Source: Phytoactinopolyspora halotolerans (GTDB lineage: Bacteria > Actinomycetota > Actinomycetes > Jiangellales > Jiangellaceae). Taken from it: DNA of 64,000 nt. A model generated the notes under the pieces. It had not been told where the DNA came from and ran no database searches. It worked only from the letters and a program-made list of their open reading frames with translations. Position 1 is the stretch's first letter, and each line of letters begins with the position of its first letter. The position numbers and the translations under genes are program-made. Location of the stretch: contig NZ_JAAGOA010000007.1 in the NCBI RefSeq assembly GCF_010550675.1, forward strand, positions 124,001 to 188,000, written 5' to 3'. This document shows, piece by piece, positions 1-64,000 of this stretch.

Positions 1-1231
1 TCATCGCAGAGGCGATGCCGGCGTCGCGTGGTTCCACACCGTGGGTCGACAGGCTCATGGCCGGCATGAAGGTGGTGCCCAGGCCGAGGCCGAGAAGGAT
101 CTCCGCAGGCAGGATCAGGCCGACGTACGAGCTGTCGATACCTAGCTGGGTCAGGATCAACATGCCCACCGCAGCCACCAGAAGGCCCGGCCCCATCAGG
201 TATCGCGGCTGAATCCGGACCATGAGCCGGGCGCCGATCTGAGTGGACCCGATCACCATGCCGGCCACCATCGGAAGGAACGCCACACCGGTCCTGATCG
301 GGCTGTAGCCCTTCACCAGCTGCATGTAGTAGGTCAGGAACAGGAACAGCCCGAACATGGCGATGATGGCCAGTCCCAGCGCCAGGTACGAGCCTCCGCG
401 GTTACGGTCGAGCACCACTCGCAGGGGCAGCAGCGGCGCGGCTGTCCGCCGCTCGACCGCGATGAAGGCAGCGAGCAGAACGGCGGTCACCACGAACATC
501 GAGAGTGTGACACCGTCACCCCAGCCTTCGGACTCCGCCCGGGTGAAGCCGTATACCAGCGCGACGAGCCCGAGCGTGCCGAGCAGCGTCCCCGGAATAT
601 CGAGCGGCGAGCGGTTACGGGTGCCCTTGGGCTCGACGACGAAGGCCGTGGCTCCCACGAACGCGACGGCCGCGATCGGGATGTTGACGAAGAACACCCA
701 GCGCCAGTCCATGTACTCGGTCAGCAGGCCGCCGAGGACCAGGCCGACACCGGCGCCGCCACCGGCGATGGCGCCGAAGATACCGAACGCCTTGGCGCGT
801 TCCTTGCCGTCGATGAACATCACCGTCAGCAGCGACAGCGCGGCCGGCGCGAGGAGTGCGCCGAAGACGCCCTGGAGCGCGCGGGAGGCGAACATCATGC
901 CTTCGTTCACAGCGGCGCCACCGATCGCGGACGCACCTGCGAAGCCGATGAGGCCCGTGAGGAAGGTGTTCTTCCGGCCCCACATGTCGGCTATACGACC
1001 ACCCAGGAGCAGGAGGCTACCGAAGGCGAGCGCGTACGCAGTGATGACCCATTGCCGGTTGCCATCGGAGATCCCGAGGTCTGCCTGGGCCGACGGGAGA
1101 GCGATATTCACGATGGTCGCGTCGAGCACGACCATGAGCTGGGCGATGGAGATGATCGCCAACGCCCGCCAACGCCGTGGATCGGGTTGCTGAGCAACCT
1201 GATCCTGCGCAGGCTGGGATGTTTCGGACAT
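1..1231 (-). CDS. MFS drug-efflux transporter, DHA2/EmrB-QacA type (partial, C-terminus outside window)
   Basis: Proton-coupled multidrug efflux pump of the inner membrane. The visible 410 codons begin MSETSQPAQDQ. The first membrane segment carries the family signature LMVVLDATIVNIALPS, followed by QWVITAYAL and GGRIADM. Near the window edge the reading frame still reads GVEPRDAGIASAM, a conserved late loop of EmrB/QacA proteins, so roughly 70-100 residues are missing. The ATG at 1231 is the first in frame before the signature. The gene lies 123 bp downstream of, and in the same direction as, a tetR gene that probably represses both. The family is clear; the substrate cannot be read from sequence. 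Confidence 0.9.
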   Translation of the reverse strand, partial: MSETSQPAQDQVAQQPDPRRWRALAIISIAQLMVVLDATIVNIALPSAQADLGISDGNRQWVITAYALAFGSLLLLGGRIADMWGRKNTFLTGLIGFAGASAIGGAAVNEGMMFASRALQGVFGALLAPAALSLLTVMFIDGKERAKAFGIFGAIAGGGAGVGLVLGGLLTEYMDWRWVFFVNIPIAAVAFVGATAFVVEPKGTRNRSPLDIPGTLLGTLGLVALVYGFTRAESEGWGDGVTLSMFVVTAVLLAAFIAVERRTAAPLLPLRVVLDRNRGGSYLALGLAIIAMFGLFLFLTYYMQLVKGYSPIRTGVAFLPMVAGMVIGSTQIGARLMVRIQPRYLMGPGLLVAAVGMLILTQLGIDSSYVGLILPAEILLGLGLGTTFMPAMSLSTHGVEPRDAGIASAM

Positions 1232-1354
1232 GCGTGATCACCAATCTGCTTGAGAAGTGAGAGATGAGGACAGAACCGCCCCGCGGGACGCGCCGCGCGA
1301 ACGCCTCCCGTGAGGGTGAACTACGGATGATGAGGGGTGCGGTGGTGTTCTAAA

Positions 1355-2002
1355 TCAGGTGTTGCGCCGCTCCAGGTCTTCCATGGTGACGGGAACCCCG
1401 GGCAGCACTGACCGGGCGGGATTGTGCAGGCCGTCCACGAATAGCTGCAGGTGGCGACGGGCGTATCGCTCAACGAAATCGCAGCCGGTCCCGGCCAGTG
1501 GCCTGCTCAGCTGAGCGATCGCCACCATCAGATCACCGAGGGCGACGTCGGGTCGCAGCTGGCCGGACCGTCGCGCCCGTTCCATCAGTGCGTTGATGGC
1601 GTCTTCCACGCGACGACGGATCGCCACGAAGTCGGGGGCGCTCTTGTCGAAGTCTTCCATGATCATCGAACACAGTGCGCTGGGCCCTTCCTCAGCCGCG
1701 TCGTAGATGAACGCCCGCAACGCCTCGAACGGATCGCCGTCGGCATCCAGGGCGACCTCCGCCCGCTCGGCGACCCGCGTCATCGTGTGCAGGACAACCT
1801 GCCGCAGGAGCTCCGCTCGGTTGTCGAAGTGGCGGTAGACCGTCGCGTTCCCGACGCCGGCGCGATGCGCGATGGTGTCGAGCGGCACGTCCGGGCCGAA
1901 CTCGCCGATCACCTCGCGCGCCGCCTCGACGATCCGCTCCCGATTGCGAGAGGCATCTGCCCGCATGCCCGCCTTGCGTGGCGCGGTCATCGTCCCGGTC
2001 AC
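1355..2002 (-). CDS. TetR-family transcriptional regulator
   Basis: DNA-binding repressor of about 215 aa. An N-terminal TetR domain covers roughly residues 15-65 (RIVEAAREVIGEFG, then the helix-turn-helix TIAHRAGVGNATVYRHF), followed by a variable ligand-binding domain. I chose the GTG at 2002 because AAGGGAG sits 5-6 nt upstream. The longer frame to 2062 would run through an operator-like palindrome. The gene is followed on the same strand by the MFS efflux gene, so it is probably autoregulated and controls efflux. The inducer is unknown. Confidence 0.88.
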   Translation of the reverse strand: MTGTMTAPRKAGMRADASRNRERIVEAAREVIGEFGPDVPLDTIAHRAGVGNATVYRHFDNRAELLRQVVLHTMTRVAERAEVALDADGDPFEALRAFIYDAAEEGPSALCSMIMEDFDKSAPDFVAIRRRVEDAINALMERARRSGQLRPDVALGDLMVAIAQLSRPLAGTGCDFVERYARRHLQLFVDGLHNPARSVLPGVPVTMEDLERRNT

Positions 2003-2030
2003 GGCGTCTCCCTTCGGTGGATGTGCGAAC

Positions 2031-2047
2031 CGGGGACTTACTCCCCG
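2031..2047. promoter_or_regulatory. TetR operator candidate, proximal copy
   Basis: Inverted repeat CGGGGA-N5-TCCCCG lies 28 bp upstream of the tetR GTG. A second copy with the same arms lies 41 bp further upstream, centre to centre, which is about four helical turns. The spacing and position fit an autoregulated TetR operator. Which regulator binds is inferred. Confidence 0.6.
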
Positions 2048-2071
2048 CTTCGATCGCGACATTGAGCTAAA

Positions 2072-2088
2072 CGGGGAGAGACTCCCCG
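2072..2088. promoter_or_regulatory. TetR operator candidate, distal copy
   Basis: CGGGGAG-AGA-CTCCCCG is a 7-bp-arm inverted repeat sharing its core with the copy at 2031-2047. It lies between the tetR gene and the divergent amine oxidase gene, so it could affect both. Confidence 0.6.
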
Positions 2089-2105
2089 CTATTTCACCGT
2101 GACGG

Positions 2106-2121
2106 TGTGACGTGAGTCACA
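2106..2121. promoter_or_regulatory. CRP-type binding site
   Basis: TGTGACGTGAGTCACA is an exact TGTGA-N6-TCACA palindrome, the consensus for cAMP receptor protein homologues, including the actinobacterial ones. It lies in the intergenic region between divergent tetR (start 2002) and the amine oxidase (start 2332). It could therefore act on either, most plausibly on the amine oxidase-RidA operon. Binding is inferred from the motif only. Confidence 0.55.
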
Positions 2122-2331
2122 TCTACGACGAGTGTCATGCGCGAGCGCCCCAGACGCTACTGATATCTCGTTACCCACCGCTTACGCCAACGAAATTATT
2201 CGGGCAATCCGGATAGATGAGGATCGGCCTACCGAATTCCGCACGTCAGGCGAAACCGCCGGATGACGAGTGTCGCCGACGTCACGTCGTCGCCCCGGCG
2301 CGCCAGCACGTGCATACCTACGGGAGGCCGA

Positions 2332-3981
2332 GTGAGCACAGCCCCGGGAACATCCTCGCCAGTACGGTCCACACCGGGAACGCCGGATGGATTGAGCCGG
2401 CGGACCTTCCTGACCCGCGTCGGGATCGCCGGTGGTGCCAGCGCCCTGTACGGATCGATGGCCGCGCTGGGCCTGGTCGCCACGCCCGCGAACGCTCAGC
2501 CGGTGGACTTCCGTCCACCCCGCCAGGGCGACCTCTCGCCGAGCGCGCGTAAGCGCACCAAGGTCGTCATCCTCGGCGCCGGTATCGCGGGATTGACCGC
2601 TGCGTACGAACTGCAGAAGGCCGGTTACGAGTGCCACATCCTCGAGGCGCGCGACCGTCCCGGCGGCCGCGCCCGCACCATCCGGGGCGGCGACTCGCTG
2701 ACCGACACCGACGGCGTCACTCAAACCGCCGAGTTCGCCGACGGCCACTACTTCAACGCCGGCCCGGCCCGGATCCCGAACCACCATGTCACCCTGGACT
2801 ACTGCCGGGAGCTGGGCGTCGAGATCCAGGCCCTGGTCAACGCCAACGCGGAGAGCTTCTTCTACCACGAGAACACCGGCTCCACGGACTACGGGCCGCT
2901 TGCCGGCACCCCGGTGACACATCGCCAGGCCAAGGCGGACTACTACGGCTACATCTCCGAACTGCTCCTGCAAGCTCTGGATCAGGGCGCTCTCGACGAC
3001 ACGCTCAGCGCCGACGACGCCGAACGGCTCGCGTCCTTCGCCCAGAGCTTCGGCGGGCTGCAGGGCGGCAGGTACGTCGGCAACGACCGGCGCGGTTACA
3101 CCGAGAGCCCGGGTGCGGGGCACAACGCCGGCGTGGTGGACGGGCCGCCACCGGATCTCTCCACCGTCCTGCAGAGCCAGATGGGAAACCGCTTCTCCTT
3201 CGAGTTCGGGTTCAGCCAGGCGATGATGATGTGGCAGCCCGTGGGCGGCATGGACCGCATCTCGTTCGCGTTCGCCGACGCCGTCGGCAAACAGAACATC
3301 ACCTACAACGCGCCGGTCACCGAGATCCGCGACACCGCCGACGGCGTCACCGTCGCCTACACCACCGGACGTCCGGGCCGCACCAGGGTCATCCAGGCCG
3401 ACCACTGCATCTGCACGATCCCGCCGATGGTGCTGCGGGGCATCCCGTCGAACCTGTCCACCGAGACGAAGGCCGCTCTCGAGGTACCGGTCGGCGTCAA
3501 CACCGGAAAGATCGGCCTGCAGTACAAGCGCCGGTTCTGGGAGGAAGACTCGAACATCTTCGGCGGCATCACCGCCACCAACATGGACATCTCCGGGATC
3601 TGGTACCCCTCCTACGGCTACCTCGGTGAGCGGGGCGTCGTCGTCGGCTATTACTCGGGCGCCTACACGGATCTCACCGTCGCCGAGCGCGAGGAGCGCG
3701 CCGTCGCCCAGGGCGTGAAGATTCACGGCCCGGCCTATCGAGATGAGCTGGAGACCTCCTTCTCGGTCGCCTGGCCCAAGGTTCCGGAAGCGCTCGGCGG
3801 CTGGGTCAGCTGGCCCGGCGGCCGCGGCGACGCCTACGACCACCTGCTGAAGCCGGACGGGAACGTCTACTTCGCCGGTGACCACCTCAGCCACTACATC
3901 GCCTGGCAGGCCGGAGCGATCGAGTCCGCCCGGATGACTGTCATGAACCTGCACGAACGCCTCGCCGCCACCGCCGAATGA
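2332..3981 (+). CDS. Tat-exported flavin amine oxidase (L-amino acid oxidase / monoamine oxidase family)
   Basis: FAD-dependent oxidase of about 549 aa that would oxidise an amine or amino acid to an imine, with release of H2O2. The N-terminus has a twin-arginine signal (SRRTFL at residues 22-27, then a hydrophobic stretch ending ANAQP). The FAD-binding Rossmann motif VVILGAGIAGLTAAYEL follows near residue 78, with EARDRPGGRA after it, and a C-terminal FAD segment GDHLSHYIAWQAGAIESA. The GTG at 2332 is chosen because GGGAGG lies just upstream; an ATG at 2263 has no ribosome site. The gene is followed after 16 bp by a RidA-like gene, which fits imine clean-up. A CRP-type site lies upstream. 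The exact substrate is unknown. Confidence 0.88.
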   Translation: MSTAPGTSSPVRSTPGTPDGLSRRTFLTRVGIAGGASALYGSMAALGLVATPANAQPVDFRPPRQGDLSPSARKRTKVVILGAGIAGLTAAYELQKAGYECHILEARDRPGGRARTIRGGDSLTDTDGVTQTAEFADGHYFNAGPARIPNHHVTLDYCRELGVEIQALVNANAESFFYHENTGSTDYGPLAGTPVTHRQAKADYYGYISELLLQALDQGALDDTLSADDAERLASFAQSFGGLQGGRYVGNDRRGYTESPGAGHNAGVVDGPPPDLSTVLQSQMGNRFSFEFGFSQAMMMWQPVGGMDRISFAFADAVGKQNITYNAPVTEIRDTADGVTVAYTTGRPGRTRVIQADHCICTIPPMVLRGIPSNLSTETKAALEVPVGVNTGKIGLQYKRRFWEEDSNIFGGITATNMDISGIWYPSYGYLGERGVVVGYYSGAYTDLTVAEREERAVAQGVKIHGPAYRDELETSFSVAWPKVPEALGGWVSWPGGRGDAYDHLLKPDGNVYFAGDHLSHYIAWQAGAIESARMTVMNLHERLAATAE

Positions 3982-3997
3982 AAGGATGCCGACCCAC

Positions 3998-4669
3998 ATG
4001 CGCACCTACCTGAAATCCGGCCGCGCCCGGCTGCTCGTCGTCGCGCTGCTCTCCAGCCTGGTCACGCTCGGCATCGCCGGCGCCGTCTCGGCCGACCTGC
4101 GGTTCAAGCCGGTCAACCCCACCGAGGTCCGGTTCAACCTGCCCGAGCCGGAGGCGGCGCCCGACCCGTTCCTTGCCGGCGGCGTCTCCATCGGCAGCGG
4201 CGTACCGATCTACTTCTCCAGCGGCGTCGGGCCCGGTGGCCTCAATACCGACGCACCGGCCGGAACACCAGAACGGTATATCGACCCGGAGCAGTATCCC
4301 GGCGGCGAACTGCCCGACGGTGTGACCCTCACCGAAGCCCAAGGTATGAACGCCATGGCCCGGATCTCCGACAACCTCGCCTCGCAGGGGTTGACCCTCG
4401 CCGACGTCACCAGCATGCGGATCTACCTGCAGGCGCCGCCCGGCGCGGACCGGGCCGACTACAACGGCTGGAACCGCGCCTATCGCAAGTGGATGGCCAA
4501 CGTGGACCGGGTCACCGGCGAGGTGATCGAGGCGTATGAGCCGGTCGAGTTCGCCAACGAGGTCCGGCCGTCCCGGACCAACCTGGAGGTGGCGACGTTG
4601 CCGGTGTCCGGCTGGCTGGTGGAGATCGAGGTGGTCGCCACCTATCCGCAGGGCCGGAGCAAGCGCTAG
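3998..4669 (+). CDS. Exported RidA/YjgF/UK114-family protein (putative imine deaminase)
   Basis: Protein of about 223 aa with an N-terminal hydrophobic segment (ARLLVVALLSSLVTLGIAGAVSA) acting as signal peptide or anchor. The rest has the RidA layout: IYFSSGVGP near the start, ARISDNLASQGLTLADVTSMRIYL in the middle, and RPSRTNLEVATLPVSGWLVEIEVVA at the end, where the conserved Arg of RidA proteins binds the substrate carboxylate. RidA proteins hydrolyse reactive imines and enamines, the products of amine oxidases like the upstream gene. The ATG at 3998 follows AAAGGA by 11 nt; the ATG at 3986 overlaps that site. Most RidA proteins are cytoplasmic, so the export signal is unusual. Confidence 0.78.
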   Translation: MRTYLKSGRARLLVVALLSSLVTLGIAGAVSADLRFKPVNPTEVRFNLPEPEAAPDPFLAGGVSIGSGVPIYFSSGVGPGGLNTDAPAGTPERYIDPEQYPGGELPDGVTLTEAQGMNAMARISDNLASQGLTLADVTSMRIYLQAPPGADRADYNGWNRAYRKWMANVDRVTGEVIEAYEPVEFANEVRPSRTNLEVATLPVSGWLVEIEVVATYPQGRSKR

Positions 4670-4688
4670 TACAACGGGATCACCGGGT

Positions 4689-4736
4689 ACTGGCACACCG
4701 GGATCGCCGCGCACTGGCACACCGGGATCGCCGGGA
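4689..4736. repeat. 24-bp tandem repeat, two copies
   Basis: Two adjacent 24-bp units beginning ACTGGCACACCGGGATCGCC, with a degenerate half copy on each side, fill the short gap between the convergent RidA-like and amidase genes. I see no hairpin with a T tract here. Confidence 0.6.
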
Positions 4737-4757
4737 ACTGGGCCGGCATCCGTCCGC

Positions 4758-6194
4758 TCACCACAGCGGCGGACGACGGTGCCGCCACGGGCGGGCGTGC
4801 TCCAGCTGGGCGGCCAGCGCCAGCAGCGTCTCCTCGCCGCTGTGCCGGCCGCCCAGCATCACCCCGATCGGCAACGTCACGCCGTCGACGTCGGCCCAGT
4901 GCAACGGAAGGTTGATGGCGGGCCACCCGGTGAGGTTCCAGGCGCTCGTCCACGGGGTGTAGGCCGCCTGAGCGGCGAAATCCGCGGCCGGATCGTCGTC
5001 GTCGCGCAGCTCACCGATCGCCGCCGGCGGCCGGGCCAGCGTCGGCGTGACGATCACGTCGTACGGCGCCCAGGTGGCGGCCGCCTCGCGGGTGGTCACC
5101 TGTACCGCGGCCTCCGCGCGGGCATACTCCAGGCCGGTCACCGACCGCCCCCGGTCCCTCAGCCAGCGAGTCAGCGGTACCAGGCGGTCCTCCACCTCGT
5201 CGGCGACGGGCGCGCTGAGCGCCATCACCGCCCACAACGCCTCGAAGGACGACCAGCGCTCCGCCTCGAACGGCACCGGCGCCTCCTCGACATCATGGCC
5301 CAGCTCGATGAGCAGCGCAGACGTCTGCCGGACCGCCTCGACCGCGACCGGATCGACCGGCGCGTCGTCGACGATGATCGGACGGGTCAGCACGCCGATC
5401 CGCAGCCGGCCCGGTGGCCGGTCACACGCCGAGAGGAAGGTGTCCTCCGGCCCGGGCAGGGTGTAGAGGTCGCCGGGCCACGGCCGGGCGAGCAGATCCA
5501 GCGCGGCGGCGGTGTCCCGGACGTCCCGGGTGAGCACCCCGTTGATGGCCAGCCCGGCGCCGTCGATGCCGTACGGTCCCGGACTGATCCGTCCCCGCGT
5601 CGGCTTGAGTCCCACCAGTCCGCAGGCGCTGGCCGGGATGCGGATCGAACCGCCGCCGTCGCTGGCGTGGGCCAGCGGAACCATTCCGGACGCGACGGCG
5701 GCCGCTGCTCCGCCGCTGGACCCGCCGGCGGAGCGCCGCGGATCCCACGGTGTGCGGGCCGGTGGTGCGACGTCCGGTTCGGTGTAGGCCGGCAGTCCGA
5801 ACTCGGGGGTGTTGGTCTTGCCGACCATCATGGTTCCGGCGTTGCGCAGCAGGGTGACGACGCCGTCGTCGAGCGGGGCGACGACCTCGTCGAACGCCGC
5901 GCTGCCCGCTCGCATCGGGACACCCGCGACGCTGTTGAGGTCCTTGATCGGGCAGGGCACGCCGAGCAGCGGCGGAAGATCGCCGCCGGCGCCGCGTCGC
6001 TCCGCCAGCGTCCGTTCCGCCGCCGCGGCCTGCTCCCGCGCCAGCTCCGGGGTCACCGTGACGAAGGCGCCGACCCGCGCGTCCAGCCGCTCGATGCGCT
6101 TCAGCGTGTGCTCGACGACGTCGGACGGCGATGTCTCACCACTGTGTACCGCCGCGGCCAGCTCGAGCGCGGTCAGCTCGTGAATCTCGGTCAC
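4758..6194 (-). CDS. Amidase (amidase-signature family)
   Basis: Hydrolase of about 478 aa in the amidase-signature family, which cleaves carboxylic amide bonds with a Ser-cisSer-Lys triad. The triad is visible: Lys in [10 protein letters not shown] (about residue 85), cis-Ser in [16 protein letters not shown], and the nucleophilic Ser in [11 protein letters not shown]. Length is normal for the family. It starts with GTG at 6194; TAGGGT at 6203-6208 on the minus strand lies 8 nt upstream, suggesting a leaderless transcript. It is divergent from the aromatic-pathway gene and not obviously linked to it. GatA is unlikely because no gatB or gatC is nearby. The substrate is unknown. Confidence 0.87.
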
Positions 6195-6295
6195 GTCTTC
6201 CGACCCTACGACGCTTCGCCACCCGGCTCAGCTCGTTCCGGCCGTTCCGCGTTCGTTGTGTCCGGCATGCCCCAGCGCTCCCAGCCGGCCGCGTG

Positions 6296-6321
6296 TTGCC
6301 GGCTGCTCGGGGTGCTACACT
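6296..6321 (+). promoter_or_regulatory. Promoter of the aromatic leader transcript
   Basis: A -10 box TACACT at 6316-6321 lies 7 nt before the leader-peptide GTG. A -35-like TTGCC lies at about 6296-6300. The spacing puts the transcript start at or next to the GTG, so the leader peptide would be translated without a ribosome site. Confidence 0.5.
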
Positions 6322-6328
6322 CCACGGC

Positions 6329-6397
6329 GTGGTGAGAGTTCGTTGGTATCGGCGCTTTACGCCGGCTCCGGGTGGAGCCGGTGGCGGCGCAGGCTGA
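6329..6397 (+). CDS. Aromatic amino acid leader peptide (Trp-Tyr-Arg-Arg-Phe)
   Basis: Tiny open frame of 22 codons starting GTG GTG and ending TGA: MVRVRWYRRFTPAPG followed by a Gly/Ala-rich tail. The run W-Y-R-R-F puts all three aromatic amino acids within five codons, which is improbable by chance in so short a frame. An intrinsic terminator follows at 6422-6447, then the gene for DAHP synthase, the first enzyme of aromatic synthesis. This is the classic layout of ribosome-mediated attenuation. The peptide itself needs no function. Confidence 0.75.
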   Translation: MVRVRWYRRFTPAPGGAGGGAG

Positions 6398-6417
6398 CCA
6401 ACCACTCACCCGGAGCC
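6331..6417 (+). promoter_or_regulatory. Alternative RNA pairings of the aromatic attenuator
   Basis: Two competing helices can be drawn. One pairs GGTGAG (6331-6336) with CTCACC (6405-6410) and GTTGGT (6342-6347) with ACCAAC (6397-6402), burying the Trp codon. The other is an 11-bp perfect helix, GGCTCCGGGTG (6364-6374) with CACCCGGAGCC (6407-6417). They share bases 6407-6410, so only one can form at a time, and ribosome position on the leader would decide which. How this is relayed to the terminator at 6422 is not clear by eye. Confidence 0.55.
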
Positions 6418-6421
6418 AGAA

Positions 6422-6447
6422 GGCAGAGACCTCGCGTCTCTGCCTTT
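6422..6447 (+). terminator. Intrinsic terminator of the attenuator
   Basis: Perfect 9-bp hairpin GGCAGAGAC-CTCGC-GTCTCTGCC followed directly by TTTCGT. It lies 25 nt after the leader stop codon and 80 nt before the DAHP synthase start, so it can switch off expression of the gene. Confidence 0.75.
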
Positions 6448-6527
6448 CGTCATTTCAGGCGGACGGCCTGGGTGAGCTTCGCGGACGTTCCGTCTGATCC
6501 CATCAGAGAAGGAACGGAACCCGCGAC

Positions 6528-7649
6528 ATGTCCCAGCCAACGCAGCAGTCCTCCGCCGAGTCACGCGACGACGCCGCACACTCCCACGGTGCCGGCAGCA
6601 CCGGCGACCTGCGCGTCACCGGCTTCCAGCCGCTCACGCCGCCGCGCGACCTGCTGACCGAGCTGCCGCTCGACGACACCCACGCCGAATTGGTCCGCCG
6701 TACCCGCGCCGAGGTCCGCGACATCGTCACCGGCGCGGACGACCGGCTGCTCGTCGTGGTCGGCCCGTGCTCCGTGCACGACCGCGACGCCGCGCTCGAC
6801 TACGCCCGCCTGCTCGCGCCGGTAGCCGACCGGCTCGGCAGCGATCTGCGGATCGTCATGCGGGTGTACTTCGAGAAGCCGCGAACGACGGTGGGCTGGA
6901 AGGGCCTGATCAACGACCCCGGCCTGGACGGCTCCTACGACGTCCAGCGCGGCCTGCGGATCGCCCGCGAGCTGCTGTTCGACGTGCTCGGCACCGGCCT
7001 GCCGGTGGGCTGCGAATTCCTGGAGCCGATCAGCCCGCAGTACATCGCCGACACGGTCTCCTGGGGCGCGATCGGCGCCCGCACGCCGGAGAGCCAGGTC
7101 CATCGCCAGCTGGCGTCCGGCCTGTCGATGCCGGTCGGGTTCAAGAACGCCACCAGCGGCGACGTCCAGGCCGCCATCGACGGGTGCGTCGCCGCCGCGC
7201 ATTCGCACGTCTTCTTCGGCGTCGACCACGACGGGCGGGCCGCCGCCGTCTCCACCGTCGGCAACCCGGACTGTCACGTCATCCTCCGGGGCGGGCAGAC
7301 CGGCCCCAACTACGGGCCGGACGACGTCCGCGACGCGCTCTCCCTGCTGCAGAAGGCGGAGCTGCCGGAACGGTTGGTGATCGACGCCAGCCACGGCAAC
7401 AGCGGCAAGGACCATGTCCGGCAGGCAGCCGTCACCCGGGAGATCGCCGGCCAGATCGCCGCCGGTGAGAACGGCATCGCCGGCGTCATGCTGGAGAGCT
7501 TCCTGGTGGAGGGCAGGCAGGACATCGGCGGCGAGCTGACCTACGGTCAGAGCGTCACCGACGCCTGCATGAGCTGGCAGACCACCGAGGAGCTGCTCGA
7601 CGTGCTGGCCGCCGCGGTCCGGTCCCGACGCGCGACCCGAGTCTCCTGA
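6528..7649 (+). CDS. aroG: 3-deoxy-7-phosphoheptulonate synthase (DAHP synthase), class I
   Basis: Condenses phosphoenolpyruvate and erythrose-4-phosphate, the first committed step of the shikimate pathway; cytoplasmic. The 373-aa product has the class I (E. coli AroF/G/H-like) landmarks: VVVGPCSVHD with the metal-binding Cys, RVYFEKPRTTVGWKGLINDP, GARTPESQVHRQLASGLSMP, DASHGNSGKDH with the metal His, GVMLESFL with the metal Glu and SVTDACM with the metal Asp. It is slightly longer than the E. coli enzymes because of an N-terminal extension of about 25 residues rich in Ser, His and Gly. AGAAGGA lies upstream of the ATG. Expression is probably controlled by the leader-peptide attenuator upstream. 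Class II enzymes are more usual in actinomycetes. Confidence 0.95.
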   Translation: MSQPTQQSSAESRDDAAHSHGAGSTGDLRVTGFQPLTPPRDLLTELPLDDTHAELVRRTRAEVRDIVTGADDRLLVVVGPCSVHDRDAALDYARLLAPVADRLGSDLRIVMRVYFEKPRTTVGWKGLINDPGLDGSYDVQRGLRIARELLFDVLGTGLPVGCEFLEPISPQYIADTVSWGAIGARTPESQVHRQLASGLSMPVGFKNATSGDVQAAIDGCVAAAHSHVFFGVDHDGRAAAVSTVGNPDCHVILRGGQTGPNYGPDDVRDALSLLQKAELPERLVIDASHGNSGKDHVRQAAVTREIAGQIAAGENGIAGVMLESFLVEGRQDIGGELTYGQSVTDACMSWQTTEELLDVLAAAVRSRRATRVS

Positions 7650-7704
7650 CATCGTCGATGCCATGACCTGGACAAGGTCGATAGACCGGGTACGTTCGAC
7701 CACG

Positions 7705-9552
7705 TCACGGTTCACCCGAGGGCGGATTGAGCGGGAACAACACGTCTGCGCTGCCGCCGCCGCGTCGCTCCGGCTCGGCGACCGCCTGCAGCCGACCGTC
7801 GCCGAGGAACTCGATGCCCGTGGCCGCGCCGATCTCGCCGGTCTCGCTGAGCACGTGCCCGAGCGCCTCCAGCTCGGCGGCGAGCGGCGAGCCGATCACC
7901 GCCGGTTCGGCGAAGGTGGCCGGATTGTTCAGCTGCGACATCCGCGGCGCGGCGACGGCCTCCGGGAGGTCCATGCCGAGCTCCAGCCGGTTGAGCAGCG
8001 TCTGCAGCACGGTGGTGATGATGGTCGCACCGCCGGGGGTGCCCAGGGCCAGGAACGGCTCGCCGTCGTCGAGGACGACCGTCGGCGACATCGACGAACG
8101 CGGGCGCTTGCCGGGGCCGGGCAGGTTCGGATCGGGTGCGTCGCCCTGCGTCGGAGCGAAGTTGAAGTCGGTCAGCTCGTTGTTGAGCAGGAAGCCGCGG
8201 TCCGGGACGGCGATGCCGCTACCGCCGGTCTGCTCGATGGTCAATGTGTAGGACACCACGTTGCCCCACCGGTCCGCCGTCGTCAGATGCGTGGTTGATC
8301 CGTCCGGCGACGTCGCCGTCCCGGCCGTCCCGGCCTCGCCGCACGCGGCGTAGTCGCCGTCCGGACTGCCGGGGGCCACCGGCTTCGCGGCCGCCCGTTC
8401 CGGATCCAGCTCGCAGGCGCGCTCGTCGGCGAAGCCCTGGGAGAGCAGCTCGGCGAGCGGGACGTCGACCACGTCCGGATCGCCGACGTAGCGGTTGCGG
8501 TCGGCGAAGGCCAGCGCGCTCGCCTCCAGGTAATGGTGCAGGGCCGAGGCCTCGTCGTCGGCGGAGAGGTCGACGTTCTCCAAGATGTTCAGCGCCTCGC
8601 CCACCGTGGAACCACCCGACGACGGCGGCCCCATCCCGAAGACCTGCAACCCCCGGTAGTCCACCAGGGTGGGTTCCCGCTCGATGACCCGGTACCCGGC
8701 CAGGTCGTCGACGCTCAGCGCCCCCGGCCGCACGGTGCGGTCCGCGTCGTCGTCCACCGGCGGACTCTGCACCGTCGCGGCGATGTCCGCGGCGATCTCT
8801 CCAGAGTAGAAGACCTCCGTTCCGTGCTTGGCGATGAGCCCATACGTCTCGGCCAGAGCGGGGTTCTTCAGCTTCGTTCCGACCTCCGGGGGCGCACCAT
8901 CCGGGAGGAACAGCTCGGCGGACGCCGGGAAGTCGGCGAAGATGTCGGCATTGCCCTCGACCTGGGCGCGGAACGTCTCGTCGACGACGAAGCCACCGCG
9001 CGCGAGCCGAATGGCCGGCCGGAGCGCGAAGCGGAGCGGGTAACGGCCCCACCGGTCCAGCGCCTCCTGCCAGGTCTGCAGGGTGCCCGGCGTCCCCACC
9101 GAGAGCCCGCTGACCCTCGCCTCCTGGAACGGCAGCGGTTCACCGGTCGCCTGGTCGATGAACAGCTGGTCGGTGGCGGCCGCGGGGGCTGTCTCGCGGC
9201 CGTCCAGTGTGGAGACCTCGCCGGTGGCCGCGTCGTAATGGACGAAGAACCCGCCGCCGCCTATTCCGGCGGAGAACGGCTCGGTGACGCCGAGCGCGGC
9301 GGCCGCGGCTATGGCCGCGTCGGCGGCGGTCCCGCCTCGGCGCAGCATCCGCATCCCGGCGGCGGTCGCCTCGGCGTCGACCGTGGACACGGCACCGCCG
9401 TATCCGACGGCGACCGGCTCCTTGGCCGGCTCCTTCGGCCCGCGGCCGGACGCGTCGTCGATATTGCCGTGCGCCGGGCCCAGCAGACTCGCGCCCAGCG
9501 CACCGGCCGCCACCAGGACGGCGCCTACCCGAGACGTCCGTTTCCAGGTCAT
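7705..9552 (-). CDS. ggt: Gamma-glutamyltransferase
   Basis: Transfers or hydrolyses the gamma-glutamyl group of glutathione-like compounds outside the cytoplasm. The 615-aa precursor starts with a signal sequence (VGAVLVAAGALGASLLGPAHG). It has the family start GYGGAVSTVDAEATAAGMRMLRRGG and the motif GGSTVGEALNILEN. The self-cleavage and catalytic Thr is in GSTTHLTTAD, followed by GNVVSYTLTIEQ. Near the end, SSMSPTVVLDDGEP and LGTPGGATIITTVLQ are typical. The protein should process itself into a large and a small subunit at that Thr. AAGGGAG lies 6 nt before the ATG. It converges on aroG with a 55-bp gap. Confidence 0.94.
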   Translation of the reverse strand: MTWKRTSRVGAVLVAAGALGASLLGPAHGNIDDASGRGPKEPAKEPVAVGYGGAVSTVDAEATAAGMRMLRRGGTAADAAIAAAAALGVTEPFSAGIGGGGFFVHYDAATGEVSTLDGRETAPAAATDQLFIDQATGEPLPFQEARVSGLSVGTPGTLQTWQEALDRWGRYPLRFALRPAIRLARGGFVVDETFRAQVEGNADIFADFPASAELFLPDGAPPEVGTKLKNPALAETYGLIAKHGTEVFYSGEIAADIAATVQSPPVDDDADRTVRPGALSVDDLAGYRVIEREPTLVDYRGLQVFGMGPPSSGGSTVGEALNILENVDLSADDEASALHHYLEASALAFADRNRYVGDPDVVDVPLAELLSQGFADERACELDPERAAAKPVAPGSPDGDYAACGEAGTAGTATSPDGSTTHLTTADRWGNVVSYTLTIEQTGGSGIAVPDRGFLLNNELTDFNFAPTQGDAPDPNLPGPGKRPRSSMSPTVVLDDGEPFLALGTPGGATIITTVLQTLLNRLELGMDLPEAVAAPRMSQLNNPATFAEPAVIGSPLAAELEALGHVLSETGEIGAATGIEFLGDGRLQAVAEPERRGGGSADVLFPLNPPSGEP

Positions 9553-9634
9553 CGCATGCTCCCTTGAGGCCGTCCGACACTGTGTGGCCCTAGCCTGCCT
9601 GCTTTCCGCCGGGACGTGAACCCCCAGGGCACCG

Positions 9635-10258
9635 TCAAACGCCGCCGTCCTGATCCCGAACGAGGACGGCCCGGCAGATGGCCCACAGATTCCGGTCGAG
9701 GTCGCCGGTCGACCACTCGCGCGTCTCCAGCCATCGGCCGAAGAGCTCGGTGCAGATCAGTCCGAACAGGACGTCGGCGGCTTCCTCGACCGTCCACGGG
9801 TGGGCGAGCCGGTTCTCGCGGTGCAGCCACTCCGCCAGCCGGCGACAGTTGCCGAGCTGTGCCTCGTTGACCGTGTCCCGGTGTCGGCGGGCATCCGCAT
9901 CGTCGGCCCTCACCTGCTCGATGGCGCGGTCGACGGCCATGAGCTTGGGATGGTAACGCGCCAGGTGCCGTACCCACTCACGCAGCGCCTCGACCGAGTC
10001 GGCGGCGGCCCAGACCCGGTTCGTTGACTCCGCCAGGCCCTCCTGCTGCGCGATGTACGGGAACAGTGCGCTCACCAGGTCGGAGCGCGAGGTGAAGTGC
10101 AGGTAGACCGCGCGCCGGGTGACCCCGGCACGCTCGGCCACCGCCGCCATGCTCAGCGCGGCGAACCCATCGTGCTCCAGGATCTCCCGGGTCGCCGCAA
10201 GAAGCGCGTCCCGGGTGCGCTGGCTGCGCGCGTTCCGTGGCGAGTCTATGGATCTCAT
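9635..10258 (-). CDS. TetR-family transcriptional regulator
   Basis: Repressor of about 207 aa. The TetR DNA-binding domain lies near the N-terminus (RTRDALLAATREILEHDGFAAL, then AVAERAGVTRRAVYLHF). The ligand domain ends FGRWLETREWSTGDL. I chose ATG 10258 because the longer frame upstream would cover the divergent promoter and operator. It is divergent from an MFS efflux gene with a palindrome between them, the usual TetR/efflux pair, so it most likely represses that gene and itself. Confidence 0.87.
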   Translation of the reverse strand: MRSIDSPRNARSQRTRDALLAATREILEHDGFAALSMAAVAERAGVTRRAVYLHFTSRSDLVSALFPYIAQQEGLAESTNRVWAAADSVEALREWVRHLARYHPKLMAVDRAIEQVRADDADARRHRDTVNEAQLGNCRRLAEWLHRENRLAHPWTVEEAADVLFGLICTELFGRWLETREWSTGDLDRNLWAICRAVLVRDQDGGV

Positions 10259-10299
10259 GATGCCCCAGGTGCTGATCGCGATTGACGGAACTTCTCTTA

Positions 10300-10328
10300 G
10301 TGTGTACTTTAACAAATACACACACTGT
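10300..10328. promoter_or_regulatory. TetR operator candidate between tetR and the MFS gene
   Basis: Inverted repeat GTGTGTA-N10-TACACAC (10300-10323) overlaps a second one, ACACA-C-TGTGT (10318-10328). The site is AT-richer than its surroundings and lies in the only gap between the divergent tetR and MFS genes. Confidence 0.65.
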
Positions 10329-10355
10329 GTAGTTCTTGGTCTGGGAGGTGCCTTC

Positions 10356-11765
10356 ATGAACGACGACGACGACGGCGGCGCAACGCCACGCAACCGTTGG
10401 TGGCTGGTCATCGCGGCCGGTCTTGCCGTATTCATGGCACAGGTCGACGTGACGGTGGTGCACGTGGCGCTGCCGACCATCGGGCAGGAGTTCGGCATCA
10501 GCGCGGCCCTGACCCAGTGGGTGGTGCTCGGCTACGTGTTGCCCATGGTCGCGCTCAGCCTGCCCGCCGGCCGCTGGCTGGATCGGATGGGCCGGCGGGA
10601 GGCGTTCGTCGGCGCGCTCGCCGGATTCGCGATCGCCAGCGTGGCGGCGGGTATGGCACCGAACATCTGGTGGCTGATCACCGCGCGGCTCATTCAGGGC
10701 GCATTCGGGGCGGCGTTGTTCGCCCTGCTCCCGGTGCTGGCGACCACCGCCGTGCGGCCACAGGCACGCGGACGGGCGATGTCGATCGTGATGACTCTCG
10801 GCCCGCTCGGCGCGGTCAGCGGACCGGCCCTGGGCGGCGTCGTGATCGACGCCATCGGATGGCCGTGGATCTTCTACCTGAACGTTCCGGTCAGTCTGCT
10901 GGTCATCGGAATCGCCGTCGCCCAGCTACCGGCCGGTGCGGCGCCCCGGCTGCCCGGACGAGAGTGGGTGACCGAGGCCGCTGTCCTCACCGGGGCGGCG
11001 GTCGCCGTGCTGCTGGCGCTCTCGCTGACCGCCGACGTCGGTCCGTCCTGGCTGTTCCTGGCCCTCGCTGCGGTGCCGTTCCTGCTGGTATGGCTCCGTC
11101 TGCCCAGCAGCACGCAGGTGCGGCAGCTGGTGCGCGCCCCCGGGATGCTGACACCGCACCTGGCGCTGCTGGCCGAGATGACCGCCGTGATGGCGGTCCA
11201 GTTCCTGGCACCGTTCTACCTGCACCAGGTCGGCGACCTCTCCCCCACCACCATCGGCCTGACCGTCTTGGCGTTCCCGGCCGGAGTCATGCTCTTCGGG
11301 CTGATCGGCGGGGCACTCGCCGATCGGTGGAGCCCGGCGCCGGTCGCGGTGGCCGGCACGTTGGGGGTGACCGCCGGCATCGTGCTGCTGATCCCGCTGG
11401 GCGCGGGTTGGGAACCGGTGGAGCTGGCGTGGCGCCTGGCCATCGCGGGCGCGGGCGCCGGACTGTTCGCCGGCCAGAACCAGAACATGGCCATGTCCAG
11501 GGCACCGAGGCATCTGCTGGCCACCACCGGCGCCACCACCAGCCTGGTGCGGCAGCTGGGCATCGCCCTGGGCCCCGCCCTCACGACCGTGATGTGGAGC
11601 ATCGCCGGTGACGGCATCGACGGAATGCGCCTGGCGCTCGTGCTGGCAGCGGTCCTCGCAGCCGTGAGCGTCCTGGTACTCGTCCGCCGCCATGCCGACG
11701 ACGAGCCGGGCACCGAGCCTCGCGACTCCGCGCAGCCCGCGGGCGCGGTCGGCCCACGCCGCTAG
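10356..11765 (+). CDS. MFS transporter, DHA2/EmrB-QacA type
   Basis: Membrane efflux protein of about 469 aa. After an acidic start (MNDDDDGG), the first helix carries AVFMAQVDVTVVHVALPTIG, followed by QWVVLGYVLPMVALSLPAGRWLDRMGRR, the loop signature of the major facilitator superfamily. TLGPLGAVSGPALGGVV is the antiporter motif C region. GGGAGG precedes the ATG at 10356. The gene is controlled in all likelihood by the divergent TetR gene through the palindrome at 10300-10328. The substrate is unknown. Confidence 0.9.
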   Translation: MNDDDDGGATPRNRWWLVIAAGLAVFMAQVDVTVVHVALPTIGQEFGISAALTQWVVLGYVLPMVALSLPAGRWLDRMGRREAFVGALAGFAIASVAAGMAPNIWWLITARLIQGAFGAALFALLPVLATTAVRPQARGRAMSIVMTLGPLGAVSGPALGGVVIDAIGWPWIFYLNVPVSLLVIGIAVAQLPAGAAPRLPGREWVTEAAVLTGAAVAVLLALSLTADVGPSWLFLALAAVPFLLVWLRLPSSTQVRQLVRAPGMLTPHLALLAEMTAVMAVQFLAPFYLHQVGDLSPTTIGLTVLAFPAGVMLFGLIGGALADRWSPAPVAVAGTLGVTAGIVLLIPLGAGWEPVELAWRLAIAGAGAGLFAGQNQNMAMSRAPRHLLATTGATTSLVRQLGIALGPALTTVMWSIAGDGIDGMRLALVLAAVLAAVSVLVLVRRHADDEPGTEPRDSAQPAGAVGPRR

Positions 11766-11776
11766 ACTCCAGTGCC

Positions 11777-12445
11777 GTGACGAGAGATGGGGGTTTCCGG
11801 CGATTCGTCCGGGCGAGCGCGCACCTGCCGGTGACGGTATGGGGCGGCCTCCTCCTCGTCGCCGCGCTCTCCGCGGGCGTCGCAGCCGGTGAACTCGCAC
11901 CGGGCATGTCAGCCGGGGTCGAATCGGAGCTGGCGGTCGGCGAGCAGATCGACACCGGCCCCTACCGGGTCACCATCGACCGCGCACGGGTGCTCGACGA
12001 GCTGCCGGGCATCTCCGAAGGCGACGAGTCCACCCGGGTCATCGCCGTGGTGGCCGTCGTCTCCGGCAACGGCTCGACGACGCTCGGCGGTGCCATGCTC
12101 GCCGACACTGCGCATCTGCGCGGTGTGCCAGGTGTGGGCGACGGTCCGGGCGACGGTCTCGACCACGGCGGCGACCTGGGTGTGGCCGCACAGGGGGTCT
12201 TCGTGATCGCCGACGGATCGCGGCTGGACGCGCTGCAGCCCGGCATCGAGTACGAGGTGGCCATGGCCTGGGAGCAGTCGGCCGAGGCCGCTCCGCCCAC
12301 GGAGCTCGAGGTGGCCCTCGTCGGCCGGACGCTACGGGAGAGCAGCATCGACCGATCGAAGGCCTGGCTGGATCGCTCCACCATGGCCGTCGGCCGGATC
12401 CCGGTCACGCCTCCGGACGGCAACGCCGACGGTGCGTCCGGATGA
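11777..12445 (+). CDS. Hypothetical protein, one N-terminal membrane segment, first of a three-gene operon
   Basis: I do not recognise this 222-aa protein. It has a short basic N-terminus, one hydrophobic helix (about residues 18-40, LPVTVWGGLLLVAALSAGVAAG), then an extracytoplasmic domain rich in Val, Gly and acidic residues, with beta-strand-like alternation (IDTGPYRVTIDRARVLDELPG). The GTG start lies 8 nt after TAGACT (11763-11768), so it is probably leaderless. Its stop overlaps the next gene (ATGA), and the three genes form one operon of similar single-helix proteins. Confidence 0.7.
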   Translation: MTRDGGFRRFVRASAHLPVTVWGGLLLVAALSAGVAAGELAPGMSAGVESELAVGEQIDTGPYRVTIDRARVLDELPGISEGDESTRVIAVVAVVSGNGSTTLGGAMLADTAHLRGVPGVGDGPGDGLDHGGDLGVAAQGVFVIADGSRLDALQPGIEYEVAMAWEQSAEAAPPTELEVALVGRTLRESSIDRSKAWLDRSTMAVGRIPVTPPDGNADGASG

Positions 12446-13053
12446 AGCACCGTCGGCGACCGGCGCGACGTTCAGCGGCGCGCGCCGTCGGCGTCGTGGC
12501 GCTGCTGGTGGCGACGCTGATGACCGGTCGTGCGCTGGATCGGGTCCTGCCCGCCGCCGACGACGCGGCGCGAGGGTTCGAGCGCTCGGGCGTGGTCGGT
12601 GAGCAGCTCCGGCTGCGGTACGGAACGGTCGAGGCCGGCCGGCCGGAGGGTTCGACCCAGATCGTCACCGCCGGCGGCACGTATCTGAGCACGGGTGTCT
12701 ACGTGGTGGTTCCGGTCACCTTCACCGCCGCGCACGAGCCCCAGTCCCTCTCCTACGCAGCCATCCGCGATGCGACCGGCCGGGTCTTCGAGGCGGGGAC
12801 GCAACGTAATCCGTTCTCCATGGACGGCCCGGCGCAACCCGGCGTGCCGCGGCACACCCAGGTGGCCGTAGAGCTGCCCGTCGATGCCGTGGCCGGCGCC
12901 CAGCTGGTCCTGGCCCTGCAACCGGACGACGACAATCACCGGCGGGACGACGTGGCCGTGATCGATCTGGGCCTGACCGGGGCGGACGCACAGCGGTGGG
13001 CGGCCGAGGAGGAGGGCATCCGGGTGCGGCCGGCCACCGAGGGGCGGGGGTGA
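12442..13053 (+). CDS. Hypothetical protein, one N-terminal membrane segment, second of the operon
   Basis: Unrecognised 203-aa protein with an Arg-rich N-terminus, one hydrophobic helix (AVGVVALLVATLMTGRAL), then a likely extracytoplasmic beta domain. Segments such as GTYLSTGVYVVVPVTFTAAHEP and SYAAIRDATGRVFEAGT resemble DUF4352-like immunoglobulin-type domains; that is only an impression. The ATG overlaps the stop of the previous gene by 4 nt, so the two are translationally coupled. Confidence 0.7.
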   Translation: MKHRRRPARRSAARAVGVVALLVATLMTGRALDRVLPAADDAARGFERSGVVGEQLRLRYGTVEAGRPEGSTQIVTAGGTYLSTGVYVVVPVTFTAAHEPQSLSYAAIRDATGRVFEAGTQRNPFSMDGPAQPGVPRHTQVAVELPVDAVAGAQLVLALQPDDDNHRRDDVAVIDLGLTGADAQRWAAEEEGIRVRPATEGRG

Positions 13054-13060
13054 GTAGCCG

Positions 13061-13681
13061 GTGACCGCGGCAGGGTGGTGGCGCCGTAACCGGTGGGGTC
13101 TGCTGGCGCTGCCGTTCGTCCTGGCCGCGGCGCTGCTCACCGCCTCATACCGGGTCGAGGAGTGGTGGTGGCTGGCACGCCCACGCGAGGCCGTGGATGC
13201 CGGCGTCGGCGCCTGGGTCGAGTTCACCGACACGCTGTATGACCGCAGCGGCGAGGTGCCGATCGAGGTGAGCGTGCGGCTGGCCGGCGTGGAGGATGCC
13301 GCCGTGCCGTTCGGCCGGCCCGGCGACGACCTTCAGCTCCCGGCCGGGACGCGAGGCGCCGCGGTCATGCTGGATCTGAGGGCCGATGCCGACGCGCCCC
13401 TCACGGGCTGCCGCCTCAGCGTGGTCTCCGCCGACGGCACGGAGTACGCCTACCAAGCGACGTCGCCGTCGATGGTCCAGGCCGGATCGCCGTGTGTCCC
13501 GCCCGAGACGCCGGGACCGAGCCTGGATCTGATCGACGGCCTCGGCACCGGCGACGGGGAACCTCGCCCGGCGCGCTGGAGCGCTGCCCCCGTCGTCGTC
13601 GTTCCGGCGGACGCCGAGATCGTCGAGGTCCGCTTGACCTGGGGTGCCCCTCGCTACCTGGCGTTTCGCACGTCGCCGTGA
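13061..13681 (+). CDS. Hypothetical protein, one N-terminal membrane segment, third of the operon
   Basis: Unrecognised 206-aa protein with one hydrophobic helix near the start (WGLLALPFVLAAALLTASY) and an extracytoplasmic domain containing two Cys (LTGCRLSVVS and GSPCVPPETP) that could form a disulfide. It starts with GTG 7 nt after the previous stop. Its last 28 nt overlap the 3' end of the convergent membrane-protein gene. The shared architecture suggests the three products act together at the membrane; no known complex fits. Confidence 0.7.
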   Translation: MTAAGWWRRNRWGLLALPFVLAAALLTASYRVEEWWWLARPREAVDAGVGAWVEFTDTLYDRSGEVPIEVSVRLAGVEDAAVPFGRPGDDLQLPAGTRGAAVMLDLRADADAPLTGCRLSVVSADGTEYAYQATSPSMVQAGSPCVPPETPGPSLDLIDGLGTGDGEPRPARWSAAPVVVVPADAEIVEVRLTWGAPRYLAFRTSP

Positions 13682-14973
13682 GCCGGGCCGCCCGCCCCGG
13701 GGGTCTCCCGCCGAGCCGGAGTGGCGTCGTGCTCGAGGACGTGGTCGACCGCCGCCGCCAGCAGGCAGACCACGACCGTGGTCGCGACGGCATGGGAGAT
13801 CATCGAGGTGTGCGGCGAGAAGGCCAGCATCGTCCCGAGCGGCATCGGCCCTAGAATCTCCCGCCAGGCCAGATCCAGCACGTACTCCAGCCGCTGCGCC
13901 GCCATGAACGCGAGGGCGAACATGGCGATCACCGCCGGCCCGGTGCGCGCCAGCCGGCGAAGGGCGGCGCCCACGTCACCGAACGGCTCGGTGACGGTCG
14001 TCGCGAGTTCCCGCCCGGCGGCCCGCACCGGCGCGGGCAGTCCCACGGCCAACGGGTCGGCCCTCGCTCCACGGTGCGCGCCGGGTGGCCGCACCGGCTC
14101 GCCCAGTCCGCGACCGTAGACCACGGCGCCGACGGCCAGCCAGGCCAGCGGCGCGACGATCACGGCGTCCACCGAACCCATGAGTGCCGGCACCCCGCGC
14201 ACACCCCGATGGATCACGTCGCCGACCGGCCCGGCGGCCGCGACCAGGTCCAGCCAGCCGTCCACGATCGTCCGCACCGCAGGGCTCTGCCGAAGCCGCA
14301 CGGCCGCGGCGTCGACATGGGCGATGAGGATGCGCGCCAAGGTCACCAGCCACAACGCCTCCAGATAGGCGATCGCCCACATCAGGCCGGTGCCGCGACG
14401 CCGGCGGGCGAGCACGCCTAGGCCGAACCGGAGCACGAGTGCGGTCGCCACCACCAGCAGCGCCATCCACCCCGTCGCCAGGGCGGTGCGGTCGGTGTCG
14501 ATCGTCTCCGTGCCCAGGAACGCGTCGACGCCGAACAGCTCGTCGGCCACCGCGGAGTTCACGAACCGGAAGATGTCCTCGCTCAGATAACCGTACGACT
14601 CGTAGATCACCAGGAACGGCACCAGCACGCCGGCGATCACGCGCGCCGTGCCGCGGCCGCCGGTGCCGGGCGTCACCGCGTCGAACGGTGTGCGCAGCCG
14701 GGCGCACCGCAGCGAATGCCGTAACGCGTACAGTGCCGCGATCAAGGCTGACACGGCGCTCAGCGGAGCCAGCACGAGGACCAGCACGCCCAGAGTTCCG
14801 CTGATGTCGCTGAGCTCGACCGCCGCCCACAGCGCGGCGTGCCGGGCGGCTTCCCCGGCCAGCAGGATCGCCAGCACCACCGGCCAGTGCCGCCAGAGCA
14901 GCCTGGCGGCACGCCCGAGCACCGTGCCGACGTCGGCGACGGACGTCTGGACGGTGGCGGCGATGCTGGTCAC
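13654..14973 (-). CDS. Polytopic membrane protein of unknown function
   Basis: 439-aa protein with about seven to eight hydrophobic segments (for example LWRHWPVVLAILLAG, TLGVLVLVLAPLSAVSALIAAL, VIAGVLVPFLVIYESYGYL and ISHAVATTVVVCLLAAAVDHVL). It has no transporter or enzyme motif I recognise. The GTG start at 14973 lies 6 nt from TAGGCT (14980-14985, minus strand), suggesting a leaderless mRNA. It converges on, and overlaps, the three-gene operon of small membrane proteins, and is divergent from the M43 protease gene. Confidence 0.75.
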   Translation of the reverse strand: MTSIAATVQTSVADVGTVLGRAARLLWRHWPVVLAILLAGEAARHAALWAAVELSDISGTLGVLVLVLAPLSAVSALIAALYALRHSLRCARLRTPFDAVTPGTGGRGTARVIAGVLVPFLVIYESYGYLSEDIFRFVNSAVADELFGVDAFLGTETIDTDRTALATGWMALLVVATALVLRFGLGVLARRRRGTGLMWAIAYLEALWLVTLARILIAHVDAAAVRLRQSPAVRTIVDGWLDLVAAAGPVGDVIHRGVRGVPALMGSVDAVIVAPLAWLAVGAVVYGRGLGEPVRPPGAHRGARADPLAVGLPAPVRAAGRELATTVTEPFGDVGAALRRLARTGPAVIAMFALAFMAAQRLEYVLDLAWREILGPMPLGTMLAFSPHTSMISHAVATTVVVCLLAAAVDHVLEHDATPARRETPGAGGPAHGDVRNAR

Positions 14974-15048
14974 GACGGAAGCCTAGATGATGAGCGATCA
15001 ATGCGCGCAGAGCGGACATGTCACGCCGGGCCGGTAGAGTCGAGACCG

Positions 15049-15975
15049 ATGACGGAGTCGGCTGTCCCGGATGCGGTGCGGCGGTGCGCGACGATGCAGG
15101 TGCACCACCGGCTGTTGGATGTCGTCCCGGCGTACGCGGACGCGTGCGCGGCGTTCGAGAACCGCACCTTCTTCCGCCAGGTGCCGGCGCGCGTGGACGT
15201 GGTGCGGATTCCGGTGGTGGTGCACGTGGTCTGGGCGTCGGCGGAGCAGAACATCGACGACGAGCAGGTGCACAGCCAGATCGACGTGCTCAACGCCGAT
15301 TTCCGGGCCGCCAACGCCGACCTCGACCGGGTGCCGGACGTGTGGAAGCCACTCATCGGCGACGCACGGGTCGAGTTCGCCCTCGCCACCCGCGATCCCG
15401 ACGGACGCCCCACCGACGGGATCACCCGCACGCACAGCTCGGTGCCGGCCTTCGGCGCCGACGACGCGGTGAAGTCCGCGCTCACCGGCGGCTCGGACGC
15501 CTGGCCCGCGCAGACGTATCTCAATATCTGGGTATGCCAGCTGACCGGCGGCATCGCCGGCTACGCGCAGTTCCCGGGCGGACCGTCCGGTACCGACGGC
15601 ATCGTGGTCACGCATACGTCTTTCGGCACCACCGGCACGGCCACGGCGCCGTTCGACCTGGGCCGCACGGCCACGCACGAGGTCGGGCACTGGTTCAATC
15701 TCCGCCATATCTGGGGCGACGACGGCGAGGGCTGCCACGGCAGCGACTTCGTGGATGACACGCCGAACCAGGCCGGTCCCAGCCGCGGCTGTCCCACGTT
15801 CCCGGCTGTGAGCTGCGACAACGGCCCGAACGGAGATATGTTCGTGAACTTCATGGACTATACGGACGACGCGTGCACGGCCATGTTCACCCAGGGACAG
15901 GTCGAACGGATCGACGCCACCCTCACCGGACCGCGGGCGAGTCTGCTGGCAGCGGCGACACCCGGCGGAATCTAG
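15049..15975 (+). CDS. M43-family (pappalysin/cytophagalysin-like) zinc metalloprotease
   Basis: Metzincin-type peptidase of about 308 aa. The zinc motif is HEVGHWFNLRHIWG (HExxHxxxLxH), and the methionine turn follows at FVNFMDYTDDACTAMF. Upstream segments VVHVVWASAEQNIDDEQVHSQI and VLNADFRAANADLD are typical of M43B proteins. Cys residues bracket the zinc region (GEGCHGSD, SRGCPTFPAVSCD). No signal peptide or hydrophobic helix is visible at the N-terminus, which is odd for a family that is usually secreted. TAGAGT at 15035-15040 lies 8 nt before the ATG, so the mRNA may be leaderless. A small protein gene and a rhodanese gene follow closely. Confidence 0.85.
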   Translation: MTESAVPDAVRRCATMQVHHRLLDVVPAYADACAAFENRTFFRQVPARVDVVRIPVVVHVVWASAEQNIDDEQVHSQIDVLNADFRAANADLDRVPDVWKPLIGDARVEFALATRDPDGRPTDGITRTHSSVPAFGADDAVKSALTGGSDAWPAQTYLNIWVCQLTGGIAGYAQFPGGPSGTDGIVVTHTSFGTTGTATAPFDLGRTATHEVGHWFNLRHIWGDDGEGCHGSDFVDDTPNQAGPSRGCPTFPAVSCDNGPNGDMFVNFMDYTDDACTAMFTQGQVERIDATLTGPRASLLAAATPGGI

Positions 15976-15985
15976 GCCGACCGTC

Positions 15986-16306
15986 ATGGCCGATCTGCCG
16001 GCTGCGCTGTTCCAGCGGTGGGCTCACGTCGACGAGGAGGACACCCCGGGCGTGCGGGTCTACCGCCCGGCGGATCGACCGTTGCCGCCGGCCCGCGGCC
16101 GCGACGGCATCGAGTTCCGCACCGACGGGACCTACATCGCCTGGGAGCCGGGCGCTGCCGATGCGCCATACCCGTCGGAACCGCGTCAGTGGAGTCTCGC
16201 GGGCCCGGACCGCCTCCGCCTGCATGGGCAGGACGGGCCGATCATCGAGGTGGTCGTCGCCGTCAGCGACGAGGTCCTTCTGCTGCGCGAGGCTTCGGAC
16301 GGGTAA
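15986..16306 (+). CDS. Small hypothetical protein
   Basis: 106-aa protein, no signal or membrane segment. The sequence (GVRVYRPADRPLPPARGRDGIEF, DGTYIAWEPG, PRQWSLAGPDRLRLH) looks like a small beta-rich, lipocalin-like fold, but I cannot name a family. It starts 10 nt after the M43 protease stop and ends 11 nt before the rhodanese start, so it is the middle of a compact three-gene run. Confidence 0.65.
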   Translation: MADLPAALFQRWAHVDEEDTPGVRVYRPADRPLPPARGRDGIEFRTDGTYIAWEPGAADAPYPSEPRQWSLAGPDRLRLHGQDGPIIEVVVAVSDEVLLLREASDG

Positions 16307-16317
16307 AGGAGGTAACG

Positions 16318-16689
16318 ATGTTCGACGACGCGACCGCCGAGGAGATCGACGTGCCGACGGCGCACGCGATGTGGCAGGCGGGTGACCTCATGGTGGACGT
16401 GCGGCTTCCCGAGGAGTACGCGGCCGGTCACATCGCCGGTGCCGTCAACATCCCGATCCGCGACCTCCCGGTGCGCCAGTCCGAGTTGCCGGGCGGCCAG
16501 ATCATCACGGTCTGCTCCACCGGTAACCGGTCACGGCGGGCGGCGACGACGCTGGCCGCCCTGGGCCGCACGTCCTGTTCGCTGCGCGGCGGCACCAAGG
16601 CGTGGGCCGCCGCCGGGCATCCCGTCGTCGCCGGCCCGGAACCCGGCGAGCGCCGACGGCGGCCGTTCTGGCGCCGGCTCACAGGCTGA
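16318..16689 (+). CDS. Rhodanese-like sulfurtransferase domain protein
   Basis: Single-domain rhodanese of 123 aa. It has the entry motif MVDVRLPEEYAAGHIAGAVNIP, the active-site Cys loop CSTGNRSRRAA and the closing GGTKAWAAAGHPV. It would carry a persulfide on that Cys; the acceptor is unknown. The ribosome site AAAGGAGGTAAC before ATG 16318 is the strongest in the window, so this gene may be made in excess of its neighbours. A basic tail (RRRRPFWRRL) ends the protein. Confidence 0.9.
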   Translation: MFDDATAEEIDVPTAHAMWQAGDLMVDVRLPEEYAAGHIAGAVNIPIRDLPVRQSELPGGQIITVCSTGNRSRRAATTLAALGRTSCSLRGGTKAWAAAGHPVVAGPEPGERRRRPFWRRLTG

Positions 16690-16708
16690 TCGCCGCGTGA
16701 ACGCCGGG

Positions 16709-17731
16709 TCATCCCGGCCGTACCGTGAGACGGTCGATCAGCTCCGGTACCGCATTCTGCAGCCGTTGCGGAGGCAGGCCCTCGATGATCGCCTCGAGGT
16801 CGTCGACGACCAGTTCGCCCAGCTCCCACAGGCCTTCCCGGACCGAACCCGCTCGATGCGCCGACAGCACCGCATGCCGAGCGTCGCGGATCGGGTGGTC
16901 GGGCGCCAGCGGCTCATCCGGGAACACGTCGATCGCCGCTTTGAAGCGGCCTTCGAGGACGAACTCGGTCAGCGCATCGAAGTCGACGACGTGCGCACGA
17001 CTGATCAGCACGACCACAGCGTCCGGGCGTACCTGCGCCAGCAGCTCTCGCCCGAGCAACGCCTTGTTCTCCGAACTGGGCGCGGCCAGAACGAAGATCA
17101 CCGCGGATGTCCGGATCAGCTCATCCAGGTCGGCCGGGCGCACGGAGTTGCTGCGCAGGTAACCGTCGCTCAGCCAGGGATCGTACGCTGACACCGGACA
17201 GCCGAAGGGCGCGAGCAGCGGCTGCAGCGACCGGGCGATGCTTCCGTAGCCGATGAAGCCGACGGGTTTGTCGAAGAGCAGCGACGTCGTCTCATTACCG
17301 GCATGGAGCCATCTCTCCCGTCCCGCCCGCATCTCCGCGTCACCCGCGACGATCTCGCGTGTCGCGCTGAGCGCCAAGCCCAGCGCCATCTCGGCCACCT
17401 GGCGCGCGAATCCCGGCGCCGCGGACAGCACCCGGATGTTCCGGGAGAAGCACTCCCGGTAGTCCAGCTCGGCGGGGAAATGGCCCGAGACGTCGATGAT
17501 CGCGCGCAACCGCGGTGCGGCCGGGATGACCTCGCCGTATCGCCAACCCGTACACACGATGGCGGTAGCCGACCCGAGCGCCGCCCGCGCCGCCGCCACC
17601 GGCATCGGCTCGTCTCGGCCCCACACCACATCGACCAGGTCGTGCAGGCGCTCCCGATCGCTCGGGGAGAAGATCTCGTCCATGCGCCGGAAACTCGGAT
17701 CGAGGATGACCTTCTGCTTGTCGTTCCTCAT
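16709..17731 (-). CDS. D-isomer-specific 2-hydroxyacid dehydrogenase family protein
   Basis: NAD(P)-dependent dehydrogenase of about 340 aa. The nucleotide-binding domain carries GFIGYGSIARSLQPLLAPF. The catalytic set is visible as Arg in ISRAHVVD, Glu in DVFPDEPL and His in LSAHRAGS. The N-terminal half has the family form IVCTGWRYGEVIPAAPRLRAIIDVSGH. The ATG at 17731 is preferred over 17743 because GGGAGAG lies 3 nt upstream of it. It is divergent from a ThuA-like gene; such pairs occur in sugar-derivative catabolism. The substrate is unknown. Confidence 0.85.
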   Translation of the reverse strand: MRNDKQKVILDPSFRRMDEIFSPSDRERLHDLVDVVWGRDEPMPVAAARAALGSATAIVCTGWRYGEVIPAAPRLRAIIDVSGHFPAELDYRECFSRNIRVLSAAPGFARQVAEMALGLALSATREIVAGDAEMRAGRERWLHAGNETTSLLFDKPVGFIGYGSIARSLQPLLAPFGCPVSAYDPWLSDGYLRSNSVRPADLDELIRTSAVIFVLAAPSSENKALLGRELLAQVRPDAVVVLISRAHVVDFDALTEFVLEGRFKAAIDVFPDEPLAPDHPIRDARHAVLSAHRAGSVREGLWELGELVVDDLEAIIEGLPPQRLQNAVPELIDRLTVRPG

Positions 17732-17859
17732 GCGCTCTCCCATCGCGCGGCCACGCGCGTGGACGTGTCGTGCGTGTGTCCGCCAACGCTAGCCTGTGAG
17801 CGAGCCGGACACGACGCCGCGCTCAACAGACGCCGCGTGGAGATTGGACTGAGGCATCG

Positions 17860-18645
17860 ATGACGACCGCACCGCTTCGAGTGACCGTCTGGGGCGAAGG
17901 GCGACACGAACGACTCGACCCGCAGGTTGCGGAGATCTATCCCGACGGCATGCACAGCACGATCGCCCAGGCCATCCGCGATGACTCCGAGCGCCGGACC
18001 GAGGTTCGCACGGCTACCCTGGACGAGCCGGAGCATGGCCTGACCGCGGCCGTGCTGGATGACACCGACGTCCTGACCTGGTGGGGGCATATCGCGCACG
18101 GCGAGGTCGACGACGAGATCGTGGAGCGGGTACATCGGCGGGTTCTGGCCGGGATGGGCCTGCTCGTCCTCCACTCCGGGCACAACTCCAAGATCTTCAC
18201 CAGCCTGATGGGGACGTCATGCTCGCTACGCTGGCGTCGCGGCGACGACCGCGAGCTGGTGTGGACCGTCGCACCGGACCATCCGATCACGGCGGGAATC
18301 CCGAGCCCGATCGTCATCGACCAGCAGGAGATGTACGGCGAGTACTTCGACATACCGCAGCCCGACGAGCTCGTCTTCATCAGTTCGTTCTCCGGTGGCG
18401 AAGTGTTCCGCAGCGGCTGCACGTTCCGCCGCGGCAAAGGGAAGATCTTCTACTTCAGCCCCGGGGACCAGGACTTCGGCGTCTATCACCATCCGCATGT
18501 CCGCCAGGTGATCGCGAACGGCGTCGCATGGGCGGCGCCATCCGAACGGTCAGACCGCCAGGCTCCGGCCAGCCATCAGTCCGAGGTCGGATGGTTCCTC
18601 GAGGCGGGCCGATCTCACCGCGCGACGTCTCCGCACAGTTCGTGA
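17860..18645 (+). CDS. ThuA-like (trehalose utilisation) domain protein
   Basis: 261-aa protein of the ThuA family, a glutamine-amidotransferase-like fold linked to metabolism of trehalose and related disaccharides. Visible segments: [22 protein letters not shown] at the start, [38 protein letters not shown], and a C-terminal [22 protein letters not shown] with His residues that may bind metal. GAGG lies 5 nt before the ATG. It is divergent from the 2-hydroxyacid dehydrogenase with 128 bp between them. The biochemical reaction of the family is not settled. Confidence 0.85.
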
Positions 18646-18682
18646 TCCGCACCGGGACAGACACCGCCCAACACGCCGGATC

Positions 18683-19756
18683 TCACGCGATGCTGCGCAG
18701 CCGCCGTGCCGCCCGTCGTCGCGGAACGTGCTTGACGCCGGTCACACGGCGATAGAGAGCGAGGTAGGTCGCGACCATCCGGTCGGCGGAGAATCTGACC
18801 TCGACACTGGCTCGGCACAGTGCACGGTTGATCTCGCCGATCCGGTGCAGCCGGTTCGTGAACTCCGACCGATCCACGCAGAGGAAACCGGTCCGGCCGG
18901 ACTCCACGATCTCCAACGCGACGCCGTCTCGCAGCGCCACCACAGGCGTCCCGCACGCCAGCGCCTCGATCATCGACAGCCCGCCCGGGTCGGTATCCCT
19001 GGACGGGTAGATCAGGGCTTCGGCACCGGCCAGCAAGGCGTTCCTGCGGTCTCCGCCGATGTCACCGACGTAGACGACGTCGCGGCCGAGCCCGGGCATG
19101 ACGCGTTCGGCGAAGTATCGGCGATCCGCCACGTCCGCCATCCCTCCCGCCACGACGATCCGTTTGCCGGCCCGCCGCGCGGCCGCAATGGCCAGATGAG
19201 CCCCGCTCTGCCAGGTCAAGCGCCCGGAGAACATGACGTACCGGCCGTCGCCGAGCCCCGACGGATAATCCGCGGTATCCACCCCGTAATGCACCACCGC
19301 GGTGACCGGTGTGTCGGGCACGTCGCGACGCTGTGCCCACGAGCTCGCCACCACGGCGACGTGCCGGGAGGCCTCGCTGTACAGCTGGTGCCGTTCCGGC
19401 GTGACCTTCCCGTGGATCGTGGTGATCACCGGCCCGTGTCCGCTGCGCCAGCCTGCCCGTTGCAGTCCGGCGAGGGTGTGATCGTGGATCACGTCCATCT
19501 GCGCGAGCTCGCGATACGCGTGCTCGACGTGCACCAACTCGGCACGCCGATCCGCCCGACCGGTTCCGAGCGCCGTCGGAAAGTACGACCGGACGTCCAC
19601 CGGGCATTTCGCGTCACCGGTCGTAAAAAGAGTCACCTGGTAGCCCGCCTCGGTCAGCCCACGTGCAAGCTGGTCCACGGCCGTCTCCGCCTCGCTGTGC
19701 AAAGGTGGCGGCACCGGCAGCCACGGCGGTGCGATGATCCCGATCCGCAGCGGCAT
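18683..19756 (-). CDS. Glycosyltransferase family 4 protein
   Basis: GT-B fold glycosyltransferase of about 357 aa. N-terminal signature IGIIAPPWLPVPPPLHSEAETAVDQLARGL; C-terminal donor-site segment FSGRLTWQSGAHLAIAAARR and DTDPGGLSMIEALACGTPVVAL, where the Glu of the E-x7-E region sits. It would transfer a sugar from a nucleotide donor to an unknown acceptor. Starts at 19756 or 19762 are both possible; GGCAGG fits 19756 better. It lies 147 nt downstream of the proline-tailed peptidase gene on the same strand. Confidence 0.83.
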   Translation of the reverse strand: MPLRIGIIAPPWLPVPPPLHSEAETAVDQLARGLTEAGYQVTLFTTGDAKCPVDVRSYFPTALGTGRADRRAELVHVEHAYRELAQMDVIHDHTLAGLQRAGWRSGHGPVITTIHGKVTPERHQLYSEASRHVAVVASSWAQRRDVPDTPVTAVVHYGVDTADYPSGLGDGRYVMFSGRLTWQSGAHLAIAAARRAGKRIVVAGGMADVADRRYFAERVMPGLGRDVVYVGDIGGDRRNALLAGAEALIYPSRDTDPGGLSMIEALACGTPVVALRDGVALEIVESGRTGFLCVDRSEFTNRLHRIGEINRALCRASVEVRFSADRMVATYLALYRRVTGVKHVPRRRAARRLRSIA

Positions 19757-19902
19757 CGTCATCGCCTGCCCATCTCTTCGCGCATGAGTTCCCCTTCCCT
19801 CGCATATCCACGTTCGCGGGAAGGAGGGTGAACACGGCAGAGGCAAAGGTCCTCAACTCCGCGTTCGCCGTCGTCAACTCCAAGCGCAGGCCATCGGCGT
19901 TC

Positions 19903-22131
19903 TCAACGTGGCGGCTCCGGCGGAGGCGGCTCCGGCGGAGGCGGCTCCGGCGGAGGCGGCGCTTGCGGAGGCGGTCCCGGCGGAGGCGGCGCTTGCGGAG
20001 GTGGTGCCTGCTGCGCCGGCGGGGGCGGGGGCGGCTGCGGAGCCGGTAGCGGTGATCCGTACTCGAACGCCTGCGGAGGCGGTGGCGCGGAAGCGGGCGA
20101 CGCGATCGCCGCGCCCGTCGTCACCGTGGCCATCGCCACCCGCCGGTGGTGCCGGCGACTCAGCGGCCACGCCAGCGCCAGACCGAGCAGCACCTCGCCG
20201 ATCAGCACGCCTCCGATGACGCTCGCCTCGTCGACCTCCTCTTCGATCGCGGTCACGGCGTCGAGTGCACGGTCAAGGTCGCCGCGGCCGATCTCCGCCG
20301 CCGCTTCCTCCACATCATCGTCGACGCCGCTACCCAGCATGCCCAGCGCGGCGAGGGCGCCCGCCACACCGTCGGGCGCCTCCCGTGCCGCCGCCAGCGC
20401 CTGGGCTGCCTCGACGTACTCGTCGGCTTCGGCCGCCACCGTCTCGACCTCCTCCGCCTGCTCATATGCGTCCCGAAGCGCAGGCAGCTCATCGACACCG
20501 AGATCGCGGGTCACGTCGAGCACCTCATCGCGCCGCTCCAGAACCTCGCGAGACTCCTCCACCAGCGCATCGACATTGCCGAACCCCCACCTCGCCATGG
20601 TCCGGCGCAGTTCGAACGGCGGCGCCCACGTACCGCTGTCCGAGGCGAAGGCGGCGTACGTCGCACGTGCCTCCGCCCGATCGTCCAGCAGCTCAGCCTC
20701 TTCAGCGGTCACCACGTAGTCCGCGTAGACCTCCACCGCCCGCTCCGAACCGCCGACCTCCTGGAGCAGGTCCAGCAGTTCGTGCCAGCCGGCCTCGCCT
20801 TCGAACAGCTCCGGTTCCGTCCCGGCGCGGTAGGCGATCTCACGGGCCTGGAACGCCGCGACCACCTCGGCCATCGCCTCGGTGCCGATCTCATCGTAGA
20901 TCTGGTCGAGCACCCACCAGGACATGGCGTACGCGTACGGGTCCTCCTCGGCACGGCTCTCGGCGGTCTGCACCCAGGAGTTCAGCGGCTGAGCGCCCGC
21001 GCTGTCGTCCGGGAGCTGCTCCGGATCGGGTGCGTCTCCTTCGAGCTGCGCCAGCGCCTCGTGCGAGTACAGCTCCGCCAGACCCTCGAGGATCCACAGG
21101 TCTGTGGCGAGTTCGCGGTTGAACCAGACGTGCGAGAGCTCGTGCAGGACGAGTTGCGCGTCCAGTTGGTCGCCGATCTGGATGGTGTGTGCATCGGCGT
21201 CGTACCACCCCCCGAATCCCAGCGCGTGCGGCGTGGCCGACTCGATGATCTGCAGCTCGCCCTCCGACGGCCAGGACAGGCCGGTGAGCTCTTCCAGCAC
21301 GGGCACCCCGCCGTCCAACACGTCCTCGGCGAAGCCGGCCCACTCGTCGTCACCGGGCCAGTACCGCAGCAGCCCGGACGCCGTACCGATCTCGACCTGA
21401 CGCTCCTCCAGCAGGCCGTCGTTCCGGGCGGCGACCGTCCGCCAGTAGGTCCACGGGTCCGCGATCTGGGTCTCGGTGTAGATGACGTTGCCGTCTTCGT
21501 AGTCGTATCCGGTCACCGCGTCGCCCACGGTGATCTCGTCATACGTGTCCGGCACGACGACGGTCACCGAGCTACGGTCGGGGTCGCCGAACGGAAAGAT
21601 CGGAAACGACACGTACGCGCCGCTCACGCGGGTCAGACCGTCCGAGCGGGGCGGCTGGTTCGGCAGGTCATAGGTGAGGTCGACGCGCTGCGTCTGCCCG
21701 TACAGAAGCTGCGACGGCAGGTCGACGGAGATGACGGTCAGCCCGGATCCGTCGGCGGGCTCCGCCACGTCGACAGGGAGGGAACCGCCGCCGGGAACCT
21801 GCGCGGCGGCGCCCTGCGCCTCGACCAGTGCGGGAACGCTGACCTGGTCGAAGTAGTAGTAGGTGTTTCCCTGGCTCGGGCGCTCGTTGGTCAGCGTCAT
21901 CTCGACCGTCACCTGAACCCGTTCGTTCTCCGGATCCAGGCGGTAGATCGTGTTGGACTCGAACCGCAACCCTTCGGCCACCGGCCGTGATGGCACGGTC
22001 GGCACCGCCACGGCAGTGGCGGACACGGTCACGGTTGCGAGGAGCACAGCGCAGATGGCCGAGACGGCCAGGACCGCCGACATGAGCGCTCGGTTGTATC
22101 TCCGGACGGGACGACGGCGGGTTGCGAACAT
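19903..22131 (-). CDS. Membrane-anchored HExxH peptidase-like protein with proline-rich tail
   Basis: 742-aa protein. An N-terminal hydrophobic helix (MSAVLAVSAICAVLLATVTVS) directs export. A beta-rich region follows, then a gluzincin-type zinc site HELSH at about residue 330 with the third ligand likely the Glu of WILEGLAELYS; this resembles M1-type peptidases. An alpha-helical acidic region follows, then a C-terminal helix (VIGGVLIGEVLLGLALAWPL, near 660) and about 50 residues made of PPPPE/PPPPQA repeats. AGAAGGG lies 7-8 nt before the ATG, and TAGTAT (22203-22208, minus strand) is a possible -10. Whether it cleaves peptides is inferred from the motif. Confidence 0.75.
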   Translation of the reverse strand: MFATRRRPVRRYNRALMSAVLAVSAICAVLLATVTVSATAVAVPTVPSRPVAEGLRFESNTIYRLDPENERVQVTVEMTLTNERPSQGNTYYYFDQVSVPALVEAQGAAAQVPGGGSLPVDVAEPADGSGLTVISVDLPSQLLYGQTQRVDLTYDLPNQPPRSDGLTRVSGAYVSFPIFPFGDPDRSSVTVVVPDTYDEITVGDAVTGYDYEDGNVIYTETQIADPWTYWRTVAARNDGLLEERQVEIGTASGLLRYWPGDDEWAGFAEDVLDGGVPVLEELTGLSWPSEGELQIIESATPHALGFGGWYDADAHTIQIGDQLDAQLVLHELSHVWFNRELATDLWILEGLAELYSHEALAQLEGDAPDPEQLPDDSAGAQPLNSWVQTAESRAEEDPYAYAMSWWVLDQIYDEIGTEAMAEVVAAFQAREIAYRAGTEPELFEGEAGWHELLDLLQEVGGSERAVEVYADYVVTAEEAELLDDRAEARATYAAFASDSGTWAPPFELRRTMARWGFGNVDALVEESREVLERRDEVLDVTRDLGVDELPALRDAYEQAEEVETVAAEADEYVEAAQALAAAREAPDGVAGALAALGMLGSGVDDDVEEAAAEIGRGDLDRALDAVTAIEEEVDEASVIGGVLIGEVLLGLALAWPLSRRHHRRVAMATVTTGAAIASPASAPPPPQAFEYGSPLPAPQPPPPPPAQQAPPPQAPPPPGPPPQAPPPPEPPPPEPPPPEPPR

Positions 22132-22355
22132 CAACCAGGTTCCCTTCTGCGCTGCCGTCTGCGGACCGGGCACCCTCAGCGGTGGCTGTGGCATCCGCGT
22201 CGATACTAGGTGTCTGCGGTGACGGACCACTCGTCTGGTCGGCTGCCACCCGACGAGTTCACACTCATGCTGGCACCGATACCGATCCACGCCCCCACCC
22301 GCACCCGGCAAGCGACGCCGCGCCAGGAGAAGGAACCGTGCACGCGGGTGGTCTC

Positions 22356-23060
22356 CTACGGACTGACCAGTCCGGTCTGGTAGGCGATGACCACCAGTTG
22401 CGCTCGGTCGCGCGCACCGAGCTTCACCATCGCGTTGCTGACATGCGTCCGTGCGGTGGCCGGGCTGAGGAACAACCGCGCGCCGATCTCGGGGTTGCTG
22501 AGCCCTTCACCTACCAGGGCGACCACCTCCCGCTCACGCTGCGTCAACACGGACAGCCGGTCCTCGGCCAGCCGCTGTGCTGTACGCGTGGCGGTGACCT
22601 GTGCGATCAGCCGACGAGTGACCTTCGGCGCCAGTAGTGCGTCACCGGCTGCGACCACCCGGATCGCCTGCAGCAACTCGGCCGGGCCGGCGTCCTTGAG
22701 CAGAAACCCGCTGGCGCCGGCCTGCAACGCGTCGAACACGTACGCGTCGGTGTCATAGGTGGTCAGGATCAAGACCTTCACCTGCTCGAGGCCGCGTATC
22801 GCGGCGATCTGAGCGGTCGCCTTGATCCCGTCGAGCTCCGGCATCCTGATATCCATCAGGACGACGTCGGGTTTGGTGGCACGCGCCCACTCGACCGCCT
22901 CCCGGCCGTTGGTCGCCTCACCGACGACGGCGATGTCGTCTTCCACGTCGAGCAGGACCTTGAACCCGGCCCGCACCAGAACCTGATCGTCTGCGAGCAG
23001 GACGCGGATGGGATCGCCGGACGTGCCGTTCGCGTCACGCACGCCGTCCTGTGGGCTCAT
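22356..23060 (-). CDS. LuxR/NarL-type response regulator
   Basis: 234-aa regulator. The receiver domain has acidic residues in VLLADDQ, the phosphorylated Asp in VVLMDIRMPELDG, Thr in LILTTYD and Lys in FLLKDAG. The C-terminal HTH is of LuxR type (LTQREREVVALVGEGLSNPEIGARL, then TARTHVSNAMVKL). Its ATG overlaps the stop of the upstream kinase gene (ATGA), so the two are made together. The pair is divergent from an MMPL transporter gene, the probable target. Confidence 0.93.
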   Translation of the reverse strand: MSPQDGVRDANGTSGDPIRVLLADDQVLVRAGFKVLLDVEDDIAVVGEATNGREAVEWARATKPDVVLMDIRMPELDGIKATAQIAAIRGLEQVKVLILTTYDTDAYVFDALQAGASGFLLKDAGPAELLQAIRVVAAGDALLAPKVTRRLIAQVTATRTAQRLAEDRLSVLTQREREVVALVGEGLSNPEIGARLFLSPATARTHVSNAMVKLGARDRAQLVVIAYQTGLVSP

Positions 23061-24262
23061 CGCACCATGGTCCCTGCTGCGTGCACGGGCAGGCGTGCGT
23101 GCACCTCGAAACCGCCTTCCGGCCGCGGTCCCGCGGTCAGTTCGCCGCCCAGCAGCTCGCACCGTTCCCGCATCCCGGCCAGTCCCTGCCCGGTGCCGGT
23201 CGGTCGCTCGGCGAGCGTGTAGCCGTCGGGACCAGGACCGTCGTCGACCACGCGGATCTCCAACGCGTCTGGGCAACGCTCCAACACCAGCGTGACCCGG
23301 GCGCCGGGTGCATGCCGGATCACATTTGTGATCGACTCCTGCAGGATCCGGTATGCCGCACGGTCCACCGCGACGGGCAGCTCGGACAACCCGATGACCT
23401 CGACCTTGAGATCGAGCCCCGCTTCGCGCGCCATCGTCAGCAGGTCGTCCAGCTGGCCCAGCCCCTGCCCGGGTGATCGGCCGTCGTCGTTGGCGCGCAA
23501 CACGCCCAGAATGGCACGCATCTCGTGCAGCGCCTGGGCGCTGGTCTGCTCGATCGTGACCAGGGTCTCCCGCGCCCGTTCCGGCCGCTTGTCGAGCACG
23601 TGTGCGGTGACCCCGGCCTGCACATTGATGATCGAGATGGCGTGCGCGACCGTGTCGTGCACCTCCCGGGCGATACGCAGCCGTTCGGCGTCTACCCGGC
23701 GCCGTGCCTCTTCCTCGCGCGTCTGCTCGGCCCATTCGGCCCGCTCCTGTGCCTCCGCAGCGATGACCCGGCGAGATCGGGCCGACTCCCCGAGTGCGGC
23801 GGCCATGATGGCCGCGCCGATCCGGAAGAACACCCAACCGATGGCTTCCTGTGGCTCGACATCGGCGCCCGCCGCCAACCAGCACGTGGCGAGAAGTGCG
23901 ATACCGATCGTCGCGATGCGCACTGATCGACGACCGTCGCCGTACGCGGTGAGCGTGTACAACGCCATGAAGAGCCCGAGCCAGCCGGGACCGTCGGGAA
24001 AGTCCGCCCAGAAGTAGCCCACACTGATCAAGGCTGTGACGGCGAACACCGCCGTCGGCCAGCGGCGCCGGACAACCAGGACCGCGCCGCTGACGAACAG
24101 CATGGCGTAGCCGAGATGACCGAAGTCGGAGAGGGACCGGAAGTCGGTGGTCGCGTTGGCCGCCGACGTGAGCGTGCCCTGGATCTGCATGAACGCGATG
24201 AACGCCGCGAGCAGCACATCTTGGACCAGGGCAGGCAGACGCGGGAGTCCCGGGCGGGTCAT
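23057..24262 (-). CDS. Sensor histidine kinase (NarL/DesK-like)
   Basis: 401-aa membrane sensor kinase. Four to six hydrophobic helices fill the first 150 residues with little extracytoplasmic loop, so the signal is probably sensed in the membrane. The HisKA_3 dimerisation segment has the phospho-His in RIAREVHDTVAHAISIINVQ. The ATPase domain has SITNVIRHAPGARVTLVL and VVDDGPG, and ends GQGLAGMRERCELLGGELTAG. It is translationally coupled to the response regulator. Confidence 0.92.
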   Translation of the reverse strand: MTRPGLPRLPALVQDVLLAAFIAFMQIQGTLTSAANATTDFRSLSDFGHLGYAMLFVSGAVLVVRRRWPTAVFAVTALISVGYFWADFPDGPGWLGLFMALYTLTAYGDGRRSVRIATIGIALLATCWLAAGADVEPQEAIGWVFFRIGAAIMAAALGESARSRRVIAAEAQERAEWAEQTREEEARRRVDAERLRIAREVHDTVAHAISIINVQAGVTAHVLDKRPERARETLVTIEQTSAQALHEMRAILGVLRANDDGRSPGQGLGQLDDLLTMAREAGLDLKVEVIGLSELPVAVDRAAYRILQESITNVIRHAPGARVTLVLERCPDALEIRVVDDGPGPDGYTLAERPTGTGQGLAGMRERCELLGGELTAGPRPEGGFEVHARLPVHAAGTMVR

Positions 24263-24315
24263 GACGTGATGATAGTCGCGGGTCGGACCGCTGCGGATCC
24301 GTCAGCAGGAGTAAT

Positions 24316-24339
24316 CGCCTACGCCGACGGACGTAGTCG
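24316..24339. promoter_or_regulatory. Imperfect palindrome upstream of the MMPL gene
   Basis: A 24-bp imperfect inverted repeat (CGCCTACG at the left end, CGTAGTCG at the right end) lies in the divergent gap between the two-component system and the MMPL gene. LuxR-type regulators often bind such sites. The assignment is inferred. Confidence 0.4.
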
Positions 24340-24487
24340 CCCCCGCACGCGCCGCGCGCCATCACGTAGCCGAAGCCGCCTCCGGCCCGAAGACGCGACA
24401 GCGCTCGAGGCAGGAACGTGGTCCATGACCACGGGTCGCAGAAGTCCCTTGGCAGAAATCGCGCACGCAGAACCGATGGAGGTACCG

Positions 24488-26788
24488 ATGACCGACACCG
24501 TACCCGTCACCGACGGATCGCGGGCGGATCCGCCGCGACCTGGGCTGTTGGGCAGACTCGGCGGGCTGGCGTTCCGCCGGCGCGGGCGGACCGTCCTGGC
24601 CTGGGCCGCGGCGGCCGTCGTCGCGGTCGGTCTGTCGTCCACGCTCGGAGGCGACTTCGCCACCGACTACTCGGCACCCGGCTCGGACTCGAAACAGGCG
24701 CAGGACCTGCTTCAGGACCGGTTCCCGAGCCAATCCGGCGACCCCGTGGACGTCGTCGCACACACCGATGGCGAGGCGACCGACCCGGAGGCGCAAACGG
24801 ACATCACGGCCCTGCTCGACGAGCTGCGCAGTCTGCCGCACGTGGCAGCGGTCGAGAATCCGTATGAGACTCCGGGCAGCATCTCCGAAGACGGCCGGAC
24901 CGTCGTCGCACGCCTCTACCTCGATGTCACCAACCCCGCTGACATGCCGATCGAGGACACCGAGCAATTGATCGCGGCCGCGGAGTCCGCCGAGCGGGAC
25001 GGCCTGGAGGTCGCCCTCGGCGGCCAGGCCATCCAGCTCGCCGAGGAGTCCGAGGTGGGCTCGGAGATGATCGGCCTGGTGGCAGCCGCGGTGATCCTGC
25101 TGCTGGTGTTCGGCTCCGTCGTCGCGGCCGGCTTGCCGCTGGCGATGGCTATCGGTGGTCTGGCGGTCAGCGCCAGCCTGGTGGGGTTGCTCGCCGCCCT
25201 GGTCGACGTCCCGGAGTGGGCGCCCGTGCTGGGCATGATGCTCGGTATCGCGTTGGGCATCGACTACGCCCTGCTGATGGTCACGCGCTTCCGCGAGTGG
25301 CGGGCGGCGGGACTGGAGCCCGAGGCGGCGACGGCGGCCACGCTGGACACCGCCGGACGCGCCGTCCTGGTGGCCGGCTGCACCGTGATGGTCAGCATGC
25401 TCGGCCTGTTCGCCATGGGACTGTCCTTCATGAGCGGCGCGGCCGTCGTCGCCATGGTCGCGGTGCTGATCGTCATGGCGGCGGCGGTCACCCTGTTCCC
25501 GGCGCTGCTGGGCTACCTCGGCCCGCGCATCGACCGGCTCCGGCTGCCGATCGGCAAGCGCGGACCGGCGCAGGTCACCGAAGACGGCCACATGGTGCCG
25601 CCGAAGGGGTGGGTGCGGTGGAGCGGCGTCGTGCGCAGGCACCGGATCCCGGCCGCCATCGTCAGCGTCGCCGGGATGCTCCTGCTCGCCGTCCCATTCC
25701 TCGGCACCTATATGGGCCTTCCCGACGCCGGCAACAACCCGGAGGACTCCTCGACCCGCCAGGCGTACGACATGCTGGCCGAAGGCTTCGGCGACGGCGC
25801 GAACGCACCGTTGCTCGTGGTCGCCGACCTGTCCCAGGCGTCGAGCGCGCAGACCGGCAGTGGCGGCGCGGCCGTCGAGCAACTGCACGCGGGAATGCAG
25901 GCGACCGAAGGGGTCGCCGTCGTGTCGCCGCCGCGCCTGGACGAGACCGGAGAGACCGCGATGATGACCGTCGTGCCCACCACCGGCCCGCAGGACCCGG
26001 CCACGGAAGACGTGGTGCACGCGATCCGGGACGAGGTGGCTCCGGCTGCCGTCGGCGGCAGCGGCGCCGAGGTCCACGTCGGCGGCGTCACCGCCTCCGT
26101 GATCGACATGAACGCGTCCATCGCCGATCGGCTCGGGTTCCTCATCGGGGGCGTCGTCCTAGTGTCGGTGCTGCTGTTGCTGGTGGCGTTCCGCAGCGTC
26201 GTCATCGCGGTGACCGCCGCCGTCATGAACCTGCTCTCGGTGGCCGCCACCTACGGCGTCGTGGCGTACTTCCTGGAAGGTGGATGGGCCGGCGAGCTGA
26301 TCGGCATCGACACCGAGACACCGATGGCCGCCTTCCTGCCGGTGATCATGTTCGCCCTGCTGTTCGGGCTGTCCATGGACTACGAGGTGTTCCTGATCAG
26401 CCGGGTGCGCGAGGCCTGGGTGCGGCACCGCGACAACGGGCGTGCTATCACCGAGGGCCTCGCCGGCACGGCACGCGTCATCACGGCCGCGGCGGCGATC
26501 ATGATCGTGGTGTTCGCCGCGTTCATCCCGGACGACCAGGTCTTCATCAAGGTCTTCGGGGTAGGCATGGCCACCGCGATCCTCATCGACGCGACGGTCG
26601 TACGGATGCTGCTGGTCCCGGCCGTCATGCACATCCTCGGCCGCAGCAACTGGTGGCTGCCCGGCGCGCTGGAGCGACGCCTGCCACAGCTGCACGTCGA
26701 GGGCAACGCCGACGCCTACCTGAAGCCACGCACGGAGCGGCCGCTGGCAGGAGCGGTACTGCAGCCGCAGTCGCAGCCGCTGCCCTGA
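24488..26788 (+). CDS. MMPL/RND-family transporter
   Basis: Membrane transporter of about 766 aa and some 12 helices. It is arranged as two repeats, each with one helix, a large extracytoplasmic domain and five further helices. Recognisable segments: GLAFRRRGRTVLAWAAAAVVAVGLSSTL, LGMMLGIALGIDYALLMVTRFREW in the first half and LLFGLSMDYEVFLISRVREAW in the second, where Asp/Tyr pairs carry protons. Such proteins export lipids or drugs. GGAGG precedes the ATG at 24488. The divergent kinase and regulator probably control it. Confidence 0.92.
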   Translation: MTDTVPVTDGSRADPPRPGLLGRLGGLAFRRRGRTVLAWAAAAVVAVGLSSTLGGDFATDYSAPGSDSKQAQDLLQDRFPSQSGDPVDVVAHTDGEATDPEAQTDITALLDELRSLPHVAAVENPYETPGSISEDGRTVVARLYLDVTNPADMPIEDTEQLIAAAESAERDGLEVALGGQAIQLAEESEVGSEMIGLVAAAVILLLVFGSVVAAGLPLAMAIGGLAVSASLVGLLAALVDVPEWAPVLGMMLGIALGIDYALLMVTRFREWRAAGLEPEAATAATLDTAGRAVLVAGCTVMVSMLGLFAMGLSFMSGAAVVAMVAVLIVMAAAVTLFPALLGYLGPRIDRLRLPIGKRGPAQVTEDGHMVPPKGWVRWSGVVRRHRIPAAIVSVAGMLLLAVPFLGTYMGLPDAGNNPEDSSTRQAYDMLAEGFGDGANAPLLVVADLSQASSAQTGSGGAAVEQLHAGMQATEGVAVVSPPRLDETGETAMMTVVPTTGPQDPATEDVVHAIRDEVAPAAVGGSGAEVHVGGVTASVIDMNASIADRLGFLIGGVVLVSVLLLLVAFRSVVIAVTAAVMNLLSVAATYGVVAYFLEGGWAGELIGIDTETPMAAFLPVIMFALLFGLSMDYEVFLISRVREAWVRHRDNGRAITEGLAGTARVITAAAAIMIVVFAAFIPDDQVFIKVFGVGMATAILIDATVVRMLLVPAVMHILGRSNWWLPGALERRLPQLHVEGNADAYLKPRTERPLAGAVLQPQSQPLP

Positions 26789-26826
26789 CGTCGCGCGGTA
26801 GCGCCACTGCCCTGACGCCACGGCCG

Positions 26827-26874
26827 CAGTGGGTCACCTCATCGTTGCCCCAGCGACAGCGAGGTGACCCACTG
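26827..26874. terminator. Bidirectional terminator-like hairpin
   Basis: Perfect 14-bp inverted repeat CAGTGGGTCACCTC / GAGGTGACCCACTG with a 20-nt loop. It lies between the convergent MMPL and ABC permease genes. No T tract follows, as is common in GC-rich actinomycetes. Confidence 0.6.
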
Positions 26875-26974
26875 TCGTGACCGGAAAGGGCCGGGCACAG
26901 GCGCGTGGCGGTTCCGTCATCCGCGCGACATCTGAGAGGCGCATCCGATGTTCGTATTGCTGTGCCACGCGTCC

Positions 26975-28945
26975 CTATTCGCGGGCGGACACCAGGGCGA
27001 TCGGTGCGATCCGGGTCGCTGCCCGCACGGACGCCCACGTAGCGACCGTGATCACGACGAACGCACCGCCGGCGACAGCACCGGCAAGTTCCCACGGGAC
27101 ATCGACGACGGCGGCACCGAGCGTCCTCTCGATCCCGCCCGCGATCCCGGTCATCGTCCCGGCGACGATCACACCGCCCAGGCATACACCGATGGCGGTG
27201 ACCGCCCACGCCTCGATCAGTGCTGAACGGACCACCTGCTGCCTGGTCAGGCCCGTCACCCGTGCGGTGGCGAACTCGCGCTTCCGCTCGGCACTGGAGA
27301 TGACCACGGCGTTGACGACGGCCATGGCCGCGTAGAGACCCGACAGGCCCATCAGCACCACGAGCACCCCGACGTTCTCGTCCTGTTGCTCGGCGGTCTG
27401 GGCGGACGCCCACTCCTCTACCGACCGCGTGACACCCAGATCAGCGGACCGGATCGCCTCCACAACCTGATCGGGATCAGCGTGAGGTTCCAGCTGAACC
27501 ACCGCATGCGCCGGCCAGTTCGCCCGTTCCTCCGGCGTGAACAGGTCCATCGGGACGAGAATCCCGTCGCTGCCCGACAGCGTCTCCGGAAGGACGGCGA
27601 CGACGGTCGGGGAGAACTCCCGCTCTGATACCTGCTCGAGTACCCGTGCCGTCACCGTCGTACCGAGGTCCACCCGGTAGCCAGGGCTCGTGGTCACGGC
27701 GATGGCCGAGCCGCTCAGCTCGTCCAACGAGCCGGCCAGCGCTTCCTGCCGGTGGGTCCGCCGGTAGGCATCCGGCTCGACCGCGACGATGCCGGAACTG
27801 AAGACCTCCTCCTCTAACTCTTCGGGATCGCCGATGTCCACCGTTATCGTCACGATCATCGGCACGCTGATCTGCGATGACACCACGGCGACGCCATCGA
27901 GGGAAGCGAGCTTCTCAGTCCGCGCGCCGGTCGACTCCACGATCAGGTCGCCGTCGATCATCTGCTGTTGTTCCTCGCCCGCCGCGACGGCCAGCGAGCC
28001 GAGGCTGCCGGCGAGGCCCAGCAGCAACGCGACCAGCACGATCAGCGGCGCCGCCGTCGCGGCGCTGCGTCGCACGCCGTCCCGCAGGTTCGCCTCGGCC
28101 AGGCGCCCGACGGCGCTCACCGCACCCAGCAGACCCAAGACCCTGCCCGCCAGCGGGACGACGAGTGGGCTCAGCATGCTCAGCGCCAGCCCACCGGTGA
28201 TCGCGAGCCCCATCGACGTCGCCACCGCCACGTCCGTGTCCGCACCTTCCGACCGCGCGGCCGTGAACAGCCCCACCGAGGATGCCAGCATCAACAGCCC
28301 GAAGATCCACCGCGGCAGCGTCATCATTCGGCCGGCGCGCCCGGTGTCAAGCAGTGCCTCGAGCGGGCGCACCTTCGCCGCCCGGCGCGACGCCGCGAGG
28401 ACGCCGAGCAGGGCGACGACGAGACCCGTGCCGGCCGCGACGGCGGTGTGCCAGCCGGCCCATGGAGTGGCGAAACCGTCCGGCAGGAATTCCAGCTCGG
28501 TCAGCAACCACCGCTGGATCCGCACCGCGGCGAAGCCGACCGGAAAGCCGAGCGCGGCGCCACACAGGCCGAGCAGCACCCCTTCGCACAGCAGCAGCCT
28601 GCGCAGCTGGCGCCGCCGCGCACCGAGCACCCGCAACAGCGCGAGGTCACGGCGCCGCTGGGCGACGGCGAAGGCAAACGTGGAACTCACGATGAAGATC
28701 GCGAGGAACGCGGCGATGACCATCGCGATCCCCATGAGGGTGGCGGCGCCGTCGTAGTTGTCGCGGATCTGCGCCTCTTCCAGAGGATCGAGGCCCTCGG
28801 GAATGGGCGGATCGCCCGCCGCGGCCATGATCTGCAGGGACGCCTGGACCAGCGCCACGCCCACGGCGACGCTCAGGATCGCACCGACGAACAGCTGCCA
28901 GCGTTCACGGAAACCGCTCCACGACAGCCGGACCATACCCGTCAC
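26975..28945 (-). CDS. ABC transporter permease, FtsX/MacB type
   Basis: 656-aa permease with about ten membrane helices. It has two FtsX domains: the first around STFAFAVAQRRRDLALLRVLGARRRQL, and the second around VVISSAERKREFATARVTGLTRQQV. A large extracytoplasmic domain lies between them (about residues 330-500). The last residues RAATRIAPIALVSARE are typical. Such systems move lipoproteins, peptides or antibiotics by mechanotransmission. The GTG at 28945 overlaps the stop of the ATPase gene; an ATG at 28936 is a second choice. It is divergent from a kinase and regulator pair. Confidence 0.9.
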   Translation of the reverse strand: MTGMVRLSWSGFRERWQLFVGAILSVAVGVALVQASLQIMAAAGDPPIPEGLDPLEEAQIRDNYDGAATLMGIAMVIAAFLAIFIVSSTFAFAVAQRRRDLALLRVLGARRRQLRRLLLCEGVLLGLCGAALGFPVGFAAVRIQRWLLTELEFLPDGFATPWAGWHTAVAAGTGLVVALLGVLAASRRAAKVRPLEALLDTGRAGRMMTLPRWIFGLLMLASSVGLFTAARSEGADTDVAVATSMGLAITGGLALSMLSPLVVPLAGRVLGLLGAVSAVGRLAEANLRDGVRRSAATAAPLIVLVALLLGLAGSLGSLAVAAGEEQQQMIDGDLIVESTGARTEKLASLDGVAVVSSQISVPMIVTITVDIGDPEELEEEVFSSGIVAVEPDAYRRTHRQEALAGSLDELSGSAIAVTTSPGYRVDLGTTVTARVLEQVSEREFSPTVVAVLPETLSGSDGILVPMDLFTPEERANWPAHAVVQLEPHADPDQVVEAIRSADLGVTRSVEEWASAQTAEQQDENVGVLVVLMGLSGLYAAMAVVNAVVISSAERKREFATARVTGLTRQQVVRSALIEAWAVTAIGVCLGGVIVAGTMTGIAGGIERTLGAAVVDVPWELAGAVAGGAFVVITVATWASVRAATRIAPIALVSARE

Positions 28946-29703
28946 GCCTCCCTGCCATGCCGCTCGCCGTCCTCCAGGCCGGCGAGCATGTCGGCCACAT
29001 CCTTCGCGGACGGGCGCGCAGCGCGGTCGACGATCCGTCCGTCGGACAGGAACAGCACCGAGTCGGCGGACGACGCGGCGAGCGGATCGTGCGTCACCAT
29101 CACGATCGTCTGGCCCGTGTCGGTCACCATCTCACGGAGCAGATCGAGGACGACGCGCGCCGACGACGAGTCCAGGGCACCGGTCGGCTCGTCGGCGAAG
29201 AGAACGGGCGGGCGGGCCACCATGGCTCGGGCGATCGCCACTCGCTGCTGCTGGCCGCCGGAGAGTTCGCGCGGGCGGTGCCGGGCCCGGTCGCCGAGGC
29301 CGACCGAGGTCAGGGTCGCCCGTATCTCCCGCTTCGACACGCGCACTCCCGCAAGCCTCAGCGGCAGCGCGACGTTCTGTTCGGCGGTGAGCGAGCCGAT
29401 CAGGTTGAAATTCTGGAAGACGAAGCCGATGTCCGCCCGCCTGAGTTCGGTGAGTGCGGCGTCCGGTGCTCGCGTGATCTCCGTGCCGCGGAGGACCACC
29501 TGCCCGGTGTCCGCGCGTTCCAGCCCGGCCGCGCAGTGCAGCAGTGTCGACTTGCCGGACCCGGACGGGCCCATCACCGCCGTCCAGGATCCGGTGGGGA
29601 AATCGACGTCCACGCCGTCCAACGCCCGGACCCGCGCCTGTCCCCTGCCGTAGTCTTTCGTCACGCCGCGCAGCTCAACGGCGGCGTGGTCGGTTGCCAG
29701 CAT
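28942..29703 (-). CDS. ABC transporter ATP-binding protein (MacB/LolD type)
   Basis: ATPase of about 253 aa. Walker A GPSGSGKSTLLH, Q-loop VFQNFNLIGSLTAEQNV, signature LSGGQQQRVAIARAM, Walker B PVLFADEPTGALD and switch His MVTHDP are all present, so it should be active. The ATG at 29703 is the first before the domain; a GTG at 29709 is possible. It is coupled by a 4-nt overlap to the FtsX-type permease, giving a complete exporter. Confidence 0.94.
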   Translation of the reverse strand: MLATDHAAVELRGVTKDYGRGQARVRALDGVDVDFPTGSWTAVMGPSGSGKSTLLHCAAGLERADTGQVVLRGTEITRAPDAALTELRRADIGFVFQNFNLIGSLTAEQNVALPLRLAGVRVSKREIRATLTSVGLGDRARHRPRELSGGQQQRVAIARAMVARPPVLFADEPTGALDSSSARVVLDLLREMVTDTGQTIVMVTHDPLAASSADSVLFLSDGRIVDRAARPSAKDVADMLAGLEDGERHGREA

Positions 29704-29767
29704 CGTCACCGTTCCAGGACAGCCGACAACCCGCTCCGCGGTCACTACGTATGATCGGTGAAACCGA

Positions 29768-29785
29768 GGTAGGGCTAGGCCTACC
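29768..29785. promoter_or_regulatory. Inverted repeat between ABC exporter and kinase genes
   Basis: GGTAGG-N6-CCTACC lies in the gap between the divergent ABC transporter and the second two-component system. It is a candidate site for the LuxR-type regulator encoded at 31173-31880. Inference from position and symmetry only. Confidence 0.4.
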
Positions 29786-29850
29786 CGCCTTCTCCGGCCA
29801 ACCGGCTGGTCATCGAGGCTGCGGCGGCTAGCGTGGTGCAGGTGCACGAC

Positions 29851-31239
29851 ATGGATCCGCGGACCGCACTGGAGTCCGTCACCCGTCGCCGGTTTCTGCT
29901 GACCCGCTGGCCGTGGCGGTCACTGGGCTACCTGGTGACGACCGGGCTGGTCGCCCTCGGGGCGGCGCCGCTCGTGCTGGCGGGCCTGCCGTGGATCGTG
30001 CTGCTCTCGCTGATCTCCGAGCCCGGCAACCGGCCCGGCCTGGGTACGTCTGTCCTGCTCATGTTCACCGGCCTGGTGCTCATGGTGGCTCTCGGCCCGC
30101 TGGTGTCGATACCGCTGGCGGAACTGGAACGGCGGCGGCTGCGGATGGTCGACGACCGCACGGTGCTGTCCGCGCACCGGGAACCTCCCGGCGCCGATCT
30201 GTGGTCCTGGCTGCGCACCCGCTACTCCGAGGCGGCGACGTGGCGGGAGCTCGGGTACGCGCTGTTACTGGTCACGGTCGCGCCGCTGGCCTATTTCGTC
30301 GTGCTGGTCGCCTTGGTGTTCGTCATGTTCCTGGTCGGTAGCCCCCTGCTGATCGCGCTGGAGGAAGGCCCGGTCAGCCTGGGGCTCGGCGAGATCGACT
30401 CTCCGGCTCAGGCGATACCCTATGCGCTCGCCGGCCTCGTCCTGCTCCCCGCGGTCCCGTACCTGTTCGCGGTGCTCGCCGGTGGGCACGGTGTCGTCGC
30501 GAGAGCGCTGCTGCACGGAGAAGACCGGGAAGAACTGCGAGCTCGGTTGGTCGACGTATCGCGCTCCCGGGCTCGGCTGGTGGACGCGTTCGAGGCCGAA
30601 CGACGCCGGATCGAACGCGACCTGCACGACGGCGCGCAGCGGCGGTTGGTCAGCCTCACCCTTCAGCTCGGCATGGCCCGCCTGGACCTGCCGCCGCAGT
30701 CGCCTGCCGCGGCGGCCGTCTCGGACGCGCACGAGCAGGCCAAGCAGGTCATGGCCGAGCTGAGAGAACTGATCCGGGGTATCCATCCGCAGGTCCTGAC
30801 CGACCGCGGCCTGGGCGCGGCACTGCGTCACCTGGCCGACGAGGCCTCGATCCCGGTGACGGTCGACGTCGACGTACCCGAGCGACCGTCGGAGCACGTG
30901 GAGGGGACGGCGTATTTCGTCGTATCCGAGGCGCTGACGAACGTGGCGAAGCACAGCGGGGCGAGCGAGGCGCGGGTCACTGTCCAACGGCGCCGGGATG
31001 CGCCCGACGGCGATCTGCTCATCGTCCAGGTGTGGGACGACGGCCGGGGCGGAGCCGATCCGGAACGCGGCACCGGACTGATCGGGCTGGCTGACCGGGC
31101 CGCCGTCGTGGACGGCAGAATGTTTCTGTCCAGCCCGACCGGCGGGCCGACCGTCCTACGCGTGGAGCTTCCGTGCAGCCCGAACCACCAGCACAGCCCG
31201 ACCCAGTGGCGCAGCCGGAACAATCGGTCACCCGGGTAG
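29851..31239 (+). CDS. Sensor histidine kinase (NarL/DesK-like)
   Basis: Membrane kinase of about 462 aa. Four hydrophobic segments lie in the first 230 residues. The phospho-His is in RRRIERDLHDGAQRRLVSLTLQLG, followed by LRELIRGIHPQVLTDRGLGAALRHLA. The ATPase domain has SEALTNVAKHSGASEARV, VWDDGRGGADPERGTGLIGLADRAA and a closing GPTVLRVELP. ATG 29851 is favoured because AGGTG lies 6 nt before it; a GTG at 29833 is possible. Its end overlaps the regulator gene by 67 nt. Confidence 0.9.
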   Translation: MDPRTALESVTRRRFLLTRWPWRSLGYLVTTGLVALGAAPLVLAGLPWIVLLSLISEPGNRPGLGTSVLLMFTGLVLMVALGPLVSIPLAELERRRLRMVDDRTVLSAHREPPGADLWSWLRTRYSEAATWRELGYALLLVTVAPLAYFVVLVALVFVMFLVGSPLLIALEEGPVSLGLGEIDSPAQAIPYALAGLVLLPAVPYLFAVLAGGHGVVARALLHGEDREELRARLVDVSRSRARLVDAFEAERRRIERDLHDGAQRRLVSLTLQLGMARLDLPPQSPAAAAVSDAHEQAKQVMAELRELIRGIHPQVLTDRGLGAALRHLADEASIPVTVDVDVPERPSEHVEGTAYFVVSEALTNVAKHSGASEARVTVQRRRDAPDGDLLIVQVWDDGRGGADPERGTGLIGLADRAAVVDGRMFLSSPTGGPTVLRVELPCSPNHQHSPTQWRSRNNRSPG

Positions 31240-31880
31240 TGCTCGCCGAGGACGGCGTGCTGCTCCGTGAAGGTCTGGCCGGGCTGCTGGATCGCTTCGG
31301 CTTCCGGGTGGTCGCCGCCGTCGGCGACGCCGACGCCCTCAGAGCCGCCGTCGATGAACACTCCCCGGACCTGGTGGTGACCGACATCCGGATGCCTCCG
31401 GGTTTCGCCGACGAGGGCCTGCGGGCCGCAGTCGAGCTTCGGCGTCGCCACCCTGACCTGGCTGTCGTCGCCCTGAGCCAGTACGTCGAGCAGAGCTACG
31501 CTTCCGAGCTGATCGACTCGGCCGACGGCCACGGCGTCGGTTACCTGCTCAAGGATCGCATCGTCGACGTGGAAGAGTTCGTCGGCACGCTGCGGCAGGT
31601 GGTGAACGGCGGCACCGTCGTCGATCCGCAGGTGGTCCGCCAGCTGCTACGTCGCCGCCGAGACCCGCTGGCGCGGCTGTCCCCACGCGAGCACGAGGTG
31701 CTGGCACAGATCGCCGAAGGTCACTCCAACGCCGCGATCGCACGGAACCTGGTCATCACCGAGGCAGCCGTCGGCAAGCACATCAGCAGCATCTTCACCA
31801 AACTGGACCTGCCGCCGACCGAGGAGACCAACCGCCGAGTATCCGCCGTCCTGGCCTACCTGAGACACGACTCCCCATAG
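31173..31880 (+). CDS. LuxR/NarL-type response regulator
   Basis: Regulator of about 235 aa. The receiver domain has VVLAEDG, the phospho-Asp in DLVVTDIRMPP, VVALSQYVEQSYA and GYLLKDR. The HTH is LuxR type (LSPREHEVLAQIAEGHSNAAIARNL, then EAAVGKHISSIFTKL). The GTG start lies inside the kinase gene and gives a 20-residue Pro/Gln-rich head; no closer start codon precedes the receiver domain. It probably controls the divergent ABC exporter. Confidence 0.9.
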   Translation: MQPEPPAQPDPVAQPEQSVTRVVLAEDGVLLREGLAGLLDRFGFRVVAAVGDADALRAAVDEHSPDLVVTDIRMPPGFADEGLRAAVELRRRHPDLAVVALSQYVEQSYASELIDSADGHGVGYLLKDRIVDVEEFVGTLRQVVNGGTVVDPQVVRQLLRRRRDPLARLSPREHEVLAQIAEGHSNAAIARNLVITEAAVGKHISSIFTKLDLPPTEETNRRVSAVLAYLRHDSP

Positions 31881-31894
31881 ACACGACTCCCCAT
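31864..31894. repeat. 16-bp tandem duplication at the regulator stop codon
   Basis: GACACGACTCCCCATA (31864-31879) is repeated at once as GACACGACTCCCCAT (31880-31894). The first copy encodes the end of the regulator; the second runs into the left arm of the large hairpin that follows. It could be a footprint of insertion of that palindrome. Confidence 0.6.
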
Positions 31895-31947
31895 GATCAT
31901 GAACACTTACCGTTCATATGGCACGGGAACTGTTCATGATCATGGGG
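31889..31947. terminator. Large palindrome, possible bidirectional terminator or mobile repeat
   Basis: Perfect 17-bp inverted repeat, CCCCATGATCATGAACA at 31889-31905 and its complement at 31931-31947, around a 25-nt loop. It lies between the convergent regulator and mnmA genes and overlaps the last codons of mnmA. It may terminate both transcripts, or be a dispersed palindromic element. Confidence 0.6.
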
Positions 31948-33017
31948 CTGTGAGCGCGGTCGATGGTGGCGGAGCCGATGACGCGGTCGCCGTCGTAGAG
32001 GACGATCGCCTGGCCCGGCGCCACGCCCTCCTGCGCCACGTCGAACCAGACGGTGAGGACGTCATCCACCAGCTCGGCCCGGGCCGGCACCGGCTCACCG
32101 TGCGCCCGGAACTGCGCCGCGCATTCGACGACGCCGACGGGAGCCGGGCCGCACCACCGCGGCGCCGAGCCGACGACCTCGCCGACAGCGAGCTCCTCTC
32201 GCGAACCGACCGTGACACGGCGGTCCACCGGGGAGATGTCCAGCACGTACCGCGGTTTGCCGTCCGGCGCCGGGCGGCCGATCCGCAACCCCTTGCGCTG
32301 GCCGATGGTGAATCCGAACGTGCCGTCGTGCTCGCCGATTACCTCGCCGGATGTGTCCACCACCTCGCCGGGCGCCTCGCCCAGCTGGTCGCGGAGGAAC
32401 CCCGCCGTGTCGCCGTCGGCGATGAAGCAGATGTCGTGGCTGTCCGGCTTGCGCGCCACCGCCAGCCCGCGACGCTCCGCCTCGTCCCGGATGTCGGTCT
32501 TCACCGTGTCGCCCAGTGGGAAAATCGCGTGTGCCAGCTGCTCCGAGGTCAACACGCCCAGCACGTAGGACTGGTCCTTCTCCGGGTCGACGGCTCGATG
32601 CAGCTCGCGGCCCTGGGGTCCGTCCAGGATGCGCGCGTAGTGTCCGGTGCAGACCGCGTCGAAGCCCAGCGCGAGCGCACGCTCGAGAACGGCGGAGAAC
32701 TTGATCTTCTCGTTGCAGCGCAGGCACGGGTTCGGGGTGCGGCCGGCGGCATACTCGGCGACGAAGTCCTCCACCACGTCCGCCCGGAACCGCTCCGCGA
32801 GGTCCCAGATGTAGAACGGGATGCCCATGACGTCCGCGGCCCGGCGCGCGTCCCGCGAGTCCTCAAGCGTGCAGCACCCGCGCGCCCCCGACCGGAACGA
32901 CTGCGGGTTGGACGACAGCGCCAGGTGCACGCCGGTTACGTCGTGCCCGGCATCGACCATCCGCGCGGCCGCCACCGCCGAGTCGACGCCTCCGGACATC
33001 GCTGCCAGTACTCGCAT
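31914..33017 (-). CDS. mnmA: tRNA 2-thiouridylase MnmA
   Basis: Thiolates the wobble uridine of tRNA-Lys, -Glu and -Gln using ATP and a persulfide. The 367-aa protein begins [20 protein letters not shown] with the PP-loop SGGVDS. It has the catalytic Cys in [12 protein letters not shown] and the second Cys in [13 protein letters not shown], plus [13 protein letters not shown]. The final residues ([11 protein letters not shown]) are encoded by the palindrome at 31889-31947 and are not typical of the family. It lies 8 nt downstream of a cysteine desulfurase gene, its usual sulfur source. Confidence 0.95.
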
Positions 33018-33025
33018 TCTCGTCC

Positions 33026-34225
33026 TCACCGGTTGTTCTTCCAGGTAGCGTCCACGAGGCCCGCCGCACGTGCCCGTTCCACCGCCGGACCGATCGCCTC
33101 GATCACGGCATCCACGTCCTCCGGGGTGGAGGTGCGGCCCAATGAGAAGCGCAGCGACGCTTGCGCCACGTCGTCGGCGATCCCCATCGCAAGCAGCACG
33201 TGCGACGGACGGGACACCCCGACCGAGCATGCGCTGCCGGTCGAGCAATAGACGCCGGCGGCGTCCAGCAACAACAGTAGCGAGTCGCCCGTGCAGCCGG
33301 GAAACGAGAAATGCGCGATCCCGGGCAGAGTCCGCGCCCCGGCAGCGTTGCGGATCGCGTCCGGCACGGCCGCGGTCACACCGTCCGCGAGCCGGTCACG
33401 CAACCGGCTCAATCTCCGCATGTGCGGCTCCACGTCTCGGGTGGCGGCTCGGGCCGCGGTCGCGAAGCCCGCGAACGACGGCGCGTCGAGCGTGCCGGAG
33501 CGCACATCCCGTTCCTGCCCGCCGCCGTGCTGAACCGGCGTCAGCGTGACGTCGCGACGGACGAGGAGAGCACCCACACCGATCGGCCCGCCGAGCTTGT
33601 GCGCCGAGATCGTCACCGTGTCCAGGCCGCTGGCGGAGAAGTCGATCGGCACCTGCCCCGCCGCCTGCACGGCGTCCGAATGCACCGGGATCCCGTGTTC
33701 GTGCGCGACGGCGGTGATCTCTCCCATCGGCTGCACGGTGCCGACCTCGTTGTTCGCCCACATGACGGCGACCAGCGCGACCGACTCCGGATCCCGCCGC
33801 ACGGCGGCACTGTACGCGTCCAAGTCGAGCCGGCCGTTGCGGTCGACCGGCAACCACTCGACCTCGGCACCTTGTGCGTCGCCCAACCATTGCACCGTGT
33901 CCATGACGGCGTGATGCTCGACGGCGGAGGCCAGAATCCGCACCCGCCGCGGGTCTGCGGCCCGCCGGGACCAGTACAAGCCCTTCACGGCGAGGTTGTC
34001 GGCTTCGGTGCCGCCGGAGGTGAACACGACCTCACTCGGCCCGGCCCCGAATGCGGCCGCCACGGTCTCGCGCGACTCCTCGACGAGCTTGCGGGCCTGC
34101 CGCCCGGCGGCGTGCAGCGACGACGGGTTGCCGAGGGTAGCCATCGTCTCCGCGACGACCTCGATCACCTCGGGCAAGATGGGGCTCGTCGCGGCGTGGT
34201 CCACGTAAACGCGCCGCTCCGACAT
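33026..34225 (-). CDS. Cysteine desulfurase (IscS/NifS family)
   Basis: PLP enzyme of about 399 aa that takes sulfur from cysteine for thiolation. Visible: [14 protein letters not shown] at the start, [21 protein letters not shown] with the cofactor-stacking His, [11 protein letters not shown], the PLP Lys in [16 protein letters not shown], and the persulfide Cys in [26 protein letters not shown] 34225 gives the expected N-terminus. It forms an operon with mnmA, so its sulfur most likely goes to tRNA. Confidence 0.94.
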
Positions 34226-34294
34226 ACGTCGTCCAGAATACCGTGCCGGCCGTCTGGCTTCAGATTTCAACGTCGCCATCGGTGGGCATCGGCG

Positions 34295-34342
34295 ATGGGA
34301 TGCGGGTTTGGTGCGCTATAACCCACCAAACCCGCATCCCAT
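34295..34342. terminator. Perfect 19-bp hairpin downstream of etfA
   Basis: A 19-bp perfect stem with a 10-nt loop (CGCTATAACC); the left arm begins ATGGGATGCGGG and the right arm ends CCCGCATCCCAT. It follows the etfA stop and precedes the cysteine desulfurase start, so it probably ends the etf transcript. It also looks like a dispersed palindromic repeat. Confidence 0.65.
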
Positions 34343-34375
34343 AATCGCGACACCAGCGCCAGGATGGTCGCAGCT

Positions 34376-35332
34376 TCACGCCTTGCGCTTGGTGATCTCC
34401 TCAGTCGCCTGCGGCAGGACCGTGTGCAGATCACCGACGACGCCGAAGTCCGCCATCGAGAAGATCGGCGCCTCCGCGTCCTTGTTGACCACCACCACGG
34501 TCTTCGAGGTCTGCATTCCCGCCCGGTGCTGAATGGCTCCGGAGATGCCGGCGGCGACGTACAGCTGCGGCGAGACGGTCTTTCCGGTCTGGCCGACCTG
34601 ATGGGCGTGGGGGTACCAGCCGGAGTCCACCGCCGCACGGGATGCGCCGACCGCGGCACCGAGTGCGTCGGCGAGCGCCTCCACCGGACCGAAGTCACCG
34701 CCGGTTCCTCGACCGCCGGAGACCACGATCGCGGCCTCGGTCAACTCCGGCCGCCCGCTCTCCCCGCGAGCGGCGCGTTCCACGATCCTGGCACGTTTGG
34801 CCGTGTCGGAGATCGACACCGCCACCTTCTCCTCCACCGGTGTGCTCTGTGCCGGCTCCGGCGTGGCGGCATTGGGCTTGACCGTGACGATCGGCGTGCC
34901 GTGGGTGACCCGGGCGGTCACCGTGTACCCACCGGCGAAGACGGACTGCGTCGTCGTGATGCCGGCGTCCGCGGCCACGACATCGACCGCGTCGGTGATG
35001 AGGCCCGATTCGAGCTTGATCGCCAGCCGTGCGGCGATCTCCTTACCGTCCGGGTTGGAGGCGAGCAGGATAGCCGCGGGCTGTGCCGTCGCCGCGACCT
35101 GCGCCAGCACTTCGGCCTGTGGCGCCACGAGGTGGTCCACGAGCTCCGGGTTCTCCGCCACATACACCTTGGCCGCACCGAACTGCGCCAGTGTGTCGCG
35201 AGCGGCGTCGTAACCGGAGCCGATGAAGACCGCCGAAGGCTCACCGAGGCGGCGGGCGATGGTCAGCAGCTCGGTTGTCGTCTTGCGTACCGCGCCGTCC
35301 GCATGGTCGACGAGGACGAGGATCTCAGCCAT
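34376..35332 (-). CDS. etfA: Electron transfer flavoprotein alpha subunit
   Basis: FAD-binding subunit of about 318 aa that, with EtfB, carries electrons from acyl-CoA and other dehydrogenases to the quinone pool. The C-terminal FAD domain is well conserved: VVSGGRGTGGDFGPVEALADALGAAVGASRAAVDSGW, HQVGQTGKTVSPQLYVAAGISGAIQH and VVNKDAEAPIF. ATG 35332 gives the family N-terminus AEILVLVDHADG. It starts 25 nt after etfB stops, in one operon. Confidence 0.95.
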   Translation of the reverse strand: MAEILVLVDHADGAVRKTTTELLTIARRLGEPSAVFIGSGYDAARDTLAQFGAAKVYVAENPELVDHLVAPQAEVLAQVAATAQPAAILLASNPDGKEIAARLAIKLESGLITDAVDVVAADAGITTTQSVFAGGYTVTARVTHGTPIVTVKPNAATPEPAQSTPVEEKVAVSISDTAKRARIVERAARGESGRPELTEAAIVVSGGRGTGGDFGPVEALADALGAAVGASRAAVDSGWYPHAHQVGQTGKTVSPQLYVAAGISGAIQHRAGMQTSKTVVVVNKDAEAPIFSMADFGVVGDLHTVLPQATEEITKRKA

Positions 35333-35357
35333 ATCTGTGTGCTCTCCCTCGAACGCT

Positions 35358-36137
35358 TCAGATGAACTTCTGGTCGGCCAGATAGGCGGCGAGCTTGGCG
35401 CCACCGTCGCCCTCATCCGTGACGACCTCGCCTTGGGTGCGCGGCGGACGGGCCGTCACCGACGCCACGACGGACCAGGCGGCCGACAACCCGACGGAGC
35501 CGGCGTCGATGCCCAGGTCGGCCAGCGACCACGTCTGAACCGGCTTCTTCTTGGCCGCCATGATGCCCTTGAAGGACGGATAGCGGGGCTCGTTGATCTG
35601 GTCGGTGACGGAGACGATGGCCGGCAGCGCGGCCTCGACTGTCTCGGTGACGTCGGCGTCCCGGCGCGCCCGCACGGTGCCGCCGTCGAGCGTCAGTTCG
35701 CCGACGAAGCCGACGTGAGCAAGCTGGAGCCGCTCAGCCAGCATGGCGGGGACGACGCTCATCCCGCCGTCGGTGGACGCCATGCCGGTGAACACGAGGT
35801 CGACCTCGCCCACCTTCTCGATCGCGGCCGCCAGCACCTGGGACGTCGCCAGCGCGTCCGACCCGTGGAGCGCCTCGTCGAGCACATGCACGCCGGAGTC
35901 CGCTCCCATCTGAAGCGCTCGCTTGATGGCGTCCTGCGCCTGCTCCGGCCCCATGGTGACGGCGATGACCTCGGCGTCGCCGGCGTCGGAGATCTTGAGC
36001 GCCTCCTCCACTGCGTACTCGTCGAGCTCGGACAGGATGCTGTCTACGCTGACCCGATCGGTCGTGTAGTCCGCTTCATCGAATTTCCGGTCCGCCGCGG
36101 CGTCCGGGACGTGCTTCACTAGAACGACGATCTTCAT
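35358..36137 (-). CDS. etfB: Electron transfer flavoprotein beta subunit
   Basis: 259-aa EtfB. N-terminus KIVVLVKHVPDAAADRKFD; the AMP-binding region and family signature are seen in EVIAVTMGPEQAQDAIKRALQMGAD, LVFTGMASTDGGMSVVPAMLAERLQ and VTDQINEPRYPSFKGIMAAKKKP. Forms the heterodimer with EtfA. A 16-bp perfect palindrome lies 99 bp upstream of the start and may control the operon. Confidence 0.95.
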   Translation of the reverse strand: MKIVVLVKHVPDAAADRKFDEADYTTDRVSVDSILSELDEYAVEEALKISDAGDAEVIAVTMGPEQAQDAIKRALQMGADSGVHVLDEALHGSDALATSQVLAAAIEKVGEVDLVFTGMASTDGGMSVVPAMLAERLQLAHVGFVGELTLDGGTVRARRDADVTETVEAALPAIVSVTDQINEPRYPSFKGIMAAKKKPVQTWSLADLGIDAGSVGLSAAWSVVASVTARPPRTQGEVVTDEGDGGAKLAAYLADQKFI

Positions 36138-36235
36138 GGCCGACAGACAACCTCCTCAGCTTGCCTTCCAAAGCCTTGAGGACGTGCGGCGCAGGGCGTC
36201 GCAGTCTCGAAACGAATGACCCGATCGTACCCATG

Positions 36236-36251
36236 GTTACTCGCGAGTAAC
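36236..36251. promoter_or_regulatory. Perfect palindrome upstream of etfBA
   Basis: GTTACTCGCGAGTAAC is a perfect 16-bp palindrome 99 bp upstream of etfB. It resembles TTACT-N4-AGTAA sites of TetR-type regulators of acyl-CoA metabolism, from memory. The binding protein is not encoded nearby. Confidence 0.5.
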
Positions 36252-36272
36252 AAATCGTGTGTGGTTTTTCAC

Positions 36273-37364
36273 CTAGCTCTTCGTCACCGTCGTCTCCGGC
36301 CTGTCGGCCAGCTGCTCGTCGCCCTCGGTCCGTTCGAGGTCAGCGGGGGCATCGTCATCCGCGACCACGCGCCCTCGACCACGACGTCGGGCCCGACGAC
36401 GGGCCACCCACGCGATGGCGGACCGGTACGTCTCGTCCCGGATGAAGATGGCGTCCGCGGCAAGGATCGCCAGCGAGAACCAGGGCAGCGCCATGGTCAC
36501 CGCGATCCCCACATGCATGAAGAACACCAGCACCAGGGCGACCACACGAGTGCCGCGACGCATCAACAGCAGGGGAAAGAAGACCTGGACGAAGACCGTG
36601 ATGTAACTACCGATCGTCACCAGGATGCCGCTGGCGTAGACGATCTCGTTCAAGGCCGGCCAGGCAGCGTACTGGTCGATCCGCAGCGGGTAGTACAGCC
36701 CGACGCCCTCCTGCCACATCGACCCCTGGACCTTCGACATGCCCGAGACCACATAGACCACGAACACCTGGCCCGCGATGCCGAGCAACGCGACGTTGTG
36801 GAAGAGCACGCCCGGCCAGGCCGGCCACGTCCAGCGGGGGCGCTCGCCCGGGCTCGCGCCTCCTGTCTCCTCGAGGGGCGCGGGCCCGCTCCCGCGGCGC
36901 CGACGACGCGCGTCCAGCGACCAGTGCATGGAGACATCGGCGAGGCAGAAGAACAGCAGCGAGATACGGATCAGATTGTCGCCCGCGTCCGTGGCGAGCG
37001 GGTTGAGCCGCATCAAGCTCGTCAGCATGAGTAGCAGTACGGGGGTGATGAAGCGGGTACGCCATCCGAGCGTGAACAGCACCGCTACCACCGTCAACGC
37101 CAGGTACTTCAACGTGAAGACGGCCGACGAGTCCTCCACGCCGAAGATGACCGTGAACGGAAATCCCCAGTAGTCCACCGTGAGCCAGGGATCGAGCCAC
37201 CGGGCTCCCGGACCCCAGACATAATGCCGATCGGCAAAGTTCACGATCAGCGAACCCAGAATGGCCACACCCAAGCAGATCCGCATCGCCGACAGCCCGT
37301 AGGCAGCACGTTTGCGGCCGAACAGCCATTGTTCACCCTCGTCCAGCAGCCGGAAAACCGTCAT
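36273..37364 (-). CDS. HTTM-domain membrane protein (SdpB / vitamin-K-carboxylase-like superfamily), copy 1
   Basis: 363-aa integral membrane protein with about eight helices. It has the HTTM landmarks: LFGRKRAAYGLSAMRICLGVAIL, GWRTRFITPVLLLMLTSL, DNLIRISLLFFCLADVSMHWSLDARRR and QVFVVYVVSGMSKVQGSMWQEGVGLYYP. The HTTM superfamily includes vitamin K-dependent gamma-carboxylase and SdpB. I cannot identify a carboxylase active site. Its ATG overlaps the stop of the DUF5819 gene by 4 nt, so the two are made together. It is paralogous to the protein at 40506-41690, with the same partner order. The C-terminal tail is basic, then acidic. Confidence 0.85.
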   Translation of the reverse strand: MTVFRLLDEGEQWLFGRKRAAYGLSAMRICLGVAILGSLIVNFADRHYVWGPGARWLDPWLTVDYWGFPFTVIFGVEDSSAVFTLKYLALTVVAVLFTLGWRTRFITPVLLLMLTSLMRLNPLATDAGDNLIRISLLFFCLADVSMHWSLDARRRRRGSGPAPLEETGGASPGERPRWTWPAWPGVLFHNVALLGIAGQVFVVYVVSGMSKVQGSMWQEGVGLYYPLRIDQYAAWPALNEIVYASGILVTIGSYITVFVQVFFPLLLMRRGTRVVALVLVFFMHVGIAVTMALPWFSLAILAADAIFIRDETYRSAIAWVARRRARRRGRGRVVADDDAPADLERTEGDEQLADRPETTVTKS

Positions 37365-38131
37365 TGCAGCCCCCGCATGGTGTTGGCGAAGGCCTCGTCG
37401 TCCTGGCCCTCGTTCACCAGCACCGGCCGCCAGCCGAAGTCGTGGTAGGACCGTGACGGTTCCTCCGGCTCCGGTTCGTTGCGCACATCCCACCGCGGCA
37501 CCGGCGTCCGTCTGAGCTGGAACTGCACGGCGACGATCTCGCCGCCCCACAGCGCTCGCGCTACCTGCGTCGCGTATCCCGTGGCCACCCGGTCAGCACG
37601 CACCATGTTCGCCACCCGCGATGACGTCTCGCCGCCCTGCGCCGAGATCAGATCGTCCGCCAGCGGCTTCCAGTTCTCCATATCCGTGTAGTCACTGGTC
37701 ATGATCTCTTGCTGTTCGTTGGACAGGTCATCCCACGCCGAATCCAACCGCCGGTGCAGGTTGGAGGAGAGCCGGCTGGCTCGTGACGGTGCCGGATTGT
37801 GCGTGACCAAGGTCCATTCCGCCTCCGTCGCCGAGATCCACTCGGTCGTTCTCTCACCGCCCGTCGAGGGGTCGTTATACCGGGCCCGCACCAACAACTC
37901 GTCCTCAGCGTTCACCGGATTGGGAGCGAAGAGACTCCAGTTCTGTATGAACATCGGACGCATATAGCCACGCATCTCGTCCCCGACCGCGTCCTTGATC
38001 GGGTTCGACGGTGCGTTCCACAGGAATGTCAAGGCGAAGTGCATACACAACAGGCCCACGAGGAAGAACGCGACCCCGCGGGCTATCGGCGGCACTGATA
38101 CAACGCGCTGCCGCTCGTCGTCGTCAGACAC
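37361..38131 (-). CDS. DUF5819-like single-helix extracytoplasmic protein, partner of HTTM copy 1
   Basis: About 256 aa: short cytoplasmic N-terminus, one helix (ARGVAFFLVGLLCMHFALTFLW), then an extracytoplasmic domain beginning with the marked motif FIQNWSLFAPNPVNAEDELLVRARY. I take the family to be DUF5819. The GTG at 38131 is chosen because TAATCT (38139-38144, minus strand) lies 7 nt before it, giving a leaderless start and an N-terminus the size of the paralogue's; an upstream ATG at 38197 is possible. The motif recalls SdpA of the Bacillus sdp operon (from memory). It is coupled to the HTTM gene. Confidence 0.75.
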   Translation of the reverse strand: MSDDDERQRVVSVPPIARGVAFFLVGLLCMHFALTFLWNAPSNPIKDAVGDEMRGYMRPMFIQNWSLFAPNPVNAEDELLVRARYNDPSTGGERTTEWISATEAEWTLVTHNPAPSRASRLSSNLHRRLDSAWDDLSNEQQEIMTSDYTDMENWKPLADDLISAQGGETSSRVANMVRADRVATGYATQVARALWGGEIVAVQFQLRRTPVPRWDVRNEPEPEEPSRSYHDFGWRPVLVNEGQDDEAFANTMRGLQ

Positions 38132-38202
38132 GCCCGCCAGATTAGACGACGTAGGTACAGCAGCACAGGCGGGATCGGAAATGGACACCGTAGGCATAGA
38201 AC

Positions 38203-38255
38203 GGCCCCGGCCCGCGGGCACGTCGCCGAAACGACGCACCTCGCGGGCCAGGGCC
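38203..38255. terminator. Terminator-like hairpin after the LPDTG surface protein gene
   Basis: Arms GGCCCCGGCCCGCG (38203-38216) and CGCGGGCCAGGGCC (38242-38255) pair with one mismatch; the loop can form a smaller stem. It lies just past the stop of the gene ending at 38280. No T tract follows. Confidence 0.5.
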
Positions 38256-38279
38256 CTTAGTTGAGAAGGAGTGCTGAGA

Positions 38280-40028
38280 TCAGCCCTGCGTCGTCATCCG
38301 ACGGTTCCGGCTGCTGACGAACAGCGTGTAGCCACCCACAGCCAGCAGTCCAACCACCAGCAGCAGCCACATGATGTTCGAACCGGTGTCCGGAAGGTCA
38401 CCGTTGCCGTCAGCATCCGCGTCAGCATCAGCATCGGCCTCGGCGTCTGCATCCGCATCGGCCTCGGCGTCTGCATCCGCATCGGCCTCGGCGTCTGCAT
38501 CCGCATCGGCGTCAGCGTCGGCATCCGCGTCAGCATCCGCATCGGCGTCAGCATCCGCATCGGCGTCAGCATCCGCATCCGCGTCAGCGTCGGCATCCGC
38601 GTCAGCATCCGCATCGGCGTCAGCGTCGGCATCCGCGTCAGCATCCGCATCCGCATCCGCATCCGCATCAGCATCCGCATCAGCGTCCTGTTCCTGGACC
38701 ACGTTCGGTCCGACCTGCGAGCGAGCCAGATCGATCGTCGCCAGGCTGTTCTCGCCCGGGAGGACGTCGATGTAGAGCGCGGACACGCTGTACGGACCGC
38801 CCGACTCGACTGCCGCCGGCGACACGTTCTCACTGCTCAACGCCTGAGTGTGCCCGCTATCCATCGGCTGGTCCGGCTGGTAGTTCAACTTGATCGACAG
38901 CACGTCGGTCAGCACGTCAAGCAGACCGTCGGTCAGCTCGTCGAGCCCCAAAGCGTCCAGCAGTCCGTCCAGGATGTCGCCGAGCTCGTCAAGCAGCCCG
39001 GCCGGCTCCACTCCCAGCTCATCGGCCGCCGCGGAATCCAGCGCGCCACTCACACCGTTGAGGACGTCGTCGAGCAGGCCGGACAGCAGGTCGCCGAGGT
39101 TGCCCAGCAATCCGCCGAGCACCTCCGAGCTCAGCAGCTCGGTGTTCGGCGCCTGGCCGTTGAGCCCGCCGTCGAGGAGTGCGTTCAGGTCGATCGTCAA
39201 CGTCCCCGTCGACAGGTCGAGCTCGAGGCCGTCGCCGCCAATGGCGCTGCCCAGAACCTTGTCGACCGCGGCCTGGACGTCGCCGGCCACCTCGGACTCA
39301 GACTCGGACCCCAGAGCGTCCAGGCTCAGGCCCGCGTCCTCGGCGAGCCCGCTGACGTCCGCCGTGGCGGACGCGATGTCGGACCCCAGGCCCGCCAGCA
39401 ACGGGATCGTCACCTTGAGGTAGCCGCCGGCGATCTCGTAGTCCCGGGTCAGCTCGAACTCGTCTTCGGCCGACTCCGGACCGGTGAGGAACGCCTCGGA
39501 CGAGATGGCGCCGAGCTCCAGCTCGATATCGGCGATCAGGTCCGTGAGCTCTTCGCCCAGGAGGTTCGTCAGGTCGAAGGTCGCGTTGGCCGGGAACCCG
39601 GCATCCACGCCTGTTCCGATGCCACCGTTGTCGGCCACGGCGCCGGTAGCGGCGCTCGACGTGCCTTCATCCTCCGCGGTGGCCCATTGGTTCACCGCGC
39701 CGAGCTCGATGATGTCCTTGAGTGGCAGCTGCACACCGCCCTCGACATTGAGCTCGATCGCGTTGAGCACCTCGACCTCGAGCGGGTTGGCCTCGGTGAC
39801 CGGCTCCGGCGTGCCGTCGTTCTGCACCTCGACACCGGCCAGCTCGGCGATGTCGTCGAGGTCGGCGCCAAGAACCTCGCCGGACAGGAAGCGCGCTTCG
39901 GCGCGCGAGATGTCTCCTTCGGCCGCCGACGCTGGCATCGCCAGATTCGTCGTGGCCAGGGCGGTGATCGCCCCTGCGGCGACGGTGCTCGCGAGCAGCC
40001 GTCGACGCCCCTTACTTGCAAACGTCAT
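38280..40028 (-). CDS. Choice-of-anchor-G-like surface protein with Asp-Ala repeat and LPDTG sorting signal
   Basis: 582-aa precursor. An export signal ([27 protein letters not shown]) is followed by a domain with [39 protein letters not shown] and [15 protein letters not shown] recognise this as the choice-of-anchor G type. After about 450 residues comes a run of 93 alternating Asp and Ala (three Asp replaced by Glu), then LPDTG at 545-549, a membrane helix and a basic tail: a standard sortase signal. The acidic run probably acts as a rod through the wall, like Ser-Asp repeats in staphylococci. No sortase gene is in the window. The DUF5819-HTTM pair follows on the same strand. Confidence 0.85.
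38409..38687 (-). repeat. Hexamer repeat encoding alternating Asp-Ala
   Basis: Ninety-three codons of GAY-GCN alternation, 47 acidic (44 Asp, 3 Glu) and 46 Ala. Synonymous codons vary along the run, but longer blocks recur, which suggests growth by duplication of short units. Confidence 0.85.
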
Positions 40029-40505
40029 GCCTTCTCCCCTAGGCAGTACCCAAATTGGCTGTCGCGGAACATTCAGCACAGACTCATACCGCGACATGAC
40101 CTAGACACTATCGGTATGAAGCGCGCTTGTCGCAGGGCGGATGATCATACGTTTGGCTGAACTTTATGTCCGGTTAGGGACTACCCAGGTGACGAATATC
40201 GTAAGTCTCTACATGGCACATATAGACGACTATTTCGGACATTACCGCACATGATGGATACCGATACGGCACCATTCCGCATCGCATTGTTGAGGCCGTC
40301 ACGTCACCACATTGACGGCGGGCCTACGGCCTCGCCGACGCACCGCTGGAGTCGACTTCACGGCCGGCCATACGGCTCACGATCTGGCATCCGTCGAGTA
40401 CGACGAGACGCTGTTCGAGCGCCGCCACACGCACCACCGACGACGCAGCGCGGCAGACGTCCACAGGTCCACAGGACGTGGTAAGACGCGGTAAAGCTGA
40501 GTCAG
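40029..40505. other. Intergenic region, no gene supported
   Basis: About 480 bp, AT-richer than its surroundings. It must hold the promoter of the surface-protein gene starting at 40028; GGGGAGAAGG lies just before that start. Two short frames on the plus strand have Arg/His-rich, unlikely products. I see no clear hairpin or operator. Confidence 0.5.
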
Positions 40506-41690
40506 TCACGCGGTCGAGCGCGGACCATCGCCACGCGCGGCACCGACCACTTCTCTGACCCCGTCCGCCGGCACGATGGACGTCGCACGTCGATTATCCG
40601 TCGATGGGCCCACCGGATTTTCCGCTCCGCCCGCCTTGCGACCCTGTGACCGATTCTTCCATGTGCCGCGAACCCAGCGCTGAAGACCTTCGTATGTCGA
40701 ATCACGAATGAATATGGCGTCGGCGGCCATGATGAACAAAGAGAAGAACGGCAATCCCATGAATACGGCGATCCCCACATGCATCGCGCTGACGCTCAGC
40801 AACGCGAGCACCCGGGTTGTCCGCCGCAGTAACAACAGCGGGAAGAACAACTGGATGAACACCGAAAAATACGTCGCTACCAACACACCCAGCGCGCTCA
40901 TGGTCAGCATGTCGCTCAACGCCGGCCACGGCGCATACAGGTCAACCTGCAGCGGATAGTAGATACCGGTGCCGTCCTGCCAGGCCGAGCCCTGAATCTT
41001 GTACATCGCCGACGCGACGTAGATGATGAAGACTTGGCCCGCTATCGCCAGCACAGCCATGTTGTGCAGCAGCGTCGCGACCTTCGAGCCGTTCTCTCGC
41101 AACTCTGGCCAGATGGGCAACCGAATCGGGCTCCGCCACTCGCCCGCCGCTTGTTTCGCTCGACGCCGGGCGTCCAGTGACCAGCGCCCGGAGATATCGG
41201 CGAAGCACATGTAGAACAGCACGATCCGGAAGATGTTGTCACTCTGATCGCCGTAGATCGGCTGCGATTCTATGAGGCTGACCCAGAGAACGAGGGCCAT
41301 GGGCGCGATGAATCTGGTTCGCCAGCCGATGACTAACAAGACGAGGACGGCCGCTACCAGGCCAAGCTTGAGGTCAAGCTCGACGGTGCCGCTGCCTCCG
41401 TGAAACATCGTGAACGGCCAACCGAAGTCCCCGTTGTCATCGATGAGCTCCAGCCACCGGGAGGCGTCGCCCCACAGGTAGTGGCGGTTGAGCCAGTTCG
41501 CCGCCAAAAAGCCCAGCGCGGTCAAGCCGAAGACGATCCGCACGACGGCCAGCCCGTACGAGGCGCGCCGACCGCCGAAGAGCCACTCCTCCGCGAAGCG
41601 AACCTTGCGTCCGATGTGCTTGTCCCAGAGGTCGGCACGCTCGTCGGCCGGCCTCGACGTATCGGTTGTCCCAGATCGCATGTCGCTCAC
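40506..41690 (-). CDS. HTTM-domain membrane protein (SdpB / vitamin-K-carboxylase-like superfamily), copy 2
   Basis: 394-aa membrane protein clearly paralogous to the one at 36273-37364. The segments EEWLFGGRRASYGLAVVRIVFG, GWRTRFIAPMALVLWVSLIE, DNIFRIVLFYMCFADISGRWSLDARRR and GQVFIIYVASAMYKIQGSAWQDG match it almost position by position. It has a longer acidic N-terminus and a longer basic C-tail. It starts with GTG, overlapping the stop of the DUF5819 gene (41687-41690). No catalytic motif can be assigned. It follows the DUF5819-like partner and the LPDTG protein at 42634-44733. Confidence 0.85.
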   Translation of the reverse strand: MSDMRSGTTDTSRPADERADLWDKHIGRKVRFAEEWLFGGRRASYGLAVVRIVFGLTALGFLAANWLNRHYLWGDASRWLELIDDNGDFGWPFTMFHGGSGTVELDLKLGLVAAVLVLLVIGWRTRFIAPMALVLWVSLIESQPIYGDQSDNIFRIVLFYMCFADISGRWSLDARRRAKQAAGEWRSPIRLPIWPELRENGSKVATLLHNMAVLAIAGQVFIIYVASAMYKIQGSAWQDGTGIYYPLQVDLYAPWPALSDMLTMSALGVLVATYFSVFIQLFFPLLLLRRTTRVLALLSVSAMHVGIAVFMGLPFFSLFIMAADAIFIRDSTYEGLQRWVRGTWKNRSQGRKAGGAENPVGPSTDNRRATSIVPADGVREVVGAARGDGPRSTA

Positions 41691-42418
41691 GACGCGAACC
41701 TTTCGATGGCAGCGGCAAAGGACTCCCGGTCTTGCCCGTCGAACTCCACAAACGGACGCCGGCCGAACTCGCGGACGCGCGTCGGCCGGTCGGAGTCATC
41801 CTTCCGTCTGGCGAAGGGCGCTGCATCTTGCTCGACGATCTTGAACTGCACATATTGCAAGCCAGCATCTTCGCCCCACCATGCGTATGCGAACTGCGTC
41901 GCGTACGCGGTGATCGTTTCGTCGTACCGCAGCACATAAGAGATGCGGCCCGACGGGCTGTGATCGCCCTCCAGCATCCGCGCCTCCAGGCGATCCCAGG
42001 CGTCGTCGTGGTAGTGGGCCTCGAGTGCCTTTTGCTCTTCATTCGTCAGCTTGGCGCGTTGTCGACCGATGCGCGACGCGAGCTTTGTCGTCACCTTACC
42101 GGCGCGTGACGGCGTCAGGTTATGCGTGATCGCGTCTTGAATCTCCAACTCGGTGACGTCGACCCATTCGGTCGGGCGTTCGGCGTCGTACCACCCGCGT
42201 ACGTAGAGGTGATGCTCCGTGTCGATCGGGTTCGGGGCGAAGAGACTCCAGTTCTGCTGAAAGAACGGCTCCATGTAGGAATCAAGGGGTTCATCCCACG
42301 CGTCCTTCGCTACGTTGTCCGGTCCGACGAAGATCGCGGTCGCAGCTAGATGTGCCGTCACAGCCGCCCCCAGAACCGCCGCCAAGGCTTTCAGCCATGC
42401 TGGCCGCGTCTGCTGCAT
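41687..42418 (-). CDS. DUF5819-like single-helix extracytoplasmic protein, partner of HTTM copy 2
   Basis: About 243 aa. One helix near the N-terminus (LKALAAVLGAAVTAHLAATAIF), then an extracytoplasmic domain with FQQNWSLFAPNPIDTEHHLYVRGWY and, later, TAYATQFAYAWWGEDAG, both shared with the copy at 37361-38131. ATG 42418 is chosen because AAGGGG lies 6 nt before it; starts at 42433 or 42442 are possible. It is coupled to HTTM copy 2 by a 4-nt overlap, so the pair is probably a two-subunit membrane machine. Confidence 0.75.
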   Translation of the reverse strand: MQQTRPAWLKALAAVLGAAVTAHLAATAIFVGPDNVAKDAWDEPLDSYMEPFFQQNWSLFAPNPIDTEHHLYVRGWYDAERPTEWVDVTELEIQDAITHNLTPSRAGKVTTKLASRIGRQRAKLTNEEQKALEAHYHDDAWDRLEARMLEGDHSPSGRISYVLRYDETITAYATQFAYAWWGEDAGLQYVQFKIVEQDAAPFARRKDDSDRPTRVREFGRRPFVEFDGQDRESFAAAIERFAS

Positions 42419-42532
42419 CAACAGCCCCTTCATCTCTCTCACGGATTACCCGTCGTCCGTGCCCGGAGCGCCCTATCCACCCCGCGTGTACCGATCTTCC
42501 GCCCTTGCCCCAAGTACTCGTATCACGAACGC

Positions 42533-42570
42533 CGGTGGGTCCACACCAACCGTTCGGCGTGGACCCACCG
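42533..42570. terminator. Terminator-like hairpin after the second LPDTG gene
   Basis: Perfect 12-bp stem CGGTGGGTCCAC / GTGGACCCACCG with a 14-nt loop, 64 bp past the stop of the gene ending at 42634. A smaller palindrome, GGCCTGATCAGGCC, lies at 42598-42611. It may separate that gene from the DUF5819-HTTM pair, or attenuate rather than stop transcription. Confidence 0.55.
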
Positions 42571-42633
42571 TCCATTCGTCGGATGCGAACGCCATCAGGC
42601 CTGATCAGGCCATCAGGCGGTCCGCAAGATCCG

Positions 42634-44733
42634 CTACTGCTGAGCCACACTCCGGCGACGGTTCACCACGTAGAACGCCGCACCGCCAGCCGCCATGAGG
42701 GCAGCTCCGAGCGTGATCAGCAGCGCACTGTCAGAACCGGTGTCAGGGAGGTCACCTGCTTCGACGACCTTGAACCCGGCGGTGGCGTACTCGACGCCTT
42801 CGCCCGCGCCTTCGTACTGCTCATCGGTGCTGATGACGAAACCAGTGTGGTTCCCCAGCTCGAAGTCGGTCGGGATGCGGAACTCGAAGACAACCGTGCC
42901 TTCGTCGTCCGCGGTCTCCGTGTTGCTGACCTCCCAGACCTCCGAGTGCACCTCGGCCCGGACCTCTTCGCCCGGCTCGAAGCCGGTTCCGGTCAGGGTC
43001 TGAACGCCGCCACGCTCGACGACCTCCTCGGCGTCGGCCTCAAGGGACCGGTCACCGAACTCACCCGGGTCGCCACCGTCAGCATCCGCATCCGCATCGG
43101 CGTCCGCGTCCGCGTCCGCGTCAGCGTCAGCGTCCGCGTCGGCATCCGCGTCGACATCCGCATCGGCATCCGCGTCGACATCCGCATCCGCATCCGCATC
43201 AGCATCCGCATCCGCATCCGCGTCGACATCCGCATCCGCATCCGCATCCGCATCCGCATCCGCATCCGCATCCGCATCCGCATCCGCATCCGCGTCAGCA
43301 TCGGCATCGGCATCGGCGTCAGCATCCGCATCCGCGTCGACATCCGCATCCGCATCCGCGTCGACATCAGCATCGGCATCGGCATCGGCATCGGCATCGG
43401 CGTCAGCATCCGCATCCGCGTCAGCGTCAGCATCCGCATCCGCGTCAGCATCGGCATCCTGCTCGTTGTCCGGCCAGATGCCGCCCTCCGGGACCTCTGC
43501 CCAGACGTTCGGGAAGCTCATGATGTGGATCTCGCCGTCCAGGGCGCCGAGAACCTCACCCTGCAGAGCAAGCCCGCCGAAGTTGAACGCGGCACGCGTT
43601 CCGTCCTCGGCGATTTCCTGGTCATTGGTCAGCTCCACGAACGTGAGGTCCGCCTCGATGAGCCCTGGCGCATCAAGAGGAATGCTGACGCCAGGCTGCA
43701 GCTCAGCGATCGCGCAGATCTCCGGGTCCTCCTCGGTCGGCTCCCCTTCGCCCTCAAGGTCGAACGGGCCACCGCATTCGGCGTAGACACCGAAGGCGGG
43801 CAGCTGGGGCTCGGTGCCCGGCTCGCCGCCGTCGATGCTCGCGCCGCCTTCCTTACCGTTCGCGAAGGCGCGAATCAGCACCGGGTTCGAGGTGCCCGAG
43901 CCCGGGGCAGCACCAATCGAGATACCGCCGCCATCGGCACCACCGAGGATGTCGACGCCGCCGAACGAACCCGAGATCTGCGAGTAGGCCGCCGACGTAC
44001 CGTCACCGTTCGGAATCGTGCCCTGCTCGGTCTGCATCTCCAAGCCGTCGACGCCGAACAGCGGCGAGCCGGGCAGGCCGATGTTCACTTCCCCGGCCGA
44101 GTCGTCGACGATCGCAAGCGGTCCGCCCATCTCCGGGGTCAGACCGCCTGGCGTCTCGGGGTAGGACGACGTCTCGGGAACGACGAATTCTTCGTCCCAG
44201 TTGGCCTTGGCCCGGCCGCTGAAGACTCGAGCGTCGAAGATGTCCGAGCCGTCGATCTCGAGCGGCGTAGTGTCCCACTCGTCTTGCTGCGGAGGAGCCG
44301 TCTGCTCCGCGCCGTATGGCAGATCCAGCTCTGTTCCAAGGACGGAGACTGCTGCCAGATTGGTGTAGGCCCGGCTGTAGACGCCCGCATCGGCGCCCTC
44401 GACGCCCTGCGAGTTCACCTGAGAGTCGATGGCGCCCACGTCGGCCTGGACACCGAGGTCCAGGTCGAGGTCCGGGAGCAGGTCACCAAGCAGATCGTCC
44501 GGGAGCAGGTCCTCAAGGACATCGCCCCCGCCCGGAACCACCTCGAGAGCAACGCGCCCATAGCTGCCATCGGCGCCGGCGTTCCACGGCCCCATCGCTT
44601 CGGTGTCCGGGGCTGCTGCGGGCTGCGGCTCGGCGGCCACGTGCGCCAGCGATACGCCGAACGCACTTGCGGAGGCCACACCGACGGACACCAGTGCCCG
44701 CGCTGCTCGCCTCCGTGGCATTGTTCCAGCCAT
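42634..44733 (-). CDS. LPDTG cell-wall surface protein with long Asp-Ala/Val repeat
   Basis: 699-aa precursor. Signal sequence [28 protein letters not shown]; a unique N-terminal region of about 390 residues ([42 protein letters not shown]) that I cannot place in a family. Next comes a 127-codon Asp-Ala run with five Val substitutions, then a short Ig-like domain ([20 protein letters not shown] to [13 protein letters not shown]). The end is LPDTG at 662-666, a hydrophobic helix and NRRRSVAQQ. Unlike the protein at 38280-40028, the repeat lies before an Ig-like domain. AGGGGAGA lies upstream of ATG 44733. DUF5819-HTTM copy 2 follows. Confidence 0.85.
43078..43458 (-). repeat. Hexamer repeat encoding alternating Asp-Ala/Val
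   Basis: One hundred and twenty-seven codons in strict Asp/(Ala or Val) alternation: 64 Asp, five Val, the rest Ala. Long stretches of near-identical hexamers are present, so copy number is likely to vary between strains. Confidence 0.85.
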
Positions 44734-45160
44734 TTCTATATCTCCCCTAGAGAATTCATGATCCACGTGACTTACAAGATCACCGCAAGATGACCGTCAT
44801 AGGAAGCTCGTGGATCCGTTGACGAATGCCGAGGCCTGAAGTTACCGGTTCACCCGGCGCTCGTCATGGAGTTACGCGGTTTCGGGGAATGGGAATTTCT
44901 ACGCGTCGCCTCGCATTAGCGAACGAGCAATCGCCTTTAACACGTATGGGACATCGAGCACCAAACTGGGTCACAAGAAGCGCTGTGAACGCGGACAGAT
45001 CCGGACGAATTGCCCGCCACCAAGCGCGGCAGCAGCAACCACGACGCGCAAGATTGTTACTTCACCGTGACTGATCATGTCGAGACACGTGAAGCCGACG
45101 AGTCAACGACGTCCTCGCACCAAGGGTTCCCGAAGCCTGACGGCGGCCGAGGCACTCGCG
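44734..45160. other. Intergenic region, no gene supported
   Basis: About 430 bp, relatively AT-rich, upstream of the LPDTG gene starting at 44733. It should contain its promoter. Plus-strand frames here overlap the acyltransferase gene or have no plausible start. I see no strong palindrome. Confidence 0.5.
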
Positions 45161-45817
45161 TCAACGCATTGGAGTCGGCCTGCGGCGACTACGCTGACCA
45201 GCCAACCGCGATTTGATCACGCGGGCCGGCACGCCGCCCGCGATGCTGAAGTCATCCAGCACGCTACGGACGACGGCGTGCGCCGCGATGACACAGCCTC
45301 TCCCCACGTCCGCCCCGCGCAGGACAGAACTCTTGACGCCCAGCCAGCAGTCCGGACCGATCCGGACGGGCGACTTGACGATGCCCTGGTCTTTGATCGG
45401 TGTATCAAGATCGTCGAAGCGGTGATCGAAGTCAGTGATGTGGACCCAGTCCGCAACGAGCGTTCGTGCACCGATCTCGATGTCCAAGTAACAGTTCACG
45501 GTTGTGTGCCGTCCGAACACCGTCTTGTCGCCCACTCGCAGGGTGCCCTCATGGGCGCGTAGGTGCGTCTCGTCACCGATGTGCACCCAACGGCCAAGGA
45601 CGACGCGGCCGAAGCCACGCCGTCCATAGACCTTCGTCCGACGTCCGAGGAACACCATTCCCTCGGTGACCACCTCAGGATGGAACAGCCGGAGCCGAAG
45701 CAATCGTGCGTACCGGATCAGGTAGAAGGGAGTCCACGCTCGGTTGCGATGGACCCAGCGGAGGTTCGCCAGTGTCAGATAGCGGACCTGCCGGGGATCG
45801 CGTCGCCGATGGAGCAT
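45161..45817 (-). CDS. Acyltransferase of the hexapeptide-repeat (left-handed beta-helix) family
   Basis: 218-aa protein. The middle shows the imperfect hexapeptide pattern (RRGFGRVVLGRWVHIGDETHLRAHEGTLRVGDKTVFGRHTT shortened here, then SPVRIGPDCWLGVKSSVLRGADVGRGCVIAAHAVV), with a His in WVHITDFDHRF that may be catalytic. Such enzymes O-acetylate or succinylate sugars of glycans and cell-wall polymers. The ATG lies 26 nt after the stop of the anchorless surface-protein gene, so the two are probably co-transcribed. The acceptor is unknown. Confidence 0.82.
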   Translation of the reverse strand: MLHRRRDPRQVRYLTLANLRWVHRNRAWTPFYLIRYARLLRLRLFHPEVVTEGMVFLGRRTKVYGRRGFGRVVLGRWVHIGDETHLRAHEGTLRVGDKTVFGRHTTVNCYLDIEIGARTLVADWVHITDFDHRFDDLDTPIKDQGIVKSPVRIGPDCWLGVKSSVLRGADVGRGCVIAAHAVVRSVLDDFSIAGGVPARVIKSRLAGQRSRRRPTPMR

Positions 45818-45843
45818 CCCTCGACCGTAGAGCGACGGTCAGG

Positions 45844-47607
45844 TCAACTCAACCGCGCATCCTCGGTGCCTTCCTCGTCACCGTCCTCGGTGCCTTCCTC
45901 GTCACCGTCCTCGGTGCCCTCTTCGTCACCGTCCTCGGTGCCTTCCTCGTCACCGTCCTCGGTGCCTTCCTCGTCACCGTCCTCGGTGCCCTCTTCGTCA
46001 CCGTCCTCGGTGCCTTCCTCGTCACCGTCCTCGGTGCCCTCTTCGTCACCGTCCTCGGTGCCTTCCTCGTCACCGTCCTCGCCGGTCTCGTTCGGCCCGA
46101 CCTCCGATTTGGCGAGCGTGAACGATCCGTCCGCCTCAGCCGGCAACAGGCCGATGGTCAACGCCGCGACGCTGTACGCGCCGTCAGCCTCGGTCTGAGA
46201 GTTGACCTGTATCGAGATCAACTGCCCGAGTTGTTCGCCCACGGGAGCCAGCGCCTCAGCCAGCGTGTCGACCAGCGGTGCCACGGTCTCACCCAGAGTG
46301 CCGGTCACACCGGTCTCGCCGAACAGGGTCTCCTCGACCAAGCCGCCCACGACGTCGACGAGTTGGTTCACCAGGTCTGCGACGAGCGGTCCGACGACGC
46401 CGGTCACCACGCCGGTGCTGTTGTCCACGATCTCCGCGTCACCGTCGACGAGGGCACCGAGCGTGGTCTCCATGCTCAGGTCGAGCATGTCATTGATGAG
46501 TGCCGCGCTGACCTCGGCCTGGATGCTGATGTTCAACCCGACCGACCGCAGCGCCTCGGTGACCGCCTCGACCAGCTGGTCGGTCAGGCCTTCCAGAAGC
46601 GCTGTCACCTTGTCCGTGAGGCCGGCTATGGCCTCCGGGCTGAGCAGATCGGTATTCGGTTCCTGTCCGTTGAGACCGCCCTCGACCAATTGGTCGAGAT
46701 CGACGACGAGTGATCCATTGGCCAGGTCGAGCTCGACGCCCGTACCTTCACCGAGCGGCGTGCCGAGGATCTCGTCCAGCAGCGCGGCAAGGTCCGCGTC
46801 CACCTCGACGGTGACGTCCGGGCCGGTCACGGAGACCAGCGGCAACGCGGCCAGGCCGTCCAGGATCGCCGCGAGCGCGTCCAGCGACTCCAGCGCGCCG
46901 GCGATGGCCCCGTCCGGGCCGGCCAGCTGGTTGACCGTGTCCTCGACGGTCACCATCGCGTCCTCGAGACCGGCGACGAGATCACCGATGGCAGGTACGT
47001 CGATCACCAGGCTGCCACCCGCCACCTCGTAGGCGCGTTCCACTGCGGGCTCTGCCGAGGCCGACGCCTCCAGGTGTGCTTCAGACGAGATGGCGCCGAG
47101 CTCCAGTCGGACGTCGGCGATCGCCTCGGCCATCCCTTCCCCGATCAGGTCGCCGAGGTTCAACGTGGCGTCGCCGGGAAAGTCCTCGCCTCCGGAGCCG
47201 ATACCCTCGCCGTCCATCACTGCCCCAGAGCCCGCGTGCGACGCGCCACCAGGGTCTGCGGACGCCCACTGATTGACCGCGCCGAGCTCGATCAGATCAG
47301 TCAGTGGAAGCTCAACTCCACCCAGGTCGAGCCCGAGTGTCTCCAGCACCGCCAGATCGAGTGGGTCGTAGGCGGCCACCTCTGCGTCTTCGCCGATGTT
47401 CTCGACTGCGGCGCCACCCAGCTCGGGCACCGCATCAAGGTCGAGGTTCAGGACTTGCCCGGCGAGGAACCGGGCGGCTGCCCGCGATTCATCCCCGTCC
47501 GCTGCCGTTGCCGGGACCAGAGATGTTCCGGCGACGACGGCCGGGACTGCGACGGCCACCGCCAATACCGTACCTGCTCGGGCCCATTTCCGTCTCGATG
47601 TTGCCAT
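45844..47607 (-). CDS. Choice-of-anchor-G-like secreted protein with acidic 8-residue repeats, no anchor
   Basis: 587-aa protein. Signal sequence ARAGTVLAVAVAVPAVVAGTSLVPATA; then the same domain as the protein at 38280-40028: [42 protein letters not shown] and GGLNGQEPNTDLLS. The tail is nine copies of EDGDEEGT, then DARLS and stop. No LPxTG motif, helix or basic tail follows, so either the anchor was lost or the protein is freely secreted. GGAGGAG lies 7 nt before ATG 47607. Two palindromes at 47742-47779 lie upstream. An acyltransferase gene follows 26 nt later. Confidence 0.83.
   Translation of the reverse strand: MATSRRKWARAGTVLAVAVAVPAVVAGTSLVPATAADGDESRAAARFLAGQVLNLDLDAVPELGGAAVENIGEDAEVAAYDPLDLAVLETLGLDLGGVELPLTDLIELGAVNQWASADPGGASHAGSGAVMDGEGIGSGGEDFPGDATLNLGDLIGEGMAEAIADVRLELGAISSEAHLEASASAEPAVERAYEVAGGSLVIDVPAIGDLVAGLEDAMVTVEDTVNQLAGPDGAIAGALESLDALAAILDGLAALPLVSVTGPDVTVEVDADLAALLDEILGTPLGEGTGVELDLANGSLVVDLDQLVEGGLNGQEPNTDLLSPEAIAGLTDKVTALLEGLTDQLVEAVTEALRSVGLNISIQAEVSAALINDMLDLSMETTLGALVDGDAEIVDNSTGVVTGVVGPLVADLVNQLVDVVGGLVEETLFGETGVTGTLGETVAPLVDTLAEALAPVGEQLGQLISIQVNSQTEADGAYSVAALTIGLLPAEADGSFTLAKSEVGPNETGEDGDEEGTEDGDEEGTEDGDEEGTEDGDEEGTEDGDEEGTEDGDEEGTEDGDEEGTEDGDEEGTEDGDEEGTEDARLS
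45862..46077 (-). repeat. Nine-copy 24-bp tandem repeat (EDGDEEGT)
   Basis: Nine in-frame 24-bp units of two nearly identical types, differing at two synonymous positions. They end 12 nt before the stop codon. High identity between copies points to recent expansion. Confidence 0.88.
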
Positions 47608-47741
47608 GGACATACTCCTCCCCCGTGGCCGTTCCCGGCATTCCAGGAACGACACAGCAAACCGTTACTTGACAGGGAAACTAACTGATTGTCGCTTCTT
47701 GTGACAACAACTATGAGAGAACTTCAACGGAGCATGTCCGT

Positions 47742-47779
47742 TATCTACACATAGATATGGAATTATCTACGTGTAGATA
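47742..47779. promoter_or_regulatory. Two direct copies of a 16-bp palindrome upstream of the anchorless surface-protein gene
   Basis: TATCTACACATAGATA (47742-47757) and TATCTACGTGTAGATA (47764-47779). The second is perfect, and the first differs from perfect only at the four central bases. The centres are 22 bp apart, two turns of the helix, so two regulator dimers would lie on one face. Position 135 bp upstream of the start suggests an upstream operator or activator site. The regulator is unknown. Confidence 0.6.
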
Positions 47780-47855
47780 CGCCGCAACGGCCGTATCCCG
47801 CGATATTTCCGCAACCGGCCACCGGATATATGTCGGGCTTACGCCACTCATGTCC

Positions 47856-49268
47856 TCAGCCGGACGGGGCGAGATCCTCCACCCGTTTCGCGACCCCTGC
47901 CGCTACCGCCGCGAAGACCGCGGCGCCTCGAGCGCCTGCCTCTTGGACGTCAGGCATGACGTAGGCACCGAGGATCTCCCGCTTCAGTACCTGAACAGCG
48001 ACGCTGCGCAGACCACCGCCCGTGGCCACGATCCGTCCAGTCGGGCCCGCCACCGTCTCCAACATCTCTTTGACCTCGACGGCACGTCGCTGCACGGCTT
48101 CGATGGCCGCACGCCAGATCTCCGCGGCCGACGGCTCGTACCCGATGTTGGTCAGGACTGCACGCTCGGTCCAGATGCCCTCCACAGCCGGACCGTCCGA
48201 CCGCGGCCGCACGGACAGTGCCTGATGATCCAGCTCAGTCAGGTCCGTCGTGTCACGGCCCATCAACTTGAGGAAACGCCACAACCCGATGCCCGAGCGC
48301 AGCCCGGTCATCACCTGCAGACGGTCGCCGCCCACATGACGGCCGACGCTGATGCCGCGCATCACGGCGTCCTCGACCTGCTCACGCGGGATCCGACGGT
48401 CGAGTATGCGCACCATCGCCTCACTGGTACCGCAGGAATCCAGCAGATCGCTGGACCGCGTGGCCCCGACGCCGATGCCGGCCACCAGGTGATCATGCCC
48501 GCAGACAGTGGTCACCGCCCCGGCAAGTGCGGGCACACCGAGGTCGCGGGCCCGGGCCGGGGTCACCCGCCCGGTCGCTTCTCCGGCGATCGCGATGTCT
48601 GCGAACAGATGGTCCGGTGCCTTGGCCCAGTCGAGCAACTCGGGCGCCGGGCTGCCGCCCAGAACGTCGAAGAAGCCGGTCCTCCCGGCCAGCGACGGCT
48701 CGGTGACCTGCGCCCCGCCGAGCTCGTAGGCGACCCATTCAGGAACGCTGAGCCAGCGCACACCACGACCACCCATATCCTCCTCACGCACCATCCACCG
48801 GTACTTGATGATGCTGGGCCGCCCGCTGAGCTTCAGCCCGGTCACGGCGGCGAAGGTCCGCACACCGATGTCTCGCTCCAGATCCCCGACCAGCTCGGCA
48901 CCGCGTTCGTCGTACCAGGCGAACACCGGCGCCAACGGTTCCGCGTCGGCACCGAGCGGGACCCCCGCCTCGGCCAGGCCGGTGACACCGATGCCGGCCA
49001 CGTGCACCGGCCCGTCGCCGCCTGACTCGGCCTCAGCGATCGCCGACGACGCCGCCTCCACGACCGCTGCGAGGATGCGGCGCGCGGGAGCCTCCGCCCC
49101 CGTCGCCGTCGTCCGCCACGGCGTGGCCACCTGCCCCAGTCCCCGGCAACGACCGTCCGGGTCCATCACCATCGCCTTACAGGTCGTGGTGCCGACATCT
49201 AGGCCGAGGAGGACGTCCCGGGATACAGGTTGCGGCAGCGATACGCTGCGTGCGCCGTTTTGGTCCAT
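47856..49268 (-). CDS. FGGY-family carbohydrate kinase
   Basis: Sugar kinase of about 470 aa with the ASKHA fold. N-terminal phosphate loop LLGLDVGTTTCKAMVMDPDG; middle GIGVTGLAEAGVPL, SGRPSIIKYRWM and VCGHDHLVAGIGVG; the C-terminal adenosine loop is GRIVATGGGLRSVAVQVLKREILG. The ATG at 49268 is chosen because the frame further upstream crosses the iron box of the divergent gene. Sequence is too general to say which sugar; it stands alone, not in a sugar operon. Confidence 0.85.
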   Translation of the reverse strand: MDQNGARSVSLPQPVSRDVLLGLDVGTTTCKAMVMDPDGRCRGLGQVATPWRTTATGAEAPARRILAAVVEAASSAIAEAESGGDGPVHVAGIGVTGLAEAGVPLGADAEPLAPVFAWYDERGAELVGDLERDIGVRTFAAVTGLKLSGRPSIIKYRWMVREEDMGGRGVRWLSVPEWVAYELGGAQVTEPSLAGRTGFFDVLGGSPAPELLDWAKAPDHLFADIAIAGEATGRVTPARARDLGVPALAGAVTTVCGHDHLVAGIGVGATRSSDLLDSCGTSEAMVRILDRRIPREQVEDAVMRGISVGRHVGGDRLQVMTGLRSGIGLWRFLKLMGRDTTDLTELDHQALSVRPRSDGPAVEGIWTERAVLTNIGYEPSAAEIWRAAIEAVQRRAVEVKEMLETVAGPTGRIVATGGGLRSVAVQVLKREILGAYVMPDVQEAGARGAAVFAAVAAGVAKRVEDLAPSG

Positions 49269-49347
49269 ATACGCCAGGATGGTACCTGTATGTGCGGCTG
49301 CCCGGGCCGCGGTCTCGTCCGGAGTACCCCCGGCCGCCGATCCGTAT

Positions 49348-49366
49348 GTAGGTAAGGCTATCCTCA
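49348..49366. promoter_or_regulatory. Iron box (IdeR/DtxR-type)
   Basis: GTAGGTAAGGCTATCCTCA matches 15 of 19 positions of the IdeR/DtxR consensus TTAGGTTAGGCTAACCTAA. It lies 50 bp before the siderophore-binding protein gene, so that operon is probably repressed when iron is plentiful. The rule is established for the family; binding here is inferred. Confidence 0.75.
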
Positions 49367-49415
49367 TATCTCACGCTGACGTTCAGCTCCGTTGTCGAGA
49401 GGTAGAGGAGTCTCC

Positions 49416-50366
49416 GTGTCGTTTCGCATCCGCCGCCCCGGCCACAGGTACGTCGGCCTGATCGCCGTCGTGGCGAGCGCGTCAACCCTGCTGCTCGCCT
49501 GCTCCGGGGACGATTCGGACGGCTCCGCATCCGCTGACGGCGGCGCGTCCGGCAGCCGCGACGTCGAGCACGCCCGGGGTGTCAGCAACGTACCGGACGA
49601 GCCCGAGCAGATCGTGGTCCTGGAGCCCGTACAGCTCGACACGGCCGTCGCGCTGGATGTCGTCCCGGTCGGCACGACGGTGCTCAGCGAGGAGACCGGC
49701 GTACCCGGCTATCTCGGCGACGAGGCGGCCGCCATCGAGATGGTCGGCACCGTACCGGAGCCCGACATCGAAGAGATCGCGTCGCTGGAGCCTGACCTCA
49801 TCATCGGGACCGAGACCCGCCATTCGGCGCTGTACGACCAACTGTCCGACATCGCACCCACGGTGTTCATGCCGTCGCAGGCCGATCCGTGGCCGGAGAA
49901 CGTGCGGCTCGTCGGCGATGCCCTGAACAAGGCAGACGAGGCCGAAGCGTTGCTCGAGGAGTACCAGGCTCGCTGTGACGATATCGCCGCCGAGTTCGAT
50001 GTCGAGGGTCGCACGGCGCAGTTGATCCGCCCCCGCGACGGTGTGCTGTCCCTGTACGGTCCCACGTCGTTCGCGGGGAGCACGCTCGAGTGTGCCGGGT
50101 TCAGCACCCCCGAACACGACTGGGAGGACATCTCCGTAGACGTGTCCCCGGAGCGGGTCCTCCAGGCCACTGCCGACCTCGTCTTGGTCACCGCGGTCGA
50201 CCCGGATGACCCGAACGCGGTCCCGGAGTCGATCACAGGCAACGCTTCGTCGTTTGAGAACCTCCACGTGGTGGACCAGTCGTTCTGGATCACAGGCGTC
50301 GGTCCGCTCGGCGGGCAGACCGTGCTCGACGACCTCGAGCGCATCCTGCGTGAAACCACCTGGTGA
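49416..50366 (+). CDS. Iron-siderophore ABC transporter substrate-binding lipoprotein
   Basis: FecB/FhuD-like lipoprotein of about 316 aa. The lipobox LLLAC ends the signal sequence, so Cys is lipidated and the protein is anchored outside the membrane. The domain follows the family order: ARGVSNVPDEPEQIVVLEP, LEPDLIIGTETRHSALYDQLSDIAPTVFM and a final PLGGQTVLDDLERIL. GGAG lies 5 nt before GTG 49416. The iron box is 50 bp upstream. The permease gene overlaps its stop by 4 nt. Confidence 0.9.
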   Translation: MSFRIRRPGHRYVGLIAVVASASTLLLACSGDDSDGSASADGGASGSRDVEHARGVSNVPDEPEQIVVLEPVQLDTAVALDVVPVGTTVLSEETGVPGYLGDEAAAIEMVGTVPEPDIEEIASLEPDLIIGTETRHSALYDQLSDIAPTVFMPSQADPWPENVRLVGDALNKADEAEALLEEYQARCDDIAAEFDVEGRTAQLIRPRDGVLSLYGPTSFAGSTLECAGFSTPEHDWEDISVDVSPERVLQATADLVLVTAVDPDDPNAVPESITGNASSFENLHVVDQSFWITGVGPLGGQTVLDDLERILRETTW

Positions 50367-51367
50367 CCTCGGCTGCTCCCGCTCGGTCGGCCTGGGCCGT
50401 CGCTCTGCTCGTCCTGCTGCTCGTGACGGTCGTGCTCTCGATCGGTGTCGGCGCGAACCCGATCAGCCCACGCGCGGTGCTCGACACGATCGCCGGTGGC
50501 GGCGACGACGAGTCCCAGTACGTCGTCTGGCAGCAGCGCGTCCCGCGCACCGTGATCGGCACTGTCGTCGGCACCGCGCTCGGAGTCGCGGGCGCGCTGA
50601 TCCAGGCGTTCACCAGGAATCCGCTGGCCGATCCAGGAATTCTCGGCGTCAACTCCGGAGCGGCGTTCGCCGTCGCGGTCGGGATCGTGTTCTTCGGCGT
50701 CACCGGGATCTCCGGCTACGTCTGGTTCGCCTGCGCGGGCGCGCTCATCGTGACCCTTGCGGTATACGCGATCGGCGCGGCCGGCCGAGGCGGCACCGAC
50801 CCGATCCGGCTGACTCTCGCCGGAGTGGCCGTCGGCGCCGTGCTGTCCGGGGCCACCACCGGGCTCACCCTCACGCATCCGGACGCCTTCGACCGGATGC
50901 GTGGCTGGAACGCCGGCAGCCTGCTGGAACGCGGCTTCGACGTGCTGACCCCCGTCGTGCCTCTTCTGGTGATCGGCCTGACGATGGCCATCGCGGTCTC
51001 GTCCGCGATGAACTCCGTCGCCCTGGGCGACGACATGGCCCGCGCCCACGGCGTGAATGTGGGCCGCACCCGTGTACTCGTCCTGATCGCGGTCACCCTG
51101 CTGGCCGGATCGGCGACGGCCATCGCCGGACCGATCGCATTCGTCGGCCTGATGGTCCCCCATGTGGTGCGGTGGACCGTCGGGCCCGATCAGCGGCGCA
51201 TCGTCGTCGGTTCGCTACTCCTGTCGCCCATCGTCGTTCTGCTCTCCGACGTTCTCGGGCGGGTGCTGGTGCTGCCGAGCGAGATGCCGGTCGGCATCGT
51301 CACCGCGTTCGTCGGCGCGCCGGTACTCGTCGTACTGGTCCGGCGCCGCACCGCGAGCGCCCTATGA
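50363..51367 (+). CDS. Iron-siderophore ABC transporter permease, FecCD type
   Basis: 334-aa permease with nine to ten helices. Signature segments: SQYVVWQQRVPRTVIGTVVGTALGVAGALIQ, FTRNPLADPGILGVNSGAAFAV, GPIAFVGLMVPHVVRWTVGPDQRR and EMPVGIVTAFVGAPVLVVLV. It is coupled to the binding-protein gene. Siderophore systems of this type usually have a second FecCD permease and an ATPase; neither is present, and only a nine-codon remnant follows. It may share an ATPase encoded elsewhere, or be non-functional. Confidence 0.92.
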   Translation: MTSAAPARSAWAVALLVLLLVTVVLSIGVGANPISPRAVLDTIAGGGDDESQYVVWQQRVPRTVIGTVVGTALGVAGALIQAFTRNPLADPGILGVNSGAAFAVAVGIVFFGVTGISGYVWFACAGALIVTLAVYAIGAAGRGGTDPIRLTLAGVAVGAVLSGATTGLTLTHPDAFDRMRGWNAGSLLERGFDVLTPVVPLLVIGLTMAIAVSSAMNSVALGDDMARAHGVNVGRTRVLVLIAVTLLAGSATAIAGPIAFVGLMVPHVVRWTVGPDQRRIVVGSLLLSPIVVLLSDVLGRVLVLPSEMPVGIVTAFVGAPVLVVLVRRRTASAL

Positions 51368-51393
51368 TCACGTTTCGCCGCGACACGCCGTGA
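51364..51393 (+). pseudogene. Remnant start of a second FecCD permease gene (truncated after nine codons)
   Basis: ATG at 51364 overlaps the permease stop by 4 nt, as a second permease gene would in this operon type. The frame reads MITFRRDTP and stops at 51393. The convergent methyltransferase gene begins its 3' end at 51368. The simplest reading is a deletion that removed the second permease and the ATPase. A chance short frame is possible. Confidence 0.5.
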
Positions 51394-52303
51394 CCGACAC
51401 GTTGTAGTACAGCTCAGCCGGCACGACGCGGGCGACCGCCCGGTCCAGCGCGGAGAGCCGCTGCCAACCGTGGTAGGCGAACATCGCCCACCGCCAGCCG
51501 AGCCGCTCCGGCTTGATCGCATACTCCAGCGTGCGGACCGGCCATCCGAACCAGGCCGCGGTCAGCTCCTCGGTGACCGTCCGCACCTGCTCGCCGCCGG
51601 CCCGGTGAACCGTCTCCGCCAGTTCTCCCGGGTCGAAGGTGTGCAGGTCGACCACCGCCTCCAGGGCGGCCGCCCTGGATGATTCGTCCAGCTCGTGCTG
51701 GGGCCGGGACCACCGTCCGGCGAGCGGCGGCAGATGTGTGATCCGGGTGGCCGCCCACCACGTGGCGCGGGACAGCGCCCGCGCGATCCGGTCCCCGTAT
51801 CGCGTGGGCTCGCCGCAGATCACCACCCGCCCACCGGGGCGAAGCACGCGCAACATCTCCCGGAACGCCAGCTCCACGTCGGGAATGTGGTGGATCACCG
51901 CGTGGCCGACCACCACGTCGAATGTCCCGTCGTCGTAGGGCAGCCGCTCCGCGTCGGCGACCCGGCCGGAGACCTCGAACCCGAGCTGGGCCGCGTTTCG
52001 CTGTGCCGTCCGCACCATCCCCGGGGAGATGTCGGTCACGTGGACCTCATCGAGCACGCCGGCCTGCTTGAGATTGAGCGAGAAGAAGGCGGTGCCGGCG
52101 CCGACCTCCAGCGCCTTCCGATACGGCCAGCCGCTGGTCCCGGCCACGGCGGCGAACCGGTCCCGCGCGTAGGAGATGCATCGCTCGTCGAACGAGATCG
52201 ACCACTTCTGGTCGTAGGTCTCCGACTCCCAGTCGTGATACAGCACCTGGGCGAGCTTGGTGTCATGCCAGGCCCGCTCGACGTCCTCAGCCGATGCGGT
52301 CAA
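51368..52303 (-). CDS. Class I SAM-dependent methyltransferase
   Basis: 311-aa methyltransferase. Motif I ALEVGAGTAFFSLNLKQAG binds the cofactor, followed by VTDISPGMVRTAQRNAAQLG, VGHAVIHHIPDVELAFREMLRVLRPGG and a C-terminal half of unknown specificity. It starts with TTG at 52303 after AAGGGGA. Its 3' end abuts the permease stop codon with no gap. The substrate is not indicated by the neighbours. Confidence 0.83.
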   Translation of the reverse strand: MTASAEDVERAWHDTKLAQVLYHDWESETYDQKWSISFDERCISYARDRFAAVAGTSGWPYRKALEVGAGTAFFSLNLKQAGVLDEVHVTDISPGMVRTAQRNAAQLGFEVSGRVADAERLPYDDGTFDVVVGHAVIHHIPDVELAFREMLRVLRPGGRVVICGEPTRYGDRIARALSRATWWAATRITHLPPLAGRWSRPQHELDESSRAAALEAVVDLHTFDPGELAETVHRAGGEQVRTVTEELTAAWFGWPVRTLEYAIKPERLGWRWAMFAYHGWQRLSALDRAVARVVPAELYYNVSVTACRGET

Positions 52304-52338
52304 TCCGTCCCCTTGTGATAGCGGCGCTCACGCGGCGA

Positions 52339-52509
52339 TCAGCGCTTGTTCTGCAGTTCCTCGACATGCTCCTGATAGATCCGCGCCCGTGCAACCGCCT
52401 GCCGCCGGCTATCGAACACACTGCTCACGAATTCGTTCCGATGCCTATCGTAGATCCGCCAGCCGCCGTCGTCGTCCTTCTGAGTGACGAAGCGTCTCTC
52501 CTCCCCCAT
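52339..52509 (-). CDS. Small DUF2188-like protein
   Basis: 56-aa protein MGEERRFVTQKDDDGGWRIYD and onward, ending SRRQAVARARIYQEHVEELQNKR; the motif GGW followed by an Ala-rich helix matches the small DUF2188 type of unknown role. ATG 52509 has AGGA 4 nt upstream. It lies 35 bp upstream of, and in the same direction as, the methyltransferase gene. Confidence 0.6.
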   Translation of the reverse strand: MGEERRFVTQKDDDGGWRIYDRHRNEFVSSVFDSRRQAVARARIYQEHVEELQNKR

Positions 52510-52643
52510 GTCCTGCACGCTCCTTCCGCATGGTTCTGACGGCTTCACACGTCGCCAGTGTCCCATCCACCCCGCCGGACTTCTCGCATTTCGAGATCGC
52601 CGAGCGTGATGGCGGTTCAACACCGGGCTGACCGCGTGGCCCA

Positions 52644-52674
52644 TTGGGCGAGACGCCGATGTTGCTGGCAAAAT
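52644..52674 (+). promoter_or_regulatory. Promoter of glgX
   Basis: TTGGGC (52644-52649) and CAAAAT (52669-52674) with 19-bp spacing lie just before the GTG at 52681. The 6-nt gap fits a leaderless transcript. Confidence 0.4.
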
Positions 52675-52680
52675 GCTTCG

Positions 52681-54846
52681 GTGAGCGAAGCGACGACGCC
52701 TCGGCCGATGCAGACCATCCCGTGGCCCGGCCATTGGAATCCGCTCGGCGCGACCTACCGCGACGGTGCGACCAACTTCGCGCTGTGGGCACCCGACGCC
52801 GAACAGGTCGAACTGTGCTTCTTCGACGACGGTGACGACGAGACCCGGGTGCCGCTGCTGAACCGGACGTTCGACGTATGGCACGGCAGATTCCCGAACG
52901 TCGGCCCCGGCCAGCGCTACGGATACCGGGTGCACGGGCCGTGGGCACCGGCCAAAGGGTTACGGTTCAACCCGGCCAAGCTGCTGATGGATCCGTACGC
53001 GAAGGCGATCGACGGCGACTACATCCACGTCGACCCCGAAGGCGGCCCGGATGACCCGGACGAACGCGACTCGGCACCGTTCGTCCCGCGCTCGGTGGTG
53101 GTCGGCGACGACGGGTTCGACTGGGGTGGCGACGCGCCGCCCCGGGTGCCGTGGGACAACACCGTCATCTATGAGCTGCACGTCCGCGGTTACACGATGC
53201 GCCATCCGGACGTGCCCGAGGAGCAGCGCGGGACCTATGCCGGCCTGGCCCACCCGGCCGTCCTGGAGCATCTGACCGGACTGGGCGTCACCGCCGTCGA
53301 ACTGCTCCCGGTACACCAGTTCATCAGCGAGTCGCACCTGCTCACGCAAGGCAGCGCCAACTACTGGGGCTACAACACGCTCGGCTTCTTCGCCCCGCAC
53401 GCCGACTACAGCGTCAGCGGCACCCGGGGCGAGCAGGTGACCGAGTTCAAGTCCATGGTCAAGGCGATGCACGAGGTCGGCCTGGAGGTGATCCTCGACG
53501 TCGTCTACAACCACACCGCGGAACAGGGCGCGGGAGGACCTACCCTGTGCTTCCGCGGCATCGACAACTGGGCGTACTACCTTGTGGACCCCGACGATCC
53601 GTCCCGCTACCTCGACTACACGGGCACCGGGAACACCTTCAACGCCAGTCATCCGCACGCGCTGCGCCTGGTGATGGATTCGCTGCGATACTGGGTGACC
53701 GAGATGCACGTCGACGGGTTCCGGTTCGACCTCGCTTCGGCGCTGGCCCGTTCCATGCACGACGTGGACATGCTGGGTTCGTTTATGACCGTCATCGAGC
53801 AGGACCCGGTGCTGCGCGAGGTCAAGCTGATCGCCGAGCCGTGGGACGTCGGTCCCGGCGGATACCAGGTGGGCGAGTTCCCGCACCTGTGGACCGAGTG
53901 GAACGACCGGTTCCGCGGCACGGTGCGTGATCACTGGCGAGGCATGGCCGGCGGGGTGCACGACCTGGCGTTCCGGCTGTCCGGTTCGTCCGATCTGTAC
54001 GCCGATGACGGCCGTCGTCCGTTCGCATCGATCAACTTCGTCACCGCACATGACGGGTTCACCCTGCGCGATCTGGTCTCCTACAACGAGAAACACAACG
54101 ACGCCAACGGCGAGGAGAACCGCGACGGCACCGACGACAACCGCTCCTGGAACCACGGCGTCGAGGGCGTCGAAGGTGACCCGGATGCCGGTCCGGTCCC
54201 TGCCTCCGTGACCCGGCTGCGCCATCGCCAGCTGCGCAACTTCATGACGACGCTGCTGCTGTCCACCGGCGTGCCGATGATGACGGCCGGGGACGAGATG
54301 GGTCGGACGCAGTTCGGCAACAACAATGCCTACTGCCAGGACAACGAGACCACATGGGTGGACTGGTCGCTGCGGGACGAGTTCGCGGATGTGCACGGCC
54401 TGGTGCAGCGCTTGCTCGCGCTCCGCGCCGAACACCCCGTCTTCCGGCAGCGGCGGTTCTTCGAGGGACGGCCGATCGAGCCGGGAGGGCGGAAGGACGT
54501 CGGCTGGTTCGCTCCCACCGGCGAGGAGATGGACGACGCCGACTGGCACGACGAGAACCGGTGCACGCTCGGCATGTTCCTCAGCGGCGACGGCATCCGC
54601 TCCCGCGGTGAGCACGGTGAGCGGATCATCGACGATTCGTTCCTGCTGTGGTTGCACTCGGGCGCCGAGGACATCGACGTCGTCCTCCCGGGGCTGCCGT
54701 GGGCGTCGCGCTACGACGTCGTCGTCGACACCACCGACGACGGATCCGGCCACGACGCCACGACGACCGCCGGAACGACAACGTACCCGGCCGGCGCGAC
54801 GGTGACGCTGCGCAGCCGCAGCTGCCTCCTGCTACGAGCAAGCTGA
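52681..54846 (+). CDS. glgX: Glycogen debranching enzyme GlgX
   Basis: Isoamylase-type GH13 enzyme of about 721 aa that cleaves alpha-1,6 branches of glycogen. N-terminal carbohydrate-binding domain (GHWNPLGATYRDGATNFALWAPDA). Catalytic domain: VYNHTAE, the nucleophile in DGFRFDLASAL, the acid/base in KLIAEPWDVGPGGYQ and FVTAHDGFTLRDLVSYNEKHN. It ends with a beta domain. The GTG at 52681 is supported by the family start and the promoter. It belongs to the glucan genes that continue to the window edge. Confidence 0.94.
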   Translation: MSEATTPRPMQTIPWPGHWNPLGATYRDGATNFALWAPDAEQVELCFFDDGDDETRVPLLNRTFDVWHGRFPNVGPGQRYGYRVHGPWAPAKGLRFNPAKLLMDPYAKAIDGDYIHVDPEGGPDDPDERDSAPFVPRSVVVGDDGFDWGGDAPPRVPWDNTVIYELHVRGYTMRHPDVPEEQRGTYAGLAHPAVLEHLTGLGVTAVELLPVHQFISESHLLTQGSANYWGYNTLGFFAPHADYSVSGTRGEQVTEFKSMVKAMHEVGLEVILDVVYNHTAEQGAGGPTLCFRGIDNWAYYLVDPDDPSRYLDYTGTGNTFNASHPHALRLVMDSLRYWVTEMHVDGFRFDLASALARSMHDVDMLGSFMTVIEQDPVLREVKLIAEPWDVGPGGYQVGEFPHLWTEWNDRFRGTVRDHWRGMAGGVHDLAFRLSGSSDLYADDGRRPFASINFVTAHDGFTLRDLVSYNEKHNDANGEENRDGTDDNRSWNHGVEGVEGDPDAGPVPASVTRLRHRQLRNFMTTLLLSTGVPMMTAGDEMGRTQFGNNNAYCQDNETTWVDWSLRDEFADVHGLVQRLLALRAEHPVFRQRRFFEGRPIEPGGRKDVGWFAPTGEEMDDADWHDENRCTLGMFLSGDGIRSRGEHGERIIDDSFLLWLHSGAEDIDVVLPGLPWASRYDVVVDTTDDGSGHDATTTAGTTTYPAGATVTLRSRSCLLLRAS

Positions 54847-55150
54847 AGCCACGGAACGTCGTCTCAGTTGTAGGCCAGGCGACGGCACTCGACACCGATC
54901 CGCACGTCAGCGGATGCCGACGTAGAACCGGGACTCGCCGTTGCGATGCAAGCGCCGGGCACGTCGAGGCCAGTCCGCTCCTCCGGAATCACAGCTCTCT
55001 CACCATTATCCACAGGGAATCGGCCGTCATCGCCGCTCGACGCAAGATATCCACAACAAGAGTCCTTTCAAGGACGCGGACAGACGATTTCGGGAAACTC
55101 GTGATCGTGATCGAACATGGTGCACACTGGAGAAAGACCGGAGGAGGCAT
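54847..55150. other. Intergenic region between glgX and the Uma2 gene
   Basis: About 300 bp with no credible frame. The GGAGG site of the Uma2 gene lies at its end. I see no strong hairpin. Confidence 0.5.
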
Positions 55151-55726
55151 ATGGTGGTTGAAATGGCAGCACCCGAAATGCCCGTCGAACGGCTTGAGCC
55201 GTGGACATTCGACGACCTCCTCGAGCTGCCCGAATCGCCGTGGCGATTCGAGATCGTCGACGGTGGTCTGATCATGAGTCCGCCGCCGGGAGTTTGGCAC
55301 GAAGGCGTGTCCGACGCCGTCCGTACGGCCCTCAGGAACCGGTTACCTTCCGCCTACCGGGCGCTGGGGCCGCTCGCGGTCGATATGCACCCCACGTACC
55401 TGGTGCCCGACCTGGCTGTGCTTCGGGCCGAGGATGTACGGCGTCGGAAGAACCGACTGCGCCCAGCTGAGGTGCTACTCGTCGTCGAGGTCGTCTCCCC
55501 GGGCTCGGTGTCCAGTGACCGGATCCTCAAGCCCGCCAAGTACGCCGCCGCAGGCATTCCCGCCTACTGGCGGATTGAGACCGAGCCCGAGACGAGCCTC
55601 ACGGCATATCAGCTCACCCCAGGTTCATCCGTGTACACAACAGTTGGAACATGGAGGGTGGGCCAGACGGCCCACCTGACGGAGCCGTTCGAGATGGACA
55701 TCCCGATCGCCGATCTAGAGACGTAG
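55151..55726 (+). CDS. Uma2-family (DUF820) endonuclease-like protein
   Basis: 191-aa protein with the PD-(D/E)xK-like core: WRFEIVDGGLIMSPPPGVWHEGVSDAV, then VPDLAVLRAEDV and LLVVEVVSPGSVSSDRILKPAKYAAAGIPAYWRIE. The Asp and the Glu-x-Val residues would bind metal. Members are abundant in actinomycetes and cyanobacteria; the role is unknown and may involve mobile DNA. GGAGG precedes the ATG. It sits inside the glucan cluster between glgX and glgP, with no functional link. Confidence 0.88.
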   Translation: MVVEMAAPEMPVERLEPWTFDDLLELPESPWRFEIVDGGLIMSPPPGVWHEGVSDAVRTALRNRLPSAYRALGPLAVDMHPTYLVPDLAVLRAEDVRRRKNRLRPAEVLLVVEVVSPGSVSSDRILKPAKYAAAGIPAYWRIETEPETSLTAYQLTPGSSVYTTVGTWRVGQTAHLTEPFEMDIPIADLET

Positions 55727-55776
55727 ATCAGCGGCCAAGCCGTTGTCGCTCTACACCTGCAGGTAGGTCGACGACG

Positions 55777-58356
55777 TCAGGACGGCAGGATCGCCAGGCC
55801 GAGCTCGGCGCCGCTGGCCAGCAGCTCGTGCTTCGGCACGATGCGTACCGTGTAGCCGAACGCGCCTGTGCGGTCAAGCATGACCTCTCCCTCGAACCGA
55901 TGCCGGCCTTGCTCGTAGTCCTCCGTGACCTCCAGCGACGTGACCTCCGGGTCCCGCAGCTCGTCGGAGTCGTCCACCCGACCGTGCACGACCTGCACGT
56001 CGACGTCCCCCGGCGTCAGCTCGCCGAGCGAGACGAACACCCGCAGACGGAGCCGCTCGCCCATCTCGAACACGTCGGCGGTGGCGCTCTCCACGTGCTC
56101 GATCGCCACACCGCTCCACGCCGAGCGGACCCGCTGCTTCCACTTGGCCAGCGACACGGCACCGTCGTAGTCGGCGTTCAGTGCCCGTCCGGACTGTGCC
56201 GCGGGCCGGTAGAGCTGCTCGACATAGTCCCGCACCATCCGCGTGGCAAGGACCTTCGGCCCAAGCGAGGTCAGCGTGTGCCGCATCATCTCCACCCAGC
56301 GGGTGGGCACGCCGTTGTCGGAGACGTCGTAGAAGCGCGGCGCGACCTCTTCCTCGATCAGGTCGTAGAGGGCCGTGGCCTCCAGATCGTCGCGGTGGTC
56401 GGTGTCCTCGACACCCTGTGCCGACGGGATGTCCCAGCCGTTCTCGCCGTCGGACCACTCGTCCCACCAGCCGTCCCGGATGGAGAGGTTGAGGCCGCCG
56501 TTCAGCGCGGCCTTCATTCCCGACGTGCCGCACGCCTCGTACGGGCGCAGCGGGTTGTTCAGCCACACGTCGCACCCGGGGTACAGCGGGAAAGCCATGC
56601 CCATGTCGTAGTTGGGCAGGAACACGATGCGGTGCCGTACCTCCGGATCGTCCGCGAACCGGACCATCTCTTGGATGAGTCGCTTGCCGCCGTCGTCGGC
56701 AGGGTGGGATTTGCCGGCGATGATCAGCTGGATCGGCCGCTCCGGGTGCAGCAGCAGCGACTTGAGCCGCTGCGGATCGCGCAGCATCAGCGTCAACCGC
56801 TTGTACGACGGAACCCGGCGGGCGAATCCGATGGTCAGCACGTCGGGGTCGAGCGCGTCGTCGATCCAGCCGAGTTCAGCCTCACTCGCGCCGCGCTGCT
56901 GCCAGGACACGCGCAGCCGGCGCCGCGCGTCGGCGACCAGCCGCTCCCGCAGGATCCGCTTAGTGGACCAGATGTGCTCGTCCGAGAGGGCCGCGATCGC
57001 GGAGTCCCAGTCCGCGGCGTCCCGTACCGCGCCGTTCTCCTCGCGCAGCCGCATGATCTCCGGCGCCACCCAGGTGGGCCAGTGCACGCCGTTGGTGATC
57101 GAGCCGATCGGCACCTCGTTCGCATCGAACGACGGCCACAGCCCGCTGAACATGCCTCGGCTGACCACGCCGTGCAACCGGCTCACGCCGTTCGCGCGCT
57201 GCCCCAGCCGCAGTCCCATCACGGCCATGTTGAACACACTGGGGTCGCCGCCCTCGTAGTCCTCCGTTCCCAGGGCCAGGATGCGCTCCACGGGCACACC
57301 GGCGCTCGCGTTGTCCCCGCCGAAATACTGGTGCACCAAATCCCGCGGGAAGCGGTCGATGCCGGCCGGCACCGGGGTGTGCGTGGTGAAGACCGTACCG
57401 GAGCGGGCGGCCTCCAGCGCGGCGTCGAACTCCAGCCCTTCGCCTTCGGTCAGTTCCCGGATCCGCTCCAGACCGAGGAAGCCCGCATGCCCCTCGTTGG
57501 TGTGAAAGACCTCCGGAGCCGGGGCGCCGGTGATGCGGCTGTACGTGCGCAGCGCGCGGACCCCGCCGATACCGAGCAACATCTCCTGCACCAGCCGGTG
57601 CTCACCGGTGCCGCCGTACAACCGGTCGGTGACGTCACGCTCCACCGGTCCGTTCTCCTCGACGTTGGAGTCGAGCATCAGCAGCGGCACGCGACCCACT
57701 TGCGCCACCCAGACAGCGGCGACGAGGGTGCGCCCACCGGGCAGGCCGATGCGCACCCGAGCCGGAGCTCCGTCGGACTCCCGCAGCAGCGTCAGCGGCA
57801 GGTTGTCCGGGTCCACCACCGGGTAGCGCTCCTGCTGCCAGCCTTCGCGGGACAGCGACTGCACAAAGTAACCGTGCCGGTAGAGCAGGCCGACACCGAT
57901 GATCGGCACACCGAGGTCGCTGGCGGCTTTGAGGTGATCACCGGCGAGAATTCCCAGGCCGCCGGAGTACTGAGGCAAGACGTGAGTGATGCCGAACTCG
58001 GGCGAGAAGTAGGCGACGGCGGCCGGGTTGTCGCCGTCGTTGTTCTGGTACCACCGCGGCTCGGTGAGGTAACGCTGCAGGTCATCGTGGGCCGCCTGGA
58101 CGCGTCCGAGGAATACGGGATCCTCGGCCAGCTCCTTCAGCCGCGACGGGGGAACCTCGCCCAGGAGAGCGACCGGGTCGTGCTGGACCGACTCCCATAC
58201 CAGCGGGTCTACCTCGGCAAACAGCTCTTGGGTAGGCAGGTGCCAGGACCAACGCAGGTTGGTCACCAACTCGCCCAGCGGAGCCAGCGGCTCGGGCAGG
58301 ACGGTACGCACGGTCAGTCGTCGAATAGCTCGCACGACCGGCAACGTTAGTCGCAT
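55777..58356 (-). CDS. glgP: Alpha-glucan phosphorylase GlgP
   Basis: Releases glucose-1-phosphate from alpha-1,4-glucan with PLP. The 859-aa protein is of the long actinobacterial type: an N-terminal DUF3417-like region (LGELVTNLRWSWHLPTQELF), VAYFSPEFGITHVLPQYSGGLGILAGDHLKAASDLG, FTTHTPVPAGIDRFP, RRVPSYKRLTLML and AGKSHPADDGGK, then a site SGTSGMKAALNGGLNLSIRDGWWDE where the catalytic Lys lies in SGMKA. ATG 58356 has GGTGAAG just upstream. It is divergent from glgE. Confidence 0.93.
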   Translation of the reverse strand: MRLTLPVVRAIRRLTVRTVLPEPLAPLGELVTNLRWSWHLPTQELFAEVDPLVWESVQHDPVALLGEVPPSRLKELAEDPVFLGRVQAAHDDLQRYLTEPRWYQNNDGDNPAAVAYFSPEFGITHVLPQYSGGLGILAGDHLKAASDLGVPIIGVGLLYRHGYFVQSLSREGWQQERYPVVDPDNLPLTLLRESDGAPARVRIGLPGGRTLVAAVWVAQVGRVPLLMLDSNVEENGPVERDVTDRLYGGTGEHRLVQEMLLGIGGVRALRTYSRITGAPAPEVFHTNEGHAGFLGLERIRELTEGEGLEFDAALEAARSGTVFTTHTPVPAGIDRFPRDLVHQYFGGDNASAGVPVERILALGTEDYEGGDPSVFNMAVMGLRLGQRANGVSRLHGVVSRGMFSGLWPSFDANEVPIGSITNGVHWPTWVAPEIMRLREENGAVRDAADWDSAIAALSDEHIWSTKRILRERLVADARRRLRVSWQQRGASEAELGWIDDALDPDVLTIGFARRVPSYKRLTLMLRDPQRLKSLLLHPERPIQLIIAGKSHPADDGGKRLIQEMVRFADDPEVRHRIVFLPNYDMGMAFPLYPGCDVWLNNPLRPYEACGTSGMKAALNGGLNLSIRDGWWDEWSDGENGWDIPSAQGVEDTDHRDDLEATALYDLIEEEVAPRFYDVSDNGVPTRWVEMMRHTLTSLGPKVLATRMVRDYVEQLYRPAAQSGRALNADYDGAVSLAKWKQRVRSAWSGVAIEHVESATADVFEMGERLRLRVFVSLGELTPGDVDVQVVHGRVDDSDELRDPEVTSLEVTEDYEQGRHRFEGEVMLDRTGAFGYTVRIVPKHELLASGAELGLAILPS

Positions 58357-59546
58357 CTTCACCGCAAACAAACGCCCGAGGCCCCAGTGTGAGACGCGCC
58401 ACGTCACAAGGCGGTCGGTGGTCGGGCATTCGCACACGCGCAGTGACAACCCGCCGCGGGCCGACTGCGGCGTCGGCCGAGTGGACCATCCTGACTACTT
58501 GACGTCGACCAGGGGTGAGACAGCCTGGCCGCGCCGTCAGTTGCATGCAGCGGCCCCACTGTGGGGTCGGTTCCGCCGTTCGGACTGGCGTCGTTCGCGG
58601 CGCCACGTGACGATGACCCGATTGGTCCCGCCTGTGGCGACAGCCGTGTGAAGAACCACCGCCCGACCACCAGTCGTGCCAACACCCGTGTGAAGAACCG
58701 CCGCTCTTCACCCTGTGTGGCGTGCCGAGTCAGGTGTCGTGTCACCTCGAGCCGCGCCGAGCGGTCAGAATCACCACGACCGGTCACACGAGTCCGAACC
58801 CCGGCCAGAATCCGCACGACTCTTCACACAAGCTAGGGCAACGGTGGAATCCCAGGGCTGTTCACACGCGCACACATAGACGCACGCAATGACCTCGATG
58901 AGGTGCGTGGCACATGTTCACCGCGACCAGGGAGTTGGCGTGGACGACGGTCCGTCTCGCGATCGTTTGCCCGCTCTTCAATCACATGCGGAGGCCGCCT
59001 TCAGTCGGTTCAACTACGGCATCGAGTTCCACGAAGCACGGCCCACCTGCACCAAGCCTCCATGAACCACTGTCCCCACCCGCACTAAGGAGACTTGAGG
59101 TCGCACAAACGACACCAAGCCTCCACGGAGCACGGCCCACCTGCACCATGCCTCCATGGAGCACAGTCCCACCGGCACCAAGGAGACTTGAGGTCGCACA
59201 AACGACACCAAGCCTCCACGGAGCAAGCCGCGCGGGGCGCCACGGGAGGTTCACCAGGCGGATTGCCCGCCGCCTGAAGTAGGGCGCGTCGTCAGTGACG
59301 GCGACGGGCTCGCGCTCCGCCAGACCCGCGTCCAGGCACATGGATCAACCCGACGGCGACGGGCTCGCGCGCTGATTCAGGTCGGCGTCCGGGCGCATTT
59401 TCAGCCCGAGATCGAGACCAATTCGCACACCCTGGTCAGGGCCGTGACGAGGAGGTAATGTCCCAGTGCATACCGCGATTCAGGACGTCGCGGACAAGTC
59501 GCTCCGCCGCAACATCAAATCCGCACAGTGGGTACCGTTATCCCCG
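58357..59546. other. Repeat-rich intergenic region between glgP and glgE
   Basis: About 1.2 kb. It holds recurring GTGTGAAGAACC motifs (58640-58720) with inverted copies such as TCTTCACAC near 58820, then a long tandem duplication (59037-59223). Frames in it have repeated low-complexity products and are not credible genes. It must contain the glgE and glgP promoters; TACCGT at 59533-59538 lies 8 nt before the glgE ATG. Confidence 0.6.
59037..59223. repeat. Tandem duplication, two copies of about 93 bp
   Basis: Copies at 59037-59130 and 59131-59223 differ at about ten positions and one indel. The right halves, beginning AGGAGACTTGAGGTCGCAC, are identical over at least 45 bp. A shorter element, ACCAAGCCTCCAYGRA, occurs four times within them (about 59051, 59113, 59144, 59207). 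The function is unknown. Confidence 0.7.
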
Positions 59547-61562
59547 ATGACTGGACGAATCCCGATCCTCGAAGTCGCCCCTGTGATCGAGTGTGGGCGC
59601 TACCCCGCCAAGGCCGTCGTGGGTGAGACCTTCGAGGTCTCCGCGACCGTCTTCCGCGAGGGCCACGACGCCGTCGCCGCCACCGCCGTGCTGCTCGATC
59701 CCAAGGGGCGGGTACACCGCCGGATCCACATGAGTAGGTCCGGCCCGGCGCATCTCGACCGCTGGCGCACGGAGTTCGTCGCGGACACCCCGGGCAACTG
59801 GTCGTTCACCATTCAGGGGTGGGGCGATCCGGTCACCACCTGGCGGCACGACGCCCAGATCAAGATCGAGGCCGGCATCGACGTCGAGCTGATGCTGACC
59901 GAGGGCGCGTTGCTGCTGGAACGAGCCGCCAAGAACCTGCCCCGCGGGACAACCGAGGAGCGCAAGCGGCTGCGTAGCGCCGCCAAAGCCGTCCGGGACC
60001 GCTCCCGCCCGGCGGAGGTACGCCTCGCCGCCGCGCTGGATCAGGCGGTCAGCGCGATCCTCGCCACCCACCCGCTGCGCGAGCTGGTGACCGAGTCGGG
60101 TCCCTTCCCGCTGCTGATCGAGCGCGAGCGCGCCCTGTACGGCTCCTGGTATGAGTTCTTCCCCCGCTCAGAGGGTGCGGTGCGGCACGACGACGGATCG
60201 TGGACATCCGGGACGTTCACCACCGCGGCCAAGCGGCTGCCCGCGATCGCCGACATGGGTTTCGACATCGTCTACCTGCCGCCGATCCACCCGATCGGGA
60301 CGACGTTCCGCAAGGGCCCGAACAACACCCTCGTCGCCGGCTCGAACGACCCGGGCGTGCCCTGGGCGATCGGTTCACCGGATGGCGGCCACGACGCCGT
60401 GCACCCAGACCTGGGGACCATCGAGGACTTCGACCAGTTCGTGCAGAGCGCCCGGGAACTGGGCTTGGAGGTGGCGCTCGACCTGGCGTTGCAGGCCTCG
60501 CCGGACCACCCGTGGGTCACCGCGCATCCGGAATGGTTCACCACCCGCGCCGACGGCAGCATCGCCTACGCCGAGAACCCGCCCAAGAAGTACCAGGACA
60601 TCTACCCGCTGAACTTCGACAACGACCCGGAGGGCATCTACCGCGAGATCCGCCGGATCGTACGGCACTGGATGGCGCACGGCGTCCGGGTCTTCCGCGT
60701 CGACAACCCGCACACCAAACCGGTCAGCTTCTGGCAGCGGCTGCTCGCCGACGTGCGTCGCACCGACCCGGACGTGATCTTCCTGGCCGAGGCGTTCACT
60801 CGCCACGACATGATGCACACCCTGGCCAAGATCGGGTTCCAGCAGTCCTACACCTACTTCACCTGGAAGAACGGCAAGGACGAGCTCAGCGAATACATGG
60901 AAGAGCTGCGGGACGCGGCGGACTACATGCGGCCCAACCTGTTCGCCAACACCCCGGACATCCTGCACGCCTACCTGCAGTACGGCGGCCCGGCGGCGTT
61001 CAAGGTGCGGGCCACCCTGGCGGCTCTGCTCTCCCCCACGTGGGGCATCTATGCCGGCTTCGAGCTCTATGAGCACGTCGCCGTGCGCCCCGGCAGTGAA
61101 GAGTATCTGGACTCGGAGAAATACCAGTACCGCCCCCGCGACTGGTCCGCTTACGAACCGGGCGGTTACCTGGAAGGCCAGAGCCTGGCGCCCTACCTGC
61201 GCCGGCTGAACGAGATCCGTCGGGCGCACCCGGCCCTGCACCGGCTGCGCAACCTGCGATTCCACGCCGTCGACAACCCCGACATGATCTGCTTCTCCAA
61301 GCGGGAACCGGTAGATCCGCGGAACCCGGAGAACACGGTAGAGGACACGGTGATCACCGTCGTGAATCTCGATCCGCACACCCCTCGGGAGGCCACACTC
61401 TCTCTGGACATGCCCGGACTCGGCCTGGACTGGCACGAGCGGTTCGCCGCACACGACGAACTCACCGGGCAGACCTTCGACTGGGGCGAGCACAACTATG
61501 TCCGCCTGGACCCGGCCGTGGAGTCGGCGCACGTGCTCACGGTAAGGCGGTGGCGGTCATGA
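59547..61562 (+). CDS. glgE: Alpha-1,4-glucan:maltose-1-phosphate maltosyltransferase GlgE
   Basis: Transfers maltose from maltose-1-phosphate to the non-reducing end of alpha-1,4-glucan; cytoplasmic. Product about 671 aa with the GlgE N-terminus [26 protein letters not shown]. The GH13_3 catalytic residues are seen in [20 protein letters not shown] (nucleophile Asp) and [15 protein letters not shown] (acid Glu), with phosphate-site landmarks in [19 protein letters not shown]. The ATG at 59547 is chosen over GTG 59466 because family members begin there and a -10-like TACCGT lies 8 nt upstream. The stop overlaps treS (ATGA). Confidence 0.95.
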
Positions 61563-63262
61563 CGGGAACCACGTTCAACGAGCCTGCCCTGCCCGCACGC
61601 GGCACCGATCCGGAATGGTTCAAGCGCGCCGTCTTCTACGAGGTGCTGATCCGTTCCTTCAAGGACTCCGACGGCGACGGCGTCGGAGATCTGCGTGGGC
61701 TGATGGAGAAGCTGGACTACTTGGAGTGGCTCGGCGTCGACTGTCTGTGGCTGCCGCCGTTCTTCCCGTCCCCGATGCGCGATGGCGGCTACGACGTCTC
61801 CGACTACAAGAACGTGCTGCCGGAGTTCGGCACGCTGGACGACTTCGTCGAGGTCGTCGAGAAAGCACACCAGCGCGGCATCCGGATCATCATCGACTTC
61901 GTCATGAACCACACCAGCGACCAGCACCCGTGGTTCCAGGCGTCCCGCGAGGATCCCGACGGCCCGTACGGCGACTTCTACGTCTGGGCCGACGACGACA
62001 CCGGCTACCCGGACGCACGCATCATCTTCGTCGACACCGAGCCGTCGAACTGGACGTTCGACCCGGTGCGTAAGCAGTATTTCTGGCACCGGTTCTTCAG
62101 CCACCAGCCGGACCTGAACTTCGAGAACCCGGCGGTGCAGGAGGCGATCCTGGATGCGCTGCGGTTCTGGCTCAGCCTCGGGGTCGACGGTCTCCGGCTC
62201 GACGCCGTGCCCTACCTGTACGAGCAGGAGGGCACCAACGGCGAGAACCTCCCAGCGACGCATGAGTTTCTCAAGCAGATCCGCAAGGTCGTCGACGACG
62301 AGTACCCGGACACGGTGCTGCTGTGCGAGGCGAACCAGTGGCCGACCGACGTCGTCGAGTACTTCGGCGACCCAAGCGTCGGCGGCGACGAGTGCCACAT
62401 GGCGTTCCACTTCCCGGTGATGCCCCGCATCTTCATGGCCGTGCGGCGCGAGTCGCGCTACCCGATCAGTGAGATCATGGCGCAGACCCCGGCCATCCCA
62501 TCCGGCTGCCAGTGGGGCATCTTCCTGCGGAACCACGACGAGCTGACGCTCGAGATGGTCACCGACGAGGAACGCGACTACATGTGGAACGAGTACGCCA
62601 AGGATCCCCGGATGAAGGCGAACATCGGGATCCGCCGGCGGCTCGCCCCGTTGCTGGAGAACGACACCAACCAGACCGAACTCTTCACCGCTCTGCTGCT
62701 CTCCCTCCCGGGTTCGCCGGTGCTGTACTACGGTGACGAGATCGGCATGGGCGACAACATCTGGCTGGGTGACCGCGACGGCGTGCGCACCCCCATGCAA
62801 TGGACGCCGGACCGCAACGCGGGATTCTCCACCTCCGATCCGGGCCGGCTCACATTGCCGGTCATCATGGACGCCGTTTACGGGTACCAGGTCACCAATG
62901 TGGAAGCGCAGATGACCAACTCGTCGTCGCTGTTGCATTGGATCCGGAGAATGATCGAGGTACGCAAGCAGAACCCCGCGTTCGGCCTGGGTGACTTCAC
63001 CGACCTCGGCGGTTCCAACCCGACCGTGCTGTCGTACGTGCGGGAGTTCGGCGACGACATCGTCCTGTGCGTGAACAATCTTTCCCGCTTTCCGCAGCCG
63101 GTCGAGCTGGACCTGCGGCGTTACGAGGGCATGCAGCCGGTGGAGCTCATCGGCGGCGTCCGGTTCCCCCCGATCGGGGAGCTTCCCTACCTGCTGACCA
63201 TCGGGTCGCACGGCTTCTACTGGTTCCGGCTGCAGCCCATGCCGGAGGAGGGGACGCCGTGA
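61559..63262 (+). CDS. treS: Maltose alpha-D-glucosyltransferase / trehalose synthase TreS
   Basis: Isomerises trehalose and maltose; in this pathway it feeds maltose to maltokinase. The 567-aa product has [42 protein letters not shown], the nucleophile region [24 protein letters not shown], the acid CEANQWP and [13 protein letters not shown], all typical of TreS. The ATG overlaps the GlgE stop by 4 nt. The maltokinase gene begins in its stop codon, so the three genes are an operon. Confidence 0.95.
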
Positions 63263-64000
63263 GCATCGAACAGCCGGACACAACGCTGGCGCAGGCCACC
63301 GAACTGCTGCGGGATTGGTTGCCGAACCAGCGCTGGTTCAGTGGGCGTTCGTCGGCGGACGAGGTCCGGCTGGTGGCGGCCACGCTGCTGCGCGAGAGCG
63401 ATCCGGCGGTGTGGCACGTGCTCGTGGAGACCAGCCGGAACGGTCAGCGCGACGTGTACCAGGTTCCGCTGTCCATCCGGCCCGAGCTCGTCGAGCGACT
63501 GGAGTACGTGCACGTCGGACAGACCGACGGCGGACACGTCTATGACGCGTTGCACGATAAGGATGCGTCGACGGCCATCCTGGAGCATTTCACCGAAGGC
63601 GGGCGCGACCTCGGCGACCTGGTCTTCCGTGCCGAGGACGGGGCCGAGCTGCCGGTCGGTGAGACGGCGCTGGCGATGCCGGTGGAGCAGAGCAACACGT
63701 CGCTGGCCTACGGGGATGTCGCGCTGCTCAAGGTGTTCCGGCGTATCCAGCCGGGGTTGAACCCGGACGTCGAGGTGCACGCCGCCCTTACCCGGGACGG
63801 CTGCGCCTACGTCGCCCCGCTGCTGGGCTGGATCGACGGCCGGTGGACCGGGTCCGACGGCGTCACGCACGAGGCCAGCCTGGCCATGCTCCAGACGTAT
63901 CTGACCACCGCATCGGACGGCTGGGCGCTCGCCGCCGCCAGTGTGCGGGACCTGTACGCCGAGGGCGACCTGCACGCGGACGAGGTCGGGGGCGATTTCG
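63259..64000 (+). CDS. mak: Maltokinase (partial, C-terminus outside window)
   Basis: Phosphorylates maltose to maltose-1-phosphate, the GlgE donor. The visible 247 codons start GTG (overlapping the treS stop) with [29 protein letters not shown]. They continue through [35 protein letters not shown], the nucleotide-binding lobe, to the window edge. Some 200 residues, including the catalytic loop, are missing. The gene order glgE-treS-mak is the usual one in actinomycetes. Confidence 0.92.

Follow-up and report, generated by a model that had tools for sequence, protein, structure and literature searches.

A probable leader-peptide attenuator of an actinobacterial DAHP synthase gene, with a switching RNA segment and no antiterminator found in its homologs

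Aromatic amino acid synthesis begins with DAHP synthase, whose reaction is the committed step towards Trp, Tyr and Phe as well as towards many actinobacterial natural products. In the DNA of Phytoactinopolyspora halotolerans that was analysed here (the window, 64,000 nucleotides), a gene for this enzyme is preceded by a short open reading frame with aromatic codons and by a hairpin, which raises the question of whether and how translation of the leader could control the gene. An initial annotation had proposed a leader-peptide attenuator at this site. The gene behind it is indeed assigned to TIGR00034 (Table 1), and leader, terminator hairpin T and gene recur together in relatives. The neighbors of the DAHP synthase gene, an amidase gene upstream and a gamma-glutamyltranspeptidase gene downstream, both lie on the other strand, so that the leader and DAHP synthase appear to form a separate unit. 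The element is likely to control the stand-alone DAHP synthase gene by ribosome-mediated attenuation, through a switch between the segments R2, R4 and R5.

Table 1. Features of the leader region and the DAHP synthase gene, in window positions.
Feature	Positions	Strand	Basis
-10 promoter hexamer TACACT	6316-6321	+	TAnnnT at the same place in homologs
Putatively leaderless leader ORF MVRVRWYRRFTPAPGGAGGGAG, 22 codons, stop TGA 6395-6397	6329-6397	+	Peptide family across Actinobacteria
R1, partner R3	6336-6347	+	-11.1 kcal/mol; sister-swap p = 0.004
Control codons TGG TAT CGG CGC TTT (W Y R R F)	6344-6358	+	Leader ORF, homolog leaders
Local hairpin R2a:R2b within the leader ORF	6360-6383	+	Folding
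R2, 12 bp with R4	6364-6375	+	Homolog z -4.2; compensatory changes
R3, partner R1, directly past the leader stop codon	6397-6406	+	Folding, sister-swap contrast
R4, switch segment, pairs with R2 or R5	6405-6417	+	Folding, covariation
Terminator hairpin T; tail UUUCGUCAUUU runs to about 6455	6419-6447	+	Folding, covariation
R5, pairs with R4 around T	6465-6476	+	z -3.0 in the window; p = 0.004
R6:R7 hairpin with Shine-Dalgarno AGAAGG inside	6479-6526	+	-23.4 kcal/mol; window z -3.76
Class I (aroFGH-type) DAHP synthase	6528-7649	+	TIGR00034, E 1e-150

The leader start and its aromatic codons

The first GTG of the leader lies 7 nt past TACACT, as had been annotated, with the GTG at 6329 and the hexamer ending at 6321. 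Actinobacterial -10 boxes have the form TAnnnT (PMC8079986). Of 122 distinct homologs, 119 have such a hexamer ending 6-9 nt ahead of an in-frame start codon of the leader, while 8.6 would be expected from shuffles, and the gap is exactly 7 nt in 97 of the 122. A Shine-Dalgarno-like stretch precedes the leader start in only 11 of the 119 homologs with TAnnnT, and no match to a -35 box was found. The spacing kept in 119/122 homologs bears out the proposal that the leader is translated without an untranslated region in front of it, and leaderless translation is strongly supported at the sequence level. The RNA would thus start at the leader GTG or within one base of it, such that the ribosome begins at the 5′ end.

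A common pattern, (W)Y(W/R)RF..APGGA with variants, runs through the peptides of homologous leaders. Trp, Tyr and Phe are all present in 94/119 homolog leaders, and Tyr and Phe only in 18/119. In the window's own family, the control stretch contains Trp in 5 of 19 leaders and lacks it in the other 14 (e.g., RRYPYF), while Tyr and Phe are mostly kept. The suggestion that three amino acids are read in one leader is weak on these grounds, and also given that only Phe limitation is reported to act in Corynebacterium glutamicum (PMC11802643); joint sensing of Trp, Tyr and Phe is not firmly indicated by these sequences. The leader codons are strongly biased in addition. TAT encodes 125 of 135 Tyr residues in homolog leaders (TAT:other = 125:10) and TTT encodes 120 of 138 Phe residues (TTT:other = 120:18). 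With five genes of the window as the codon-usage reference, TAC:TAT is 30:3 (TAT for 3/33 Tyr) and TTC:TTT is 59:1 (TTT for 1/60 Phe). TAT and TTT, rare in these GC-rich genomes, are thus almost always chosen for leader Tyr and Phe; slow codons or an RNA constraint could explain this bias.

A switch segment with two partners

The R2:R4 helix (6364-6375 with 6406-6417, -27.2 kcal/mol) and the R4:R5 helix (6405-6417 with 6465-6476, -23.6 kcal/mol) compete with each other, and bases 6407-6410, named before as shared by two alternative helices, are common to both. Complementarity between R2 and R4 has a mean shuffle z of -4.2 in 122 homologs, every one of them below -1.5. For R4:R5 the mean z is -1.72, with 62% of the homologs below -1.5 and the window at -3.0, while the controls, R1, R2 and R3 against the downstream region used for R4:R5, give -0.15 to -0.26. 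The helices were additionally compared by sister-swap contrasts, i.e., contrasts between nearest relatives that allow for shared ancestry, in eleven tests in all. These were significant for R2:R4 (p 1e-4), R4:R5 (p 0.004), R1:R3 (p 0.004), R5:R6 (p 0.002) and R6:R7 (p 0.004), and not for R2:R5, R1:R5, R5:R7, R1:R4 and R3:R6. One control was not flat, R3:R5 (p 0.01), probably due to R3 bordering R4.

The initial annotation had pointed to homologous leaders as the place to look for covariation; there, R2:R4, R4:R5 and T do covary, with controls that are mostly flat. In R2:R4 and T, 8 pairs are changed on both sides, with 31 cells vs 7.8 in shuffles. For example, GGCTCT in R2 is matched by AGAGCC in R4 in Catellatospora, and in one family CTTCAGAGCC in R4 is matched by GGTTCTGA in R5. 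R1:R3 is to be regarded as a general helix with caution only, its complementarity being weak (mean z -0.74 in homologs, -0.16 in the window), although its swap contrast is positive.

Folding of the window sequence gives the same two states. Without a ribosome, the fold consists of R1:R3, R2a:R2b, R4:R5 with T inside it, and the hairpin that holds the Shine-Dalgarno sequence. Once the RNA up to 6354 is removed, which mimics a stalled ribosome, R2:R4 forms flush against T. The predicted probability of R4:R5 falls from 0.51 to 0.09 with R2 free. The gap between R2:R4 and T is 0-3 nt in 114/121 homologs. Covariation and folding together support that R4 switches between R2 and R5.

These elements suggest the following sequence of events. 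With plentiful aromatic aminoacyl-tRNA, the ribosome would pass R2 and halt at 6395, where R2 cannot reach R4. With R2 kept from R4, T would form and the RNA would end prematurely near 6447-6455; in read-through RNA, R4 would then pair with R5. With uncharged Phe or Tyr tRNA, and perhaps Trp tRNA, the ribosome would stall on W-Y-R-R-F, covering R1 and exposing R2, and R2 would take R4 in a 12-bp helix flush against T. The stalled state would raise DAHP synthase expression, a direction that is taken from aroR of Corynebacterium glutamicum.

Relatives and known attenuators

Relatives were searched for with a covariance model built on the core from leader to terminator. Of the 20 genomes in the window's family, 19 contain the element; the remaining one has an N run at the expected leader site. 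The model matches in 72/394 genomes of the class, some of the weakest matches being likely due to chance, and in 110/301 genomes of the family that contains Mycobacterium-like genera and Corynebacterium-like genomes. Among the loci from a DAHP synthase search are those of Streptomyces, Glycomyces, Catellatospora, Isoptericola, Mycobacterium, Gordonia, Williamsia, Dietzia and Tsukamurella. Of 151 elements, 134 are followed by a class I DAHP synthase gene, with starts that were assigned automatically in the homologs and of which some are wrong. To judge from the sequences of these relatives, the leader, the two competing helices and T are conserved far beyond chance.

Several other arrangements were observed. 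In three loci the element stands before a fusion of type I-beta DAHP synthase and chorismate mutase (L234:970-1944, L235:1074-2078, L236:287-1360), an enzyme type other than that of the window, and in one a model match with a leader Tyr codon lies ahead of tyrosyl-tRNA synthetase (L238:702-1904). A similar leader with Tyr/Phe codons is found ahead of an AzlC-type permease in three more loci, which suggests that this permease may be an aromatic amino acid transporter. Six proteobacterial DAHP synthase loci have aromatic leaders of their own, for example MSAKFYFYFFWYLRPLADREG in Burkholderia, with a hairpin and a T run behind them. Finally, a subtype with Y-F/W-W-F..PAPGG, seen in ten loci, lacks T and retains R2, R4 and the R4:R5 hairpin GAGCCGG..CCGGCTC; a GGGTCGG segment ahead of the Shine-Dalgarno sequence could also pair with R2 in this subtype. 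Leaders without T occur in Rhodococcus, Nocardia, Amycolatopsis and Pseudonocardia.

The closest known system is that of C. glutamicum, where the aroR leader, which has Phe-Tyr-Phe and was detected by RNA-seq, lies ahead of aroF (PMC4046766). According to PMC11525245, aroR attenuates aroF, at the level of transcription, when Phe is present, and in PMC11802643 only Phe limitation is reported to act, Tyr being without effect; the primary source, as both papers cite it, is Neshat et al., 2014. As in the window, aromatic codons are clustered in a leader before DAHP synthase, with F-Y-F in C. glutamicum vs W-Y-R-R-F in the window, a comparison in which aroR enters by its description only. Corynebacterium-like genomes share the layout of R2:R4 and T with the window, and one covariance model finds both. 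Their loci ahead of aroF match with E 2.4e-14 to 4e-6, and the leaders before aroF, MRMWRFYFSKAPEAVTT and MRMWRFYF, contain RFYF. Weaker matches at three loci in a Corynebacterium-like genus are without DAHP synthase and look like chance. An aromatic-codon leader ORF lies directly ahead of the DAHP synthase gene, and a single sequence-structure model points to common descent with the Corynebacterium elements. By way of the Corynebacterium-like genomes, the window element is very probably of the kind represented by C. glutamicum aroR.

The trp, leuS and ilvB attenuators of Streptomyces and Corynebacterium (PMC1262725; PMC8079986) resemble the window element in having a short, often leaderless ORF, regulatory codons and a terminator. 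The window element differs from these in having no antiterminator that overlaps a terminator arm. The 2005 survey of Actinobacteria by Seliverstov (PMC1262725) found no RNA structure conserved ahead of operons for Phe or Tyr, and a list of eight leaders in S. lividans contains no DAHP synthase leader (PMC8079986). In the LEU element, which precedes leuA in Actinobacteria (PMC1262725), leader codons likewise pair with downstream RNA, and in LEU as well as in the window (R1:R3 with R2:R4) crossing helices allow a pseudoknot or alternative pairings. However, the Leu codons of LEU pair with the leuA Shine-Dalgarno sequence and there is no terminator, whereas R1 in the window pairs beside the stop codon, with 6397-6406, a terminator follows, and the Shine-Dalgarno sequence is located in R6:R7.

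From ribosome position to expression

Two rival explanations have little in their favor. In one of them the leader encodes a nascent-chain arrest peptide and APGGA is kept for its amino acids. This could account for a conservation that extends far past the aromatic codons, but the APGGA codons are R2 and their base changes are matched in R4, so that the conservation is explained by RNA pairing, and an arrest peptide is very unlikely. The other is a metabolite-binding riboswitch or protein-binding leader that acts independently of translation. The compact and very stable fold of the leader would suit it (6329-6530, -106.9 kcal/mol, z = -5.3, with none of 200 dinucleotide shuffles equally stable). 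Nevertheless, Rfam searches of the element returned chance matches only, even at E 10, with no riboswitch or T-box at gathering score; the leaderless start, the ORF and the rare aromatic codons are all conserved. Such a leader is extremely improbable.

The terminator with a T-rich tail that had been annotated ahead of the gene is found, but its stem is computed to have 12 pairs instead of 9 (6419-6430 with 6436-6447, loop 6431-6435, -21.5 kcal/mol); the tail UUUCGUCAUUU is moderately U-rich and is missed by a strict U-run scan. Leader ORF, regulatory codons and an intrinsic terminator between leader and gene are thus all present, as in a classical trp-type attenuator, in which the stalled ribosome allows an antiterminator helix to capture the 5′ arm of T, and C. 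glutamicum aroR acts at transcription. The annotated switch, for which no clean antiterminator had been drawn, nonetheless lacks support for this helix. Duplex tests with both arms of T, masked-ribosome folding and extension of the R2 flanks revealed no antiterminator in 122 homologs. The 5′ arm is not complementary beyond chance to segments that lie upstream of it (mean z +0.55 to -0.17, vs -4.8 for the control, T5:T3), its sole partner being its own 3′ arm, and extension of R2:R4 into it gives z about 0, equal to shuffled sequence. Moreover, T is predicted to form with a probability of about 0.93-0.96 in every ribosome-masked state, whether R2 is available or not, which means that equilibrium folding gives no regulation at T. 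A trp-type switch is therefore unlikely. Since the 5′ arm of T has no partner and R2:R4, which is predicted to leave T unsequestered, lies flush against it, either R2:R4 would act on termination by contact or control would pass to translation. Control could also be mainly translational, with T setting a low basal level: R2:R4 would free R5, R5 would capture R6, and the Shine-Dalgarno sequence would leave R6:R7. Complementarity of R5:R6 (z -1.44) and R6:R7 (z -1.17) vs the control R5:R7 (0.02), as well as the swap contrasts of both helices, are in line with this, as are the rise of predicted R5:R6 from 0.157 to 0.377 with R2 free, before R7 is made, and the Rhodococcus/Nocardia/Amycolatopsis-type leaders that keep R2, R4 and R5 without T. 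Against it, equilibrium accessibility of the Shine-Dalgarno sequence is unchanged (0.395 vs 0.406, p 0.48), R5:R6 is rare in the window (0.03) and the stability of R6:R7 does not differ between the two states. A relay to the Shine-Dalgarno sequence is hinted at, and the folding model does not predict that it opens this sequence; mainly translational control is rather unlikely. A more novel reading, less likely than not, is an attenuator that works without an antiterminator, in which R2:R4, formed once the leader ribosome stalls and flush on an intact T, may block termination or may relay through R4:R5, R5:R6 and R6:R7 to the Shine-Dalgarno sequence.

The element, which matched no Rfam, Pfam or NCBIfam entry, would represent a widespread control of the DAHP synthase step and of further aromatic genes. 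If the absence of an antiterminator is true, a different coupling of ribosome position to termination or translation would be needed, and the homologs are a ready test set for such an antiterminator-free coupling.
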